In this document: positions 1 through 64,000 of the stretch, piece by piece
Numbering within the stretch: the first letter of the stretch is position 1
How the letters are laid out: the number at the start of each line of letters is the position of its first letter
Translations under genes and position numbers: made by a program
Notes under the pieces: model-generated
The model's input: the letters and a program-made list of their open reading frames with translations, nothing else
The model's database searches: none
What the model was told of the DNA's origin: nothing
Assembly: GCF_004339575.1 (NCBI RefSeq)
Contig: NZ_SMFV01000002.1
Coordinates: 1 to 64,000 of the forward strand
Direction: 5' to 3'
From: Phorcysia thermohydrogeniphila
GTDB lineage: Bacteria > Aquificota > Aquificia > Desulfurobacteriales > Desulfurobacteriaceae
Length of the DNA: 64,000 bases

Positions 1-171
1 ACAGGAAAGGTTAAGCTTCCAGAAGGCGTAGAGATGGTAATGCCCGGAGACAACGTTACCTTTGAGGTAGAGCTTCTCAAGCCAGTAGCTATTGAGGAAG
101 GGCTCAGGTTTGCTATTCGTGAAGGTGGAAAGACCGTTGGTGCTGGTGTAGTTACTGAAATTCTTGACTAA
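1..171 (+). CDS. tuf: Elongation factor Tu, C-terminal end (partial)
   Basis: The reading frame is open from base 1 to the TAA at 169-171 and gives 56 residues. They match the last beta-barrel domain of EF-Tu, with the conserved motifs [24 protein letters not shown] and the terminal TEILD. EF-Tu delivers aminoacyl-tRNA to the ribosome as a GTP complex. The 5' part lies outside the window. It sits 15 bases before rpsJ, the usual str-to-S10 junction order. Confidence 0.95.
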
Positions 172-186
172 TCAGAGGGGTAGGTA

Positions 187-498
187 ATGGCTCAGGATCG
201 CATAAGAATAAAACTAACGGCTTACGACCATAGACTTCTTGATAGGTCAGTTCAGGAGATTATTGATACAGTCAAGAGGACCGGTGCTATCGTTGCCGGT
301 CCCATCCCTCTTCCAACAAAGCGCTCAGTGTGGAGCGTTATTAGGTCTCCTCACAAGTACAAGTACTCACAGGAGCAGTTTGAGATTAGAAGACACAGAA
401 GGCTTCTTGACATTAAGAATCCAAAGCCTCAAACCGTGGAAGCTCTTATGGACCTCAAGCTTCCCGCCGGTGTTGATGTAGAGATTAAGCTTGACTAA
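187..498 (+). CDS. rpsJ: Ribosomal protein S10 (NusE)
   Basis: 103 residues, the family's normal length. The motif [15 protein letters not shown] at the start and the loop around [12 protein letters not shown] are diagnostic of S10, which sits in the 30S head and also acts as the antitermination factor NusE. The start ATG follows GAGGGGTAGGTA. First gene after tuf in the S10 block, 16 bases upstream of rplC. Confidence 0.98.
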
Positions 499-514
499 GT
501 GAAGAGGTGTAAGG

Positions 515-1138
515 ATGAAAGGGATTCTCGGTAGAAAAGTAGGAATGACTCAAATCTACACAGAGGACGGCAGGGCAATAGCCGTTACCGTTATAGAAGC
601 AGGTCCTTGTGTGGTTGTTCAGAAGAAAACTCCTGAGAAGGACGGCTACTCTGCCCTGCAGCTCGGTTTTATGGAGAAGAACAAGCCTGAGGACTGGTTC
701 CCTAAACCTCTCCTTGGCCACTTCAAGAAAGCCGGCATAAAGCCGACAAGGTGGCTGAAAGAGGTAAAGTTTGACAACGTTGACCAGTACAACGTTGGTG
801 ACAGAATAACCGTTGAAATTTTCAAGCCCGGTGAGAAGGTTGACATCACCGGAAAGTCCAAAGGTAGAGGATTTGCCGGTTACCACAAGAGGCACGGTTT
901 CAAAGGAGGTAGGAGGTCCCACGGTTCAGACTTCCACGAGGGTCCCGGTTCTATCGGTGCATGTGCCGACCCCGGAAGGGTTCACAAGGGTAAGAGGATG
1001 GCCGGTCACTACGGAAACGAGACAGTGACCGTTAAGAACCTTGAAATCGTTGATGTGATTCCTGAGAAGAACCTTCTCCTTGTTAAGGGTGCTGTTCCCG
1101 GACACAAAGGAGGACTTGTTATAGTCAAAGGAAAGTAA
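515..1138 (+). CDS. rplC: Ribosomal protein L3
   Basis: 207 residues, opening with [13 protein letters not shown] and carrying the internal loop [13 protein letters not shown] that reaches toward the peptidyl transferase centre. L3 is an early 50S assembly protein. An AGAGGTGTAAGG ribosome site precedes the ATG. It lies between rpsJ and rplD with short spacers, so it is cotranscribed. Confidence 0.98.
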
Positions 1139-1148
1139 GGGGTGAGAA

Positions 1149-1775
1149 ATGGAGCTTAAGGTAGTGAATGCACAGAATCAGGAAGTTGGAACTGTTACTA
1201 TAAAGGACGAGATAGCCAATGCTCCTATAAAGAGGCATGCCGTTTGGGAAACTGTTAGGTGGCAGCTTGCAAAGCGTAGGCGCGGAACTCACTCCACGAA
1301 GACCCGTGGAGAAGTAAGGGGTGGCGGTAGGAAGCCGTGGCCCCAGAAGCATACAGGTAGGGCCCGTCAGGGTTCTATCAGGGCTCCCCAGTGGGTCGGT
1401 GGTGGTGTAGCCCACGGTCCAAAGCCGAGGGATTACTACTACCCACTTCCTAAGAAGGTTAGGAAAGTAGCCCTTAGGAGCGTCGTTGCTGGAAGGCTCC
1501 GCGAAGGAAACGTTATAGTTGTTGAGGACTTCTCTTTTGAGAAGCCAAAGACAAAGCAGGCTGTAGAGTTTCTCAAGAACTTAGGCCTTGAAAACGAGAA
1601 AGTGCTCATCGTTGTTCCATCTGACCTTGACGTGAACACCTACCTTTCCTTCAGGAACCTTCCTAACGTTAAGCTCCTTCCAATTGAGGGACTCAACGTT
1701 TACGACGTCCTCTGTTACAACAAGTGCATCTTCTTTAAGTCAACCCTACCCAAGTTAGAGGAGAGGTTATCATGA
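1149..1775 (+). CDS. rplD: Ribosomal protein L4
   Basis: 208 residues. The basic extended loop with KRRRGTHSTKTRGEVRGGG and the following WPQKHTGRARQGSIRAPQW are typical of L4, which lines the exit tunnel of 50S. In Proteobacteria L4 represses the S10 operon; no such control can be judged here. Its TGA stop overlaps the rplW start (ATGA), implying translational coupling. Confidence 0.98.
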   Translation: MELKVVNAQNQEVGTVTIKDEIANAPIKRHAVWETVRWQLAKRRRGTHSTKTRGEVRGGGRKPWPQKHTGRARQGSIRAPQWVGGGVAHGPKPRDYYYPLPKKVRKVALRSVVAGRLREGNVIVVEDFSFEKPKTKQAVEFLKNLGLENEKVLIVVPSDLDVNTYLSFRNLPNVKLLPIEGLNVYDVLCYNKCIFFKSTLPKLEERLS

Positions 1776-2095
1776 GAACTCCCTATGATATAATCCTGCG
1801 CCCGATAGTTACAGAAAAGAGCGTAAGACTTGCCAACCTTGAGGTTAAGAGCTCCAAGACAAAGGAGAAGAGGAAGATAACAAAGCTCACCTTTGAAGTT
1901 GCGATGGACGCTACCAAGCCGGAGATAAAGGAAGCCGTTGAGAAGATTTTTGGCGTCAAGGTTGAGAAAGTTAACACGATGATCGTCAAGGGTAAGAGGA
2001 AGGGTATCAGGTTCTTGAGGGGCAAGAAGAGAGACTGGAAGAAGGCAATCGTTACCTTAAAGCCCGGCTACGAGATTGACCTTGAGAAACTCTAA
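1772..2095 (+). CDS. rplW: Ribosomal protein L23
   Basis: 107 residues beginning RTPYDIILRPIVTEKS, the L23 signature, with the later motif VEKVNTMIVKGKRKG. L23 lies at the polypeptide exit and is the docking site for trigger factor, which is encoded in this window at 32666-34000. The start overlaps the end of rplD by 4 bases. Confidence 0.98.
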   Translation: MRTPYDIILRPIVTEKSVRLANLEVKSSKTKEKRKITKLTFEVAMDATKPEIKEAVEKIFGVKVEKVNTMIVKGKRKGIRFLRGKKRDWKKAIVTLKPGYEIDLEKL

Positions 2096-2111
2096 GTGAA
2101 GGAGTAAAGAG

Positions 2112-2939
2112 ATGGGAATTAAAAGGTTTAAGCCATACACCCCGTCAAGACGTTTTATGACGGTTTCAGACTTCTCTGAGATTACAAAGACCGAGCCCGA
2201 AAAGTCCCTTACAGTTGGTTTCGTAAGGGGAACTGGTAGGAACAATCAAGGAAGGATTACCTGTCGCCACAAAGGTGGTGGACACAAGAGACGTTACAGG
2301 ATTATAGACTTTAAGCGTGACAAGATAGGTGTTCCTGCCAAGGTAGTTGCCATTGAGTACGACCCCAACAGGTCTGCAAGGATTGCCCTCCTTGTTTACG
2401 CTGACGGTGAAAAGAGGTACATCCTCTGGCCGGACGGCCTTAAAGTTGGCGATACTGTAGTATCCGGCCCTGACGCTGAAATAAAGGTTGGTAACGCTTT
2501 ACCTTTAAGGAACATTCCTGTAGGTACAATCGTTCACAACGTTGAGCTCAAGCCCGGTAAGGGTGGACAGCTTGCAAGGGCTGCCGGTGCCTTTGCTCAG
2601 GTTATGGGTAAGGTTGGCGACTACGCTCAGCTGAGACTTCCATCTGGTGAGCTTCGTCTTGTTCACCTTGACTGCATGGCAACGATCGGTCAGGTCGGAA
2701 ACCTTGACCACGAGAACATCGTTCTCGGTAAGGCTGGACGTTCCAGATGGCTCGGTATAAGGCCTACCGTTCGTGGTACTGCTATGAACCCAGTTGACCA
2801 CCCCCACGGTGGTGGTGAGGGTAGAACCTTCGGTAAGCATCCTGTTACTCCTTGGGGTCAGCCAACCAAGGGATACAAGACGAGACGTTCCAAGAAGTAC
2901 TCTGATAGGTTTATCATTAAACGTCGTAATGAGAAATAG
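2112..2939 (+). CDS. rplB: Ribosomal protein L2
   Basis: 275 residues, full length. It shows [19 protein letters not shown] near the N terminus and the C-terminal motif [11 protein letters not shown], whose histidine lies near the peptidyl transferase centre. GGAGTAAAGAG precedes the ATG. It lies between rplW and rpsS in standard S10 order. Confidence 0.98.
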
Positions 2940-2948
2940 GAGGTCTAA

Positions 2949-3233
2949 ATGGGACGTTCACTGAAAAAGGGTCCCTACGTGAACCCTAAGATACTCAAGA
3001 AAGTTCGTAAGATGAATGAAACTGGCGAGAAGAAGGTTATCAAGGTGTGGGATAGAGCCTGCACCATCGTTCCAGAGTTCGTTGGTCACACCTTTGCCGT
3101 TTACAACGGCCAGAAGTTCATCCCCGTTTACGTTACCGAGCAGATGGTAGGTCACAAGCTTGGTGAGTTTTCCCTTACAAGAACCTTTAGAGGTCACGCT
3201 GGTCAGAAGCAGAAAGTTGCCAAGAAGAAGTAA
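2949..3233 (+). CDS. rpsS: Ribosomal protein S19
   Basis: 94 residues starting [11 protein letters not shown], with the family motifs [21 protein letters not shown] and [16 protein letters not shown]19 binds 16S rRNA in the 30S head. A strong AGGAGG lies directly before the start, overlapping the rplB stop region. Confidence 0.98.
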
Positions 3234-3246
3234 GGAGAGGTAGGAA

Positions 3247-3642
3247 ATGGCAGTTGAGCAGAGGGAATACTACAGAGAAGGTGAGAGGGGTTTTGAAACC
3301 CCTCAGGAAGCAAGGGCTATCTGGAGAAGGGCCAGAATGTCGGCCTCTAAGGTGAGGCTTGTGATTGATCTCATTAGAGGTAAGCACGTAGACCAAGCCC
3401 TTGCTATCTTGCAGAACTCTCCAAAGAAAGCTGCAAGGATGATAGAAAAGGTTTTAAAGAGTGCTATTGCTAACGCTGAGCAAAAAGGGCTTAACCCAGA
3501 AGAGCTCGTTGTTAGGAGGGCCTATGTTGACGAAGGTCCAACCATGAAGAGGGTTAAGCCCAGAGCTATGGGTAGGGCTAACATTATCAGAAGGAGAACC
3601 TGCCACATTACCGTTGTGGTAGGTTTACCGGAAAAAAAGTAA
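3247..3642 (+). CDS. rplV: Ribosomal protein L22
   Basis: 131 residues. The core has [19 protein letters not shown], and the beta-hairpin that reaches into the exit tunnel ([18 protein letters not shown]) is intact. The N terminus is about 20 residues longer than in E. coli ([16 protein letters not shown]), with a good AGGAGAGG before the ATG supporting that start. Confidence 0.97.
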
Positions 3643-3656
3643 TTCGGGGGTAAACC

Positions 3657-4355
3657 TTGGGACAGAAAGTACATCCTATCGGGTTTAGGCTTGGTATCAC
3701 TAAGGACTGGGAGTCCAAGTGGGTAGTTAAAGAGAAGAGCAAGTACGTTCAGTTTCTCCACGAGGACATCAAAATCCGTGACATCATCAAGAAGAAGTAC
3801 TACCACGCCGGTATAGCAAGGATTGATATTGAGAGAACCCTTGACAGAATTAACATCAGGATTTGGGCAGCTCGTCCCGGTCTTCTCATTGCAAGGAAGG
3901 GAGCAGAGGTTAAGGCTCTCAGGAGATACCTTGAGGACTTAACAGGAAAGAGCGTTTACATCAACATTGAAGAGGTTAAGTACCCACAGCTCAATGCTCA
4001 GCTTGTTGCTGAGAACGTTGCGCAGCAGCTAGAACGCCGTGTGGCGTTCAGGCGCGCTATGAAGAGAGTTATCGCCGATGCTATGAAGGCTGGTGCTAAG
4101 GGTATTAAAGTTCAGTGTGCCGGAAGGCTTGGCGGTGCCGACATGGCAAGGACTGAATGGTACCGTGAAGGTAGGGTACCGTTGCAGACAATTCGTGCCG
4201 ACATAGATTATGGCACTGCAATTGCCAAGACCAAGTACGGTGTTATCGGCGTTAAGGTTTGGATCTACAAGGGTGATGTTTACAAGGATGAGACTGAAGA
4301 GCTCCTCAAGAAGATTGAGAAAGAAGTAAAACAGGAGATGGAGAGAGGTAGATAA
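3657..4355 (+). CDS. rpsC: Ribosomal protein S3, TTG start
   Basis: 232 residues. It opens [21 protein letters not shown] and carries the KH-domain motif [13 protein letters not shown], both diagnostic for S3, which guards the mRNA entry channel. The only start compatible with the conserved N terminus is TTG at 3657, preceded by CGGGGG at 3645-3650. It is the only TTG-initiated gene I see in the ribosomal block. Confidence 0.97.
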
Positions 4356-4357
4356 CC

Positions 4358-4786
4358 ATGTTGATGCCAAAGAGGACAAAGTTCAGAAAGCAGCAGAGAG
4401 GAAGACTCAAAGGAAAGTCTTACAGGGCTAACAGGCTTGCCTTCGGCGACTTTGGCATACAGGCCTTAGAGCCTGCCTACGTTACGACTAACCAGATAGA
4501 AGCTGCAAGGGTTGCAATTACAAGGACGATGAAAAGGGGCGGTAAGGTCTGGATTAGGATATTCCCTGATAAGCCTTACACCAAGAAGCCCCTTGAAACC
4601 CGTATGGGTAAGGGTAAAGGTAACGTTGAAACGTGGGTGGCAAAGGTTCTTCCCGGCAGAATCATGTTTGAAGTTGCCGGGGTAGCCGAAGACGTTGCTA
4701 TGGAAGCTTTAAGGCTTGCCATCCACAAGCTTCCTATGAAGTGCAGAATCGTTAAGAGAGAAGAAACTCCAGCTGGTGAGGAGTAA
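4358..4786 (+). CDS. rplP: Ribosomal protein L16
   Basis: 142 residues starting [15 protein letters not shown], the classic L16 start, with [16 protein letters not shown] and the motif [11 protein letters not shown]16 contacts the A-site tRNA elbow on 50S. It follows the rpsC stop by 2 bases and precedes rpmC by 2 bases, so the three are tightly coupled. Confidence 0.98.
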
Positions 4787-4788
4787 AG

Positions 4789-4989
4789 ATGAAGAAGCTC
4801 ACAGAAGAACTCAGGCAGAAGTCAACCGAAGAGCTCCAAAAGATGGTCGTTGAGCTTAAGGAGAAGCTCCTTAAGCTCAGGTTTAAGAACGCTTACGGTC
4901 AGCTTGAAAACCCTATGGAAATTAGAAAGACGAGAAAACAGATTGCCCGCATTCTTACCATCCTCAGAGAACGCGGCGTTAAGGTTTAA
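4789..4989 (+). CDS. rpmC: Ribosomal protein L29
   Basis: 66 residues forming the two-helix L29 fold: [22 protein letters not shown], then [12 protein letters not shown] and [18 protein letters not shown]29 sits beside L23 at the exit tunnel. The last A of its stop is the first base of the GGAGG-containing leader of rpsQ. Confidence 0.97.
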
Positions 4990-5000
4990 TGGAGGATACT

Positions 5001-5321
5001 ATGGCTAAGACCAAGAGAGTAAACAGAAGGAAGGTAAGGATTGGCGTTGTAGTTAGCGATAAGATGGACAAAACGGTAGTTGTTAGGGTTACGAGGGAAT
5101 TTAGACATCCCCTCTACGGTAAGCGCGTTAAGCGCTCCAAAAAGTACATGGCACACGACGAGAACAACGAGTGCCGTATAGGCGATATTGTAAAAATCAT
5201 GGAAACGAGGCCACTCTCCAAGCGTAAAAGGTGGAGAGTGGTTGAAATTATAGAGAGAGCTAAGAGGGTTGGAGAGGTAGCCGACGAAGTTCTTGATACC
5301 TCTCCGGATAACCCTTCATAA
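5001..5321 (+). CDS. rpsQ: Ribosomal protein S17
   Basis: 106 residues from the ATG at 5001. An in-frame ATG at 4989 exists, but the GGAGG at 4991-4995 sits 5 bases before 5001, so 5001 is the better start. S17 motifs: [18 protein letters not shown] and the [15 protein letters not shown] loop. A C-terminal extension of about 20 residues beyond the E. coli protein ([17 protein letters not shown]) is present. It binds 16S rRNA early in assembly. Confidence 0.96.
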
Positions 5322-5349
5322 CAGACTACTCCACTAAAGGAGCGGAAAG

Positions 5350-5718
5350 ATGATTCAGGTTCAGACATACCTTAACGTTGCCGACAACACCGGAGCTAAG
5401 AGAGTCCAGTGCATTAGGGTTCTTGGCGGTTCTAACAGGAAGTATGCCTCCTTAGGAGACCAGATAGTTATTACCGTCAAGGAGGCTGCTCCTAACGCAA
5501 CCGCCAAGAAGGGAGAAGTTTACAGGGCAGTTGTTGTCAGGGCTAAAAAAGAGGTAAGACGCCCTGACGGTACTTACATCAAGTTTGATGACAACGCCGT
5601 GGTTCTCCTCAACAAACAGGGAGAGCCACTGGGAACGCGTATCTTAGGTCCCGTTGCAAGGGAAGTAAGGCTTAAAGGCTTTGCTAAAATCGCCTCACTT
5701 GCTCCGGAAGTCATCTAA
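5350..5718 (+). CDS. rplN: Ribosomal protein L14
   Basis: 122 residues, exact family length, starting [28 protein letters not shown]14 helps form intersubunit bridges. The AAAGGAGCGG ribosome site stands 6-8 bases before the ATG. It starts the spc block together with rplX. Confidence 0.98.
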
Positions 5719-5730
5719 GGGAGGATTCTA

Positions 5731-6084
5731 ATGGCTAAGAAGAAGTTCAAGATAAAGGCCGGCGATAAGGTTATCGTGATTGCCGGCAAGGACAAGGGAA
5801 AGGTCGGAAAGGTCTTAAAGGTCCTTCCGGAAGAAGAGAGGGTTATTGTTGAGGGCGTTAGGATAGTTAAGAAGCACTTAAAGCCAAGCCCTAAGTATCC
5901 AGAGGGTGGAATTATTGAGAAAGAAGCTCCTATCCACATCAGCAACGTTATGCTCGTTGACCCTAAAACTGGAAAGCCGACAAGGGTCGGCATAAAAATC
6001 GTTGACGGTAAGAAGTACAGGTACGCCAAGCGTTCTGGCGAGATAATTGACGAAATCAGCAAACCCCAGAAGGCGGGTCGGTAA
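5731..6084 (+). CDS. rplX: Ribosomal protein L24
   Basis: 117 residues with the KOW motif near the N terminus ([22 protein letters not shown]) and the later stretch [22 protein letters not shown]24 nucleates 50S assembly. GGGAGG precedes the ATG. It lies between rplN and rplE. Confidence 0.98.
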
Positions 6085-6105
6085 TCCGCTAACAAAGGAG
6101 GTATT

Positions 6106-6663
6106 ATGGCAGAAGAGAAGTACGTTCCAAGGCTAAAGAAGAAGTATCAAGAAGAGGTAGTTCCGGCACTTATGAAGAAGTTTGGCTATAAGAACATTAT
6201 GGAAGTGCCGAAGATTGAAAAAATCGTTGTAAACATGGGTGTTGGCGAGGCCGTTCAGAACATAAGGGCTCTTGAGAACGCAATGAACGACCTCGCCCTC
6301 ATTACAGGGCAGAAGCCTTCCGTTAGGAGGGCGAAGAGATCTGAAGCCGGATTTAAGCTCCGTAAAGGTATGCCCATCGGAGCTAAGGTTACCCTCAGAA
6401 GGGACAGGATGTGGGATTTCCTTGATAGGCTCATCTCAATAGCCCTTCCGAGGGTGAGGGACTTTAAAGGTCTCTCTCCTAAGTCCTTTGACGGTAGGGG
6501 TAACTACAACTTCGGTCTTGAGGAGCAAACCGTCTTCCCCGAAATTGACTACGACAAGGTTGACAAGATTAGGGGAATGAACATTACTATCGTTACGACT
6601 GCTGAGACCGATGAAGAGGCTAAAGCTCTCTTGGAACTTCTTGGCTTCCCATTCAGGAAGTAA
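6106..6663 (+). CDS. rplE: Ribosomal protein L5
   Basis: 185 residues. L5 features include [22 protein letters not shown], the arginine-rich loop [14 protein letters not shown], and the C-terminal [21 protein letters not shown]5 binds 5S rRNA and bridges to the 30S head. An AAAGGAGG site precedes its ATG. Confidence 0.98.
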
Positions 6664-6679
6664 CTTTTAGGGAGGAACT

Positions 6680-6865
6680 ATGGCAAGGAAAGCGTTAATC
6701 GTTAAGGCTCAGAGAGAGCCAAAGTTTAAGGTTAGAAAGTACAACAGGTGTCCCCTCTGTGGACGTCCGAGGGGATTTATAAGGGCCTTTGGTATGTGCA
6801 GGCTTTGCTTCAGGACTCTTGCCCTTCAGGGTAAGATTCCCGGAGTTAGAAAGGCAAGCTGGTAA
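6680..6865 (+). CDS. rpsN: Ribosomal protein S14, zinc type
   Basis: 61 residues, the short zinc-binding form of S14 (sometimes rpsZ). Two cysteine pairs are visible, CPLC and CRLC, about 15 residues apart, forming the zinc knuckle, followed by [18 protein letters not shown]. This form is usual in thermophiles and Gram-positives, as opposed to the 101-residue zinc-free form of E. coli. Confidence 0.97.
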
Positions 6866-6892
6866 AACTTCATTTGGAGAGGTAGAGCGGCC

Positions 6893-7315
6893 ATGATGAT
6901 AGATACGGTAGCAGATTTCCTTACGAGGATAAGGAACGCAAACCTTGTTTACCACGAGTATACAGATGCTCCTTACTCAAAGGTTAACGAGGCTATCGCA
7001 AAGATTCTTAAGGAAGAAGGTTTTATAAAAGATTACGAGATAAGGGAAGAGCCCTTTAAGAGGGCTAAGAACCCTGAGAACAAGAAGAAGGTATTAAGGA
7101 TTTACCTCAAGTACGGTCCAAACAAGGAAAGGGTTATCAACGAGATTAAAAGGGTTTCTAAGCCCGGTCGTAGAATTTACGTTGGCAAGGATGAGATTCC
7201 TCTCGTAAAGGCTGGACTTGGAGTTGTTATTCTCTCCACGAACAAGGGAATCATTCCCGGCTATAAGGCCAGAAAGCTTGGAGTTGGTGGAGAGGTTCTC
7301 TGTTACGTCTGGTAA
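6893..7315 (+). CDS. rpsH: Ribosomal protein S8
   Basis: 140 residues, from tandem ATGs at 6893/6896; either could be used. The motifs [14 protein letters not shown] and the C-terminal [26 protein letters not shown] are diagnostic for S8. S8 binds helix 21 of 16S rRNA and in E. coli represses the spc operon. GGAGAGGTAGAG precedes the start. Confidence 0.97.
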
Positions 7316-7336
7316 AACCATTAAAGGAGTGGAGAG

Positions 7337-7879
7337 ATGTCAAGAGTAGGAAGAATGCCCGTTGAGATACCGGAAGGCGTTACAGTTGAGGTTAAACCGG
7401 GTAACCACGTAATTGTAAAAGGACCTAAGGGACAGCTTGAGTATACTTTCAATCCAAAGCTCACAATAAGGGTTGAGGACAACAAAGTTATCGTTGAGAG
7501 ACCTAACGACGACAAGCAGATGAGAGCTCTCCACGGAACTACGAGAGCTCTCATCAACAACATGGTTATCGGTGTTTCTAAAGGTTTTGAGAAGGTTCTT
7601 GAAGTTAAAGGTCTCGGTTACAGGGCTTTCGTTAAGGGTGATACTTTGGAGCTCCACCTTGGATTCTCCCACCCTGTCCTCTACAAGATCCCTGAGGGTA
7701 TTCAGATTGAAGTTGACAGGGAAAACAACATTTACGTTCGCGGAATAGACAAACAAAAAGTTGGACAGGTTGCTGCTGAGATTCGTTCCTTTAGACCTCC
7801 AGAGCCTTACAAGGGTAAGGGTATCAGGTATAGAGGCGAGAGAATTATTCTCAAGGCTGGTAAATCTGCCAAGAAGTAA
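7337..7879 (+). CDS. rplF: Ribosomal protein L6
   Basis: 180 residues with the two duplicated L6 domains. The family signature appears late as [18 protein letters not shown], close to the lysine-rich end. L6 sits near the factor-binding site of 50S. AAAGGAGTGGAGAG precedes the ATG. Confidence 0.98.
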
Positions 7880-7896
7880 CTGAAAGGGGAGAAGAG

Positions 7897-8262
7897 ATGG
7901 CGAAGCTAACAAGGAGAGAGAGAATACGTAAAAGGCATATGAGGGTAAGGAAGAAAGTCTTTGGAACTCCTGAAAGGCCAAGGCTTGCTGTTTACAAAAG
8001 TTTAAAGCACATCTACGCTCAGATCATTGACGACACAAAGGGCGTTACTCTTGTAGCTGCTTCTACCCTTGACAAGGAGATTAGGCCTCGTATGCCTGAG
8101 CTTACAAAGACACAGGAGGCCTACGAGGTAGGAAAGCTTATTGCAAAGAGAGCCCTTGAAAAGGGCATCAAGAAGGTTGTCTTTGACAGGGGCGGTTTCA
8201 TCTATCACGGTAGGATTAAAGCCCTTGCAGAAGGTGCAAGGGAAGGTGGACTTGAATTCTAA
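7897..8262 (+). CDS. rplR: Ribosomal protein L18
   Basis: 121 residues. The basic N-terminal arm [24 protein letters not shown] and the motifs [10 protein letters not shown] and [26 protein letters not shown] identify L18, a 5S rRNA binding protein. It sits between rplF and rpsE. Confidence 0.98.
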
Positions 8263-8273
8263 GGAGGTAGTTG

Positions 8274-8831
8274 ATGGCTGAGAGGGTAAGACCTGAAGGG
8301 CTTGAGCTTAAGGAGAGGCTTGTTCATATCAACAGGAACGCAAAAGTTGTTACCGGTGGTAGGAAGTTTAGTTTTACGGCCTTTGTCGTAGTTGGCGATG
8401 GAAAAGGTGTCGTAGGCTTTGGTAGAGGTAAAGCTGCTGAAGTTCCAGATGCCATCAGAAAGGCCGTTGAAGACGCCAAGAAGAACCTCATAAGGGTTCC
8501 TGTTGTTGATGGAACAATTCCCTTTGAGGTTGAGGCAAAGTTTGGCGCTTCCAAAGTAATAATGAGGCCTGCTGCTCCCGGTACTGGAGTTATCGCTTCT
8601 GCTCCAGTTCGTGCTGTTCTTGAGTCCGCTGGAATAACAGACGTTCTTACGAAGGTTATCGGTTCTACAAATCCCCATACAGTTGTAAGGGCGGTGCTTA
8701 AGGGACTGGAACAGCTTAAAACTCCTGAGGAGTTTGCAAGACTCCGCGGTGTTCCTGTTGAGGAGCTTAGGAAGCGCTGGAAGCTCCCCGGTAGGAAGGT
8801 AACGAAGGAAGGTGAAATCATCAGGAGGTAA
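8274..8831 (+). CDS. rpsE: Ribosomal protein S5
   Basis: 185 residues from the ATG at 8274 (an in-frame TTG at 8271 is possible but the AAGGAGG site favours 8274). The double-stranded RNA-binding-like region [23 protein letters not shown] is followed by the S5 C-terminal domain with [20 protein letters not shown]5 contributes to decoding accuracy and mRNA entry. Confidence 0.98.
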
Positions 8832-8833
8832 CC

Positions 8834-9019
8834 ATGGCTAAGGTTAAGATAACCCTCATTAGAGGTCTTGCTGGAAAGAGCAGAAGAAAGAGGGCTACCC
8901 TTGAGGCCCTCGGTCTTCGCAAGAGGGGTGCTACTACAGTTAAGGAGCTTAACCCTGCTATACAGGGTATGATTGAGAAAGTTAAAGAGCTTGTAAAAGT
9001 TGAACCTGTGGAGGAGTAA
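8834..9019 (+). CDS. rpmD: Ribosomal protein L30
   Basis: 61 residues, the short bacterial L30, with [26 protein letters not shown] and a hydrophobic C-terminal helix [13 protein letters not shown]. It starts 2 bases after the rpsE stop at ATG 8834 behind AGGAGGTAACC. Confidence 0.96.
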
Positions 9020-9020
9020 A

Positions 9021-9479
9021 ATGGAGCTCAGGTTAGATAACTTAAGACCAAACCCCGGTGCTGTAAGGGAGAAGAAGAGAGTAGGTAGAGGTCACGGTTC
9101 TGGCCACGGTAAGACTTCCGGAAGGGGTCAGAAGGGGCAGAAGGCCCGTTCTGGATGGAAGGGAGGAACAAGACCCGGATTTGAGGGTGGACAGACTCCT
9201 CTATATATGAGGTTCCCCAAGAGGGGATTCTCCAACGCTCCATTTAAGAAGGAGTACGCCATCGTTAACGTTAAGGACTTAGAGGAGAGGTTTGAGGACG
9301 GCGCTGTTATCACCCCTGAGGTTTTAAGGGAAGCTGGCCTTGTTAAGAAGAAGCTCCCTGTGAAAATCCTTGGGGACGGTGAGCTTACCAAGAAGTTTAC
9401 TGTTAAGGCTCACAAGTTCTCTGCTTCTGCTAAGGCCAAGATTGAGGCTGCCGGGGGCACCTGCGAGGAGATAGAATGA
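9021..9479 (+). CDS. rplO: Ribosomal protein L15
   Basis: 152 residues from the ATG at 9021, directly after the rpmD stop and behind GAGGAG. An in-frame upstream ATG at 9000 lies inside rpmD and is unlikely. L15 features: [21 protein letters not shown], the glycine/lysine-rich loop, and [14 protein letters not shown]. Its TGA overlaps the secY start by 4 bases. Confidence 0.97.
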
Positions 9480-10810
9480 ACCTTTCAAAGATTCTCGCCA
9501 ACGTAACGGAAGTCCCTGAGCTTAGAAAACGTTTTATCTTCACGATGTTGCTCCTAGCCGTTTACAGGCTGGGAGCTCATATTCCTACTCCCGGAATAGA
9601 CGTTTTAGCCCTTTCTGAATTTTTTAAGAAGGCACAGGGGACTGTTTTTGGTTTTATGGACGTATTTTCTGGAGGAGCTCTAAGCAAACTAACGATATTT
9701 GCCCTCGGCGTTATGCCCTACATTAGTTCCGCTATTATTATGCAGCTTCTGACCGTTGCGGTTCCCTCCATTGAAAGGTTGGCAAAAGAGGAGGGAGAGT
9801 ACGGTAGGAGAAAAATTAACCAGTATACCCGTTACGGGGCTGTCCTTTTAGCTTTTATACAGGCCTTAGGTATTGCTATCGGTCTTCAGTCTATGAAGAG
9901 TCCGACAGGTGTTCCAGTTGTTCCCAATCCCGGTTTTACCTTTATTTTTGTCTGTGTTACCTGCCTTACTGCCGGTGCAACTTTCTTAATGTGGCTTGGT
10001 GAGAAGATAACGGAAAGGGGCATCGGTAACGGTATGTCAATTCTTATCTTTGCTGGAATCGTCTCTCGCATTCCCAACGCTGTTTTTACTATGTTCACAA
10101 TGCTAAAAAACGGCGATATGACCCTTTTTAAGGCCATAGGTGTTGTCGTAATCATCCTTGCCATGATTGCGGCCATTGTCTACATACAGGAGGCCGAAAG
10201 GCGCGTTCCCCTCCACTATGCAAGGAGAATTGTCGGCACTCTCTCTGTTGGAAGTTATGCAAGCTACCTTCCTATAAAGCTGAATCCAGCTGGCGTTATC
10301 CCGATTATCTTTGCAGCTTCTGTTCTCATGTTCCCAGCAACCATCGTTAAGTTTATCCACCACCCAATTGCTCAGGCAATCTACGACTTTCTACAGCCGG
10401 GAAGTCCTGTTTACCTTGCTGTTTACGGAGCTCTCATTTTTTTCTTCACTTACTTCTACACTGCCGTTATCTTTAACCCGGAAGAAATTGCCGAAAACCT
10501 AAACAAGCACGGCGGTTTCATTCCCGGAGTAAGGGCTGGTAGCGATACGGCCAAGTACCTTGACAGGATAGTTTCAAGGCTAACCTTTGCCGGAGCAGTT
10601 TTCCTAACCCTTGTGGCGATTATTCCCCTTGTCATTACTCAAAAGATGCAGCTTCCCTTCTACTTTGGAGGAACTGCGATTCTCATCGTTGTAGGGGTCG
10701 CCCTTGATACCCTGAGGAGAATGGAGGCTTACGCTCTTACCCTTTCCTACGAAGGTTTCTTAGGAAGACGCAGGCGTAGGATGAAACTTGGTGCTGGAGG
10801 TGCAAAGTGA
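9476..10810 (+). CDS. secY: Protein translocase channel SecY
   Basis: 444 residues, ten predicted transmembrane segments. Signature regions include [13 protein letters not shown], the plug region [33 protein letters not shown], and [18 protein letters not shown]. The cytoplasmic loop ahead of TM10 and the basic tail ([14 protein letters not shown]) are present. SecY forms the membrane channel with SecE and SecG. Coupled to rplO and adk through ATGA/GTGA overlaps. Confidence 0.98.
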
Positions 10811-11370
10811 TAAAGGTCGTTTTTTTAGGACCTCCCGGAGCAGGTAAAGGAACTCAGGCAGTTAGAATAGCGGAAAAGTACAACGTTCCCCATATCTCAA
10901 CTGGAGATATCCTGAGAGCAGCTGTTAAGGAGGGAACAGAGCTCGGGAAACTTGCAAAATCCTACATGGACAGGGGAGAGCTCGTCCCCGATGAGGTCAT
11001 CATCGGAATCATTAGGGAAAGGCTCTCTCAGCCCGACGTAAAGGAGAGGGGTTTTATCCTTGATGGATTCCCAAGAACGATAGCTCAGGCCGAAGCCCTT
11101 GATGAGTTGCTCAAAGAGCTCCAGCTCCCCCTTGACAAAGTTATCTACCTAAATGTTGACGATGAAGAAATAGTTAAGAGGCTCTTGGCTCGTGGAAGGG
11201 CTGATGATACAGAGGACGTTATAAGGAACAGGCTTAAGGTTTACAGAGAGCAGACTGCTCCTCTTGTTGACTACTACACTGAGAAAGGCCTCCTTGTGGA
11301 AATCTGCGGCGTTGGCGAAATTGAAGAGATTACAAAGAAAATTGAGGAGAGTTTAGGGTTAAATGATTAA
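10807..11370 (+). CDS. adk: Adenylate kinase (short-LID)
   Basis: 187 residues from a GTG at 10807 overlapping the secY stop. The P-loop GPPGAGKGTQ is at residues 7-16, and ISTGDILRAAVKEGT and LDGFPRTIAQAEAL are conserved nucleotide-binding segments. The LID is the short, zinc-free kind (RGRADDTEDVIRNRL). It interconverts 2 ADP and ATP plus AMP. The overlap with map is 8 bases. Confidence 0.98.
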   Translation: MIKVVFLGPPGAGKGTQAVRIAEKYNVPHISTGDILRAAVKEGTELGKLAKSYMDRGELVPDEVIIGIIRERLSQPDVKERGFILDGFPRTIAQAEALDELLKELQLPLDKVIYLNVDDEEIVKRLLARGRADDTEDVIRNRLKVYREQTAPLVDYYTEKGLLVEICGVGEIEEITKKIEESLGLND

Positions 11371-12145
11371 GACTCTCAGAAGAACGAAGCACGGCATAAT
11401 CCTTAAAACTCCGGATGAGATAGCGAAGCTCCGGACTGCCGCCGCGACGACTATGGAGATACTCTTAAAAATTGCAGAGCAAATAGCTCCGGGGATGACG
11501 GGGCTTGACGTTGATAAGCTTGCAAGGAGCTACTGCAAGGAGTACGGCGTTAAGCCTGCATTCCTCGGTTACGGTGGCTTTCCGGGAGCTATCTGCGTTT
11601 CCGTTAACGAGGAGGTCGTTCACGGCCTTCCAACAAAGAACAAAGTATTCAAGGAAGGAGACATAGTAAGTCTTGACTTTGGGGCGGTAGTTGACGGCTG
11701 GATAGGCGACGTTGCCGTAACTGTCCCCGTTGGAAAAATCTCTGAAAGGGCTCAAAAACTCATAGACGTTACCAGAGAGTCCCTCTACAAAGGTATAGAA
11801 GCTGCTAAAGCAGGTGGAAAGCTCATAGACATTTCAAGGGCTATCCAGAAGTACGTAGAGTCCCACGGCTTTAACGTAACTCGCGGTTACGCGGGACATG
11901 GTATTGGCCGTTCCCTCCACGAAGAGCCCCAGATTACCAATTACGTTTATAAGGGATACCCGGATATAACCTTAGAGCCGGGTATGACTTTTGCTATTGA
12001 GCCGATGGTTAACGAGGGAACGGGGAAAGTGAAGGTGAAGAGGGATAGGTGGACAGTAGTCACGAAGGACGGAAAACTGTCTGCCCACTTTGAGCACGAT
12101 ATTGCTATTACAGAAGAAGGGACTATAATTATGTCCGCAATTTAA
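11363..12145 (+). CDS. map: Methionine aminopeptidase, type I
   Basis: 260 residues. It removes the initiator methionine from nascent proteins. The metal and catalytic residues are visible in SVNEEVVHGLP, SLDFGAVVDGWIGDVAVTV, GHGIGRSLHEEPQI and FAIEPMVNEG. No N-terminal zinc finger extension. The start overlaps adk. The first 15 residues (IKTLRRTKHGIIL) are a small extension before the usual ILKTPDEI start of the family. Confidence 0.97.
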   Translation: MIKTLRRTKHGIILKTPDEIAKLRTAAATTMEILLKIAEQIAPGMTGLDVDKLARSYCKEYGVKPAFLGYGGFPGAICVSVNEEVVHGLPTKNKVFKEGDIVSLDFGAVVDGWIGDVAVTVPVGKISERAQKLIDVTRESLYKGIEAAKAGGKLIDISRAIQKYVESHGFNVTRGYAGHGIGRSLHEEPQITNYVYKGYPDITLEPGMTFAIEPMVNEGTGKVKVKRDRWTVVTKDGKLSAHFEHDIAITEEGTIIMSAI

Positions 12146-12189
12146 CCTTATGTTAATTAGGGGTAAACCCTCTAAGCTTAGGAGAAAGG

Positions 12190-12408
12190 ATGGCGAAGGA
12201 AAAAGGTATTCAGGTAGAAGGAAAAGTAGTAGAGGCGCTTCCCAATGCTTACTTTAAGGTAGAGCTGGACAACGGCCATCAGGTGCTTGCCCACGCTTCA
12301 GGTAAGATGAGAGTTCACTTCATAAGGATTCTGCCAGGCGACCGTGTGGTCGTTGAGCTTAGCCCCTACGATTTGACGAGGGGGAGGATTATCTACAGGA
12401 AAGGATAA
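12190..12408 (+). CDS. infA: Translation initiation factor IF-1
   Basis: 72 residues, the canonical length, one S1-like OB fold: [35 protein letters not shown] and the ending [15 protein letters not shown]-1 occupies the A site during initiation. The ATG follows TTAGGAGAAAGG. It belongs to the ribosomal superoperon, 44 bases after map. Confidence 0.98.
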
Positions 12409-12469
12409 CCGTCCCTTTATATACCGCGGCTGTTTGGCACTAAACCACTAATAAGGGAGAGGTACACAG

Positions 12470-12586
12470 ATGAAGGTGAGGCCATCTGTAAAGAAGATTT
12501 GCCCCAAGTGTAAGATTATCAGGAGAAAAGGGGTTGTAAGGGTTATCTGTGAAAACCCCAAACACAAACAAAGACAGGGTAAGTAA
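12470..12586 (+). CDS. rpmJ: Ribosomal protein L36, zinc type
   Basis: 38 residues: it starts [14 protein letters not shown] and ends with KHKQRQGK. Three cysteines (C11, C14, C27) and H32 form the usual C-C-C-H zinc ribbon. GGGAGAGGTACACAG precedes the ATG. Standard position between infA and rpsM. The short length makes it easy to miss. Confidence 0.95.
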
Positions 12587-12597
12587 GGAGGCTAAAG

Positions 12598-12978
12598 GTG
12601 GCGAGGATAGCAGGAGTTGACATTCCGGATAACAAGAAGGTTCCTTACTCTCTCGCTTATATCTACGGTATTGGAATTAAGACCGGCTTTAAGATTTGCG
12701 AGAAGGCTGGAATTGACCCAGAGAAGAGGGTCAAGGAGCTAACTGAAGAGGAAATTGCAAAAATCAGGAAGATTATTGAGACAGAGTACAAGGTTGAGGG
12801 TGACCTCAGAAAAGAAATTGCTATGAACATCAAGCGCCTCATTGAAATTGGCTGCTACAGGGGCGTTCGTCACAGACTTGGTCTTCCTGTAAGGGGCCAG
12901 AGGACCAGAACTAACGCAAGGACCAGAAAAGGTCCTAGGAAGACTGTTCCCGGTAAGAAGAAGGCAACTAAGAAGTAA
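12598..12978 (+). CDS. rpsM: Ribosomal protein S13, GTG start
   Basis: 126 residues from a GTG at 12598 behind AAGGAGG. It begins [25 protein letters not shown] and contains [31 protein letters not shown], both S13 signatures. S13 lies in the 30S head and contacts L5. First ribosomal gene of the alpha block. Confidence 0.98.
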
Positions 12979-12994
12979 TTAGAGGAGGTTATTT

Positions 12995-13384
12995 ATGGCA
13001 AGGGCCAAAAAGGCTAAAAAGAAACAGAAGAGGACCGTTACTTTTGCAATAGCCCATATACAAACAACTTTCAACAATACCATTGTTACCTTTACCGATA
13101 AGGACGGTAACACTCTCTGCTGGGAGAGCGGTGGAACTGTTGGATTTAAGGGAACGAGGAAGAGTACCCCTTACGCCGCTCAGCTTGCCGCCACAAGGGC
13201 AGCTGAGAGAGCTATGAAAGAGTTCGGCGTAAGGGACGTTGAAATTAGAATCAAAGGAAACGGTGGCGGAAGGGAGACGGCTATCAAGGCTATTGCTGCT
13301 GCTGGCCTCAACGTAAAGGCTATTAAGGATGTTACTCCTATTCCCCACGACGGCTGCAGACCACCAAAAAGAAGAAGGGTGTAA
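12995..13384 (+). CDS. rpsK: Ribosomal protein S11
   Basis: 129 residues with the basic N-terminal tail and the core [20 protein letters not shown], then [16 protein letters not shown] at the C terminus, as expected for S11 of the 30S platform. AGAGGAGG precedes the ATG. Confidence 0.98.
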
Positions 13385-13396
13385 CGGAGGTAGTAG

Positions 13397-14023
13397 ATGG
13401 GAAGGTATACAGGACCTAAGTGGCGTATTGCCAGACGTCTTGGTGTTAACATATACGTTGGTGAGGAGAAAACTCTCAAGGGTAAGTCCATTCTTGATAG
13501 AAGACCCTATCCTCCGGGCCAGCACGGCCGTACAAGGCGTAAGCTCTCCTACTACGCTCGCCAGCTTATGGAGAAGCAGAAGGTTAAGTACTACTACGGC
13601 GTGAGGGAGAGGCAGTTTAGGCGCTTCTACGAGATGGCCGAGCGTATGAAGGGCCAGACCGGTGAGAATCTCCTCAAGCTCCTTGAGAGCAGGCTTGACA
13701 ACGTTGTTTATAGGCTCGGTTTTGGTAAGTCCCACAGGCACGCAAGGCAGCTTGTTGTTCACGGTCACATCCTTGTAAACGGAAAGAAGGTTGACAGACC
13801 TTCTTACCTTGTAAAGCCGGGAGATGTAATTGAAGTTAAGGAGAAGAGCAGGGATATCCCTCAGATTAAGGAAGGAATGGAGCTTGCCCAGAAGAGGGGA
13901 ATCCCGTCCTGGCTTGAGCTTGACCCAGAGAACTTTAAGGGTATTGTAAAGGCAGAGCCTACAAGGGAGGAAATAGAGATTCCAATTGAGGAACACCTCA
14001 TTGTTGAGCTCTACTCCAAGTAA
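13397..14023 (+). CDS. rpsD: Ribosomal protein S4
   Basis: 208 residues. [16 protein letters not shown], the motif [10 protein letters not shown], and an S4 RNA-binding domain ([36 protein letters not shown]) are clear. No zinc-binding cysteines near the N terminus. S4 nucleates 30S assembly and in E. coli represses the alpha operon. Confidence 0.98.
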
Positions 14024-14049
14024 TAGTTAATCGTAATCTGGAGGAAATA

Positions 14050-15006
14050 ATGGTTGAATTTATAACTCCTGAGAAGTTTCTCTGGGAGGAACACACGGAC
14101 ACTTACGGCAGGTTCGTGGTTGAGCCTCTTGAGAAGGGTTACGGTATTACCATAGGTAATGCTCTCAGGAGGGTCCTCCTCTCTTCTATTGAAGGTGCAG
14201 CTCCGACTGCTGTGAAGTTTGAGGGCGTTTACCACGAGTTTTCCACAATCCCGGGTGTTGTTGAGGACGTTGTTGAGATCGTCCTTAACATAAAACAGCT
14301 CCGTTTTGTTCTTCACGGAGAAGGCCCTGTGTTTATAGAGCTCAAAAAGAAGGGGCCGGGAAAGGTTTACGCTAAGGATTTTGTCCTTCCTTCTCAGGTG
14401 GAGCTCCTCACTCCTGACCAAGAGATTGCCACCCTTGATAACGAGAACGCTGAAATTGAGATTCACCTGAGGATTGACAAGGGTAAAGGGTTCGTTCTGT
14501 CAGAGGATATTCAGGAAATTTTTGACATCACGACCATAGGCTGGATTCCCCTTGATGCAGACTTCTCTCCTATCAAGAAGGTTGCTTTTAGGGTAGAAGA
14601 TACTAGGGTTGGAAGAAGGACGGACTACAACAAGCTCACCATGGAGATATGGACCGACGGAAGCATTACCCCGAAAGATGCTGTTGTGAGGGCCTCAAAC
14701 ATCCTGATTGAGCACTTCTCTACTATCAGGGACAGGCTCGTTGAGGCTATCTTCGCAACAGCTCAGCCCCAAGAAGTAAAGGAAGAAGAAAAGCCAGAAG
14801 TATATGAGAAGTCCCTTGAAGAGGCTGGACTTAAAGGTAGAGCTCTAAAAGTTCTCGTTGAAAACGGAATAACAACTGTGGGAGACCTTGTTAAGCTTAC
14901 AAAGAAAGAGCTTGAGAGCATTAAGGGTCTTGGTAAGAAGTCACTTGCAGAGATAGAGAAGTTCCTTGCTTCTCTTGGATTTGAACTTGGAGGTGGGCAA
15001 GAATGA
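14050..15006 (+). CDS. rpoA: RNA polymerase alpha subunit
   Basis: 318 residues. The N-terminal dimerization domain shows YGITIGNALRRVLLSSIEGAA and WTDGSITPKDAV. A charged linker near 240-255 leads to the C-terminal DNA/activator-binding domain with GITTVGDLVKLTKKELESIKGLGKKSLAEI. The start has GGAGG 7 bases upstream. The stop overlaps rplQ by 4 bases. Confidence 0.98.
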   Translation: MVEFITPEKFLWEEHTDTYGRFVVEPLEKGYGITIGNALRRVLLSSIEGAAPTAVKFEGVYHEFSTIPGVVEDVVEIVLNIKQLRFVLHGEGPVFIELKKKGPGKVYAKDFVLPSQVELLTPDQEIATLDNENAEIEIHLRIDKGKGFVLSEDIQEIFDITTIGWIPLDADFSPIKKVAFRVEDTRVGRRTDYNKLTMEIWTDGSITPKDAVVRASNILIEHFSTIRDRLVEAIFATAQPQEVKEEEKPEVYEKSLEEAGLKGRALKVLVENGITTVGDLVKLTKKELESIKGLGKKSLAEIEKFLASLGFELGGGQE

Positions 15007-15401
15007 GACACAGAGTAAAGGGAAAGAAGCTTGGAAGGCCGACTGAACATAGAATGCTTATGCTTAGAAACCTTGTAACCGACCTTATGGAGCACGGTAA
15101 AGTTGTAACTACGATCGCAAGGGCTAAGGAGCTTAAGAGACTTGCAGACAAAGTTATCACGAAGGGTAAGCAGCAGGATAAGGTAAAGGCTATAAGGGAC
15201 GTCCTTGCAATAGTAACTCGCAAGGATATAGCCTACAAAGTTGTAAACGAGATTGCTCCAAAGTACGCTAACAGGAACGGTGGTTATACAAGACTTCTTC
15301 ACTACGACTTCAGAAAGGGAGACGCAGCTCCTACAGCTATAGTTATGCTCGTTGAGCCTGACGTGAAGGAAACTGCTGAGGAACAGTCACAGGAACAATA
15401 A
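15003..15401 (+). CDS. rplQ: Ribosomal protein L17
   Basis: 132 residues starting MRHRVKGKKLGRPTEHRMLMLRNL, the L17 signature, with NGGYTRLLHYDFRKGDAAP near the C terminus. L17 surrounds the exit tunnel. It is the last gene of the superoperon and is followed after 8 bases by a GC hairpin and T-rich run. Confidence 0.98.
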   Translation: MRHRVKGKKLGRPTEHRMLMLRNLVTDLMEHGKVVTTIARAKELKRLADKVITKGKQQDKVKAIRDVLAIVTRKDIAYKVVNEIAPKYANRNGGYTRLLHYDFRKGDAAPTAIVMLVEPDVKETAEEQSQEQ

Positions 15402-15409
15402 CAATACAG

Positions 15410-15437
15410 GGCCTCCGGAAGGGGGCCTTTTAATTTT
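15410..15437 (+). terminator. Rho-independent terminator of the ribosomal superoperon
   Basis: GGCCTCC (15410-15416), loop GGAA (a GNRA tetraloop) and GGGGGCC (15421-15427) form a 7-bp stem with one G-U pair, followed by TTTTAATTTTT. It separates rplQ from the convergent minE. Confidence 0.85.
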
Positions 15438-15694
15438 TAGTTATTCCTGACAGGAACTTCTATTTCAATCTTGCCTTTACTGTTTTCTTCGTTAGCTATG
15501 TTTATCGTAACGCCTGAGGCATCAATAAAAGGAAAATCCTTGAGAGCTTTCAGTATCGCGTCCTTTACAGCTTCTACTGCGTTTGGTGGTAAACCTGCCC
15601 TGTCGTACTTAAGTATCAGCTGTAGGCGTTTCTTGGCTATTTCCTTCGCAGGAGGCCTGCTAAAGGCTTCTTTTATTTTATCTACAAATCCCAT
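15437..15694 (-). CDS. minE: Cell division topological specificity factor MinE
   Basis: 85 residues: N-terminal MinD-interacting helix (VDKIKEAFSRPPAKEIAKKRLQLIL) and a C-terminal dimerization domain ending in IEIEVPVR. MinE stimulates the MinD ATPase and drives Min oscillation so that division occurs at mid-cell. It lies 3 bases downstream of minD in a minC-minD-minE operon on the minus strand. Confidence 0.94.
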   Translation of the reverse strand: MGFVDKIKEAFSRPPAKEIAKKRLQLILKYDRAGLPPNAVEAVKDAILKALKDFPFIDASGVTINIANEENSKGKIEIEVPVRNN

Positions 15695-15697
15695 TGT

Positions 15698-16495
15698 TTA
15701 CTCTCCTCCAAAGAGTTTCTTTAGCTTGTCAAGGAAAGACTCGTTATAGGAAAGGTCAAGGAACGGGACTTTTTTGCCGAGGAGTCTCTCAGCTATATTC
15801 CTAAAGGCCTTTCCTGCTATTGAATCTTCAAAGAGGACTGCAGGCTCTCCTCTGTTTATGTAGGAGACCATGTTCTTATCTTCGGGTACTATTCCTATAA
15901 GTTCAAGGCCTAAAATCTGGACGACGTCGTCAGCGTCCATCATGTCTCCTCTCGCTACCTTTTTGGGGTCAAGCCTGTTAACTATAAGCTTGGGTTCGGG
16001 CTTACCCATTGCCTCGCAGAGTCCCGTTACCCTATCGGCATCCCTGATAGATGCCATTTCAGGGTTGGCAACAACGATAATTGTGTCGGCAGGCAGAACG
16101 GCAGTTTTAAAGCCTTCCTCAATACCGGCAGGGGAGTCAATGAAGATAAAGTCAAACTTTTCCCGTAATTTCTCAACAATATTTACAAGGTCCTCAGGCT
16201 TTACAGCACTTTTATCCTTAGTCTGGGCAGCTGGAAGGAGGTATAGGTTCTTGGTTTTTTTGTCCTTTACTAAAGCTTTCTCTACGGGACAGACCCCTTC
16301 TATGACGTGGACAATATCGTAGACTATCCTGTTTTCAAGTCCGAGAACAAGGTCAAGGTTCCTGAGGCCAATGTCTGCGTCTATCGCTACTACCTTGTAG
16401 CCTTTAGCTGCAAGTGCAGTTGCCACGTTACCCGTAACGGTACTTTTACCAACTCCTCCCTTACCTGACGTGATACATATTACCTTGTCCGCCAT
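15698..16495 (-). CDS. minD: Septum site-determining ATPase MinD
   Basis: 265 residues. The deviant Walker A is KGGVGKST at residues 11-18, Walker A' is AIDADIGLRNLDLVLG and Walker B is FIFIDSPAGIE. The C-terminal amphipathic helix (SFLDKLKKLFGG) is the membrane-targeting sequence. MinD recruits MinC and MinE to the membrane. The 1-base contact with minC (16495) suggests coupling. Confidence 0.97.
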   Translation of the reverse strand: MADKVICITSGKGGVGKSTVTGNVATALAAKGYKVVAIDADIGLRNLDLVLGLENRIVYDIVHVIEGVCPVEKALVKDKKTKNLYLLPAAQTKDKSAVKPEDLVNIVEKLREKFDFIFIDSPAGIEEGFKTAVLPADTIIVVANPEMASIRDADRVTGLCEAMGKPEPKLIVNRLDPKKVARGDMMDADDVVQILGLELIGIVPEDKNMVSYINRGEPAVLFEDSIAGKAFRNIAERLLGKKVPFLDLSYNESFLDKLKKLFGGE

Positions 16496-17151
16496 TATCT
16501 CCCCTTCTTTCCGTTTTGTGGTTCTAATTTGATTTCTCCATCTTTTACCTTTACTCTAAAGTTTATATACTTTTCGTTCCTGTCAAAAATGAGTTCCTTA
16601 CCGCAGAGTTCCAGCCTCGGAGCCTGAAAGAAGAGAGCTCTGACCTCCCCACTTGTCTTTCCAATACCGGCTTTAACAGTTCCTCTTAAGTTACCCATGA
16701 CGTAAACGTTTCCCCCGGCCTCAATCTCTGCGCCGGGATTGACATCACCCATTACTACTAAATCTCCCGTTGAAGTTATTTTATCTCCAGACCTGAGGGT
16801 CTTCCTTACAAATTTTACCTCTTCGGTTTCAGCCCTCTCCTTCTCCCTTTCAAGTTCCATACTTGATAGGTCACAGGGTATATTTAACTTTATACAAAGT
16901 TCCCTGTTCTCCTTTAAGTTGGTTTTCAGCCCGCAGAATGTCAACTCTTCCATGCTGTGTAGGAAATCGCTTAGCTCTTTTACCTCTTCCTCTTTAAGAA
17001 CTTTATTTTCTACTGAAATTATAAACCTCGCTCCCCGTAAAAGCTGTTTTTTCTCAAGGATGAATTTTTTTATCTCCTCAACGTTGAAGCTCTTTTCATC
17101 GGTGAGGAGCTCTATGGCAATTACGTTCGTTCCCCTCAGTTTAAACTTCAT
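16495..17151 (-). CDS. minC: Septum site-determining protein MinC
   Basis: 218 residues from an ATG at 17151 preceded by GGAGA. A TTG at 17196 would add 15 residues but would leave almost no promoter space before the divergent speB. The C-terminal beta-helix domain is typical: SGDKITSTGDLVVMGDVNPGAEIEAGGNVYVMG. The N-terminal FtsZ-inhibiting domain is divergent. MinC with MinD blocks FtsZ ring formation at the poles. Confidence 0.92.
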   Translation of the reverse strand: MKFKLRGTNVIAIELLTDEKSFNVEEIKKFILEKKQLLRGARFIISVENKVLKEEEVKELSDFLHSMEELTFCGLKTNLKENRELCIKLNIPCDLSSMELEREKERAETEEVKFVRKTLRSGDKITSTGDLVVMGDVNPGAEIEAGGNVYVMGNLRGTVKAGIGKTSGEVRALFFQAPRLELCGKELIFDRNEKYINFRVKVKDGEIKLEPQNGKKGR

Positions 17152-17210
17152 TTCATAAAATTCTCCTGTCTGCCGCTTTGGTGACAATTCTACCAATTTT
17201 CGGGGGTAGT

Positions 17211-18017
17211 ATGGAGTTTCTATGTGCCTCTTCAGAGGGGAAGATTACTCTCTTTGGAATACCCTTTGACTCAACTACCTGCTTTAGGCCGGGGACACGC
17301 TTTGGCCCAGATGGCGTAAGGTTCTTTTCAGAAAATCTTGAAGATTACAGCCCAGAGCTTGACAAAAGCCTTCAGGATGTTGCTTTTAGGGATGTAGGGA
17401 ATGTTGAAGTTCCAGCTACACCGGAAGGAATGATTAAAGCTGTTGAGTCGTTCATGGAAAGCGTAGAAATACCGGTAATGATTGGGGGGGAACATTCTGT
17501 TACCTATCCTGTTGTAAAGTCTCTGGTTGAGCGTTACGGGGAGTTAACGGTAGTTCAGTTTGACGCCCACGCAGACCTTAGGGATGAGTACACCGGCACG
17601 AAGTTTTCCCACGCCTGTGTTATGAGAAGGATTTTGGAGTTCGGCTGCCATTTGATTCAAGTGGGAATCAGGAGTGGAACGAGGGAAGAATTTGAGCTTA
17701 TGAAGAGTTGTGAGAGGATAACCTTCTTAAAAACTCCTAAGGAGCTCCCAATTGTTCTTGGAGATGTAAATACACCCATTTACTTTACTATTGATATTGA
17801 CTTTTTTGACCCGGCCTTTGCTCCCGGAACGGGTACTCCAGAGCCGGGAGGTTTCTCTCCGCTTGAATTCTTTGAGGCGATTTATAAATTACCACCTGCA
17901 CTGAACGTAGTTGGATTTGATGTCGTAGAAATTTCTCCTCCTCTTGACCCGTCGGGAATTACCCAGATGCTTGGAGCTAAGGTGGTTAGGGAGCTCATTC
18001 TAAAGTTCTGGGGGTAG
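17211..18017 (+). CDS. speB: Agmatinase / aminopropylagmatine ureohydrolase family
   Basis: 268 residues from the ATG at 17211, behind CGGGGGTAGT; an in-frame TTG at 17178 has no ribosome site and would overlap the minC leader. Binuclear Mn ligands of the arginase fold are visible: GGEHSV, DAHADLR and DIDFFDPAFAPGTGTPEPGG. It hydrolyses agmatine, or N1-aminopropylagmatine as in Thermus, releasing urea. Next to speE and bpsA, it most likely feeds spermidine synthesis. Which guanidino substrate is used cannot be read from sequence. Confidence 0.93.
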   Translation: MEFLCASSEGKITLFGIPFDSTTCFRPGTRFGPDGVRFFSENLEDYSPELDKSLQDVAFRDVGNVEVPATPEGMIKAVESFMESVEIPVMIGGEHSVTYPVVKSLVERYGELTVVQFDAHADLRDEYTGTKFSHACVMRRILEFGCHLIQVGIRSGTREEFELMKSCERITFLKTPKELPIVLGDVNTPIYFTIDIDFFDPAFAPGTGTPEPGGFSPLEFFEAIYKLPPALNVVGFDVVEISPPLDPSGITQMLGAKVVRELILKFWG

Positions 18018-18019
18018 AT

Positions 18020-18886
18020 GTGGAGCTCTGGTTTACGGAATTTTACAAAGGCGAAGGAATGGACTTACAGGGAACGGGGTTAACAGTTAAGGTCAAGAAT
18101 GCAGTTTCTGCGAAAACTCCTTTTCAGGAAATTCTTCTCCTTGATACCGTTGACTACGGTAAGATGCTCGTCCTTGACGGTGCAATTCAAACAACCGAAA
18201 AGGATGAGTTTATATACCATGAGATGATAGTTCACCCAGCTCTTTTTACCCTTGGCAGGAGACCTGAAAGGGTTCTCGTTATTGGCGGTGGGGATGGTGG
18301 AACAGTTAGGGAGATTTTAAAGCACGACCCGGAAAAGGTTGATATGGTTGAGATAGATAAGGAAGTTGTTGAGTTTGCAAAGAGGGAGCTCCCTACCATC
18401 TCTTGCGCCCTTAATGACGAAAGGGTTAACCTGATTTTTGCTGACGGAAGGGAGTTTATAAGAGGAAAAGAGGAAGTTTACGACGTCATAATTGTTGATT
18501 GTTCAGACCCTATAGGTCCTTCAAAGGTTCTCTACGAAAAGGGATTTTACGAGGATGCGAGGAGAGCTCTCAAAGAGGGGGGTATCTTTGTAACCCAGTC
18601 TGAATCCCCCTTTGCCCAGAAGAGGGTTCACGGGAAAGTAGTTGATGAGTTAAAGAAAGTCTTTCCCATAGTTAGACCTTACCTTGCTTTTATTCCTACT
18701 TACCCTTCAGGTATGTGGAGTTTTACAATTGGTTCTGTAAAGGCCGACCCTCTGGCTGTAGAAAAGGAAAAGCTTAAAGAGAGCTACATTAAATTTGTTG
18801 AGGAAAAGGGGGAGCTTAAATACTACAACCCAGACATTCACTACGGAGCTTTTGCGATTCCAAACTTTGTATATAGGGAGGAGTAA
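18020..18886 (+). CDS. speE: Spermidine synthase (aminopropyltransferase)
   Basis: 288 residues from a GTG at 18020, two bases after speB. The dcSAM-binding motif VIGGGDGGTVREILKH, the catalytic stretch IIVDCSDPIGPSKVLY and the substrate region SPFAQKRVHGKV fit the family. It moves an aminopropyl group from decarboxylated SAM to putrescine or agmatine. Cotranscribed with speB and bpsA, whose product uses spermidine. Confidence 0.95.
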   Translation: MELWFTEFYKGEGMDLQGTGLTVKVKNAVSAKTPFQEILLLDTVDYGKMLVLDGAIQTTEKDEFIYHEMIVHPALFTLGRRPERVLVIGGGDGGTVREILKHDPEKVDMVEIDKEVVEFAKRELPTISCALNDERVNLIFADGREFIRGKEEVYDVIIVDCSDPIGPSKVLYEKGFYEDARRALKEGGIFVTQSESPFAQKRVHGKVVDELKKVFPIVRPYLAFIPTYPSGMWSFTIGSVKADPLAVEKEKLKESYIKFVEEKGELKYYNPDIHYGAFAIPNFVYREE

Positions 18887-18888
18887 AG

Positions 18889-19941
18889 ATGGAAATACTG
18901 GAGCAGATTGCTAAGGAAGCAGAGGCAAACACACAAGTGCCTGCCTACGGAAGGAGCGTAGAGAAGGTAATTGCAGCTATCATGTCTTCTTCAAACTTCT
19001 GGAGAATCGTTGACCTTTCCGATGAGCCACTGCCACTCGTCGCAGAGATTCTAAAGCTCCTCAACAAGCGTGACCTTGTTGCCTTTGAAGGAACTCAGAT
19101 TCTCCTGACAGAGGCAGGAGCTGAGCTTGCAAAGAAGGCTGGAATAGAGCCCTTTGCATCCCACAGGTGTCCTACCTGTAAAGGAAGAAGCGTAGTTATT
19201 GATGCCCTTAAGCCTGCCTTTGAGAAGTTCCTCAAGATACAGGAGAATAGACCACCTGCTATCCACCAGTACGACCAAGGCTACGTTACACCTGAAAACA
19301 CTTTTGCAAGGGTAGCCCTTGCCGATGACAGGGGAGACCTTAGGGGTAAAAAGGTTATCGTTCTTGGTGATGACGACTTAATGAGCATTGCCTTAGCTCT
19401 TACAGGACTTCCGGCTAAGGTAACCATCCTTGAGATTGATGAGAGGCTTGTAAACTTCATCAAGGAAGTATCTGAGGAGTACAACTTAAACATTGACGCA
19501 AGGGTTCACGACTTAAGAGAGCCACTTCCTGAGGACGTTGTAGGTGCTTACGATACCTTCTTCACAGACCCACCTGAAACCGTTGAGGCTATCAAGGCCT
19601 TTGTTGGTAGGGGTGTAGCTACACTTAAGGGTGAAAGGTGTGCAGGATACTTTGGCGTTACAAGGAGGGAGTCCTCCCTTGACAAGTGGAGCAGGATACA
19701 GAAGGTTCTACTTGACATGGGACTTGTAATTACTGACCTCCTCCACAACTTCAACGAGTACGTAAACTGGGACTACTACCAAGAGATGAGGGGATGGCAG
19801 CTTACTCCCGTTAAAGAGCCTCCAAAGGACATCTGGTACAGGTCTACACAGTTTAGGGTTGAGACCGTTAGGGGCTTTAAAGGCTTTAATGATCCAATCG
19901 TTGGAGACATCTACAACGACGCAGAGAGCTCTACAACCTAA
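18889..19941 (+). CDS. bpsA: Branched-chain polyamine synthase BpsA (N4-bis(aminopropyl)spermidine synthase)
   Basis: 350 residues. Family features (formerly DUF43): the CPTC pair at 94-97, PAIHQYDQGYVTPE at about 123-136, GDDD at 160-163 with LMSIALALTGLP after it, and TDPPET at about 226-231. Known homologues in Thermococcus and Thermus add two aminopropyl groups to the N4 of spermidine, giving quaternary polyamines that stabilise nucleic acids at high temperature. It is the third gene of speB-speE-bpsA, 2 bases after speE, and a strong sign of a thermophile. Confidence 0.94.
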   Translation: MEILEQIAKEAEANTQVPAYGRSVEKVIAAIMSSSNFWRIVDLSDEPLPLVAEILKLLNKRDLVAFEGTQILLTEAGAELAKKAGIEPFASHRCPTCKGRSVVIDALKPAFEKFLKIQENRPPAIHQYDQGYVTPENTFARVALADDRGDLRGKKVIVLGDDDLMSIALALTGLPAKVTILEIDERLVNFIKEVSEEYNLNIDARVHDLREPLPEDVVGAYDTFFTDPPETVEAIKAFVGRGVATLKGERCAGYFGVTRRESSLDKWSRIQKVLLDMGLVITDLLHNFNEYVNWDYYQEMRGWQLTPVKEPPKDIWYRSTQFRVETVRGFKGFNDPIVGDIYNDAESSTT

Positions 19942-19947
19942 ATATTC

Positions 19948-19975
19948 GGGGCAGGCCCAGCCTGCCCTGTTCTAC
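19948..19975 (+). terminator. Hairpin after bpsA
   Basis: GGGCAGG (19949-19955) and CCTGCCC (19961-19967) form a perfect 7-bp stem with a CCCAG loop just after the bpsA stop. The following TGTTCT is only weakly T-rich. It lies between convergent bpsA and the nuclease gene. Confidence 0.55.
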
Positions 19976-20667
19976 TAATATCTACATAGCCTTTCGCAGG
20001 GGATGCCATCTCCGTCTCCATCCAACCGCGTTAAGCCGCAAACTTTGAAGTAGAACATAGCTTCTTCACAGGAGTTCATCTGAAAACAATACTTCTTTTC
20101 ACCACATGTAAAATCTTCGCCGATTGGAGTCTCTTCTCTACTATCTTCCCAGAGTCCCCTTTGGTTTTCTACGGCGTACTTGAAAGCTTCTCTCAGTTCT
20201 TCTTCATACTCCGGCTCTAATGGATATTGAGTGAGTAAGTAGGCATAACCGTCTTCTAACATTGCTTTATTGATGAATTCTCCATCTGGCGTGAAGACAT
20301 AGGCTAAAATCCTTCCGTAACGGTCCCTGTGTTTTGTTTGGGCGTTGTTTTCATCGTAAACTAAACACACTTCTTCGTAGTCTGCAAGGAGTTCCTTCAG
20401 GTGTTTTCTCGCTTCCTTTCCAAGCTTGACTATGGTTTCCACGTCTAAGTGGTTTTTCCTTGCCTGATAGTAGGCCCTACGATTTTTTCTACTCTCCGGA
20501 GTGTCTATGCCCAAAAGCCTTACGGAGGTTCTCTTTCCGTTGAATAGTATTTTTATTGTGTCCCCATCAATAACGTAGAGGAACTTGTAGCACTCCTCGG
20601 CGTAAGAAGTAAGAGTTAGAAAAATGCTCATGAGGAGTACAGTGATACTTCTGACTACACCTTTCAT
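19975..20667 (-). CDS. Secreted thermonuclease-like protein with Excalibur domain
   Basis: 230 residues. A signal peptide is visible at 1-23 (hydrophobic VLLMSIFLTLTSYA). Staphylococcal-nuclease fold motifs follow: VIDGDTIKI (33-41), VRLLGIDTPES with the arginine at about 50, and HRDRYGRILAYV. The C-terminal 45 residues contain several cysteines and an Excalibur calcium-binding motif, DGDGDGIPCE. It probably degrades DNA outside the cytoplasm with Ca2+. It stands alone, convergent with bpsA, and starts behind a strong AAAAGGAGGGG site. Confidence 0.9.
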   Translation of the reverse strand: MKGVVRSITVLLMSIFLTLTSYAEECYKFLYVIDGDTIKILFNGKRTSVRLLGIDTPESRKNRRAYYQARKNHLDVETIVKLGKEARKHLKELLADYEEVCLVYDENNAQTKHRDRYGRILAYVFTPDGEFINKAMLEDGYAYLLTQYPLEPEYEEELREAFKYAVENQRGLWEDSREETPIGEDFTCGEKKYCFQMNSCEEAMFYFKVCGLTRLDGDGDGIPCERLCRY

Positions 20668-20792
20668 TTTCCCCTCCTTTTGTAGTTTTTTTATCTATAG
20701 CAGGCTTTAGAAGTCCCTCCTTAAGTTTTTAATTTTTTCAACTTCTAAAAAATGCACTACTTATTTTTCCATATTTTGAGAGTTTTTTATAA

Positions 20793-21041
20793 GAACTTTC
20801 CTTACTCCCCTTTAAGGCAAAGAACTACGACACTCTTACAGGTGGAGGTCTTCTTTCTATGCACAGGGATTCCCTTTCCCTAAACGACAGGGAAGAGGTC
20901 TTCGGAGCTCTTAACTTCATATTTGGTTCTCAAAGATCGGTCTTTGTAAACAGCTGTTTACGCTAAAGAATGCAAATGATTGTTTACAGAGTGTCAAGGG
21001 GTGAGGTAATCATGAACAACCCACCACGACAAAAGCGTTAA
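20793..21041 (+). pseudogene. Possible eroded gene fragment, unknown family
   Basis: One frame stays open for 57 codons after a TAA, hits TAA at 20964-20966, and then continues in the same frame for 24 more codons to TAA at 21039-21041. The codons resemble native use (AAG, AAC, GAC, AGG, CTT). The first part reads as a plausible protein (FKAKNYDTLTGGGLLSMHRD) and the second includes MIVYRVSRGEVIMNNPP. No start with a good ribosome site is visible for the whole frame. I do not recognise the family, and chance is a real alternative. Confidence 0.22.
20946..20987. promoter_or_regulatory. Perfect 16-base palindrome plus third half-site
   Basis: GTAAACAGCTGTTTAC at 20946-20961 is a perfect dyad. 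The half-site TGTTTAC occurs again at 20981-20987, 26 bases after its first copy. This layout resembles an operator for a dimeric DNA-binding protein. The target promoter is not clear; the HEPN-motif gene starts about 160 bases downstream. Confidence 0.4.
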
Positions 21042-21098
21042 GAGGGATAAGAAACGGTTGAATTAGGGAAAGAATGCTTGGTAGTTGTTGAGGCACTA

Positions 21099-21118
21099 AT
21101 AAGTTGGTTATAACTTAT
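21099..21118. promoter_or_regulatory. Inverted repeat over the putative promoter of the HEPN-motif gene
   Basis: ATAAGTT (21099-21105) and AACTTAT (21112-21118) flank a 6-base spacer. The region includes TATAAC/TATAAA, possible -10 elements, 25-45 bases before the ATG at 21145. A TTGTTG or TTGAGG about 15-18 bases upstream could be the -35 element. The dyad could be an operator. Confidence 0.4.
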
Positions 21119-21144
21119 AAAGTAGTAACTGGGAGGAGGGGTAG

Positions 21145-21681
21145 ATGGAAAAAATAGTAGTGGATGTCTTTCTGTCGGAAATAGAACAACAATGCAAGTT
21201 TGCATCCATTGCTGTAAAACAAATGTCTGCCGGATTAAGTAACAGAGATTCCAATTTGTTTTGGTATGCAATGCAAAGCTTTTTAATAGCTGTAGCAAAT
21301 ATTTCCAAAATTCTTTGGCCACAATGTTCTGGCTCTAAAGAAAGAGGGAAAAAGTTGAGGGAAATTTTGGGTATTAGAGGTGATTCTCCTATAAGACATA
21401 GGAGATTTAGGAATCACTTTGAACATTTTGATGAAAGGATAGAAGAATGGGCATCGTCTTCAAAAAGACGCAACTTCGTTGACTTAAATATATGTTCACC
21501 GGGTATGATAGTTGGAATAGATCCTGAAGATATTCTTCGCAATTTTGATCCTAAAACTTGGACACTCACTTTTAGAGGAGAGGTATACAAGCTAAAACCA
21601 GTTATGGATGCTATCCAAGACCTTCATCAAAAAGTTTTAGAGCCAAGGGACAAGCGTTGGAATAGAAGTGTTAACAGATGA
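21145..21681 (+). CDS. Putative HEPN-domain RNase-like protein
   Basis: 178 residues, family not recognised with certainty. Mostly helical by composition. The segment R89-N90-H91-F92-E93-H94 matches the R-polar-x3-H (Rx4H) active-site motif of HEPN ribonucleases, inside the longer stretch RHRRFRNHFEHFDERIEEW. No signal peptide or membrane segment. The start ATG follows GGGAGGAGGGG. No nucleotidyltransferase partner is adjacent; the next gene is convergent. HEPN proteins are often toxins or phage-defence effectors, so a role of that kind is an inference. Codon use is more AT-rich than in the housekeeping genes. Confidence 0.6.
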   Translation: MEKIVVDVFLSEIEQQCKFASIAVKQMSAGLSNRDSNLFWYAMQSFLIAVANISKILWPQCSGSKERGKKLREILGIRGDSPIRHRRFRNHFEHFDERIEEWASSSKRRNFVDLNICSPGMIVGIDPEDILRNFDPKTWTLTFRGEVYKLKPVMDAIQDLHQKVLEPRDKRWNRSVNR

Positions 21682-21686
21682 AAGAA

Positions 21687-21959
21687 TTAAGAGAGGTCAG
21701 ACGAATTTCTACTTCTCTTCTTTGCATAAAGATATACAGCATAGCCAATAAACATTGTTATCAGAACTTCAATCAAAAGAAGAAGGGCATCAACTTTTAG
21801 TGGATACTTAGTATCAATTTTGAATTTTTCCCATATAGGCCCAAATCCCCAAGATATGTAGTTCCCAGCTGGTAAAGCTCTTAATTTTGGAGGAAAGAGA
21901 AACTCCAACAAACACAAGAACCCTGTTAGAATTAAAATTAGCTCCCTTTTTACACTCAT
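21687..21959 (-). CDS. Small membrane protein, unknown function
   Basis: 90 residues with two hydrophobic segments, about 6-22 (LILILTGFLCLLEFLF) and 56-77 (VDALLLLIEVLITMFIGYAVYLY), separated by a short loop with WGFGPIWEKF, and a basic-then-polar C terminus. I do not recognise a family. It converges with the HEPN-motif gene, leaving 5 bases between the two stops. Confidence 0.55.
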   Translation of the reverse strand: MSVKRELILILTGFLCLLEFLFPPKLRALPAGNYISWGFGPIWEKFKIDTKYPLKVDALLLLIEVLITMFIGYAVYLYAKKRSRNSSDLS

Positions 21960-22122
21960 AAAACCTACAACCTCGGGAAGGATTAGCTGTATTTTACCAC
22001 AGCATGTAGAACTACTTCCATGAGCAAGCGGTATACAAATGGGGCAGAAACTTTTGTGGCCAAGTGGGGGAGGGGGATTTAAAATGAAGAGAGTGTGATA
22101 GTTGAGAAGTTGTTAACCTTTT

Positions 22123-23096
22123 GAGGGTGTTTGAAAATTGCCGAAGTGAAAGAAAAAGCCTACCTTCCCCGGCATGAGACCAAAAAAACTTCATCCCAAA
22201 AGACTCTTAAAAGAAGTCAACTACTACATGCGCCGGAGAGGTAGGCCAATAAAAAGTTATTTCAAAACTTCTAAAAGGGGAAGACCTCCAAAGTATCCAG
22301 ACGACATAATTCTCCTAATGCTCTTCCTACAAGTTATTTGGAAACTCTCATTTAGAGAAGTTGAGGATTTCGCAGTTAATATCTTCGGAAGAGAAAACGT
22401 CCCAGATTTTTCTACTTACTACTACAGGCTAAAACATCTACCTTCCTTACTCTTAATAGACTTCCTTAACTTCTTATCTTCCAAACTGCTCAAGAAATAT
22501 CACAAGAGGATAGTAGCCCTAATATTTGACGGAACAGGGTTTAAGTATGACGAGCTTTATCCGCTGAAGATACTTAGAGGAGGAGAGATAAAGCAGGTAA
22601 AGAGTCATGTAAAGACGGTAATTTTGAGTGCTCATCTTGGAAATGGTAAACGGTTCATAGTATCGCTTTCCTGTGGTAGAAGTTACTCCTCAGAAGTGAA
22701 ACTTGCTCAAGAAGTTCTCAATTTTGTTTTTCACTCAAATACAGTTTACTGCTACCTGAAAGGGAAACCGGTGTTAGGGGATAAAGCTTATGACAACGAA
22801 GAATTTATCAGTGAACTGTTGCTTTTAGGTCTTAAACCTTACATCAAGGTTAGGGAGAGTTTTAGGAAGAGGGTAGTATCTTCTATTAGGAGATTGTGTA
22901 AAGGTCTTGTGGAGGGGAATAGTCTTTATAGGAAACGAGGGATGGTAGAGGGGATATTTGGGGAGGTTAAGCAGGCGTTAGGGAGCTATGAGAGGACTAA
23001 GGACTTTCAGATAGCTCAGTTGTTTGTGATTGCCAAGTTTTGTGTTTTCAATCTCTGGGTTCTTGCTTTGGTCATTCGGATTTTTCAAACAGTCTC
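22123..23096 (+). mobile_element. IS5-like insertion sequence
   Basis: The left end at 22123 reads GAGGGTGTTTGAAAATTGCCG. The right end, read inward from 23096, is GAGACTGTTTGAAAAATCCG. They match at most positions and form imperfect terminal inverted repeats around the transposase gene. No clear target-site duplication is visible (TTT on the left, CAT on the right), so the copy may be old or the exact ends may be off by a few bases. Confidence 0.75.
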
Positions 23097-23124
23097 CATT
23101 CTTGATTTGACACTTCGTTCTTAA
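22174..23124 (+). CDS. IS5-type DDE transposase
   Basis: 316 residues. The N terminus is basic (GRPIKSYFKTSKRGRPPKYPDDI), as in IS5-type transposases. The DDE triad is readable as DGTGFKYD (first Asp about 124), GDKAYDNEE (second Asp) and YRKRGMVEGIFGEVKQ (the Glu with a Y-R-K motif). The gene looks intact. Oddly, its frame runs through the right inverted repeat, which encodes RIFQTVS, and uses about 9 codons of flanking DNA before the TAA, which overlaps the ATG at 23124. Confidence 0.88.
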   Translation: MRPKKLHPKRLLKEVNYYMRRRGRPIKSYFKTSKRGRPPKYPDDIILLMLFLQVIWKLSFREVEDFAVNIFGRENVPDFSTYYYRLKHLPSLLLIDFLNFLSSKLLKKYHKRIVALIFDGTGFKYDELYPLKILRGGEIKQVKSHVKTVILSAHLGNGKRFIVSLSCGRSYSSEVKLAQEVLNFVFHSNTVYCYLKGKPVLGDKAYDNEEFISELLLLGLKPYIKVRESFRKRVVSSIRRLCKGLVEGNSLYRKRGMVEGIFGEVKQALGSYERTKDFQIAQLFVIAKFCVFNLWVLALVIRIFQTVSILDLTLRS

Positions 23125-23135
23125 TGAGATACATT
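23107..23135 (+). promoter_or_regulatory. Candidate promoter just outside the IS right end
   Basis: TTGACA at 23107-23112 and TACATT at 23130-23135 are separated by 17 bases. Transcription from here would start inside the first codons of the longest frame of the next gene, which favours its internal ATG at 23193 as the real start. Confidence 0.5.
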
Positions 23136-24302
23136 TCTATTAAAACGGAAGAGCTTCTAAAAGCTGTTTTTGCTCCTAATTTGGAGTATGCGATGGGACT
23201 CATAGAGAGGATTAGAAAACAGGTAGATCCAGTTGAAATGGCCAGTAGAAACCTTAAACTCCTTATGAAGAACCTCAAAGTTGAGAGGAAAAAAATCTCT
23301 GAAGAAGCTGGTGTTCCTGAAAAGTTCTTAATAGCAGTGGAAAAAGGCGAATTTGTTCCCTTCAGCGTTTATGAGAAGATAGCTTCTTACTTTGGTATTT
23401 ACACTTCAGACTTTATAGGAAGCAAAATAGAGGATTCTCTTATAGGAGTATTCTTTAGACACAAGGGTGAAGAATATTTATCTTTAAGAGATAAACATTT
23501 TCTTATACGCCTTAAAGAGTGGGCTCGAGTTTATAGAGCTTCCTATCCTGTTAGAGAAACAGAAATACTTAAAAAATTCAGACAAGTACTTAAGGAGGCT
23601 AATAAACGGAACGTAGAGGAAATAGGAACGAGATTTAGGAAAATTATAGGCTTTGACGATTACAGCTTAGGACAGATAAAAAAGTGGAAAACATGGGAAG
23701 TGAAAAACTGGTTAAGAAATATAGAAGAGAGTATTCATAAGGCATTTGGAATAAAGATAATCCACGTGTCTCCTTCAGCCCCTCCTTCTTTTAGAAGCAT
23801 TTACTTCCCAGAAACCGAAGTTATTTTTATAATAGACCCCCGCAATATAGCAATCAATCTATTTCAAATAATGCATGAACTTTTCCATTCCTTCAGAAAG
23901 GAATTTGTTGCTGAATTTGACATATTTAATGGTTACGATGGTCACTCTGAAGAAGACTTTCTCGCTAATCAATTCGCTGCTTCAGTATTGATACCAAGGG
24001 AGTTGCTTAAAAAAAGGTTACAACAGGTAAGTCCGAAGGATGTTAAGGAGTTAACTTCTATATACGAAGAGTTCTTGGGAAGTAAAGAAGTTTTCAGGTA
24101 CCGTTTAAAAGCGCTTGGGTGCAGGAATTTAGAAGAGCTCGTAAAAGAAATTAAGCCAGGATTAAGACCTATTTATATTACAGACAAGAACAAATTGCCC
24201 AAAGAAATTAAACAAGCTCTTAACAAACTACGAGAGGAAGGAAAAATAACCTATAATAGATGGGAGGAGTTGGCAAAAACCGATGTACTTGTTGGTTGTT
24301 GA
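23124..24302 (+). CDS. HTH / ImmA-IrrE metallopeptidase protein, probable antitoxin
   Basis: 392 residues from 23124, or 369 from the ATG at 23193, which has GGAG 6 bases upstream and fits the promoter at 23107. Residues about 44-95 form an XRE-like helix-turn-helix (LMKNLKVERKKISEEAGVP, then VYEKIASYFGI). The ImmA/IrrE zinc peptidase core is at 249-290, with H251-E-x-x-H255 and third ligand E276/E277 in EEDFLANQFAASVLIPREL. Such proteins act as antitoxins or as repressor-cleaving proteases. The 3' end overlaps the next gene by 20 bases, as toxin-antitoxin pairs often do. Confidence 0.85.
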   Translation: MRYISIKTEELLKAVFAPNLEYAMGLIERIRKQVDPVEMASRNLKLLMKNLKVERKKISEEAGVPEKFLIAVEKGEFVPFSVYEKIASYFGIYTSDFIGSKIEDSLIGVFFRHKGEEYLSLRDKHFLIRLKEWARVYRASYPVRETEILKKFRQVLKEANKRNVEEIGTRFRKIIGFDDYSLGQIKKWKTWEVKNWLRNIEESIHKAFGIKIIHVSPSAPPSFRSIYFPETEVIFIIDPRNIAINLFQIMHELFHSFRKEFVAEFDIFNGYDGHSEEDFLANQFAASVLIPRELLKKRLQQVSPKDVKELTSIYEEFLGSKEVFRYRLKALGCRNLEELVKEIKPGLRPIYITDKNKLPKEIKQALNKLREEGKITYNRWEELAKTDVLVGC

Positions 24303-24885
24303 TAATGGTCCAATATTAAGTCTTTATAAGTGCCTCAAATGGCAATATTTCTTTGAAACATTTTCAAAAATCTGTGGAGTAGAATTCAGAAGACTGGAGC
24401 TGGCTAAGAAGGAGTTTGAAAAGCAACGTGGGAACATACCAGGTATAGTATATGTTGCTACTGAGGAGATAGAAAATGACCCAGACTTTGCTTATCTTGT
24501 TGCCTATCTTAACCAGCTTAAGGATACTTGTAAACATGAAAGAGACGATGTTACTAACAAAATAAGGTGTCTCAGTGAGGTTGATATTAAGCAACTTGCT
24601 TACGTCTTGCTTCTTCTTGATAGAGGATGTGATAAATTTCCCAAATACTTAACAGAAGAAGACGTCCTGAGAAAATTTGTTAGAAACTCTAAAGACCTAG
24701 AGGAATACTTTTCAAAAATTTTTTGTTCTACAAAGGATATTCTTATTTGTTACTGCAAGAAAAACAGTAATCTCAAGAAGACTTATCACGAATACCTCGA
24801 AATCCTTAAAAAGAAAGGACGAATGTTAGGACATCTTCCTGAACCAAAGGATTGTTTTTGTTGTGGTAAAAGAAGTCGTTTTTAG
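24283..24885 (+). CDS. PIN-like protein, probable toxin partner
   Basis: 200 residues. The opening LLVVDNGPILSL resembles the first acidic motif of PIN nucleases (D7). SEVDIKQLAYVLLLLDRG (D101, D113) resembles the central motif, and KYLTEEDVLRKF (E125-D127) the third. Similarity to DUF4411-type PIN toxins, which pair with HTH-ImmA/IrrE proteins, is an inference from layout. The C terminus has a cysteine cluster (CFCCGK) that is unusual for PIN proteins. It overlaps the upstream gene by 20 bases. Confidence 0.6.
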   Translation: MYLLVVDNGPILSLYKCLKWQYFFETFSKICGVEFRRLELAKKEFEKQRGNIPGIVYVATEEIENDPDFAYLVAYLNQLKDTCKHERDDVTNKIRCLSEVDIKQLAYVLLLLDRGCDKFPKYLTEEDVLRKFVRNSKDLEEYFSKIFCSTKDILICYCKKNSNLKKTYHEYLEILKKKGRMLGHLPEPKDCFCCGKRSRF

Positions 24886-25090
24886 TCAAAATCTAATTCT
24901 TACAGGGCGTCTAACTTACTTAGACTAAGATATCACGATTCATAACTGAATATAAGAAAAAAGACCCCCTTTTCATCATATTCTAATAGAGGTTAAGGGA
25001 TTTAGCTTTGCTGGAACGTGATATGTCATGATATATCCTGACATGTTGTTTCATTTTTCTGTGTTTTTGTAGTTTTTTTCAAGAAAAAAA
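24886..25090. other. Intergenic stretch between the toxin-antitoxin pair and tRNA-Thr
   Basis: 205 AT-rich bases without a credible gene. CTTAGACTAAG is a short palindrome, and ATGTCA...TGACAT is an inverted pair around 25024-25045 flanking TGATATATCC. Neither lies at a clear promoter. No copy of the tRNA-Thr 3' end is seen here. Confidence 0.4.
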
Positions 25091-25166
25091 TGGTGCTGGC
25101 GGGGGGGCTCGAACCCCCGACCTGGGCATTACGAGTGCCCCGCTCTGCCAGCTGAGCTACGCCAGC
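25091..25166 (-). tRNA. tRNA-Thr (CGU)
   Basis: Complete cloverleaf on the minus strand: acceptor GCTGGCG/CGCCAGC, discriminator A and an encoded CCA (TGG at 25091-25093). The anticodon arm is GGGCA-CTCGTAA-TGCCC with anticodon CGT, reading ACG. The T arm has GGTTCGAGCC. It lies 22 bases downstream of the DUF2892-like gene on the same strand. Confidence 0.96.
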
Positions 25167-25188
25167 AGATTTGCAGCTATAAATATAG

Positions 25189-25440
25189 TCAATTCCTCTC
25201 TTCTTTGCAGTACTTCTCAAGTAGGGAAGGCACTCCTAACTTGTGAAGAAGGATTGATGATGGACATAGTCCTGTGATTGCGTAGAACATTAGCATAAAT
25301 CCTACGAAGGCTGTAAAGTAAAGGAAGTACTTACTGACTGTAAGTCCTAAAACAACGCTGCCAAAAACAAAAATTCCTGCAAGAAGAGAAGTTATTCTTT
25401 CCACGTACCAGCTATCGGTTTTCGCCCTGTAGATTGGCAT
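25189..25440 (-). CDS. DUF2892-like small membrane protein
   Basis: 83 residues from the ATG at 25440, which has GGAGGGGAACG in front; longer frames lack such a site. Two hydrophobic segments span about 16-34 and 39-58 (LAGIFVFGSVVLGLTVS and YFTAFVGFMLMFYAIT). The motif GLCPSSILLHKLG after the second segment is the C-P signature of YgaP/DUF2892-type inner-membrane proteins, often linked to sulfur or rhodanese genes. Function unknown. Its start overlaps the upstream gene by 29 bases. Confidence 0.75.
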   Translation of the reverse strand: MPIYRAKTDSWYVERITSLLAGIFVFGSVVLGLTVSKYFLYFTAFVGFMLMFYAITGLCPSSILLHKLGVPSLLEKYCKEERN

Positions 25441-26155
25441 CGTTCCCCTCCTCTTTTGGATAGACAGTTTGACAGTTTGAAGGAGTTGTCCTGTAGAGCT
25501 CCTCCGCACCTATAAATTTACTTCCAAAACAGATACCTGCAAGGTCTCCACTCCTTGTAAATACAAAACCGTTGTCGCTACAGATACCTTTAAAGTCCTT
25601 GAAGTTTAAATTGCCCTTCTCGTCAGGTACAACGAGCACTCCCTTTCCTTTAAGCTTCTCTCTGTGAATTTCTGGTGGCCAGACGCCCTTTACGGTGTAA
25701 ACAACGTCAACTATACCATTTTCGCAGAGGAAAACCTTTTCTGGCTCTTCTAAGACTAAGTCATCTGAGATGTAGGTTCTAATAAAGGGCCACTCCATAG
25801 TTGAAAAGGTTATAAGGTGAATTTCCGTTCCACTGCTAACGCCCCTTACTTTTAGGATTAGGGCAGGGTAGTAGGCGATTCCTTCTTTTATCCTCTTGAA
25901 AGATGAGAGGATAGTTTCATTTATTTTTTCCTCTTCGTCTATTTTGTCTTCCTGTGGAGCATTTTCGGGAACGTCTATAGTATTTTCCTCGCTGTCTGTT
26001 GTTTCTGGAACTTTTGTGTCCGTATTCTTCTCTGTTACTACGTGCTTAGCGTTTGTGATGCCTGTAGTTGGTCTGTAGAATGCAACAATCACACCTATGG
26101 AGAAGGCGATTATTACTGAGAAGAGAACGGCTAAGAAGTCAAGGAGTCTGCTCAT
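25412..26155 (-). CDS. Membrane-anchored protein of unknown function
   Basis: 247 residues. One transmembrane segment at about 5-27 (FLAVLFSVIIAFSIGVIVAFY) is followed by an acidic, low-complexity linker to about residue 80 and then a globular domain. The end of that domain (GICSDNGFVFTRSGDLAGICFG) is faintly like the closing strand region of trypsin-like proteases, but I see no catalytic triad and make no claim. The start follows AGAGGAGATAG. Same operon direction as the upstream TPR lipoprotein, which it overlaps by 17 bases. Confidence 0.7.
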   Translation of the reverse strand: MSRLLDFLAVLFSVIIAFSIGVIVAFYRPTTGITNAKHVVTEKNTDTKVPETTDSEENTIDVPENAPQEDKIDEEEKINETILSSFKRIKEGIAYYPALILKVRGVSSGTEIHLITFSTMEWPFIRTYISDDLVLEEPEKVFLCENGIVDVVYTVKGVWPPEIHREKLKGKGVLVVPDEKGNLNFKDFKGICSDNGFVFTRSGDLAGICFGSKFIGAEELYRTTPSNCQTVYPKEEGNDANLQGENR

Positions 26156-26960
26156 CTATCTCCTCTAACTTAAGTTTTGCCTTTATTCCGAGGCCACTGG
26201 CAGGGTCTATCTCCATACACTTTTTAAAGTACTTCTTGGCAATCTTTAACTTCTTCTCTTTAAGGTAGATTTCACCGAGGGCACAGTAGGGAGGTTGTAG
26301 CTTTGGGTAAAGGCCTATAAGTCTAAAGTAGATTTCCTTTGCCCTTTCTGTATTCCCTTCGTCTGTGAGGAGTTTTGCAAGCTCTAAGTAGGCCGGTATG
26401 TAGTCGGGGTTGTTCCTGAGAGCTCTAACCAAGTTCTTTTTAGCCTCTTTCCTTCTACCTTCTTTAAGGTCAAGGAGGGCTAATCTGTAGTAAGCGACTT
26501 CCGGAGTTAGGTAAAGGGGATTAGAGAGAGCCTTGTTGTAGTACTCTCTTGCCTTCTGGTAGTTTCCTCTTTCCTCGTAAACGATTCCAAGGTTTAGGTA
26601 ACTTTCAGAAAAGTCCTTTTTCAGTTTGATGGCTTTCAGAAAGTTTTCCTCTGCTTTGCTGAGGTCTCCCCGTTTTAAGAAGGCTACTCCGATTGCGTTG
26701 TATATCTTGGGGTCGCGAGGGGAGAGTTTTTTGGCTTTAAAGAGATAGTTAAGGGCTAAAGGAATTTCGCCTAAACGTAGGTAGGATATTCCTATCTGGT
26801 AGTAACCTTCTGCTTTCTCCTTTGGTGATGGTTTTGACGCCTGAGGGGGAGGTTGTTGGGGGACGGGAGCTGTTTTAGTCTGTCCCTGTCCTCCTCCTGA
26901 AAAAGGTGCACAGGACGATAACGTTAGTACGATGAGTGCCAAGGCCGTGGACTTTCTCAT
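26139..26960 (-). CDS. TPR-repeat lipoprotein
   Basis: 273 residues. The signal sequence ends in a lipobox (LTLSSC), so the protein should be lipid-anchored after cleavage at Cys17. A Pro/Gln-rich linker follows, then about six tetratricopeptide repeats, for example AEGYYQIGISYLRLGEIPLA and SYLNLGIVYEERGNYQKA. Such proteins scaffold complexes at the outer membrane, for example in type IV pilus assembly (PilF-like). No pilus genes are next to it, so that role is a guess. GGGGAGGTA precedes the ATG. Confidence 0.85.
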   Translation of the reverse strand: MRKSTALALIVLTLSSCAPFSGGGQGQTKTAPVPQQPPPQASKPSPKEKAEGYYQIGISYLRLGEIPLALNYLFKAKKLSPRDPKIYNAIGVAFLKRGDLSKAEENFLKAIKLKKDFSESYLNLGIVYEERGNYQKAREYYNKALSNPLYLTPEVAYYRLALLDLKEGRRKEAKKNLVRALRNNPDYIPAYLELAKLLTDEGNTERAKEIYFRLIGLYPKLQPPYCALGEIYLKEKKLKIAKKYFKKCMEIDPASGLGIKAKLKLEEIDEQTP

Positions 26961-27520
26961 TACCTCCCCTTTATGAGGAATAGAGCTTCCATCCTTGTGG
27001 GCTCATTCCTCATAACTCCTTTCACTGCACTTGTTACTGTGTAAGAGCCGGGCTTTTTAACGCCTCTCATTATCATACATAGGTGTTGTGCCTCAATGAT
27101 TACCATTACGCCCTTGGCCTTGAGCTTCTCCATTATGGCGTCGGCTATCTGTTCCGTCATCCTCTCCTGAAGCTGAAGCCTCTTTGAGTAGACGTCAACA
27201 ATCCTTGCAAGCTTAGAAAGGCCTGTTACCTTGTTGTCTCCCGGTATGTAGGCCACGTGGGCTTTTCCAAAGAAGGGTAGCATGTGATGTTCACAGAGGG
27301 AGTATATAGGGATGTCCTTAACAATTATCATCTCGTCGTACTTCTCTGAAAAAAGAACCAAGTGGTTGTCCGGTGAGTCGTGGTAGCCGGCAAGGATTTC
27401 CTCGTACATTTTTGCTACGCGCTTGGGAGTATCCTTTAGACCTTCTCTTTCTGGGTCTTCTCCTATGGCTATGAGTATCTCCCTTACGGCCCTTTCAATC
27501 CTTTCCCTGTCAAAAGCCAC
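26960..27520 (-). CDS. folE: GTP cyclohydrolase I
   Basis: 186 residues from a GTG at 27520. Zinc ligands are present in [10 protein letters not shown] and QHLCMIMRG, and the active-site stretch [27 protein letters not shown] is intact. It makes dihydroneopterin triphosphate from GTP, the first step of folate (and queuosine precursor) synthesis. The minus-strand neighbour upstream is ftsH. The tgt gene at 57001 may use the same pathway branch through queuosine. Confidence 0.96.
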
Positions 27521-27522
27521 CT

Positions 27523-29430
27523 TTAAGCCTCCAGCTGTGGATTGAGTCCGAAACCTTCTATTCTTTCTTCTTTTTCTTTACTCTTCTTCTCTTCTTCCTT
27601 CTTTCCTCCGGAGGTTGGAGGAGTTTTTGAGTCGGTGTCGGAAGAAGGAAGTTCTCCTTTCATCGCTAAGTCAATTTCCTCTCCCACTAAGGTTTCCCTT
27701 TCAAGGAGGGCTTTGGCCAAGTTTTCCAGCTTATCCATGTTGTTTGCTATGAGTTCCTTTGTCCTTTCGTAGGTCTCCTTGATGATTCTCTTAACTTCCT
27801 TGTCTATGAGCCTCTTCATCTCTTCGCTAACGAGCTCTGAAGGCTCTCCGAACTCTTCCCGGAGCTTCACGGCAATGGGGCCTATTTTCTCGCTCATTCC
27901 CCACTCGGCTACCATCTTACGGGCAATTTCGGTTGCTCTTTCTATATCGTTACCTGCGCCGGTGGATATAGTCCCAAGGGCCAGCTCCTCTGCAACCCTT
28001 CCGCCGAAGAGGACGCAGAGCCTATCGAGGAGATACTCCTTCGTGTAGGTATACCTATCTTCTTCCGGTAGTTGCTGAGTTATTCCTAATGCCTTTCCGC
28101 GGGGGATAATTGTAACCTTGTGAACCTTGTCGGCATTGGGGAGGAGTTTGGCAACGAGGGTATGGCCGGCTTCGTGGTAGGCCGTTGTTACTTTTTCCTG
28201 CTCAGAAAGTACCATACTCTTTCTTTCAATGCCCATTGTAACCTTGTCCTTTGCCTCTTCAAAGTCCTCCATCGTTATCTTTCCGTGGTTCTTCCTTGCA
28301 GCTATGAGTGCAGCCTCGTTTACTATGTTTGCAAGGTCTGCTCCTGAGAATCCGGGAGTGGAGCGGGCGATTACCTCAAGGTCAACGTCGTCTGCAAGGG
28401 GCTTGTCTTTCGTGTGTATCTTGAGAATCTCAAGCCTTCCTTTGACGTCGGGGAGTGGAACGTATATCTGTCTATCAAATCTACCGGGTCTTAGTAGTGC
28501 CGGATCAAGGATGTCCGGGCGGTTTGTCGCCGCTATGACGATTATTCCTTCGGAGCTCTCAAATCCATCCATTTCTACGAGGAGCTGGTTGAGGGTCTGC
28601 TCCCTCTCATCGTGACCGCCGGTGAAACCTGCTCCCCTTTTCCTTCCAACGGCGTCTATCTCGTCAATGAAGACGATACAGGGAGCGTGTTTCTTTGCCT
28701 GCTCAAAGAGGTCTCTAACCCTTGATGCTCCAACACCTACAAACATTTCAACAAACTCTGAACCGCTGACAGAGAGGAAGGGAACGTTTGCCTCTCCGGC
28801 TATTGCTTTTGCAAGGAGGGTTTTACCCGTTCCCGGAGCTCCGGCTAAGAGTATTCCCTTTGGAATCCTTCCCCCGAGTTGCTGGTACTTTTTGGGATTT
28901 TTCAGGAAGTCAACAATCTCTGCAACCTCTTCCTTTACCTCATCTATTCCAGCAACGTCCTTAAATGTAACCTTGGGCTTGTTGTCTATGAACACTTTAG
29001 CGCGGCTCCTTGCGAAGGAGAGTGCCTTGTTGCTACCGGCGCTCATCTGTCTCATCATGCTTAGCCAGAGGAGTATCAGGAATATCATCGGAAGCCAAGA
29101 GACGAGGACAGTTATGTACCACGGACTTCCCTCCTCTGGCCTAACCTCAATTTCAACGCCCTTTTCAGTCATCTTCTTGATTATGTCGTTGTATCCCGGA
29201 GGCATGTAGGTTTCAAAAGGCTTGTTGTCTACAGTTATGCCGATAACCTTCTGTCCCTGAATGATTACTTTCTTTATCTCCCCTTTTTCTACCTGCTGAA
29301 CGAAGGTTGAGAAGGGTTCTGCGTGGTTTTTGAGCTGTTCTGAATTAAAGAAGTTGAATGCTAAGATAACAAGGAGAGCTATTGCCAGCCAGAGGGCTAA
29401 GCTTTTTCCAACTTCTTTCATTTTTTCCAT
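27523..29430 (-). CDS. ftsH: ATP-dependent zinc metalloprotease FtsH
   Basis: 635 residues. Two membrane segments (about 12-27 and 104-124) flank a small periplasmic domain. The AAA+ core shows Walker A GAPGTGKT, Walker [16 protein letters not shown] and the arginine-finger region [21 protein letters not shown]. The zinc site is HEAGH. A charged, low-complexity tail ends the protein. FtsH degrades misfolded membrane proteins and selected regulators. An in-frame ATG at 29421 is an alternative start. It sits between hpt and folE on the same strand. Confidence 0.97.
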
Positions 29431-29448
29431 CCTCTTTTCTCCTTTAGT

Positions 29449-29967
29449 TTATTTATCAAGGTATCCAATGTATGGGAGCTCCCTGTACATATCGTTGATG
29501 TCAAGTCCGTAACCTACAACAAAGCGGTTGGGAATCTTAAATCCGACAAAGTCGGGTTTTATGTCAACTTTCCTCTCTACTTCCTTTTCAAGGAGGACGC
29601 AGGTCCTTATGCTGGCCGGAGAGTGTTGGGCGATTTCTCTGTAGACGAACTGGAGGCTCTCACCAGTGTCAAAGATGTCGTCAACTATTAGAACGTTCTT
29701 CCCTTTGAGGTTTAGCTCCGGTTTGTATGTGGCTTCAAGCTTTTCCTTTTTCTCTCCCCTGTAGCTCTTAACCCTTATAAAGTCAACCTCAACGTTACTT
29801 TTCAGAAACCTCATAAGGTCTGCCGTAAAGACGAGAGCTCCCTTTAAAACCGATATAATTGTTACGGGAGTATTTTGGAAAGCTTCTGATATTTCATCAG
29901 CAAGTTCCTGAACTCTCTGCCTTATCTTCTCTTCCGGTATCAAAACCTTTGGAGTCACTTTTTTCAA
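29449..29967 (-). CDS. hpt: Hypoxanthine phosphoribosyltransferase
   Basis: 172 residues from a TTG at 29967, or 169 from the GTG at 29958, which is better spaced from GAGG. The PRPP-binding motif VLIVDDIFDTGESL and the motif VISVLKGALVFTADLMR are typical. It salvages hypoxanthine and guanine. The start lies about 60-70 bases inside the 3' end of tilS, a long overlap. The order tilS-hpt-ftsH is also common in other bacteria. Confidence 0.95.
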   Translation of the reverse strand: MKKVTPKVLIPEEKIRQRVQELADEISEAFQNTPVTIISVLKGALVFTADLMRFLKSNVEVDFIRVKSYRGEKKEKLEATYKPELNLKGKNVLIVDDIFDTGESLQFVYREIAQHSPASIRTCVLLEKEVERKVDIKPDFVGFKIPNRFVVGYGLDINDMYRELPYIGYLDK

Positions 29968-31267
29968 ACCTCACGCCGACGTAGCTTACGTGGGTATCAT
30001 TAATATATGCTCTGTAAAGGCCGGGAATCCAGATAATCCTGTCCCCCGAAATGACGATGGGTAATTTGTCCCTTTCTTTAGCTGGTACTTTCTTCTCTAT
30101 CAGGAACTTTTTTAGTGGTTTGGAGAACCTGCGGAAAATAAGTCTGTCCCCCGGCTTGCGACTTCTGATAATTATACCTTTTTCCTTGAACTCCTCGTAG
30201 GAAACTACAGGTTTCCCTCTGTCTTTCTCAAAGAAAAGGGTTCCGACAGGAGTGTCCACTTTTGCAGGGAGCTCCCTGACTTCAAAATAAAAGGGTTTAA
30301 CATCTCCTTCCTCTTTTCTCTGTATGCAGAGCTCCCTCTGGTCGCGGTAGGCGATAAAACCCTTGCTAAGTTCTACCTCTTTGTAACCTTCCTTCCTTAG
30401 GAGGGAGATTACAGATGAAACGTTCTCGTAGGATAGGGATTCTCCCGTAAGAGCTCTATAAGCCCTTGTGATTAACTCCTTCTTAAGGGCATCGTGAAGC
30501 TTTTTGAACTCGGTTAACGGGATGCAGAATTTCCCGTCCTTTAAGAACTCCCTTAGGAGAGGTTCTACGGAGAGCTCTAAAAACTCCTCCACATCCCTGA
30601 GGATTTCCGTAGTTCTCAGAACTGCCGTTTCTACTGACGGGTTTATCTCCTTTAGGACAGGAACAACCTTTAGCCTTAAGAGGTTTCTCTCGTACTCTGT
30701 AGAAAGGTTGGAGCTGTCAACGACAAAGGGTAACCCCTTTTCCTTTACGTAAGCTTCAACCTCTTCCCTTGTTACTTCAAAGAGGGGGCGAACTATTCTG
30801 TCCCTTTTTGGTAGAAAACCTCTTAAGCCCTTTACTCCTGCACCTTTAGCTAAGTTGAGGAGGACTGTTTCTAAAAGGTCTGATGCTGTGTGGCCTGTGG
30901 CTATGAGGTTTCCGTCTATTTCCTTTAGTTTTTCATTCAGGAACTTATACCTTACATCCCTTGCAACGGCTTCAACGTTTCTTCCCTTTGAAATTTCCTT
31001 TACGTTTACCCTCCCTGTAAGGAGGGGGACGTTCCACTTTTTACAGAGCTCCTTAACAAACCTCTCATCCCTTTCTGACTCTTCACCCCTTAGCATGTGG
31101 TTAAGGTGGGCAGCGAAAACCTCTATCTGTAGTTCTTCTTTTAGAGAGAGGAGGACGTGGAGGAGAGTTACCGAGTCTGGACCTCCGGAAAGGGCAACGA
31201 GAACTTTTGAACCTTTTGGAATTAGCTGAAATTTTTTTATAGTTTTGAGGACTTTTTCTTTTAGCAT
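29897..31267 (-). CDS. tilS: tRNA(Ile)-lysidine synthase
   Basis: 456 residues. The PP-loop SGGPDSVTLLHVL near residue 27, HLNHMLRGEESERDERFV and ATGHTASDLLETVLLNL identify TilS, which converts C34 of tRNA-Ile(CAU) to lysidine using ATP and lysine. A C-terminal TilS domain follows, with SRKPGDRLIFRR. The gene begins 23 bases downstream of a CAU tRNA gene on the same strand. Confidence 0.96.
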   Translation of the reverse strand: MLKEKVLKTIKKFQLIPKGSKVLVALSGGPDSVTLLHVLLSLKEELQIEVFAAHLNHMLRGEESERDERFVKELCKKWNVPLLTGRVNVKEISKGRNVEAVARDVRYKFLNEKLKEIDGNLIATGHTASDLLETVLLNLAKGAGVKGLRGFLPKRDRIVRPLFEVTREEVEAYVKEKGLPFVVDSSNLSTEYERNLLRLKVVPVLKEINPSVETAVLRTTEILRDVEEFLELSVEPLLREFLKDGKFCIPLTEFKKLHDALKKELITRAYRALTGESLSYENVSSVISLLRKEGYKEVELSKGFIAYRDQRELCIQRKEEGDVKPFYFEVRELPAKVDTPVGTLFFEKDRGKPVVSYEEFKEKGIIIRSRKPGDRLIFRRFSKPLKKFLIEKKVPAKERDKLPIVISGDRIIWIPGLYRAYINDTHVSYVGVRFEKSDSKGFDTGREDKAESSGTC

Positions 31268-31290
31268 AAAGCTGGACTATAAAAAAAATT

Positions 31291-31367
31291 TGGTGGCGAC
31301 GGGTGGAGTCGAACCACCGACCTGGCGGGTATGAGCCGCCCGCTCTGACCACCTGAGCTACGTCGCC
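31291..31367 (-). tRNA. tRNA with CAU anticodon, probably elongator tRNA-Met
   Basis: Complete cloverleaf with acceptor GGCGACG/CGTCGCC, encoded CCA (TGG at 31291-31293), anticodon arm GGCGG-CTCATAC-CCGCC and T arm GGTTCGACTCC. The anticodon stem lacks the three consecutive G-C pairs of initiator tRNA, and the 1-72 pair is G-C, so it is not the initiator. Elongator Met is most likely. tRNA-Ile2(CAU), the substrate of TilS encoded next door, is the alternative. Confidence 0.93.
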
Positions 31368-31380
31368 ACGTGCAAGAGGG

Positions 31381-31409
31381 AATATAGCACCTACACTTCA
31401 CACTGTCAA
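31381..31409 (-). promoter_or_regulatory. Promoter of the CAU tRNA and tilS
   Basis: On the minus strand TTGACA (31409-31404) and TATATT (31386-31381) are separated by exactly 17 bases, with the tRNA starting 13 bases after the -10 box. It probably also serves tilS-hpt-ftsH-folE. Confidence 0.8.
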
Positions 31410-31456
31410 CAATTTTGTCGTAAAATTCCACAACCCAAAGGAAGTTGGAGGAAAGC

Positions 31457-32665
31457 GTGGGTAAGAGAGTGGTTCTTGCTTATTCAGGAGGTCTTGATAC
31501 CTCCGTTATAGTAAGGTGGCTGACAGACAGGGGATTTGAGGTTATAACCTACACGGCAGACGTTGGTCAGGGTGAAGAGCTGGGAGAGATAGAGGAAAAG
31601 GCTAAAAGATCAGGAGCAGTTGAGGCCGTAATTGACGACGTTAAGGAGGAGTTTGCAAGGGAGTACTGCCTTCCACTAATGAGAGCTGGAGCCCTCTACG
31701 AGGGCAAGTACCCTCTCCTTTCAGCTCTATCAAGACCTTTAATAGCTAAAAAGCTCGTAGAGATTGCCCACGAGGTTGGAGCAGACTACGTTGCCCACGG
31801 CTCAACAGGTAAGGGTAACGACCAAGTTAGGTTTGAGGCTTCTGTCTGGGCCCTTGACCCGGACATTGAAGTTCTTGCCCCTGTGAGGGAATGGGAGTTT
31901 AAGTCAAGGGAAGAGGAGATAGAGTACGCCAAAAAGCACGGTATTCCCGTCGTTGCGACAAAAGAAAAGCCCTACTCCTACGACAGGAATCTCTGGGGAG
32001 TTGCCATAGAGGCAGGTCCCCTTGAGGATCCTTACGCAGAGCCTCCTGAGGACGCTTTCGTTCTAACCAAGAACCCACTTGAAGCTCCCGACGAGCCTGA
32101 GTACGTTGAGATAGAGTTTGAAGAGGGAACTCCTGTTGCCATAAACGGGAAGAGGTATGAAGAGCTCTGGAAGTTAATCTGGGACTTAAACGAGATAGCA
32201 GGAAAGCACGGCTACGGCCGTGTTGATATGGTTGAGAACAGGCTTGTCGGCATAAAGTCAAGGGAGGTTTACGAGTCCCCTGCGGGACTTCTCCTCATAA
32301 GGGCTTACGATGAGCTTGAGAGCATAGTCCTTGACAGGTTCACCTACCACTACAAGCAGAGCCACGTTAAACATCCATACGCTAAGCTCGTCTATGAGGC
32401 CCTCTGGTTTACTCCGTTAAGGGAAGCCCTTGATGCCTTTAACAATCAGATAGCTCCCCTTGTTACCGGAACTGTCAGGTTTAAGCTCTTTAAAGGAAAC
32501 GCTCAGGTAGTTGGAAGGAAGTCTCCCAACTCCCTCTACGTTGAGGACCTTGCAACCTATAGCCCGAAGGATGCCTTTGACCATAAGGCAGGTGCAGCCT
32601 TTACAAAGGTTTGGAGCCTGCCTCTTAAAGTAATGGGAAGAGTAAGAAAAGAAAGGAGGAAATAG
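31457..32665 (+). CDS. argG: Argininosuccinate synthase
   Basis: 402 residues from the GTG at 31457, which has GGAGG at 31447-31451; a TTG at 31445 would overlap that site. The ATP motif AYSGGLDTS is at residues 7-15, and TGKGNDQVRFE and NLWGVAIEAGPLEDP are family signatures. It joins citrulline and aspartate in arginine synthesis. The tig gene follows directly, starting at the next base after the stop. Confidence 0.97.
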   Translation: MGKRVVLAYSGGLDTSVIVRWLTDRGFEVITYTADVGQGEELGEIEEKAKRSGAVEAVIDDVKEEFAREYCLPLMRAGALYEGKYPLLSALSRPLIAKKLVEIAHEVGADYVAHGSTGKGNDQVRFEASVWALDPDIEVLAPVREWEFKSREEEIEYAKKHGIPVVATKEKPYSYDRNLWGVAIEAGPLEDPYAEPPEDAFVLTKNPLEAPDEPEYVEIEFEEGTPVAINGKRYEELWKLIWDLNEIAGKHGYGRVDMVENRLVGIKSREVYESPAGLLLIRAYDELESIVLDRFTYHYKQSHVKHPYAKLVYEALWFTPLREALDAFNNQIAPLVTGTVRFKLFKGNAQVVGRKSPNSLYVEDLATYSPKDAFDHKAGAAFTKVWSLPLKVMGRVRKERRK

Positions 32666-34000
32666 ATGGCATACGAAGTTGAGAGGAGGAGCGAGGTACT
32701 CTACGCTGTAAAGCTTGTAGCAGAGCCACAGGAGCTTGAGAAAGAGGTAAACGATATCTGCAAGGAAATTAGAAAGTCTGCCAAGATTCCGGGATTTAGG
32801 CCCGGCAGAGCTCCCGTCAACCTCATCAAGAAGTACTACGAGGACACAATCAGGGACGCCCTCTTTAGAGGTTTCGTCTCTGAGAAGTTGAGGGAAGTTG
32901 TTGAGAAAGAGAACATTCAGCTCATCTCCGACCCCGGAGTTGAGGACTACAGCTTAGACCTTAACAACAACAGCTTTGAAGTTGTTCTCCTCCTTGAGGT
33001 TAAGCCTGAGATAGAGCTTAAACCGGAAGACTACAAGGGAATCAAAGTAAAGAAGACGACGAGGAAGATAACCGACGAAGATGTTGAAAAGGTCGTTGAG
33101 GGACTGAGAAATCAGGCTGCAACTTGGAAAGAAGTTGATAGGGAAGTAAAGGAAGGCGACTTAGTAGAGATTGAATACGAGACAAAGATTGAGGGAGAAG
33201 AGAAAGCCCATACCGGTAACGTAGCCGTTGTTATCGGTCAGAACCAGCTCTGGCCTGAGATAGAGAAGGAAGTTATCGGAAAGAAGGCAGGAGAAGAGGG
33301 AGAGGTAACCTTCAAAGCTCCTGAGGAGAAGGAGAAGTACGGGGAAGCTGCTGGAAAGGAAGTTTCTGTTAAGTTTAAGGTTAAGTCCGTTAAGGAGAAG
33401 GAGCTTCCCGAAGTCAACGACGAGTTTGCCAAAAAGTTCGGCTTTGAAAGCGTTGAAGAGATGAGAAAGAGAATAAGGGAAGACCTTGAGACTGCAGAGG
33501 AGACGAGGGAGCAGGAAGAGATAGAGGATCAGATTGTTGACGCCATCTTGAATAAGGTTAACGTTCCTGTTCCTCCATCCATGCTAAACCTTGAGATAAG
33601 GGCTCAGGCAGAGGCTCAGCTACGTCGCCTTGCCCAGTTTGGCGTTGATGTAAGGCAGGTGAATCCTGAAGCAATCGTTGAGATGGTTAGACCAACTGCT
33701 GAGAAGACCGTTAAGGTGAAGCTTCTCCTTGAGAAGGTAGCCGAGCTTGAGGGTATAGAAGTTACCGATGAAGACTTGGATGCTGAGATTCAAAAGCTTG
33801 CAGAAGCAGCCTTTGGAGGCGACTACGTTCAGGCAAGGCAGTCCCTTGAAGAGAGGGGACTTCTTGGAATGGTAAGGCAGGATGTCCTGAGGCAGAAGGC
33901 CCTTGATAGGCTCATAGAGCTTGCTGAGATTGAGGAAGTAAGCGCTCCAGAAATTAGTGAGAAGAAAGAAGAAAAGTCTGAAGAAAAATCTGAAGGTTAA
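32666..34000 (+). CDS. tig: Trigger factor
   Basis: 444 residues. The N-terminal ribosome-binding domain has the signature GFRPGRAPVNLIKKYY, which docks on L23. An FKBP-like prolyl isomerase domain is at about 150-240 (GDLVEIEYETKIEGE), followed by the helical chaperone domain. The tail is Glu/Lys-rich. It folds nascent chains. The ATG is preceded by AAAGGAGGAAATAG, and the pair argG-tig appears cotranscribed. Confidence 0.96.
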   Translation: MAYEVERRSEVLYAVKLVAEPQELEKEVNDICKEIRKSAKIPGFRPGRAPVNLIKKYYEDTIRDALFRGFVSEKLREVVEKENIQLISDPGVEDYSLDLNNNSFEVVLLLEVKPEIELKPEDYKGIKVKKTTRKITDEDVEKVVEGLRNQAATWKEVDREVKEGDLVEIEYETKIEGEEKAHTGNVAVVIGQNQLWPEIEKEVIGKKAGEEGEVTFKAPEEKEKYGEAAGKEVSVKFKVKSVKEKELPEVNDEFAKKFGFESVEEMRKRIREDLETAEETREQEEIEDQIVDAILNKVNVPVPPSMLNLEIRAQAEAQLRRLAQFGVDVRQVNPEAIVEMVRPTAEKTVKVKLLLEKVAELEGIEVTDEDLDAEIQKLAEAAFGGDYVQARQSLEERGLLGMVRQDVLRQKALDRLIELAEIEEVSAPEISEKKEEKSEEKSEG

Positions 34001-34007
34001 ACTTAAC

Positions 34008-34025
34008 AGCCCCCTTTTGGGGGCT
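34008..34025. terminator. Hairpin between tig and the response regulator
   Basis: AGCCCCC-TTTT-GGGGGCT is a perfect 7-bp stem placed between two convergent genes; it overlaps the stop codon of the minus-strand gene. No long T run follows on either strand, so efficiency is uncertain. Confidence 0.5.
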
Positions 34026-35355
34026 ATCCTCTAATTCCGTACTTTGAGAGTCTATACCTAAATTCCCTAAAGGTTAGACCCAGTAGTTCTGCCGCTTTTT
34101 TCTTTTTCCCGCCGGCTTTTTCAAGGGCTTTGATGAGATAATTCCTCTCTATATCGCTAAGAATCTGCTTAAGGTCAATTCCCTCTTCGGGAATCCCTAT
34201 GAGCTCTTTTCCTTCGGTAGTTTTGTCCTTTCTATGGTAGCCAGCGCCTATTACGCCGTTTTCTGAGAGAATTACCTCCCTCTCAATTATGTTCCTGAGC
34301 TCCCTCACGTTTCCTTCAAGGGGGAGCTCCATCAGGTACTCAATGAACCCCTTTGAAACCTTCTTTACCTCCTTACCGTACTTACTTGAAAACTCCCTGA
34401 CAAAGTGCTCTACAAGGAGTGGAATGTCCTCTCTCCTTTCCCTTAAGGGTGGAACTTCAACGACTATAGTTGCAATCCTGTAGAAAAGGTCCTCACGAAA
34501 GTTTCCCTTCTTTATTTCCTCCCTTAAGTTCTTATTGGTTGCGGCTATTATCCTTACGTCAACTTCCCTCTCCTCTGTTGAGCCTAAGGGTATGAACTTT
34601 TTAGTTTCAAGGAAGCGAAGGAGCTTTGCCTGCAAAGATAGGGGCATATCTCCAATCTCATCAAGGAAGAGAGTTCCACCGTTGGCCTTCTCTATAAGCC
34701 CCTTTTTATCCTTTACAGCTCCCGTGAAGGCTCCTTTTTTATAGCCAAAGAGCTCACTTTCAAGGAGCTCTGCAGGCAGGGCAGCGCAGTTTATTGCAAC
34801 GAAGGGTCTATCACTCCTGTTGCTTAGATTGTGAATCGCCTTGGCTACAACCTCCTTTCCACTTCCACTTTCTCCAAGAATTAGAACGTTTACATCGTAG
34901 GGAGCTATTTTTCGGATTATCTCCTTTAGCTTCTCTATGGCTGGAGACTGACCTATAAGTTCTGGAATGCTTTCCTGCTTGAGTTTTTCCTTTAGGGTGA
35001 GCTTCTCCTTTAAGTTCCTTAGTATTAACCTTAAGTCCTCAATCTTAAAGGGCTTTTCTATGTAGTCGTAAACGCCGAGCTCAAAGGCTTCCTTTACCGT
35101 TTCTGTTGAGGCAAAGGCCGTTATAATCACCACTTCCGTTTCTGGCCTTTCCCTCTTTACCTGCCTTACAACCTCCATTCCTGAGCCGTCTGGAAGCCTC
35201 AGGTCAACGAGGAGGAGCTCGTAGGAGTTCTCCTTTAACTTCTCTAAAGCTTCAAGGAGGGTTTCTGCCTCGTCTATCTCAAAGTCAAACTCTTCCACTA
35301 CTATGGAGAGGATTTCTCTTATGTTCTTCTCGTCCTCTAAGATAAGAGTTCTCAT
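34024..35355 (-). CDS. Sigma54-dependent response regulator (NtrC family)
   Basis: 443 residues. The receiver domain (1-120) has phospho-acceptor D51 in LLVDLRLPDG and a later conserved lysine (YIEKPFK). The AAA+ domain shows Walker A GESGSGKE, the sigma54 contact loop GAFTGA, and LFLDEIGDMPL. A Fis-type HTH ends the protein (KKKAAELLGLTFREFRYRLSKYG). It activates sigma54 promoters when phosphorylated by the adjacent kinase, whose gene overlaps it by 4 bases. Targets are not visible in the window. Confidence 0.95.
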   Translation of the reverse strand: MRTLILEDEKNIREILSIVVEEFDFEIDEAETLLEALEKLKENSYELLLVDLRLPDGSGMEVVRQVKRERPETEVVIITAFASTETVKEAFELGVYDYIEKPFKIEDLRLILRNLKEKLTLKEKLKQESIPELIGQSPAIEKLKEIIRKIAPYDVNVLILGESGSGKEVVAKAIHNLSNRSDRPFVAINCAALPAELLESELFGYKKGAFTGAVKDKKGLIEKANGGTLFLDEIGDMPLSLQAKLLRFLETKKFIPLGSTEEREVDVRIIAATNKNLREEIKKGNFREDLFYRIATIVVEVPPLRERREDIPLLVEHFVREFSSKYGKEVKKVSKGFIEYLMELPLEGNVRELRNIIEREVILSENGVIGAGYHRKDKTTEGKELIGIPEEGIDLKQILSDIERNYLIKALEKAGGKKKKAAELLGLTFREFRYRLSKYGIRG

Positions 35356-36533
35356 CTTTCCTTCTCTAACTTTAAAGGTATCTTCATTACAAATTTAGCT
35401 CCCCCTAAGGGACTACGCTCAACCTGTATTGTTCCTTTGTTTTCAATTACAAACCTTTTAACTATCGGCAGTCCGAGCCCAGACCCTTTGGGGTTATTTG
35501 AGTAGAAGGGTTCAAATATCCTCTCCTTCTCTTCCTCTTTAACTCCGGGGCCGTCGTCCTCAACGGAAATTTCAACAGTTTCTCCCACTTTCTTACACGA
35601 GACAGCCACCTTAGACTCTGCCCACTGAAAGGCGTTCCTTATCAGGTTCTCAATGGCAGAGCGAAAGGCCCTTTCGTCGGTTTCTATCTCTACATCCTCT
35701 AAGTTGAGGGTGTATTCCTTACTTTCTCCCAAGTTCTGGATGATTTCTCTTATGATGGAGGGAAGGGATACTTTACGCTTTTCAGAAGAAATCGGCCTAG
35801 CAAGTGTTAAAAAGTCCCTTACTATTCCGTCAAGGCGTTCAGTCTCGCTGTGGATAATCTCAAGTAATCTCGGGGTTACCTTTCCTTCTTTTAGGAGCTC
35901 CACAGCTCCCTTGAGTGACGCTAATGGATTCTTAAGCTCATGGGCTAAGTCTGCACTTATCTCGTAGAGTCTCTTATAAACTCTGTTCTGCTCTCTCTCT
36001 TTCTCTAAGGAGGCTATGTACTCCTCCTGAGCTTCAAGCTTTTTTTTGAGCCTTTGGCCTGCAAGCATCATTGCGATTAGTGCAATACTTATGAGGAGGG
36101 ACTGTATTGCAGACTCTACGAATCCCCCGTCTTTTTCGCCCGTTAAAAGGTAGCCAAAGTTAAAAAGGAGGGCAAGGGCTGTTGTGGTGTAGCTTCCCTT
36201 CCTGCTCAGCGTTAAGGAGGAAAAGAAAACGGGAAACATCAGAAAGATTGAGAAGAAGCTGTAGCTAAAGATTTTGTCAAGTACCAAAACGAATATGAAT
36301 AGCTCATCAAGTATAAACTCAAAGAGGTGGGGAGCTCTTGAGAGGAATAGGAGGGCAAGGCTTACAACCAGAAAGATGGCTAAAATCGTAATTGAGTTTT
36401 CGGGGAAGGGAAGCTTGTCAAAGGAGTAAAGGGAGAGGAAAAGGAAGAAGAGACCGGCTGAGAAGGCGAACCTTCCCACCCGGTAAACAAGGTAGAACTT
36501 GTCTGTAAAGGAGCTCCTTCCTTTAGTGCTCAC
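35352..36533 (-). CDS. Membrane sensor histidine kinase
   Basis: 393 residues from a GTG that overlaps the purL end. About six transmembrane segments fill the first 165 residues, with no large periplasmic sensor domain, similar to PilS-type kinases. A short coiled coil leads to the H-box [20 protein letters not shown]. ATPase N, G1 and G2 boxes are seen in [20 protein letters not shown] and [11 protein letters not shown]. It should phosphorylate the NtrC-type regulator downstream. The signal is unknown. Confidence 0.93.
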
Positions 36534-38751
36534 CTGAAAGTTTCTTCTCTAAGGAGGTTTCGTAGATTTCCTTACACTCCTTGATTGGCAGGTTCACCAC
36601 CTCTTTACCCTTATGTCTTATCACTCCCCTGCCTGTATCCGTAACCTTTCCTATGACCTTTGCAGGAACTGTTTTCTTCTCAAAGAATTCAAGGACTTCG
36701 GTAAGTTTTTCAGGGGATACTGTTATTACAATCCTGCTCTGCTCCTCTCCAAAGAGTAAGAAGTCTGTGCGTAAATCCTCGTCAAACTCAACCTCAAATC
36801 CGAGTTCCTTTTCAAAGGCAGACTCAAAGAGGTTAATAGCAATTCCTCCTTCAGATACGTCGTGGGCACTCTTTACAAGCCCTTTCTCTATAGCTTCCAC
36901 TATGGCGTCCTGTAGGGTCTTCTCAAACCTGAGGTCTATCGTCTGTCCCCTTCCCTTAAACTCTCCCTCTACGAGCTTCTGGTACTCAGAGCCGGATATG
37001 TTACCTGTGTTCTCTCCAAGGAGAACTATTACGTCGCCTGCTTCTTTAAAGAAGGAGGTCATCCTCTTTTCAACGTCTTCAAGGACTCCAACGCAGACGA
37101 CCGTCGGTGTTGGGAAGACAGCTCGCTTGCCGTTTTCTGTTGCAGTCTCGTTGTAGAAGCTAACGTTTCCGCTTACCACCGGTGTCTCAAGAACCTTACA
37201 GGCGTCTGCCATTCCATCTGTTACCTTTACAAACTGCCACATAATTTCTGGGTCTTCAGGGCTTGCAAAGTTCAGACAGTCGGTTATTGCCCTTGGTTTC
37301 GCTCCACTGCAGGCGACGTTCCTTGCCGCCTCTGCAACGGCGATTTTTCCTCCCTCGTAGGGGTTGAGGTAGCAGTAGCGGGAGTTACAGTCTGAGCTTA
37401 TGGCTATTCCCTTCTTGCTCTCCTTAATCCTTAAAACTGCAGCGTCAGAGCCGGGGTAAACTGTGGTGTTTATCTGAACCATGTGGTCATACTGCCTGTA
37501 AATCCAGCGCTTGCTTGCAATTGTCGGGGAGTCAAGGAGCTTCTTTACTATCTCGTTGTAGTCCTTTGGCTCGGGGAGGTTGTTCTGGTCGTAGGAGGCG
37601 TTCTTAAGTATGTATGCCGGAACTTTGAATGGACGGTAGTAAACTGGAGCTTCCTCTGTGAGGGCTTTTACGGGGAGCTCTGCAACTTTTTCGCCGTGCC
37701 AGAAGAGCCTTAAAACGGGCTCTTCTATGATTTCTCCAATTACGCAGGCGTCAAGCTCCCACCTTCTAAATACCTCAATTATCTCCTCTTCCTTTCCTTT
37801 CTCACAGACTACGAGCATCCTCTCCTGAGACTCTGAAAGCATTATCTCGTAGGGAGTCATCCCCTCTTCTCTTGTGGGGACTTTGTCAAGGTAGAGGACT
37901 ACTCCAACTCCACCGCGGGAGGCCATCTCAACAGAGGAGGAGGTTAGTCCTGCCGCTCCCATGTCCTGAATGGCGACAATTCCGTCCTTCTCCATCGCCT
38001 CAAGGCAGGCCTCTATGAGAAGCTTCTCCATAAACGGGTCGCCAACCTGAACGTTTACCTTCTTTTCAACTTCCTCCTCAGAGGAAAACTCCTCAGAGGC
38101 CATCGTAGCGCCGTGAATTCCGTCCCTTCCCGTTTTTGCTCCAACGTATATAACGGAGTTTCCAACGCCGGTAGCCCTTGCGTAGAAAATCTTTTCCTTC
38201 TTTACGATTCCAAGGGCAAAGGCGTTAACAAGGGGGTTTGTCTGGTAGCAGGAATCAAAGTAAACCTCTCCTCCAACCGTTGGAACGCCTACACAGTTTC
38301 CGTAGTGGCTTATTCCGGAAACGACTCCCTTAACGATGTAGCGCATACGGGGGTCGTGGAGCTCTCCAAACCTCAAAGAGTCCATACAGGCAATTGGCCT
38401 TGCGCCCATTGTAAAGATGTCCCTTAAGATACCACCAACTCCCGTAGCTGCTCCGTGGAAGGGCTCTATAAAGGATGGGTGGTTGTGGGACTCCACCTTA
38501 AAGGCTGCACATATGCCCTTTTCCTCGTCAACCATTATTATTCCGGCGTTCTCGCCGGGTCCCTGAACAACCCACGGTGCACTTGTCGGGAACTTTTTAA
38601 GGTGGGGACGGGAGGACTTGTAGGAGCAGTGCTCAGACCACATAGCAGAGAAAATTCCAAGTTCAACTAAATTTGGCTCTCTCCCAAGAAGCTTAAGGAT
38701 TCTTTCGTATTCTTCCATCGTAACGTGCTGTTCAATGATTTCCCTGTCCAT
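36523..38751 (-). CDS. purL: Phosphoribosylformylglycinamidine synthase subunit PurL
   Basis: 742 residues, the small (three-protein) type, which works with PurS and PurQ that are not in this window. Motifs: [20 protein letters not shown] at the start, [24 protein letters not shown], and the late [16 protein letters not shown]. It forms FGAM in purine synthesis with ATP and glutamine-derived ammonia. It is divergent from the RADAR-like operon. The regulator kinase starts inside its last codons. Confidence 0.97.
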
Positions 38752-38854
38752 GCTCTTCTCCCTAAGTCAAAAAGGAGTTTTGTCCAAATTATAACCTGTA
38801 GGGGGAAATGGTAGAATAAGAAAAATTTTCCCAAGAATGCTAAGGGGGAACTTT
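38752..38854. promoter_or_regulatory. Divergent promoter region between purL and the RADAR-like operon
   Basis: 103 bases. On the minus strand TATAAT lies at about 38798-38793, a good -10 for purL with a poor -35 (TTCTAC) 17 bases upstream. On the plus strand TAGAAT at 38811-38816 could be a -10 for the ATPase gene, but no convincing -35 is seen. I see no operator dyad. Confidence 0.45.
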
Positions 38855-41521
38855 ATGGAAAGAGTAATTGACTTAACAATAGAGGGAGCTCACAGCTTGG
38901 GGGAAAGGTGGAGGGAGAGAGCCCTCGGTGATGTAGTAGAAGAGGCTTTGAATAAACTTGTAGACATTGTTTCTGTTAGAGGAAACAGTGAAGGATATAC
39001 GCCTAATAACCTTTTTATAGACGGAAGAAGGGGGAGTGGAAAGACAACAGTATTGCTTACGATAAAGGAGATTCTCTCAAAAGTTTCAGAATACGAGGGT
39101 ATTCCTGAAAAGTTAAAAGAGCTTCACTTTGAAATTATAGACGATGTTCTTGATACTTCGGTAAATACGATGAGCATCACTTTTTACTTTCTCGGTTGGT
39201 TAAAGGAAAGAATAGAAAAAGAATTCTCTTGTGAGAAAGAACTTTTGGAGTATTTGTATGAGGCGATTAAATACTTTCCTTCTTACTTAAAAAGGTGTAA
39301 TGGTAACTGCGATGAAATAAAAGAGGAGGAAAATCTTGAGGAACGGCTTGATAGAAGTGATTTAAAGTTTAGGAAAAAACTTTACAAGTTGATAGATGAA
39401 TATTGCAAGGTTTTGGAGAGGAAAAAGACTTTTATAGTCCTTTTCCTTGATGACCTTGATATAAGCTTTCCCCTTGAAAGGCTTCAGCGTATTTTAACTG
39501 AAATTTACATGTTTTTAAGTCATCCCAAACTTATTGTTGTGGCTGCAGGTAATTATTCAAACTTAACCGATGCTGTAGAAAAGTGGATTCAGGTTCAGAG
39601 GAAAGAAACTGAAGAAAATAACAATGACCAGAAAAATAGTAGAAAAGATGTAGCTAAATCGTTTTTAGAAAAGACTTTTGCCGTTCATTCAGTTCATATA
39701 CCCGAAATTTCTTATGAACTTGTAAGAGATTACCTAAAAGTTAAGTGGCAACCGGGAGAGAGCTCTCCAGAAGTTTCTGTTAAAAGCTTTTTAGAAGCTC
39801 TACCTATAATTCGTTTGCTGTCGTTGGACTCTTTGCCCTTTAGGATTCTCTTTAATGGACTTACTATGAGAGAACTTATTCTTATCCTGAAAGAGGTTAA
39901 AAAGAAAATAGAAAACTATTGTGAATTTAGGGACGGAAGATTTGTGTTCAATGATAACCTTCTAAAAGTACGTATAATAGATTTATGTTTTAGCGACATA
40001 TATCAGAAAGTTAAAAAGGTAAAAGTCGCTATTTCCTTTGAAGGTAGATATTATTTTAAGGCTGATGATTTAGGGAAACCCTCAGAAGTAGAAACATTAA
40101 TGCTCCGTTTGAAGGAAGCGGTAGAGAAAGGAAAGTTGCCTGAATTTCTATATGACGAAGGAAGACAATCTACCCTACCGTTAATTCTTGGTATAGAGGG
40201 AAAAAAGAAAGTAGGGGCTCTTTTCTGGGTTTGGTTCAATGAAAACATATTCTTTATGGATGGTCTTATGAGGAATTTCCCTCGTTTAGTATTATGGGAA
40301 TTTTTGGTTAAAAATATTCTTAGAAACAAACATACAAATAAAGGGAGATTTATAAAACAGAAGGATAATGAAAAAGAGATTTTGTCTTTTTATAATATGT
40401 GGAGAAGTCTGAATTTTGATCTGGATATTTTTGCCGATGAATATTTTGAACTTTACGAATTTTTAGTGGGTTCGGAAGAAATTCTAAGAGTTAATTTGCC
40501 GAATATACATAGAGAAAATGTTTTTTCTCCTTTAGAATCTGAGGAAATGATTATCATTAAGGCTGGTAATGAGTACCTTTCATTAGAAAAGATACTCTTC
40601 TCCTTCGCTGAAATTAAACTACCTATATGCTATGTTACTTTGTCTCTGATATATCTCTCGGACACTCCAGTCTCTCTAAAATTTTTGGAAGTGGAGAAGA
40701 CTCTGGCTAATTTTTGGGATAAACTAATGGAAGCCTTGAGAGAGTTAAAGTTTCCTAATCCTTTTATATCTCCTTCTTCGGGAATAGCAAAGTTGTTAGC
40801 TTTTGAGCTTATTTATTTGAATCTTTGGTATCGTCTTCTTTATCTGCCAAGAATTACTGAATATGGTATGCCAAAAAAATTTTTCAGAAGTTTTGTAATT
40901 AGCAAGGAAGAAGATTTACCAAAAGATAGAGTGTTATTAATAAGAGAAGAGCTTTATAACTTAAAGAAAATATTAAACTGTAAAGGAGAGCGTTTGAAAA
41001 TAAGAGAAGTTAAACGACGTTTTGAGGAAATTTTAGATGAAATTGGTGATAAACGGATACGGGAGATATTTCAGTTTGTTTGGAGAGAAATAGAGGAGGA
41101 AGATATCTCAGAAACCGCCTATATTTGTGGAGAGAGGAAGAAGGAAATAAAGGAAAGGATAAGAAATAGTCTCTTGATTTTTCTTTCTAATCTTGAAACT
41201 TGGATTGGCGAGAAATTTAGAGATCAAGTAGTTCAGAGATTTCCTTTTTGGATAGCTCCTTCTCCTATTTTGAAAATTCTTAGAGAAGAATTGAGTGGAG
41301 AGGAAAGGGTCAGTTGGATGATATACAGGGAAGCTTTTAAAGCTCCTTTAATACGGGCTGTTCTATACGATGGATTGGACAATCCTGATGAATACCTCAA
41401 GAAGCTCTTTAAAGATAAATGGAAAGAAGTAAAAGATGGTATAGAGAAGGATTTAGAAATCCTAAGAAAGAGAAGTGGTCTAAAAGAGGAAGGTGGTGGA
41501 GACCAAGAGGCTTCTTCTTGA
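38855..41521 (+). CDS. rdrA: RADAR-type ATPase, RdrA-like
   Basis: 888 residues from the ATG at 38855, chosen because AAGGGGGAA stands 7 bases before it; the ATG at 38837 lacks a site. A P-loop is at 57-65 (GRRGSGKTT). Walker B is IVLFLDDLDIS with D199/D200, and a sensor-like VVAAGNYSN (N233) follows. The long C-terminal part is helical and has no motif I recognise. Size, ATPase position and the neighbouring deaminase match RdrA of RADAR, which assembles into rings and with RdrB protects cells from phage. The gene is strongly AT-rich (for example 18 of 60 bases are G/C at 40381-40440). It overlaps the next gene by 26-29 bases. Confidence 0.8.
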   Translation: MERVIDLTIEGAHSLGERWRERALGDVVEEALNKLVDIVSVRGNSEGYTPNNLFIDGRRGSGKTTVLLTIKEILSKVSEYEGIPEKLKELHFEIIDDVLDTSVNTMSITFYFLGWLKERIEKEFSCEKELLEYLYEAIKYFPSYLKRCNGNCDEIKEEENLEERLDRSDLKFRKKLYKLIDEYCKVLERKKTFIVLFLDDLDISFPLERLQRILTEIYMFLSHPKLIVVAAGNYSNLTDAVEKWIQVQRKETEENNNDQKNSRKDVAKSFLEKTFAVHSVHIPEISYELVRDYLKVKWQPGESSPEVSVKSFLEALPIIRLLSLDSLPFRILFNGLTMRELILILKEVKKKIENYCEFRDGRFVFNDNLLKVRIIDLCFSDIYQKVKKVKVAISFEGRYYFKADDLGKPSEVETLMLRLKEAVEKGKLPEFLYDEGRQSTLPLILGIEGKKKVGALFWVWFNENIFFMDGLMRNFPRLVLWEFLVKNILRNKHTNKGRFIKQKDNEKEILSFYNMWRSLNFDLDIFADEYFELYEFLVGSEEILRVNLPNIHRENVFSPLESEEMIIIKAGNEYLSLEKILFSFAEIKLPICYVTLSLIYLSDTPVSLKFLEVEKTLANFWDKLMEALRELKFPNPFISPSSGIAKLLAFELIYLNLWYRLLYLPRITEYGMPKKFFRSFVISKEEDLPKDRVLLIREELYNLKKILNCKGERLKIREVKRRFEEILDEIGDKRIREIFQFVWREIEEEDISETAYICGERKKEIKERIRNSLLIFLSNLETWIGEKFRDQVVQRFPFWIAPSPILKILREELSGEERVSWMIYREAFKAPLIRAVLYDGLDNPDEYLKKLFKDKWKEVKDGIEKDLEILRKRSGLKEEGGGDQEASS

Positions 41522-43856
41522 GCCTTATTTGACACTTTGGAGTAGTATAGAAACTTTCAACAAAATAGTTAGGTTCTGGAACGTTAGGAATAGGGAGGTT
41601 GTTGAGTCTTTAAAGAAAGAGCTCCACAGAACCCTTTTCAATCACCCTACCTTTTATGGAGAGCTCCACTACTACATTTCAGACCTTTTTACCCACCTCT
41701 GGGAGGATAAGAAAACAGTCCTTGACTGCTACAGGGACGCTTTAAAACAGATAGTAGAGCTCCTCTTTGACGGCTATAAAATTCGGGACTTACAGTTCTT
41801 TAAAATTGCTACCTCTTCTGTTGTTAAGGAGCTCCCTATCTTTGCCTTTCACAAATTAAAAGGACTTCCCTGTCCCGAAAGGATAAAGATAGAACACTAC
41901 TGCGACGTTCCCTACTACGTTGATGACCTCAAAGAGCTCCACCTTCACGCCGGCCTTGCCTACAGGTTCTCAGACGTTATAGACTTTGTCGTAAGGAGGC
42001 TTCACTTCTTTATAAGAAAGTGGCAGAGGAAGGTAGAAAAAAGGGTCATTTCCTTACTTAAACTCCTTGCTAACTCTTATGCCGTTCTTGAGAGGAAGTC
42101 TTTACTGGAAAAAAAGCTTAGACCTCAGGGAGACTGTTCCTGTAATGAAGAAAATAAAGAGGAAAACTGTCGGGATAAGGAAAAGAGAATTGAGGAGATA
42201 AACTTTTTTGCTCTTCTGTGTCATCAACTCTGGGCTTTTGAAAAATCCCTTCCGATTCCTCTTTATTTAGACTACTTAAAGGATTTTTCCTTTGAGAAAA
42301 CGCTTTTTAAGGCTGTCTCCTGTCTCTTTGATGAAGACGCGAAAGATGAGGAGGTTTTAGCAAGTCTTATATTCATAATCTCTCTAAACGAGCTCTACAC
42401 CTTAAACATTCACGATAGGTTTTATAGAGGTCTTGACTACTTTTCTGACAAGTTCATTAAAGGAAACCCCTTTGTCTACGGTGTTCGTGTTTTTGACGGT
42501 TCTTACAGGTTTTCTGACTTTGCAGATGAGGTTTATAAGAAGTTCTTTTTTGAACAGGATAAACTTTCTTCTGTTGAACTGAGAATGTATCCACGCTGGA
42601 AGTCTTTAGTTGAGTGGAAGAAGAGTATAGACTCATGGAAAGAGGAATATGCAAAGAAAGAGTTTGGAATCATTTTCCACTTTGGGAAAATGCAAAGCTC
42701 TAAGGATTTTGAAAATCTTTCCAAGTTCCGTAGGAAGGTTTATAGGGAGTCTAAGGAGCTTGCGAACTTCTTAAGGGCTAACGGAGAGTACGTTTCTCTC
42801 CTTGTAGGAATAGACTGTGCCTCTCAGGAGTACTGGACTCCCCCGTGGGTATTTGCTCCCCTTTTCTCCTTCTGGAAGAAGAAGGCTCACCACTACATAC
42901 CGGCTCTTAAGGAACTTTCCCATCCTCATCTAAAGTTTACCTACCACGCCGGAGAGGACTTTGTTGACCTTGCAACAGGTTTAAAGAACGTTTACGAGGC
43001 TGTAAAGTTTTTGGAGCTCCAAAGTGGCGACCGGATTGGTCACGGTCTCGTTTTAGGGCTTGACGTTGAGAGCTACTCTTTAAAGCACAGACAGATAAAA
43101 ATTTCTCCCCTCTATTATTTCTTCCACCTCCTCTGGTTAAACTACATGACTTATAAACATCCGGAACTTTCCCACTACGGTGAAAGGGTTTTAAGGGAGC
43201 TCTTCAGGCTGAAGGAGCTGTCTTTTCTCTCAGAGGTTTTTAAGACTACGTTTAAGGAGCGTTTAAACGCTTGGGATTTTCGCCTCTTCTTGGTTAACCT
43301 TTACGAGTCCTTAAAGTTTGAGTTCGTCCTTCATGGGGATACTTCCCTTCACGGAAGGCTGTGGAAGGAAAGTGGGGAATCTGGCAGGGAGGAGTTTAAA
43401 GTCTGCCATACCTTTTTGATGAGGCTCTTTAGGGAGTATGGAAAGTTTAAAAGGTTAATGAAAGAGAAATTTTCCCTTGACCCTCTTCTTGATAGAGGAG
43501 CAGACTTTACTTTTGAGGAACAGTTGGAGTTTTTGAAGAAGATTCAGGAAGTTACTCTCGGCCTTGTGGTTAAGAGAGGTATCGTTGTGGAGGCCTGTCC
43601 CTCTTCAAACCTCTACATAAGGGGACTTGTGGACTACAAGGAGCACTTAGTAGTTAGGTTAAAGGAGCTTATTAAGAAGATGGAGCTCCGAGTTTCCCTT
43701 AACACCGACAACCCACTCATTTTTGATACTACTATCTTGGAGGAGTACCTTCTCGTAAACGAAGCTCTACCGGAAGAGGATAGGGAGGGGGTAATAAGAG
43801 CTCTTTGTAGGAACGCCACAGATTTCGGTTTTGCCGGAAGGAAGAGGGTTGGGTAG
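41493..43856 (+). CDS. rdrB: RADAR-type adenosine deaminase, RdrB-like
   Basis: 787 residues from a GTG at 41493; the next GTG, 41496, is equally possible behind AGAGGA. The deaminase metal and catalytic set is complete: H150-L-H152, H485-A-G-E488-D, R514-I-G-H517-G, and D739 in LNTDNP. ACPSSNLYI at 701-709 is also typical. A very long insertion (about 155-440) separates the first and second motifs, including a Cys-rich patch (C215, C217, C226). This architecture fits RdrB, which forms large shells and deaminates adenosine-containing substrates (reported as RNA or ATP/dATP). It is far longer than a metabolic adenosine deaminase (about 340 residues). Codon use is close to the host's, unlike rdrA. 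Confidence 0.85.
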   Translation: MVETKRLLLEPYLTLWSSIETFNKIVRFWNVRNREVVESLKKELHRTLFNHPTFYGELHYYISDLFTHLWEDKKTVLDCYRDALKQIVELLFDGYKIRDLQFFKIATSSVVKELPIFAFHKLKGLPCPERIKIEHYCDVPYYVDDLKELHLHAGLAYRFSDVIDFVVRRLHFFIRKWQRKVEKRVISLLKLLANSYAVLERKSLLEKKLRPQGDCSCNEENKEENCRDKEKRIEEINFFALLCHQLWAFEKSLPIPLYLDYLKDFSFEKTLFKAVSCLFDEDAKDEEVLASLIFIISLNELYTLNIHDRFYRGLDYFSDKFIKGNPFVYGVRVFDGSYRFSDFADEVYKKFFFEQDKLSSVELRMYPRWKSLVEWKKSIDSWKEEYAKKEFGIIFHFGKMQSSKDFENLSKFRRKVYRESKELANFLRANGEYVSLLVGIDCASQEYWTPPWVFAPLFSFWKKKAHHYIPALKELSHPHLKFTYHAGEDFVDLATGLKNVYEAVKFLELQSGDRIGHGLVLGLDVESYSLKHRQIKISPLYYFFHLLWLNYMTYKHPELSHYGERVLRELFRLKELSFLSEVFKTTFKERLNAWDFRLFLVNLYESLKFEFVLHGDTSLHGRLWKESGESGREEFKVCHTFLMRLFREYGKFKRLMKEKFSLDPLLDRGADFTFEEQLEFLKKIQEVTLGLVVKRGIVVEACPSSNLYIRGLVDYKEHLVVRLKELIKKMELRVSLNTDNPLIFDTTILEEYLLVNEALPEEDREGVIRALCRNATDFGFAGRKRVG

Positions 43857-43872
43857 AACCTTGATATTGATT

Positions 43873-43903
43873 TTGAAAAGCGTAACTTTTGTTCACGTAT
43901 AAT
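43873..43903 (+). promoter_or_regulatory. Promoter of the CxxC mini-protein operon
   Basis: TTGAAA (43873-43878) and TATAAT (43898-43903) with a 19-base spacer. It lies just after the RdrB-like stop and before the next genes, suggesting those genes are not part of the RADAR-like transcript. Confidence 0.55.
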
Positions 43904-43942
43904 TATAGCAGTCCTAAAGCTTTGGGTCTTGAGAGGTTTGTT

Positions 43943-44146
43943 TTGAAAAAGCCAGAACTTTCAATGACACTGAGAGAATGTCTTTCGGAGTTTCCCCAGC
44001 TTGAAGAGACAATCTACTCGCTAATTGAAGAATGTGTTTACTGTGAGGGATTTAAGGACGAGACTCTTGAGGAGGTCTTTAAAGCCCACAAGCTTGACCC
44101 TGAAAAGGCTCTAAAGAAACTCCTTAAAGCACTTGAGGAGGAGTGA
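43943..44146 (+). CDS. Small CxxC protein, DUF1858-like
   Basis: 67 residues from the TTG at 43943, which has GAGAGG 6 bases upstream; the longer frame from 43889 would begin over the -10 box. It contains SMTLRECLSEFPQLEETIYSL and a CVYC pair at about residues 36-39, in the style of DUF1858 redox or metal-binding domains. Function unknown. Its stop overlaps the DUF2148 gene start, so the two are coupled. Confidence 0.7.
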   Translation: MKKPELSMTLRECLSEFPQLEETIYSLIEECVYCEGFKDETLEEVFKAHKLDPEKALKKLLKALEEE

Positions 44147-44667
44147 TGGAATTTCCTTACTACGGTGCGGTTAAGACGGTTGCTGAACTTATGTGTTGTA
44201 GCGCCATAACTGCTCCTAAGGGTAAGGGTGTTAACCTTATCTACACTAAGATATTTGAGGGAGAGGAGAAGGATAGGGTAGCCGACCTTATGGAAAAAAT
44301 AGGTAGGGAGAAGGACATTCCTTTTTTTGTTCGTGACGCAAAGAACGTTAGGGATTCTCTGCTCGTCGTTTTTGTAGGGACGGAGGTTAAGCCAAGGGGG
44401 GTTCCTTTCTGTGGCTTCTGTGGGTTTGGGGACTGTGAGGGGTGCTCTAAGGCAGGAGGACACTGCGCCTATGCCGTTGGTGACCTTGGAATAGCCATAG
44501 GTTCAGCTGTAAAGGTTGCCTCTGATAATAACTTGGACAACCGTATTATGTTCTCTTTCGGGAAGGCCGTAATCGTTGGAGGCTTTGTTCCTGAGAGTGT
44601 AAAGCTCGGTTACGGGATTCCCCTTTCTGTCTCCGGTAAGAACATATTCTTTGACAGGAAAAGGTAA
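44146..44667 (+). CDS. DUF2148 ferredoxin-like protein
   Basis: 173 residues from the ATG at 44146 (GTG at 44143 is the alternative). The cysteine-rich core CGFCGFGDCEGCSKAGGHC near 90-108 is the mark of DUF2148, likely an iron-sulfur site. Domains of this kind occur in anaerobes; no reaction is established. It lies between the CxxC mini-protein and corA with 1-base overlaps on both sides. Confidence 0.85.
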   Translation: MEFPYYGAVKTVAELMCCSAITAPKGKGVNLIYTKIFEGEEKDRVADLMEKIGREKDIPFFVRDAKNVRDSLLVVFVGTEVKPRGVPFCGFCGFGDCEGCSKAGGHCAYAVGDLGIAIGSAVKVASDNNLDNRIMFSFGKAVIVGGFVPESVKLGYGIPLSVSGKNIFFDRKR

Positions 44668-45626
44668 TGGAAAATGTTGTGTGGGTTGTTGTTCCAGATG
44701 AGAGCTCAATAAAGACCGTTAAAACCACAGTTGACGCCTTTATTGATGACGAGAAGCTCCTCTCACTAAAGCCCAAGTGGATTCACTTAAGGAGGATTGA
44801 CGATAAGACCGAGGAGCTCCTTGTTAAGCACTTCAGAATAAACGAGCTCTCCTTAGAGGACTGTCGCTCAGAAGGTCGCTCAAAGGTAGAGGCCTTTGAG
44901 GACTACATCTTCCTTTTGATGGTCTACTTTGACGGAGGTATAAGCCGTCAGAAAAAGCTCTGCGTCTTTTGGGGGAGGGACTTTATCATTACCGTCGGGA
45001 GTAGAAGGCTCTTTGAGGAGGCAAGGAAGAACCTTTCCTTAGAAGAAGAGCCCTTTAAGGAGGGGGTGGAGAAGGTTCTCTGGATAATTTCAAGCATAGT
45101 GGCCGATAAGTTTAAGGTTGTTACAACAATCTTAGAGGAGCAGGGAGACGAGATAGAGGCAAGGGTGTTTAAGGAGCAAAACCCGGAACTCCTTGAGGAT
45201 ATTTCAGACCTTTCCTACGAGATTTTGACGCTGAGGAAAACGCTAAAACAGCTTAGGGATACCTATAAGGCCGTCATGTCCTTTTCTCCAAAGTTCATAA
45301 ATCCTGAAAATATCCACTACTTTAGAGACCTCCTTGACGAGATAACAATTCTTTACGATAGAGCAGAAACTTTACACGAGTTCATCCAGAACGTTCTTAA
45401 CGTTTTCTCTTCCCTCGTTTCCTTTAGGCTCAACGATGTTATGAAGACTTTGACGATATTTGTCGCTGTCCTTGAGCCTTTAATGTTTATAAGCAGCTAC
45501 TACGGGATGAACGTAGCCAACCTTCCCTTTGCCGGGACTCCTTACGGCGTCTTCCTTATAAGCCTCTTTATGGTGGTCGTTACCCTTTCTCTCCTCTTCT
45601 TCTTCAAGAGGAAAGGTTGGATTTAA
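44667..45626 (+). CDS. corA: CorA-family divalent metal transporter
   Basis: 319 residues. A long cytoplasmic alpha/beta and coiled-coil part is followed by two C-terminal transmembrane segments (about 258-278 and 292-312). The pore signature YYGMNVANLP lies between them. It imports Mg2+ (or Co2+/Zn2+) as a pentamer. Its stop overlaps the convergent flgL stop by 4 bases, so no terminator fits between them. Confidence 0.94.
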   Translation: MENVVWVVVPDESSIKTVKTTVDAFIDDEKLLSLKPKWIHLRRIDDKTEELLVKHFRINELSLEDCRSEGRSKVEAFEDYIFLLMVYFDGGISRQKKLCVFWGRDFIITVGSRRLFEEARKNLSLEEEPFKEGVEKVLWIISSIVADKFKVVTTILEEQGDEIEARVFKEQNPELLEDISDLSYEILTLRKTLKQLRDTYKAVMSFSPKFINPENIHYFRDLLDEITILYDRAETLHEFIQNVLNVFSSLVSFRLNDVMKTLTIFVAVLEPLMFISSYYGMNVANLPFAGTPYGVFLISLFMVVVTLSLLFFFKRKGWI

Positions 45627-46573
45627 CGGTAGAACTTAAGTAGGGAAAGGTCCTTCGTCTGCTGAATAGCAGCAATTAAAGCCTCATAGGCAGTTTTCGC
45701 CTTCTCGTACTCAGAAATTGCCGCTGCGTAGTCGGTGTCCTCTATCTTTGATATCAGGTTGGAGTAGTGAACTCTTAGGCTTTCGTTTTGGATTCTTAGG
45801 TTTTCAACGGTTGCGATTTTTGTTCCGATTATTGAACGGTACTCCATGATTTTTGAAAGGCCTGCGTCAAAGGCATCAAGGAGTTTCATCTTTGTTGGAG
45901 TTCCGCTACCGTCAAGGTCAACGTCTATCTCGTAAGTGTTGAGCTGAGAGTACTCACCGTTTTTGATAAGGGTGATTATAGTGTCTAAAACTTCTACGAT
46001 TAGGATTTTTCCACTTCCACTGGCACTGTTTACGCCGAAGTAGTTCTTACCGTTAAAGTTCGTGTTTACCGTTACGCCGTTTGCAACGGGGACGGTAGTT
46101 TCTGTAGTTTCGCCGTTGTAGCTACCGTCGCTTGAAAAGGGGGCTTCCTGAGTTTTAACTCCTCCGAAGAGGTAGGAGTCGCCGATTTTTGTGTTGCCCT
46201 GCTGTATTATGTAGTCCTTTATACTTTCAAGGTAGTCAACCATAACTTTTGCGTCCTCTTCGTTTAGGACTCCCGTGTTTAAGAGCTGAACGATTTTTAC
46301 CCTTACGGTTTGGGCAGTGTTAACTACAGTTCCGAGGACGCTCTCTGCCGTTTCAAGGATGTTCTGAGTAAGGTCTATGTTCCTGTTGAACCTTTCAAAT
46401 CCTGAAACGATGTTCTTTAGCCTAATAACTCTTGCGTAGTCTACGGGACTATCGGAGGGGTAGAGTAGAGCTTTTCCGGAGGAGAGTTCCTCAGTCTTTC
46501 GGGTTAAGTCAACGCTCCTTTTCCTGTCGTACTTTATGAGTATGTCAAAGAACTTTAGGTCTGGCACTCTCAT
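45623..46573 (-). CDS. flgL: Flagellar hook-associated protein 3 (hook-filament junction)
   Basis: 316 residues. The flagellin-like N-terminal helix region shows KTEELSSGKALLYPSDSPVDYARVIRLKN, and the C-terminal helix ends in AISEYEKAKTAYEALIAAIQQT. The variable centre is Gly/Thr-rich. FlgL joins the hook to the filament. It follows flgK by 6 bases on the minus strand. The last residues (SLLKFYR) lie in the overlap with corA. Confidence 0.92.
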   Translation of the reverse strand: MRVPDLKFFDILIKYDRKRSVDLTRKTEELSSGKALLYPSDSPVDYARVIRLKNIVSGFERFNRNIDLTQNILETAESVLGTVVNTAQTVRVKIVQLLNTGVLNEEDAKVMVDYLESIKDYIIQQGNTKIGDSYLFGGVKTQEAPFSSDGSYNGETTETTVPVANGVTVNTNFNGKNYFGVNSASGSGKILIVEVLDTIITLIKNGEYSQLNTYEIDVDLDGSGTPTKMKLLDAFDAGLSKIMEYRSIIGTKIATVENLRIQNESLRVHYSNLISKIEDTDYAAAISEYEKAKTAYEALIAAIQQTKDLSLLKFYR

Positions 46574-46579
46574 GGTTTA

Positions 46580-47944
46580 CTACCCCACCATTCCAAGGAT
46601 TGTTTGAAGTAACTCATCCGTAACGGTTACAATCCTTGCCGCTGCTTCGTAAGCTCTTTGAAATCTTGTCAGGTTAACGAGTTCCTCGTCCATGTTGACG
46701 GAGGAGAGCTCCTTAACTTTCTCGTCTATGCTTTCAAGGAGGAACTGGCTCTCTTCTGCCAAGTTCTTGGTGTGTTCAAGCTCTGTACCTATTGGGGTTA
46801 CTATTTCTGAGGTGTAGTATTCTTCAAAGCTCATGTTGTTAAGTTCTGGCCACTTGCCGTCCTTTAGCTCTATCATGTCCAGTATGTTTTGGTTGTCAGA
46901 GTTTAGGTAATTTGGGTCTTTAGCCGCGGCGATTTTCTTTGGGTCCTCTTCTATGAGTGGGTTGACTATGATGTTTGAGGCTTTAGGTGGAGGAGAAGCT
47001 CCACCTCCAGCTAAGAAGAAAGGAGTACCTGTATTTCCATAAAGATCAAGTCCTCCTTCGTGGGTAAGGTTAACCCTGTTTGCGAAGGAACTCGTAAAGG
47101 TGTTTAGCTTGTCTACTACGTCGTTGATGAAGGAGACGCCTTTTAATAGGCCGCCGATTGAGCCTCCCTGAATTTCCCCGGTTAGGTCTGTGCCGTTAAT
47201 GGATATTTTTGGGTCGCCGCCCACCTCTTCAAAGGTTACTTCCTTAGCTTCGCTGTCTATTACTAAGGCAAATCCCTTTGCCGTGTAGACGTTTACGCTT
47301 CCGTCCTCGTTAAAGGTAATTTTTGTCTCTATCAGCCCGCTTATTTCTTTGAGGAGCTTGTCCCTTTCGTTGAGGTAGGTGTTGAGCTTTTCTGGGGAGC
47401 TCTGGAATATCTTTATGTTCTTGTTGATTTCTGCTAAGTGGGCTAAATCCTCGTTGAGGAGCTTGACTTGGTCTTTTATCTTCTTGACGGAAACGCTCTT
47501 TATTTCCTGTAGCGTGTCGTAGCTGTCCCTTATTCTACCTACTAAGGATTTTGCTACAGAAATTAGCTCAGCCCTTGCGGCTATATCATCCGGGTTAACG
47601 GCTATGTCGTTCATTACGCTAAAGAACTCTTCAAGTTCTTTGGCAAAACCGCTTCCCTGAAGGTCGTTGAAGACGCTTTCAACCTGTTCAAGGACTCCTC
47701 TGTACTCTTGGAGAGAAGCGTTCTCTTGGTTTTGAGAGATAAATCTCCTGAAGAGAGCTCTGTCAAAGATTCTCCTTATCGTTTCTATGGAAACTCCTCC
47801 GCCGGGGACGTCGGAGAAGACAGCCTCTTCCCTTGAGTAGTCTTCATTGTAAACGTTGGATATGTTTTTGTTCGTCGTATTTATCGCCGTTGTGTTTGAA
47901 AGTAGCGCTTGGCTTGCTATGGAGAGGGCAGCGAAAATAGCCAT
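46580..47944 (-). CDS. flgK: Flagellar hook-associated protein 1
   Basis: 454 residues. The N terminus has the FlgK signature ALSIASQALLSNTTAINTTNKNISN, followed by YSREEAVF. The C terminus ends LVNLTRFQRAYEAAARIVTVTDELLQTILGM, the usual rod/hook motif. It lies between flgL and the flgN-like gene. GGAGGTTTCA precedes the ATG. Confidence 0.95.
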   Translation of the reverse strand: MAIFAALSIASQALLSNTTAINTTNKNISNVYNEDYSREEAVFSDVPGGGVSIETIRRIFDRALFRRFISQNQENASLQEYRGVLEQVESVFNDLQGSGFAKELEEFFSVMNDIAVNPDDIAARAELISVAKSLVGRIRDSYDTLQEIKSVSVKKIKDQVKLLNEDLAHLAEINKNIKIFQSSPEKLNTYLNERDKLLKEISGLIETKITFNEDGSVNVYTAKGFALVIDSEAKEVTFEEVGGDPKISINGTDLTGEIQGGSIGGLLKGVSFINDVVDKLNTFTSSFANRVNLTHEGGLDLYGNTGTPFFLAGGGASPPPKASNIIVNPLIEEDPKKIAAAKDPNYLNSDNQNILDMIELKDGKWPELNNMSFEEYYTSEIVTPIGTELEHTKNLAEESQFLLESIDEKVKELSSVNMDEELVNLTRFQRAYEAAARIVTVTDELLQTILGMVG

Positions 47945-47991
47945 TGAAACCTCCGTAGAGAAAATCCACCCTTTTACTAATTATCGGCACT

Positions 47992-48333
47992 TTACACCTT
48001 TTTGTTTAGCAGTGAGGAAGTAGAAGTGTTGCCTATGGTGTAAGTAGTATCCCTCTCTGGGAAGATTTCCTTGAGTATTGATTCAACAAAGAGGAGGTTG
48101 TTGAGGAGAAGAGCTTCAACTTCCTTATTAAGACGCTCTACTCTCTTTACTGTTTCAAGGTGCTCTTTGAACTCTTTAGGCTCAAGCTGTGATATGGAGG
48201 AGAGAACTTCTAACTTCTCCTTTTCTATTTCTTCAAGCTTTTCAGCCTCTTCTTTTCCCTTTATACCTTTGAGGAGGAGTTTTTTCTCCTCTGAGAGGAG
48301 CTCCTCAAGCTTTTTGAGTAGTTCTTTAACCAT
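47992..48333 (-). CDS. flgN: FlgN-like flagellar chaperone
   Basis: 113 residues, almost entirely charged coiled-coil helix (LEELLSEEKKLLLKGIKGKEEAEKLEEIEKEKLEVL) with an NKEVEALLLNNLLFVESIL segment typical of FlgN C-terminal helices. FlgN holds FlgK and FlgL for export. Assignment rests on length, coiled-coil pattern and position directly upstream of flgK. Confidence 0.75.
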   Translation of the reverse strand: MVKELLKKLEELLSEEKKLLLKGIKGKEEAEKLEEIEKEKLEVLSSISQLEPKEFKEHLETVKRVERLNKEVEALLLNNLLFVESILKEIFPERDTTYTIGNTSTSSLLNKKV

Positions 48334-48342
48334 CCATTACCC

Positions 48343-49023
48343 CTAATCAGCAAACATACGTAGCTGGTCCATTATTTCTCTCTGCCTCTTCATTATATAC
48401 CTAACCACTTGGTTTAGGAGCTCCTTTGAAGGGGATAAAAACATTATTCCCGCAAGCTCTCCCTCTGGAGTCTTTTCAAGTCTTACCACTTCTCCTTTTG
48501 CCTCTACGGTCTTTCCGTCTGGAAAGGAAAGTAACAAATCAACCTTGTCTCCTATACGGAAGGTGCTCGGTGGAACGAAAAGTCCAACTCCACCTTCGGA
48601 TATGTCCCTTACCTTTACCGGTTTCACCGGAAAGTTTTTTGCAGTAAGGAGAGCTCTAATTGGAAGCGTTTCTGAAGTTCTTATCCTTAAAGATTTCCTG
48701 TTAAAACGTGAATCACCGGCTACGGTGGGGGTTGCAGTTTCCATGAATCCTTTTCCGTAGTATATAACGTCGGCGCTGAGTATTCTGTTGGCCTGATGTA
48801 GAGGGTCGTAGAAGGGGAGGAAGATTTTTCCGGTTTCTTCTATGGCCAAGTTTAGCCTTGGGTGAGAGTTCCACTGAATAAGCTCTTTTTTGTCATCAAC
48901 GTCAAGAACGTTGAGCCTAACCCTTACTGGAAGCTCGTTGTAGAAGCTAATTACCTCAACGGGTTTTTTGGATTCTCTCAACTCCTTGAGCCAGCTTACT
49001 ACTCTTTCTGTGTAGTCAGACAA
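48343..49023 (-). CDS. PilZ-domain protein, YcgR-like
   Basis: 226 residues. An N-terminal YcgR-like domain (about 20-105) precedes a PilZ domain with the arginine motif RFNRKSLRIR and the DISEGGVGLF motif, the two parts of the c-di-GMP binding site. Likely a c-di-GMP receptor that adjusts flagellar motility, in keeping with its place upstream of flgN-flgK-flgL. Its stop lies 9 bases before the flgN start. Confidence 0.9.
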   Translation of the reverse strand: MSDYTERVVSWLKELRESKKPVEVISFYNELPVRVRLNVLDVDDKKELIQWNSHPRLNLAIEETGKIFLPFYDPLHQANRILSADVIYYGKGFMETATPTVAGDSRFNRKSLRIRTSETLPIRALLTAKNFPVKPVKVRDISEGGVGLFVPPSTFRIGDKVDLLLSFPDGKTVEAKGEVVRLEKTPEGELAGIMFLSPSKELLNQVVRYIMKRQREIMDQLRMFAD

Positions 49024-49047
49024 CGAGCGCCTCCTTCCTCTCTGGTG

Positions 49048-49076
49048 TTGACAAAGTACCCACAGGATACTATATT
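49048..49076 (+). promoter_or_regulatory. Promoter of tRNA-Leu
   Basis: TTGACA (49048-49053), 17-base spacer, TATATT (49071-49076); the tRNA starts 16 bases after the -10 box. Same boxes and spacing as the CAU tRNA promoter at 31381-31409. Confidence 0.85.
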
Positions 49077-49091
49077 ATGCATCGTCAAGTT

Positions 49092-49178
49092 GCGGGAGTG
49101 GCGGAATCGGCAGACGCGCCGTCTTGAGGGGGCGGTGCCCTTACGGGCGTGCGGGTTCAAATCCCGCCTCCCGCACCA
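49092..49178 (+). tRNA. tRNA-Leu (GAG)
   Basis: 87 bases with acceptor GCGGGAG/CTCCCGC, encoded CCA, and a long variable arm (TGCCCTTACGGGCGT). The anticodon arm is CCGTC-TTGAGGG-GGCGG with anticodon GAG, reading CTC/CTT. It is transcribed divergently from the PilZ gene and converges with the potassium-channel gene, whose stop is 2 bases away. Confidence 0.95.
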
Positions 49179-49179
49179 T

Positions 49180-50199
49180 TTAATCATCACTCCCTCCCTT
49201 AACGAGCTCCTTAAGCTTCTCAGCCTGTTCCCTCGTTCCAATAATAATCAGCGCATCCCCTTCAAGAACCATCGTTGTTGGCGTTGGATTGAGGATAAAG
49301 GAGCCGTCCTCCCTTCTGACTCCGATAACGATAACTCCAGTCTTTTTGGGTATCTCAAGCTCTTTTAGGAGTTTTCCGTGAAATGGAGAGCCTTTTGGGA
49401 CGTTTACCTCTTCAAGTCTTAAATCAATTTCACCGTGGTGGGTAACAATATCAAGGAAGCTGACGACGCTTGGCCTTATGGCAAGTGAGGCCATTCTAAG
49501 GCCACCTATCACGTTGGGGAGGATAACTTCTGTAGCTCCAGCCCTCTTCAGCTTAAGGACGTTCTCCTCCCTGTTTGCACGGGTAACGATTCTTATCTTT
49601 GGGTTAAGGTTTTTGGCAGAGAGGGTAATGAAGAGGTTATCTGCGTCGTTTGCCGTTGCCACTATGAGGTTGGCAGCAGACTTAATTCCCGCCTTTATGA
49701 GGGTTTCGTCCTGCGTGGCGTCGCCGTGGATGTAGATTAAGTTAGGGTATTTCTCCCGAGCTTCTTCTATTTTCTGCTCGTCCTTTTCAACGACGACGAA
49801 GGGAACTTTTTCCCTCCAGAGCTCCTTTATAGCAGCAAGCCCTGTCCTCCCAAGTCCGCAGACTATCGTGTGGTCCTTCAGCCTTGAAGCCATTTTTTCC
49901 ATCCTCTTTATAACGAATATTCTTTTGAGTTCTCCTTCAAATAACATTGATGCAACCATTGATGCTCCGTAGGCAAATACGACAAAGGCTATGACTATTA
50001 CCACCATTGTGAAGATTTTTCCGGCCGTTGATAGGGGGTGAATCTCTCCGTATCCTACGGTTGAAATTGTGATAATTGTGTGCCAGAGGGCGTCAAGGAA
50101 AGACCACTTTTCAATGAGCATTATGCCTACAGTTGAAAAGACAACGAGGAGCATTAAAATTGACAGGATGAAGAGAAATCTGTGAACTGTTATTCCCAT
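49180..50199 (-). CDS. Potassium channel with RCK (TrkA-N/TrkA-C) domains
   Basis: 339 residues. Two transmembrane segments (about 8-28 and 63-86) flank a pore helix and the selectivity filter TISTVGYGE. The RCK N domain follows with the Rossmann motif VCGLGRTGLAA and a second acidic strand (VVEKD). A TrkA-C domain ends the protein. The layout is that of MthK-type ligand-gated K+ channels. It is a single gene, divergent from the RusA-like gene. Confidence 0.93.
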   Translation of the reverse strand: MGITVHRFLFILSILMLLVVFSTVGIMLIEKWSFLDALWHTIITISTVGYGEIHPLSTAGKIFTMVVIVIAFVVFAYGASMVASMLFEGELKRIFVIKRMEKMASRLKDHTIVCGLGRTGLAAIKELWREKVPFVVVEKDEQKIEEAREKYPNLIYIHGDATQDETLIKAGIKSAANLIVATANDADNLFITLSAKNLNPKIRIVTRANREENVLKLKRAGATEVILPNVIGGLRMASLAIRPSVVSFLDIVTHHGEIDLRLEEVNVPKGSPFHGKLLKELEIPKKTGVIVIGVRREDGSFILNPTPTTMVLEGDALIIIGTREQAEKLKELVKGGSDD

Positions 50200-50257
50200 G
50201 TTTTTTTAGTTTCCTTTACTGTTATAGCATCTATCAAGTATATTACAGGAGAGAGGC

Positions 50258-50782
50258 GTGAAGTTCAAGTTCTTTTTTGTCGGCAAAATCCCAAGTAAGG
50301 CAAACTACAAGAAAATCTCCCACAGACGCGTGGGAGGTGAGTTAAAGCCGTTTATAATAAACAATCCTCAAGTTCTATCCTCCCAGAAAGAGGCAATTTA
50401 CCAGCTTCACATCCAAAAGCTTGCCTATGGTTTAGATAAATTTCCTATAGAGACTCCTGTTAAGGTGTCAATTTCCTTTCTTCTTTCGGGTAGAGTTAGG
50501 CAAAGGGATATTGATAATGCAGAAAAGTTTGTAGGAGATATTCTTGAAAAAGGTGGGGTTCTAAAGAGGGATTCGCTTATCTACATTAAGGAAAGGGTTG
50601 AAAAGAGACTTGGGATAAAGGGTTTTGATGAGATAGTCATAGTGGAGATAGAGGAGCTTAGTGAGGAGGAGAGAAAGGAGCGGGAGTCAGAGGTTGCAGA
50701 GCTCCCGCCGGAGTTCTATCAGTTTTTAAAAAAAATTAAACGGGAGTTGCCAGATGAAGATAGAGCTGGACGTAAAGGTTGA
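50258..50782 (+). CDS. RusA-like Holliday-junction endonuclease
   Basis: 174 residues from a GTG at 50258. The RusA signature is readable: VRQRDIDNAEKFVGDILEKGGVLKRDSLI, holding the catalytic aspartates (two in RDID and one in RDS). The protein is longer than E. coli RusA (120 residues), with a charged C-terminal tail. RusA enzymes resolve Holliday junctions and are usually phage-borne, but no phage genes are seen nearby. Its last 29 bases overlap the FAD protein gene. Confidence 0.8.
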   Translation: MKFKFFFVGKIPSKANYKKISHRRVGGELKPFIINNPQVLSSQKEAIYQLHIQKLAYGLDKFPIETPVKVSISFLLSGRVRQRDIDNAEKFVGDILEKGGVLKRDSLIYIKERVEKRLGIKGFDEIVIVEIEELSEEERKERESEVAELPPEFYQFLKKIKRELPDEDRAGRKG

Positions 50783-52313
50783 GCCTGATAGTAGCTTAGA
50801 GGAAGAACTGAAAAAGCTTGGCATAGAGGAAGATTATCGGATAGTCAGGAAATCCCTTGATGCCCGTAAAAAGCCCTACTTCCTCTATAGGGTTCTTGTT
50901 GACTTACCAGAGGAAACTGCCAAGAAGTTTATAGAGGAGGGAAGAGCAAGGGAGCACGTTCCGGTTCCGGAAGTTCAGATACCTTTAGTTTCTCAGAAGA
51001 AGAGAGTTCTCGTAGTTGGAGCAGGTCCTGCAGGTCTTTTTTCTGCCTTGGTTTTAGCCCGTGGGGGACTGGAGGTTACCCTTGTTGAGAGGGGAAAGCC
51101 TGTTGAGGAGAGGGTTAAGGACGTTACTAACTTCTGGAAGAAGAGGAAACTAAACGAGAACTCAAACGTTCAGTTTGGAGAGGGAGGAGCTGGAACGTTC
51201 TCCGACGGAAAGCTAACAACCAGAGTTAAGGACAAGAAGAAGCACTTTGTTTATAGCGTTTTGGTGGAGTGTGGAGCTCCTCCTGAGATTCTCTACGAGA
51301 ACAAGCCCCACATTGGAACTGATAAACTACGTGAGGTTATTCCAGCCCTTAGAGAGAAGCTAAAGTCCTTGGGCGTTGAGTTTAGGTTCTCTACCCTCTT
51401 AAAGGATTTAAGGCTTGAAGATGGCAGGGTAGTAGAAGTTACACTTAAGGACCTTTCTACCGGACTTGAAACTGTAGAAAAGTACGACTACATCTTTTTG
51501 GCCGTTGGAAACAGCGCAAGGGATACCTTTGAGACCCTTGCAAAAAGGGGGATTACCCTGCAGGCAAAGCCCTTTGCCGTTGGCTTGAGAGTTATTCACC
51601 GTCAAAGGAGCATTAACAGGCTTCAGTACGGTAAGAAGTGGTTTAAACACCCAAAGCTCCCGCCTGCAGACTACGCCTTTAGCTATAGGTCAAGGAGCGG
51701 AAGGAACGTCTTTACCTTCTGCATGTGTCCGGGTGGTTACGTAATATGTGCTTCTTCTGAGGAGAACAGCGTAGTCTGTAACGGAATGAGCAACTACAAG
51801 AGGGACAGCGGTTACGCAAACAGTGCCGTTGTTGTTCAGGTTTTCCCAGAAGACTTTGGAAACGACCCCTTTGAGGCGATAAACTTTCAGAGGGCTTTAG
51901 AGAGAGCTGCCTTTGTAATGGGAGGGAGCAACTACGCAATGCCTGCTCAAAGGGTTGTTGACTTTATAGAGGGGACGAGTTCCTCAGAGCTTATAGAGGA
52001 CGGCTACATACCTGAGATAAAGAGCGCAAGGCTTGATAGACTCCTTCCAAAGGAGCTTACAAGGCCGATAAAGGAGGCCTTCCTCTACTGGAAAGAGAAA
52101 GTTCCATTCTTCGTTCCCGGTAACGCCACTTTTGTAGGCGTTGAGACAAGAACTTCATCTCCTGTTAGAATCGTGAGGAAGGAGGACTACACAAGCGTTT
52201 CTGCCGAGAACCTGTACCCTATCGGAGAGGGTGCAGGCTACGCAGGGGGTATTACGAGCTCAGCCATAGATGGAGTAAATGCAGCCCTTTCTCTCTTGGA
52301 GAAGCTAAAATGA
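50754..52313 (+). CDS. FAD-dependent oxidoreductase (COG2509-type)
   Basis: 519 residues. The first 80 residues form a small alpha/beta domain, followed by the dinucleotide motif VLVVGAGPAGLFSALVLARGG and a second glutamate (VERG). Conserved family stretches include FGEGGAGTFSDGKLTTR, CMCPGGYVICASSEE and the closing YPIGEGAGYAGGITSSAIDG. The family is widespread; its substrate is not known. The start lies inside the RusA-like gene, and its stop overlaps the transporter gene by 4 bases. Confidence 0.88.
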   Translation: MKIELDVKVEPDSSLEEELKKLGIEEDYRIVRKSLDARKKPYFLYRVLVDLPEETAKKFIEEGRAREHVPVPEVQIPLVSQKKRVLVVGAGPAGLFSALVLARGGLEVTLVERGKPVEERVKDVTNFWKKRKLNENSNVQFGEGGAGTFSDGKLTTRVKDKKKHFVYSVLVECGAPPEILYENKPHIGTDKLREVIPALREKLKSLGVEFRFSTLLKDLRLEDGRVVEVTLKDLSTGLETVEKYDYIFLAVGNSARDTFETLAKRGITLQAKPFAVGLRVIHRQRSINRLQYGKKWFKHPKLPPADYAFSYRSRSGRNVFTFCMCPGGYVICASSEENSVVCNGMSNYKRDSGYANSAVVVQVFPEDFGNDPFEAINFQRALERAAFVMGGSNYAMPAQRVVDFIEGTSSSELIEDGYIPEIKSARLDRLLPKELTRPIKEAFLYWKEKVPFFVPGNATFVGVETRTSSPVRIVRKEDYTSVSAENLYPIGEGAGYAGGITSSAIDGVNAALSLLEKLK

Positions 52314-53263
52314 GGAAGATACCTGACCTTCTGTGGCTCTGGACTCTCTTGATTGTTCCCCTTGGGCTTTTAAAGCCAGAACTTTTTATGCCCCTAAAGC
52401 CCTACATAAAGCCACTCCTTGGAACTGTTATCCTGTCAATGGGGTTAACTCTAAGGCCTGAGGACTTTAAGATTATCCTTGAAAGGCCAAAATTGGTTCT
52501 CATAGGGCTATTTTCCCAGTACGCCGTTATGCCACTTCTTGGGTTAGTCTTTGGAGTGTTTTTCTTTAAGAACCTACCACCAGACTTTACGGCAGGTCAG
52601 GTTCTAACCGGTTCGTGTCCAACGGGCGTTGTCTCTAACGTCTATACCTTCTTGGCCGGTGCAAACGTAGCCCTTTCAATATCCCTCTCTGCCGTTAATA
52701 CCTTTGTTTCTCCAGTTTTGACTCCTGCTTTAACGGCAGTTTTGGTTTCTAAGATTGTCCACGTTGACCTTTTAAAGCTCTTCTTAGACATGGTTCAGGT
52801 TACCTTAATTCCTGTGGTTCTTGGAATAGTTATCAACTACTACTTTGGCGATAGGCTACAGAAGGTAAAACCCTTTCTTCCGGTTTACTCTACGTTGGCA
52901 GTTGTTCTGATTGTCGGTTTTGTCGTTTCTGCAGGACACAAAAAGATTCTTTCTCTCCCCCCAAGCTCTGTTCTTTTTCTCCTTTTAGCTTCCCTCTTTC
53001 ATCTTCTCTTTGGTTTCTGGTTTGGTTACGTTATTCCACGCCTCCTTGGGGTAACAAAGAGGGAGAGGATAACGATTTCAATTGAAACGGCGATGCAGAA
53101 CTCTGGACTTGCGACTGTTTTAGCGATTTCTCAGTGGGGAGCTCTCTCAGCCCTCCCTGCCGTTACTTACAGCGTCGTCCAGAACCTCGTTGGTCCTTTT
53201 GTCTGTCAACTGTTTAGAAAGATGATAGAGGGTTGGTCTCCCTTAAAGTGGCTACGAGGGTAG
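52310..53263 (+). CDS. BASS-family (bile acid:sodium symporter type) transporter
   Basis: 317 residues, about nine to ten hydrophobic segments. The family motif VLTGSCPTGVVSNVYTFLAGANVALSISLSAVNT around 98-131 and ETAMQNSGLATVLA near 260-275 are typical of the Na+-coupled BASS/PanS transporters. The substrate (pantoate, pyruvate or others) cannot be told from sequence. Its 3' end overlaps the convergent mutS by 12 bases. Confidence 0.88.
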   Translation: MRKIPDLLWLWTLLIVPLGLLKPELFMPLKPYIKPLLGTVILSMGLTLRPEDFKIILERPKLVLIGLFSQYAVMPLLGLVFGVFFFKNLPPDFTAGQVLTGSCPTGVVSNVYTFLAGANVALSISLSAVNTFVSPVLTPALTAVLVSKIVHVDLLKLFLDMVQVTLIPVVLGIVINYYFGDRLQKVKPFLPVYSTLAVVLIVGFVVSAGHKKILSLPPSSVLFLLLASLFHLLFGFWFGYVIPRLLGVTKRERITISIETAMQNSGLATVLAISQWGALSALPAVTYSVVQNLVGPFVCQLFRKMIEGWSPLKWLRG

Positions 53264-55825
53264 TTTCAGGTTTTTTACCTTTTCTTTTAGTCTTGAGAGA
53301 AGCAGAAGTGCTTCTAATGGGGTTGTAGTTGAGATTTCTACTTTTTGGAGCTCCTCAATCAGCTCCCTCACGCCACTTGGAAGCTCCTCCTTTTTCTCCT
53401 CGTAACGAACCTCTCTTTTTTCTGCGACTTTAAGGAGTGGGAGCTCCTCCTCTTCCTTTTGTCTTTCTCTCTCTCTTGACTCTAAGGTAGAGAGAATCTC
53501 CTTTGCCCTTTCTATTACTTCTGTCGGTAGGCCTGCAAGCTCTGCAACGTGTATTCCGTAAGATTTTTCAGAAGCTCCCGGCAGAACCTTGTGGGTGAAA
53601 ACAACTTTACCGTCAACCTCTTCTACTGAAACATGGTAGTTCTTAACGCCCTTAACCTTTCCTTCAAGCTCTGTGAGCTCGTGGTAGTGGGTGGCAAAAA
53701 GGGTTTTAGCCCCGACTTTACCGGATATGTACTCTATAACAGCCCTTGCTATGCTCATTCCGTCGTAGGTGCTCGTTCCCCTTCCGATTTCGTCAAGGAT
53801 TACCAAACTCTTTTTTGTAGCGTTGTTCAGGATGTTTGCCGTTTCAACCATCTCCATCATAAAGGTAGAAAGTCCTCGGCTTAAGTTATCTGCGGCTCCT
53901 ACCCTTGAGAATATCCTGTCTACTACTCCTATCTCGGCGCTTTTAGCCGGAACAAAAGAGCCCATCTGTGCCATCAGTGTAATTAGAGCCGTCTGTCTTA
54001 GAAAAACTGACTTACCTCCCATGTTTGGGCCGGTTACAACGAGGATGAACTCCTTTTCTGTTAAGAGGGTATCGTTTGGTATGAAGTCCTCCTCAAGGAA
54101 CTTTTCTAAGATTGGGTGTTTCCCGTCTTTAATCTTAATGACGTAACCTTCTGTTATCTTTGGCTTTGTGTAGCCCCTTTCCTCTGCTACCTTTGCCAAA
54201 GAAAGAAGGACGTCAATGGTTGCGATATCCTCTGCCGTTTTCGCTATTCTTTCTGAGTGTCTTGAAACGAAGGAGCGGAGCTCCGTAAATAACTGGTATT
54301 CAAGCTTTTCTATCCTCTCCTGAGCAGAGAGAACCTTCTCCTCAAACTCTTTCAGCTCTGGGGTTATGAACCTTTCGGCGTTGACTAAGGTCTGCTTCCT
54401 TATGTAGTCCTCCGGAACAAGGTGGAGGTTGGGTTTTGAGACCTCTATGTAGTAGCCGAAGACGTTGTTAAACCCTACCTTAAGGCTTGCTATGCCCGTC
54501 CTCTTCCTTTCCCTCTCCTCTATTTCCCTTATGATGTTTTCTGCTTCACTTCTGATTCTCCTTAGCTCGTCAAGCTCGTCGTGAACGCCGTCCCTGATGA
54601 TTCCACCCTCTTTAGAAGTTGCAGGGGGATTGTCTACGAGGACTCTCTCAAGTTCGCAGAAGATATCGTAGAGGTCGTCAAAGTTTTCGTAAATTTTTGA
54701 AAGGAGCTCCGAGCTGAAGTTTGAAAGGAGCTCTTTAATCTGAGGAAGAACCCGAAGAGAACTTCTTAAAGCTGCCAAGTCCCTCGGGTTGGCAATACCT
54801 GAAGTTACCTTAGAGAGTAACCTCTCTATGTCGTAAACTTTTGAAAGGGCTTCTCTTAGCTCGTCTGCAACTAAAAAGCTCTCTTTTAGCTCCTCAACTG
54901 CGTTTAACCTTTTTTCTATTTCCTCTTTCTCTTTTAGGGGGTGGAGAATCCAGAACTTTAAAAGCCTTTTTCCCATTCCGGTTTTTGTCCTGTCAAGGAC
55001 GCCAAGGAGGGAGGCTTGGGGAAGTCTGCTGTCTAAGGGTTCAACGAGCTCTAAGTTTTTCTGGGTTTGGGGGTCTATGTAGATAAACCTTTCACCGGTG
55101 TACCTTTTGGGAGCTTTTAGCTTGGGAACGAACTGTATCTGGGTTTCTTTAATAAAGGTAAGGAGGGCAGAGAGAGCTCTCCTTTCTCCTTCAGATTCAA
55201 CTTCCGGAGAGACTACCTTTTCGGCTTCGTAGTAGCTTCTGTCCTTTTCTTGGATAATTGCCTCAGGAAGGATTTCTTTTATGCCCGTGTAGTCTGAAAA
55301 GCCTTCCGGGACGATTATCTCCTTAGGTCTAAACTTTGAAAGGAGGGACTGAAAACCTTTTTTATCTACCGTTGTAAAGTAGAGGTCGCCGGTTGAGAGC
55401 TCCGTCCACGCAACGCAGTAGCTCTTTCTGGAAGGGTAAACTGCCATTAGGAATCTATCTTCGCTCTCGTCCTCAAAGTAAGTTCCCGGAGTAATAACCC
55501 TTACTACTCCCCTGTCCACAACCTTTTTACCGGGTTTTGGCTCTTCAAGCTGTTCGCAGATTGCTACCTTGTAACCTTTCTTTACGAGCTTGGCTATGTA
55601 GGTTTCAACGGCGTGGTAGGGAACGCCGCACATTGGGGCTTTCTCTGAGGACTTGCCGAAAGCCCTTGAAGTGAGTGCTATTTCAAGCTCCTTGGCGGCA
55701 ATTTCTGCGTCCTCAAAGAACATTTCGTAAAAATCTCCCATCCTGAACATCAGGATGGCGTCTTTGTACTTTTCCTTTAGCTCTAAGTACTGTTTAAGAG
55801 CCGGAGTTAGCTTCGTCTTCTTCAA
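53252..55825 (-). CDS. mutS: DNA mismatch repair protein MutS
   Basis: 857 residues. The N-terminal mismatch-binding motif is present (MFRMGDFYEMFFEDA, with the Phe-x-Glu pair). The ABC ATPase has Walker A VTGPNMGGKSVFLRQ, the signature region AADNLSRGLSTFMMEM and Walker B LVILDEIGRGTSTYDG. A MutS1-type full-length protein. It starts inside the 3' end of yacG. No mutL is in this window. Confidence 0.97.
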   Translation of the reverse strand: MKKTKLTPALKQYLELKEKYKDAILMFRMGDFYEMFFEDAEIAAKELEIALTSRAFGKSSEKAPMCGVPYHAVETYIAKLVKKGYKVAICEQLEEPKPGKKVVDRGVVRVITPGTYFEDESEDRFLMAVYPSRKSYCVAWTELSTGDLYFTTVDKKGFQSLLSKFRPKEIIVPEGFSDYTGIKEILPEAIIQEKDRSYYEAEKVVSPEVESEGERRALSALLTFIKETQIQFVPKLKAPKRYTGERFIYIDPQTQKNLELVEPLDSRLPQASLLGVLDRTKTGMGKRLLKFWILHPLKEKEEIEKRLNAVEELKESFLVADELREALSKVYDIERLLSKVTSGIANPRDLAALRSSLRVLPQIKELLSNFSSELLSKIYENFDDLYDIFCELERVLVDNPPATSKEGGIIRDGVHDELDELRRIRSEAENIIREIEERERKRTGIASLKVGFNNVFGYYIEVSKPNLHLVPEDYIRKQTLVNAERFITPELKEFEEKVLSAQERIEKLEYQLFTELRSFVSRHSERIAKTAEDIATIDVLLSLAKVAEERGYTKPKITEGYVIKIKDGKHPILEKFLEEDFIPNDTLLTEKEFILVVTGPNMGGKSVFLRQTALITLMAQMGSFVPAKSAEIGVVDRIFSRVGAADNLSRGLSTFMMEMVETANILNNATKKSLVILDEIGRGTSTYDGMSIARAVIEYISGKVGAKTLFATHYHELTELEGKVKGVKNYHVSVEEVDGKVVFTHKVLPGASEKSYGIHVAELAGLPTEVIERAKEILSTLESRERERQKEEEELPLLKVAEKREVRYEEKKEELPSGVRELIEELQKVEISTTTPLEALLLLSRLKEKVKNLKLPS

Positions 55826-55973
55826 GGGAGCTCTCCTCCACAGCTACTGCGTATTCTTCGTTTAGCCACCTTGAGAGGTCTGCAAGCTTACATTTCTCCG
55901 AGCAGAAAGGCCTAAATGGGTTGTTCTCCCAGCTTGTTCTCTTACCGCAGTTTGGACATTTTACTCCGTCCAT
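55794..55973 (-). CDS. yacG: DNA gyrase inhibitor YacG-like zinc protein
   Basis: 59 residues from the ATG at 55973. The two cysteine pairs CPNC (6-9) and CSEKC (24-28), and the run NPFRPFCSEKCKLADLSRWLNEEYAV, match YacG, a small zinc protein that binds GyrB and inhibits gyrase in E. coli. The tail is acidic. AAAGGAGAAGAATCT precedes the ATG. It overlaps the start of mutS by 32 bases, suggesting coupling. Confidence 0.88.
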   Translation of the reverse strand: MDGVKCPNCGKRTSWENNPFRPFCSEKCKLADLSRWLNEEYAVAVEESSLEEDEANSGS

Positions 55974-56038
55974 AGATTCTTCTCCTTTGCCGTTTGGGTT
56001 AAATTACGAAAGACTCTCTAAACTTTCAAGGAGGAGAA

Positions 56039-56989
56039 ATGCCGGAAGTTGTGGTTGAGAGCTCTTTCCACAAGACAAGGCTTGACCAGTTTATTTCCGC
56101 TGTTGCCGACATTTCCCGCTCTCAGGCTAAAGAACTTATAGAGGAGGGGCTTGTCCTTGTTGACGGAACTATCGTAAAAAAGCCCTCTTTCAAGGTTAAA
56201 GAGGGGCAGAAAGTATCCTTTGAAATACCAGAGCCAGAACCTTTAGAGCTTGAACCTGAGAACATTCCCCTTGACGTTGTCTACGAAGATAGGGACGTTA
56301 TTGTCATAAATAAGCCTGCAGGTCTTGTTGTTCACCCTGCTCCGGGGCACACTTCCGGAACGCTTGTGAACGCTATCCTTTACCACTGTAAGGATCTTCA
56401 GGGAATAGGGGGAACGCTTCGGCCGGGAATTGTTCACAGGCTTGACAAGGACACAGCGGGACTGATAGTCGTTGCAAAGAACGACCTTGCCCAGCAGTCC
56501 CTCGTTGAGCAGTTTAAGAACAGGACGGTGGGGAGATTTTACAGAGCCCTCATTTTCGGCATCCCTAAGAAGGAGCACGACCGTATAGTAGTCCCTATCG
56601 GAAGGGACAAGTTTGACAGGAAGAAGTTTTCTCCAAGGACAACTTCGCCAAAGGAGGCGATAACAAACTACTGGGTGATTGGAAAGTTCCCAGAGCACAA
56701 CGTTTCTGAAATAAAGTGTAAGCTTGAAACGGGAAGAACTCATCAGATAAGGGTTCACATGTCCTACTTGGGGCATCCCCTCTTAGGGGATAGGACTTAC
56801 GGCTATAAGCCTTCTCGGATTGAGGATGAGACTTTAAGGAAGCTTATAGACGAGATGGGAATGCACGCCCTCTGTGCCTACTACCTTGCCTTTGACCACC
56901 CAAGGACGGGGGAGAGGATGGAGTTTGAGGTGGAGCTCCCAGAAGGTTATAGGAAAGTTCTGGAGTACTTGGTTTCAGGTGGTTGTTAG
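56039..56989 (+). CDS. rluD: RluD-type large-subunit pseudouridine synthase
   Basis: 316 residues. An N-terminal S4 domain (RLDQFISAVADISRSQAKELIEEGLVLV) precedes the RluA-family catalytic domain with VINKPAGLVVHPAPGH and the catalytic-Asp motif GIVHRLDKDTAGLIVVAKN, then ETGRTHQIRVHM. It converts uridines in 23S rRNA helix 69 to pseudouridine if it is a true RluD. AAGGAGGAGAA precedes the ATG. It converges with tgt. Confidence 0.92.
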   Translation: MPEVVVESSFHKTRLDQFISAVADISRSQAKELIEEGLVLVDGTIVKKPSFKVKEGQKVSFEIPEPEPLELEPENIPLDVVYEDRDVIVINKPAGLVVHPAPGHTSGTLVNAILYHCKDLQGIGGTLRPGIVHRLDKDTAGLIVVAKNDLAQQSLVEQFKNRTVGRFYRALIFGIPKKEHDRIVVPIGRDKFDRKKFSPRTTSPKEAITNYWVIGKFPEHNVSEIKCKLETGRTHQIRVHMSYLGHPLLGDRTYGYKPSRIEDETLRKLIDEMGMHALCAYYLAFDHPRTGERMEFEVELPEGYRKVLEYLVSGGC

Positions 56990-57000
56990 TTTTTCCTCTT

Positions 57001-58119
<1,119 letters not shown>

Positions 58120-58158
58120 CTACCTTCCTCTTTTGAAGTTTGTGGTGGATATTTTAAC

Positions 58159-58178
58159 CGGCCTCCCGAAGGAGGCCG
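58159..58178 (-). terminator. Hairpin after hpf
   Basis: On the minus strand CGGCCTCC-TTCG-GGAGGCCG is an 8-bp stem with a very stable UUCG tetraloop, placed 14 bases after the hpf stop. The tract after it (GTTAAAATAT) is only partly T-rich. It is very like the stem at 15410-15427. Confidence 0.6.
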
Positions 58179-58191
58179 AAGGGGAAGGGGA

Positions 58192-58755
58192 TTACTTGCA
58201 GGCGGGCATTTCTATGAGGCCTATATTGCCGTCCTTCCTCTTGTAAACAACAGCGGCATTGCCCGTTTCAGCGTTACAGAAGACGAAGAACTCCCTGTTT
58301 GAACCTAAGAGTTTTATTACGGCGTCTTCAACGGTGATTGGCTTGTAAAGTTCTGGTTCAACTTCTATTATTTCAATAGGCTTTTCAGAAACTTCCTCCT
58401 CAACGAAAGTGATCTGTCTTTTTGACCTCTGGCCTTCCCTTTTGGCTTCGTTTTGAACTTTGTCTTTGAGCCTTCTCAGTTGCTTCTCGGCTGCGTCAAC
58501 AACATAATCAATGGCTGTGTAGAGGTCATCCGTTTCCTTCTTTATCCTGAGAGTATGGTCAAAGACGTTATAAATGATGATTTCTACAGAGGCGCGATAT
58601 TTCTCTTTTCTGACGATGATGTCTGCAAATACCTCTCTTTCTTCATCATCCCCTAGATACTTTTCAAGTTTGCTAAACTTTCCCTCCAGAATGTTTTTGA
58701 TGGCACCTGTTAACTCAATGCCATCTCCAATGAGATTTAGTCTGAGGGTTGCCAT
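58192..58755 (-). CDS. hpf: Ribosome hibernation promoting factor, long form
   Basis: 187 residues. The N-terminal ribosome-binding domain (LNLIGDGIELTGAIKNILEGKFSKLEKYL) and a C-terminal dimerization domain (VEPELYKPITVEDAVIKLLGSNREFFVFCNAETGNAAVVYKRKDGNIGLIEM) are joined by a charged linker. Long HPF alone pairs 70S ribosomes into 100S dimers during rest. GGAGGAAGG precedes the ATG. Divergent from the PP-loop gene. Confidence 0.95.
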   Translation of the reverse strand: MATLRLNLIGDGIELTGAIKNILEGKFSKLEKYLGDDEEREVFADIIVRKEKYRASVEIIIYNVFDHTLRIKKETDDLYTAIDYVVDAAEKQLRRLKDKVQNEAKREGQRSKRQITFVEEEVSEKPIEIIEVEPELYKPITVEDAVIKLLGSNREFFVFCNAETGNAAVVYKRKDGNIGLIEMPACK

Positions 58756-58823
58756 CCCTTCCTCCTTGTGGTTTTCTCTTTTCTCTCCTACTTTTAAATT
58801 AAATCCTAAAGGAGAAAGTGTCT

Positions 58824-59819
58824 ATGGAGAGAAAGGCTTACCTGCTCTTCTCTGGAGGTCTTGACAGCATAATAGCTGCAAAGCTTTTACAGAAGTTAGG
58901 TTTTAAAGTTGTTGGCGTTCACGTTACTTCTCCATTCTTTGAAAAAGAGCCAGAGAAGCTAAAAGAGCTCGCAGAGAAACTGGGCATTGAGCTGAAAATT
59001 ATTGAGGCCGGCGACGATTACCTTGAGATGCTCAAAAATCCGGTCTACGGTTACGGAAAGAACGTTAATCCCTGCATAGACTGTAAGGCCTACATGCTGA
59101 GGAAGTTAAAAGAGATTGCAGGGGATGAAGGAGTAATCGCTACAGGGGAGGTTTTAGGACAGAGACCAATGTCCCAACACATGCAAGCCTTTAGGAGTAT
59201 AGAGAAGCTCTCTGGTCTAAAGGGCAGGATTTTAAGACCCCTTTCTGGGAAGCTTCTACCTCCGACAATTTATGAGGAGCAGGGGATTGTCAGTAAGGAG
59301 GAGCTCCTTGACCTTAAAGGGAGGTCCCGAAAACGCTACCCTGAGATACTGAGAAATCTCGGCATAGACATTGACAACTTGCCCACTCCGGCAGGTGGAT
59401 GTCTCCTTACAGAGCCTTCCTTTGCCGTTAAAGTTAGAGATTTAATGGAGCACGGTGAGCTTACTTGGGAAAACGTAAGACTCCTCAAGATAGGAAGGCA
59501 CTTTCGCCTTGGCGACTGTAAGCTTGTAGTTGGTAGGAACGCTGTGGAAAACGCTACGATAAGGAAGATTCTCTCTGATAAAGACTACCTCATTACCGTT
59601 CCCGGAATCCCTTCCCCCGATGCTCTCTTAAGGTGTAAGGGTGAACCAGAGAGAGATGTATTAAGGATTGCTGCCGGTATAGTGGCTAGGTACTCTGACG
59701 CTAAGAATGAGCCAAAAGTTGAAGTAGCCGTTTACAGAAATGGTAAACTAATAGAAAGGTTGGAGGTAGAACCTATTCGGGATACTACCCCCTACTCCGT
59801 TACTCATAAAGGTTCTTGA
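58824..59819 (+). CDS. PP-loop ATPase, tRNA sulfurtransferase-like, with NFACT-R-like C-terminal region
   Basis: 331 residues from the ATG at 58824 (AAAGGAG upstream; GTG at 58818 is too close to it). PP-loop FSGGLDSIIA at about 8-17, NPCIDCKAYMLRKLKEI with a cysteine pair, ATGEVLGQRPMSQHM and PAGGCLLTEPSFA resemble the thiolating tRNA enzymes of the MnmA/ThiI/TtuA type. The C-terminal part (LLKIGRHFRLGDCKLVVGRNAVEN) looks like the RNA-binding NFACT-R (DUF814) region. Likely a tRNA thiouridine enzyme; the target base is not known. Confidence 0.78.
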   Translation: MERKAYLLFSGGLDSIIAAKLLQKLGFKVVGVHVTSPFFEKEPEKLKELAEKLGIELKIIEAGDDYLEMLKNPVYGYGKNVNPCIDCKAYMLRKLKEIAGDEGVIATGEVLGQRPMSQHMQAFRSIEKLSGLKGRILRPLSGKLLPPTIYEEQGIVSKEELLDLKGRSRKRYPEILRNLGIDIDNLPTPAGGCLLTEPSFAVKVRDLMEHGELTWENVRLLKIGRHFRLGDCKLVVGRNAVENATIRKILSDKDYLITVPGIPSPDALLRCKGEPERDVLRIAAGIVARYSDAKNEPKVEVAVYRNGKLIERLEVEPIRDTTPYSVTHKGS

Positions 59820-59832
59820 AGGGGAGGAGAAT

Positions 59833-60303
59833 ATGCCTCTTTTTGAGAAGGTTCTCTACTCAACGGACTTTTCTCCTTTGGCAGAGGTTGCCCTTGACTA
59901 CGTTAAGAAGTTAAAAGAGGCCGGTGAAAAGGAAGTAGTTGTCGTTCACGTTGTTGATGACTTGTCTATAGAGCTTCCAGAGGGAGCTGACCTTATCAGT
60001 GAGAAGGAGCTCTACAAAGTCCTTCCTGAAGCTGACCAGAAATACTTGACGTCTAAGCTCGGGAAACTTGAAGCTGTAAAAAATCAGCTTGAATCTTATG
60101 GCCTTTCTGTAAAGCTCTACCTAAGGTACGGCAACATTTCTAAGCAAATAGTCAACGTTGCTGATAAAGAAGGTGTAAACCTGATAGTGATGGGAGCTCA
60201 CGGTAAAGGTTTACTTACAGAGATTTTACTTGGAAGCGTTTCAACGGATGTTATTAGAAACGCAAGCTGTCCTGTTCTAATCGTTAAAAGGAGGGAGGAG
60301 TAA
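59833..60303 (+). CDS. Universal stress protein, ATP-binding type
   Basis: 156 residues, one UspA domain. The start LFEKVLYSTDFSPLAEVALDYV and the ATP-binding motif VMGAHGKGLLTEILLGSVSTDVIRNASCPVLIV (pattern G-2x-G-9x-G-S) are intact. Usp proteins respond to growth arrest and stress; the exact role is not known. It is followed by a second Usp with a 1-base stop/start contact. Confidence 0.9.
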   Translation: MPLFEKVLYSTDFSPLAEVALDYVKKLKEAGEKEVVVVHVVDDLSIELPEGADLISEKELYKVLPEADQKYLTSKLGKLEAVKNQLESYGLSVKLYLRYGNISKQIVNVADKEGVNLIVMGAHGKGLLTEILLGSVSTDVIRNASCPVLIVKRREE

Positions 60304-60776
60304 TGCTGTTTCAGAAAGTTCTCTACCCGGTAGACCTTAAGCCTGCAAGCCTTAACGTAAAACCTTACATCCTCAAGCTAAAAGAGGCAGGATGTCTTGA
60401 AGTTCACCTCCTCTACGTCCTTATTCCTTCAGAGTGGGGACTCCTTAAAAGGGAAGAGTACGATTCAGAGGAGAAGATAAGTGCCCTTAGGGGAGTGATG
60501 AACGAGGGTTATGTTGAAGGGTTAAAGAAAACCTTTAGAAAAATGCAAGAACTTGCAGAGGAGTTTGAAAAAAGTGGAATAAAAACAAGAGTTCTTATGA
60601 TACCCGGAGAGCTTGATGAGGTAATAGCCAACTACGCCGAAAAGAACGAGATTAAGCTCGTTGCCCTTGGGATAACTTCAGAGTCTCTTTCCTTTTTCAG
60701 GGTTGGAAAGGTTTTAGACATCATAAAGGCAGTTGATAAACCTATTCTGATAGTTAAATCTCCAGAAGAAGAGTAG
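60303..60776 (+). CDS. Universal stress protein, degenerate ATP site
   Basis: 157 residues. It keeps the Usp opening (LFQKVLYPVDLKPASLNVKPYI) and closing (DIIKAVDKPILIVKSPE) but has VALGITSESLSFFRVGKVLDII where the G-2x-G-9x-G-S motif should be, so it probably does not bind ATP. It overlaps the upstream Usp stop by one base; a tandem pair of one binding and one non-binding member suggests a heterodimer. Confidence 0.85.
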   Translation: MLFQKVLYPVDLKPASLNVKPYILKLKEAGCLEVHLLYVLIPSEWGLLKREEYDSEEKISALRGVMNEGYVEGLKKTFRKMQELAEEFEKSGIKTRVLMIPGELDEVIANYAEKNEIKLVALGITSESLSFFRVGKVLDIIKAVDKPILIVKSPEEE

Positions 60777-60902
60777 CTGTTTCAGCGAAAAACTAAAAAA
60801 TTTAACAAAGAAGGTAGCACCACTTTGCTGGGATGGCTACTCTTCAATTCCATTTTAAAGTTTTGGTTCCGCAGGGTTGATTTTTTAATCGTGTCCTTAA
60901 AT

Positions 60903-60929
60903 GAAAAAGGGGGCGCATTTGCGCCCCCT
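60903..60929 (-). terminator. Terminator of the porin gene
   Basis: GGGGGCGC (60909-60916) and GCGCCCCC (60921-60928) form an 8-bp stem with loop ATTT. On the minus strand it is followed by TTTTTCAT, a normal rho-independent layout, 24 bases after the porin stop. It may also stop transcription from the Usp genes. Confidence 0.85.
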
Positions 60930-60952
60930 CGTTGGTTTCTTTTTGATTGACC

Positions 60953-62305
60953 TTAGAACTTGAGGTCAGCTTGGAGCCAGATGTGGTCTTCTGGGTCGTC
61001 GTTAGCAAGACCTGCTGCAGCAACGTAAGCATCATCTGGATCAAAGTGGTCCCAACCGAGAGTGAGGCAGAGGTTCTTGCTGTACTTGTACTTAACTGCA
61101 AGGTCTGTTTCCCAACCTACGTTGTCCTCTCCTCCGAGAGGAGCATCTTCAGCAGCTTGGAAGTAGTGGAAGTCAAGGTGTGCAGCAATCTTAGCAGCTG
61201 GCTTTACGCCAACCTTGAAGTAAAGGTCTGTAACTCCGGGGTAGTTCTCTAGGTTAAGGAGACCACTTCCGTTGAAGGAGTAGAAGTTACCAAGCCATAC
61301 TACGTCAGCATGACCGAGCCACTTGTGGGCTGTTGGAAGAACGGACCAGAATGCGTCAATATCTCCGTCTGTGCTGTCATCATCTCCAGAGTAGTAGTCA
61401 TATCCTACAAACACACTTGGAGACCATGTCATGTCTGCAAAGTCAGCTCCAGCTCCTACGCTGAAGAAGTATCCGCCGTAGTCCTTGTTGTCGGGAGAAT
61501 CTCCACTCTGGGTAGCGGCCTCAATGTTTACCTTAATCTTAGCCATGTCTGTATCAAATACAGGAGTTAAGCGTGCGTAAAGTGTGTTGATGTTAGCGTC
61601 GCCAGCGAGGTTTACGAAAATGTCAGTAACTTCGTAAGTTCCGCCAATTCCAAACGGCTTGAAGTTACCCTGCCATGTTGCAACGTAGAGGTCAATATCA
61701 CCAAGGTCTAAGAGTCCACCGTTGTTATCGGCGTCTGCTGGTACGCCCCATGCGAGGTTCTTAACAGCGTCGTTGAGTTTTCCGTAGAAGAATCCAGCAA
61801 GTCCGTAGTCTCCGGCTACGTAACCTACGAGGATTCCATCAAGGGACCTTCCAGCTTGGGACCAACCAACAGCACCTACAAGCCTCTGGTTACCGAGGTT
61901 AACTTCTTGACGACCCATTTTAACGATTACGTTTTCAATACCGAATGGGTTAGAAAGGAGCATGTAGGCTTCATGCATGTAGATGTCACCAGTTTGGTCA
62001 CTATCTAGCCCAAGACCTTGACCGTTGTTACCCCAGTATCCGACAGCTTGAGGTGTGAATACGGCTGTTACACCGTCGGCAAGTTGAGCCTTGATTTGGA
62101 TTCTTGCTCTGTAAGTACCGAGAATTTCCTTACCCATGTCCTCGCCGAGCCTATTGGCCCACCACTCAATCCTTTGCCTTAACTGACCGCTAATTGTGAT
62201 TTTGGTGTCTCCCATATCCATGTCACCAGCTTTTGCGGGAGAAACGGGTACTATAAGTGCTGCTGCGAGCCCCATTAGGGTCGCTGCTTTGAGTGCCTTT
62301 CTCAT
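60953..62305 (-). CDS. Outer-membrane beta-barrel porin
   Basis: 450 residues. A signal peptide ends near residue 26 (LIVPVSPAKA). The mature protein starts with DTKITISGQLRQRIEWW and is built of alternating amphipathic strands with many Gly/Asp/Trp/Tyr residues, ending in a terminal phenylalanine (DHIWLQADLKF) as outer-membrane barrels do. It resembles alginate-export/OprP-like porins; the solute is unknown. It has its own strong promoter and terminator and AGG-rich GGGGAGG ribosome site, fitting a highly expressed gene. Confidence 0.9.
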   Translation of the reverse strand: MRKALKAATLMGLAAALIVPVSPAKAGDMDMGDTKITISGQLRQRIEWWANRLGEDMGKEILGTYRARIQIKAQLADGVTAVFTPQAVGYWGNNGQGLGLDSDQTGDIYMHEAYMLLSNPFGIENVIVKMGRQEVNLGNQRLVGAVGWSQAGRSLDGILVGYVAGDYGLAGFFYGKLNDAVKNLAWGVPADADNNGGLLDLGDIDLYVATWQGNFKPFGIGGTYEVTDIFVNLAGDANINTLYARLTPVFDTDMAKIKVNIEAATQSGDSPDNKDYGGYFFSVGAGADFADMTWSPSVFVGYDYYSGDDDSTDGDIDAFWSVLPTAHKWLGHADVVWLGNFYSFNGSGLLNLENYPGVTDLYFKVGVKPAAKIAAHLDFHYFQAAEDAPLGGEDNVGWETDLAVKYKYSKNLCLTLGWDHFDPDDAYVAAAGLANDDPEDHIWLQADLKF

Positions 62306-62316
62306 CTTAAAACCTC

Positions 62317-62381
62317 CCCATCAAAGTTTTTTAAGTATTTTCAACTTTCTCACACTGCAATTTAACATTCTTTTTGATGGG
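62317..62381. repeat. Inverted repeat flanking the porin promoter
   Basis: CCCATCAAA (62317-62325) and TTTGATGGG (62373-62381) are perfect 9-base inverted copies. The first overlaps the ribosome site region of the porin gene; the second lies in the -35/-10 spacer and so is not transcribed. It may be a pair of binding sites for a regulator rather than an RNA hairpin. Confidence 0.45.
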
Positions 62382-62388
62382 ATGTCAA
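62360..62388 (-). promoter_or_regulatory. Promoter of the porin gene
   Basis: On the minus strand TTGACA (62388-62383), 17-base spacer, TTAAAT (62365-62360), about 55 bases before the ATG. Confidence 0.75.
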
Positions 62389-62468
62389 GCTATTTTCCTT
62401 CAATCTTCATTTTACAAGTTGCAAATATGCAAAGCTGCTAATGAACCTTTTAATCTAATTATATCCTG

Positions 62469-62497
62469 TTGACAGCTGGTGGCAACGGGTATATCTT
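62469..62497 (+). promoter_or_regulatory. Promoter of the tRNA-Ser/Lys/Ser cluster
   Basis: TTGACA at 62469-62474 with TATCTT at 62492-62497 (17-base spacer), or TATATC at 62490 with a 15-base spacer. The first tRNA starts at 62514. Confidence 0.7.
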
Positions 62498-62513
62498 TTC
62501 TTACGCAGTTCGC

Positions 62514-62608
62514 GGAGGGGTGGCCGAGTCTGGCTGAAGGCGGGTGACTTGAAATCACCTGAGGGCCTAACCGGCCCTCCGAGGGTTCAAATCCCTCCCC
62601 CTCCGCCA
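62514..62608 (+). tRNA. tRNA-Ser (UGA)
   Basis: 95 bases: acceptor GGAGGGG/CCCCTCC, discriminator G, encoded CCA, anticodon arm GGTGA-CTTGAAA-TCACC with anticodon TGA, and a long variable arm (GAGGGCCTAACCGGCCCTC). Reads TCA and related codons. Confidence 0.96.
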
Positions 62609-62614
62609 GAAAGT

Positions 62615-62690
<76 letters not shown>

Positions 62691-62705
62691 CTTTTTGTTA
62701 TTAAC

Positions 62706-62800
<95 letters not shown>

Positions 62801-62880
62801 CATCTTCTAAAAATCCCGCCTGAAAGGTCCCGCCTTTGTTTATAATTTTCCTTTGAGAAAGTTCTTCAAAAGGAGTGGTT

Positions 62881-64000
62881 ATGAGAAAAGTAGACTTAAG
62901 GAAAAAAAATTGGAAAAATGACCCTGAACTTTTGAGAATTAAAAATCGTGGGCAGGGATTAGAAAGTAAGTACGCCCAGAGTGTTCTTGAGATAATTGAA
63001 AACGTAAAGAAATTTGGTGATAGCGCTGTTTTTTCTTATGCGCGGAAGTTTGACAAAGTAGAGCTTACATCGGAGAACGTTAGAGTTTCCGAAGAGGAAA
63101 TAGAAGAAGCATTTAAAAAGGTAGAGCCTGAAGTTGTTGAGGCTATAAGAACTGCAGTTGAGAGGGTCAAGAAATTCCACGAGCATCAAAAGGAAAATTC
63201 TTACTTTGTAACAGAACCCGGAATAGTTCTTGGTCAAAAGGTTGTTCCCTTAGAGAGCGTGGGAATTTACGTTCCGGGAGGGAAAGCTTCTTATCCTTCT
63301 TCCGTTGTTATGAATGCCGTTCCTGCAAAGGTAGCAGGTGTAGAGAAGGTAATAATGATTACGCCTGCAAGAGGGACATTTGAAGTTAATCCTTATTCTT
63401 TAGTCGCAGCAAAGCTTTCTGGCGTTGATGAAATTTACAGAGTTGGGGGTGCCCACGGAGTTGCGGCAATTGCTTTTGGCACAGAGTCAATTCCAAAGGT
63501 TGACAAGATAGTAGGTCCCGGTAACATCTACGTTGCCCTTGCTAAGAAGTTTTTATTTGGAACTGTTGATATTGATATGGTGGCAGGACCAAGCGAGATA
63601 CTTGTAATTGCCGATGAAACGGCGAATCCAGAGTGGGTTGCGGTTGACCTCCTCTCTCAGGCTGAGCACGACGAGCTGGCAGGAGCTTTCTTAGTAACTC
63701 ATAGGGAAGATGTAGCTGATGCTGTTATAGGTGCTTTAAACGAGACCCTTAAGAAACTTAAACGAAAGGAGATTGCTCAGAAGTCCATAGAGAACTTTGG
63801 AACAGCCTTCATAACGAGGGATATCTATCACTCCTGTGAGGTTGCGAACCTCATAGCTCCAGAACACCTTGAGGTGGCAACAAAAGAACCCTTTGCTCTC
63901 CTTGACTACATAAAGAATGCGGGGGCTATTTTCTTGGGACATTACACTTGCGAGTCTTTAGGAGACTACGTTCTTGGGCCAAACCACGTTCTTCCAACAG
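62881..64000 (+). CDS. hisD: Histidinol dehydrogenase (partial, runs off the window)
   Basis: The frame is open from the ATG at 62881, behind AAAAGGAGTGG, to the window end, giving 373 of about 430 residues. Family motifs: VPLESVGIYVPGGKASYPSSVVMNAVPAKVAGV, VGPGNIYVALAKK, MVAGPSEILVIAD, and DLLSQAEHDELA with the zinc/catalytic Gln-His. APEHLEVATKEP follows near the end. It makes histidine from histidinol in two NAD-dependent steps. Confidence 0.95.
   Translation, partial: MRKVDLRKKNWKNDPELLRIKNRGQGLESKYAQSVLEIIENVKKFGDSAVFSYARKFDKVELTSENVRVSEEEIEEAFKKVEPEVVEAIRTAVERVKKFHEHQKENSYFVTEPGIVLGQKVVPLESVGIYVPGGKASYPSSVVMNAVPAKVAGVEKVIMITPARGTFEVNPYSLVAAKLSGVDEIYRVGGAHGVAAIAFGTESIPKVDKIVGPGNIYVALAKKFLFGTVDIDMVAGPSEILVIADETANPEWVAVDLLSQAEHDELAGAFLVTHREDVADAVIGALNETLKKLKRKEIAQKSIENFGTAFITRDIYHSCEVANLIAPEHLEVATKEPFALLDYIKNAGAIFLGHYTCESLGDYVLGPNHVLPT

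Follow-up and report, generated by a model that had tools for sequence, protein, structure and literature searches.

Among described prokaryotic defense systems, the locus considered here comes closest to RADAR, in which a heptameric RdrA ATPase docks on a dodecameric shell of the deaminase RdrB, and infection triggers the conversion of ATP and dATP to ITP and dITP, with the A-to-G signal in RNA being minor (PMC9994260). Thus, of the two activities that the original prediction had attributed to RADAR, the deamination of mononucleotides stands, in the form of ATP and dATP, and RNA editing is minor at most. The same work describes the roles of the insertions that distinguish RdrB, and places the accepted RdrAs at a mere 22-25% identity to one another in the ATPase domain (PMC9994260). 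Loci from Cetobacterium (RdrA-RdrB-VanZ) and Aureibacter (RdrA-RdrB-SLATT) have a membrane protein downstream of the pair. A further system sharing the adenosine deaminase (ADA) fold is Cad1 of type III CRISPR, a CARF-fused adenosine deaminase that converts ATP to ITP in immunity (PMC11645235).

We analyzed a stretch of 64,000 nucleotides from Phorcysia thermohydrogeniphila (henceforth the window), which contains a gene pair with the same order and protein sizes as the E. coli and Citrobacter rodentium systems. The host had been predicted to be a thermophile, a prediction supported by its membership in the Desulfurobacteriaceae, a family generally known for growth at high temperature. The relevant features are as follows:

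36523..38751, minus strand: purL, the left flank of the insertion site, outside the system
38855..41521, plus strand: rdrA-like AAA+ ATPase gene, 888 aa (ORF list, alignment, profile-profile comparison, structural model and fold search)
41493..43856, plus strand: rdrB-like adenosine deaminase gene, 787 aa (ORF list, profiles, alignment and fold search)
43889..44667, plus strand: DUF1858 and DUF2148 genes, the right flank, outside the system

The two genes are arranged in tandem, rdrA followed by rdrB, with an overlap of 29 bases, and both predicted reading frames are present in the ORF list at the lengths originally given. We take ATG 38855 as the start of rdrA because it agrees with the start of the homologs; an in-frame ATG further upstream, at 38837, would yield a protein of 894 aa. 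The start codon of rdrB is GTG 41493 or, alternatively, 41496. That such long overlapping frames are kept in separate genomes excludes chance ORFs. Sequence comparisons give us high confidence that the pair is a genuine divergent RADAR, a further member of the known family as opposed to a new type of system. Taken together with the modeled structures, they indicate that this is very probably a two-gene anti-phage system acquired horizontally beside purL in this member of the Desulfurobacteriaceae.

The deaminase provides the strongest signal. All of its motif residues named in the original prediction (H150, H152, H485, E488, H517 and D739) are in place, and 14 other RdrBs have the same residue at each of these positions; when aligned, the zinc ligands H150/H152/H485/H517 and the catalytic E488 correspond to H152/H154/H498/H530 and E501 of the E. 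coli protein. In NCBIfam profile searches the best match is RdrB (NF041744; E 4.3e-34, 118 bits), against 56 bits for ADA, and the PADLOC models likewise put RdrB first (RdrB E 1.5e-23 vs CARF_ADA 3.4e-12); CARF-ADA reaches 44 bits. A sequence search of the PDB retrieved E. coli RdrB (8fnv/8fnw, E 1.7e-16) as the only strong match, the next being at E 0.009, and a profile-profile comparison of four Aquificota RdrBs with five of known type was significant at E 6.5e-38 over 476 columns. The best non-Aquificota BLAST matches include the proteins of the Cetobacterium (E about 1e-26) and Aureibacter (about 1e-21) loci, both of which lie on plasmids. Identity to the E. coli-type RdrBs is about 18-23% in the alignments.

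The layout of the protein points in the same direction. An N-terminal extension and two large insertions occupy the places of RdrB insertions 1-3 and are of E. coli-type sizes; the spacings around the motifs are 149/333/222 in the window protein and 151/344/218 in the E. coli type, as against about 12-27/165-180/57 in ADA. The second of these values, the H152-H485 distance, is 333 residues here, 344 in the E. coli type and 165-180 in two ordinary ADAs, so the net insertion amounts to about 155-170 residues and the roughly 285 proposed earlier was an overestimate. In addition, the H485-H517 spacing is 32 in 15/15 RdrBs examined vs 24-26 in ADA. An AlphaFold2 model built without templates (mean pLDDT 56, ADA core mostly 65-90), to be read with the fact that its thin alignment includes E. 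coli-type RdrBs from viral contigs, has RdrB chains as its best eight PDB fold matches (E 1.4e-10 to 5e-8), those of the E. coli / C. rodentium type among the top ones; ADA (E 0.14), Cad1 (0.47) and ADGF are all at 0.1 or worse. Plain ADA, ADGF, AMP deaminase and Cad1 were thus considered and rejected as identities, since those that appear score well under RdrB in profile, PDB and fold searches alike. Cad1 further differs in its CARF domain and activation by cyclic oligoadenylate. Judged by its sequence and predicted fold, the window deaminase resembles RdrB more than it does ADA, ADGF or Cad1, and the clustering with ADGF or AMP deaminases that would have spoken against RADAR was not seen in these searches. 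One departure from the E. coli type is that the residues of the 3-fold shell interface (EEE 595-597 in E. coli) are not conserved, as is also the case in several of the aligned RdrBs.

The ATPase is more divergent, with 16-17% identity to E. coli-type RdrAs, but shares their Walker A and B motifs and sensor 2. As predicted, the Walker A motif (GRRGSGKTT) lies at 57-65 and the Walker B aspartates at D199/D200; these are joined by N233 at the sensor-1 place and R339, which aligns with sensor 2 of the E. coli protein, R377. Ten columns are invariant over nine RdrAs, including R59, G60, G62, K63, D199, D200, D202, K273 and R339. One-step searches give little: the NCBIfam RdrA model (NF041743) matches the Walker A region at E 2.2e-5 and 23 bits, and phmmer with the single sequence found no match in the PDB, the RdrA of Streptococcus suis included. 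Such weak detection is not unusual for RdrAs, given that the ATPase of the tandem Cetobacterium locus does not match NF041743 at E 0.001 and that accepted members are themselves so dissimilar. Likewise, the window proteins, at 23 and 118 bits, miss the NCBIfam equivalog cut-offs of 600 (RdrA) and 800 (RdrB) bits, which are curation thresholds and not biological features; that tandem pairs of Aureibacter, Rhizobium and Cetobacterium also fall under them indicates that these models are narrow. PADLOC mad8, which matches the P-loop domain alone (E 1.8e-6), was rejected as an identity for the ATPase; it also matches a second, unrelated P-loop ATPase in the window and is hence generic.

More sensitive comparisons single out RdrA. 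A profile of two Aquificota RdrAs matches one of five others at E 2e-13; the alignment of 327 columns starts at the N-terminus and takes in sensor 2. The structural model has a mean pLDDT of 49, with the ATPase core mostly at 60-85, and its alignment includes E. coli-type RdrAs; its best 14 fold matches in the PDB are all RdrA chains (E 1.7e-6 to 4e-4), including those of E. coli and of Streptococcus suis (8fnu; the E. coli-type references being 8fnt/8hr7-8hrb), with Clp ATPases ranking behind them. No unrelated ATPase family thus takes precedence, and on profile-profile and modeled-fold grounds the window ATPase is an RdrA. The model also places four helices, partly of low confidence, at 108-186. 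They follow the early strands and precede the Walker B strand, and in that position may correspond to the RdrA crown, a four-helix insertion after strands 2-3. The C-terminal half (about residues 360-888) is predicted to be alpha-helical, with pLDDT mostly below 50, lies outside the profile-profile alignment and cannot be aligned with the E. coli-type lobe; sequence relatives of it were not found outside its own clade, a lack that the accepted RADARs show among themselves as well.

These properties of the ATPase raise the question of convergence, that is, whether an ADA-type nucleotide deaminase was paired with an unrelated AAA+/STAND ATPase to give a RADAR-like effector of some other defense system that does not descend from RdrAB. 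The weak one-step RdrA signal and the restriction of the alignment to the ATPase domain would fit such an origin, as would the RdrB tree: rooted on two ADAs, it places the root between the Aquificota clade and the remaining RdrBs, making them sisters (moderate support of 88/89, long branches). We nevertheless consider it very unlikely, because both halves of RADAR are matched independently; the RdrB signal is strong and specific, with matching insertions, and the best fold relatives of the adjacent ATPase are RdrAs, E. coli and S. suis included. In the same tree, all four full-length RdrBs of the window type fall into a single clade (support 100/99) apart from the other sampled RdrBs.

The genomic setting favors the gain of a divergent RADAR at this site. 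The survey proposed at the outset revealed 14 family members in which purL adjoins the DUF2148 gene with no RADAR in between; the gap between the two genes, 5,392 bases in the window, is 306-1,004 in 13 of these relatives and 3,547 in the other, G002. Since the gap contents also differ, the most likely origin of rdrAB is a gain at a variable purL junction. The composition, too, suggests acquisition: GC is 34% in rdrA and 42% in rdrB against 45-47% in the flanks, and third-position GC of rdrA is 0.30 against about 0.50-0.57 in the neighbors. The purine biosynthesis gene purL next door, together with the lack of any other Pfam A_deaminase match in the window genome, could instead be taken to mean that a housekeeping adenosine or AMP deaminase acts with an ATPase partner in purine salvage and not in defense. 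This is extremely improbable in view of that composition and of relatives whose purL junction is filled differently and most of which lack the deaminase; moreover, the pairs of G009 and G018 lie in other contexts, away from purL. As separate observations, the clear difference in third-position GC between rdrA (0.30) and rdrB (0.50) might mean that these genes have had separate histories, and the junction (window 38751-43889) holds RADAR here, a DUF1931 gene, which we take to encode a histone-fold protein, in several genera, and nothing in another genus. Most RADAR-free relatives have the DUF1931 gene inside the purL-DUF2148 gap, and the window genome lacks it; in G002 it stands beside a gene for a 776-aa secreted-looking protein (L055:363-2690).

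Across the Aquificota the distribution is rare and patchy, with an RdrB-like match in 7/136 genomes, two of these being fragments (G113 and G097). Tandem rdrAB pairs were also found in G009 and in G018, the latter itself a member of the Desulfurobacteriaceae, and RdrB in G039; in G013 the start of rdrA lies at a contig edge, and G135 carries a second, separate RADAR lineage. Viral contigs yielded no relative with an Aquificota-only alignment and distant RADARs alone with a wider one, and no relative was found among the INPHARED phages. In the metagenome assembly G018, rdrA (L014:10167-12849) has a frameshift near residue 197 that is either real decay or an assembly error. While this shows that one or the other occurs in the group, it is extremely improbable that the window locus is itself a decaying or inactive remnant, as both of its ORFs are full length, with complete catalytic residues and no stops or frameshifts.

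By analogy with the characterized systems, the intact catalytic residues support an ATP/dATP deamination chemistry, and the window system would convert ATP to ITP during infection under the gating of RdrA. The RdrA subunits would form a heptameric AAA+ ring, its crown docked over the active site of RdrB, which would itself form a dodecameric shell. On infection by a phage, RdrA, with its C-terminal lobe as the likely sensor, would switch on the deamination of ATP and dATP, and the resulting ITP and dITP would poison the nucleotide pool and abort the infection. The locus adds a thermophilic, deep-branching lineage to the range of RADAR. It also implies that surveys undercount the system, as current RdrA models miss divergent members. 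The thermophilic proteins could give stable complexes in which to resolve the gating of RdrB by RdrA. The C-terminal lobe of RdrA, which differs strongly, offers a natural test of its proposed role as phage sensor.

In keeping with the original prediction, the window locus has no accessory membrane gene, which sets it apart from the Cetobacterium and Aureibacter loci. The downstream DUF1858, DUF2148 and CorA genes were rejected as accessory candidates: the first two adjoin purL in relatives without rdrAB and so lie outside the system, and CorA is in place in the RADAR-free G002. Homologous multi-TM proteins (29% over 192 aa, BLAST E 3e-11) are encoded just downstream of rdrB in two genomes with different RADAR lineages:

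L014:6657-7630 (G018): multi-TM protein, seemingly split into ORFs of 189 and 102 aa
L051:8426-9265 (G135): multi-TM protein, downstream of rdrB

They have no convincing Pfam or PADLOC match and are candidate accessory components, analogous to the SLATT protein of the Aureibacter locus and the VanZ protein of the Cetobacterium one.

A different association is seen in G039, where an RdrB of the Aquificota clade is followed by sspD, sspF and sspG, head to tail with gaps of 3-4 bases (contig C4, L016:1-7302). The sspD-sspF-sspG genes belong to a DNA phosphorothioation defense. RdrA was not detected at this locus, and the ORF upstream of RdrB, truncated where the contig stops, has no match to the RdrA or Ssp models. 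This arrangement prompts the thought, which we regard as unlikely, that the RADARs of this clade form a distinct subtype, whose RdrA has a sensing lobe of its own and whose RdrB serves as an exchangeable effector; if so, ATP deamination could be wired to another defense trigger. Elsewhere in the window (19975-20667), a 230-aa ORF matches the PADLOC nuclease model C3a212 (SNc+LTD) at E 1.9e-25; this staphylococcal-type nuclease is probably unrelated to defense.
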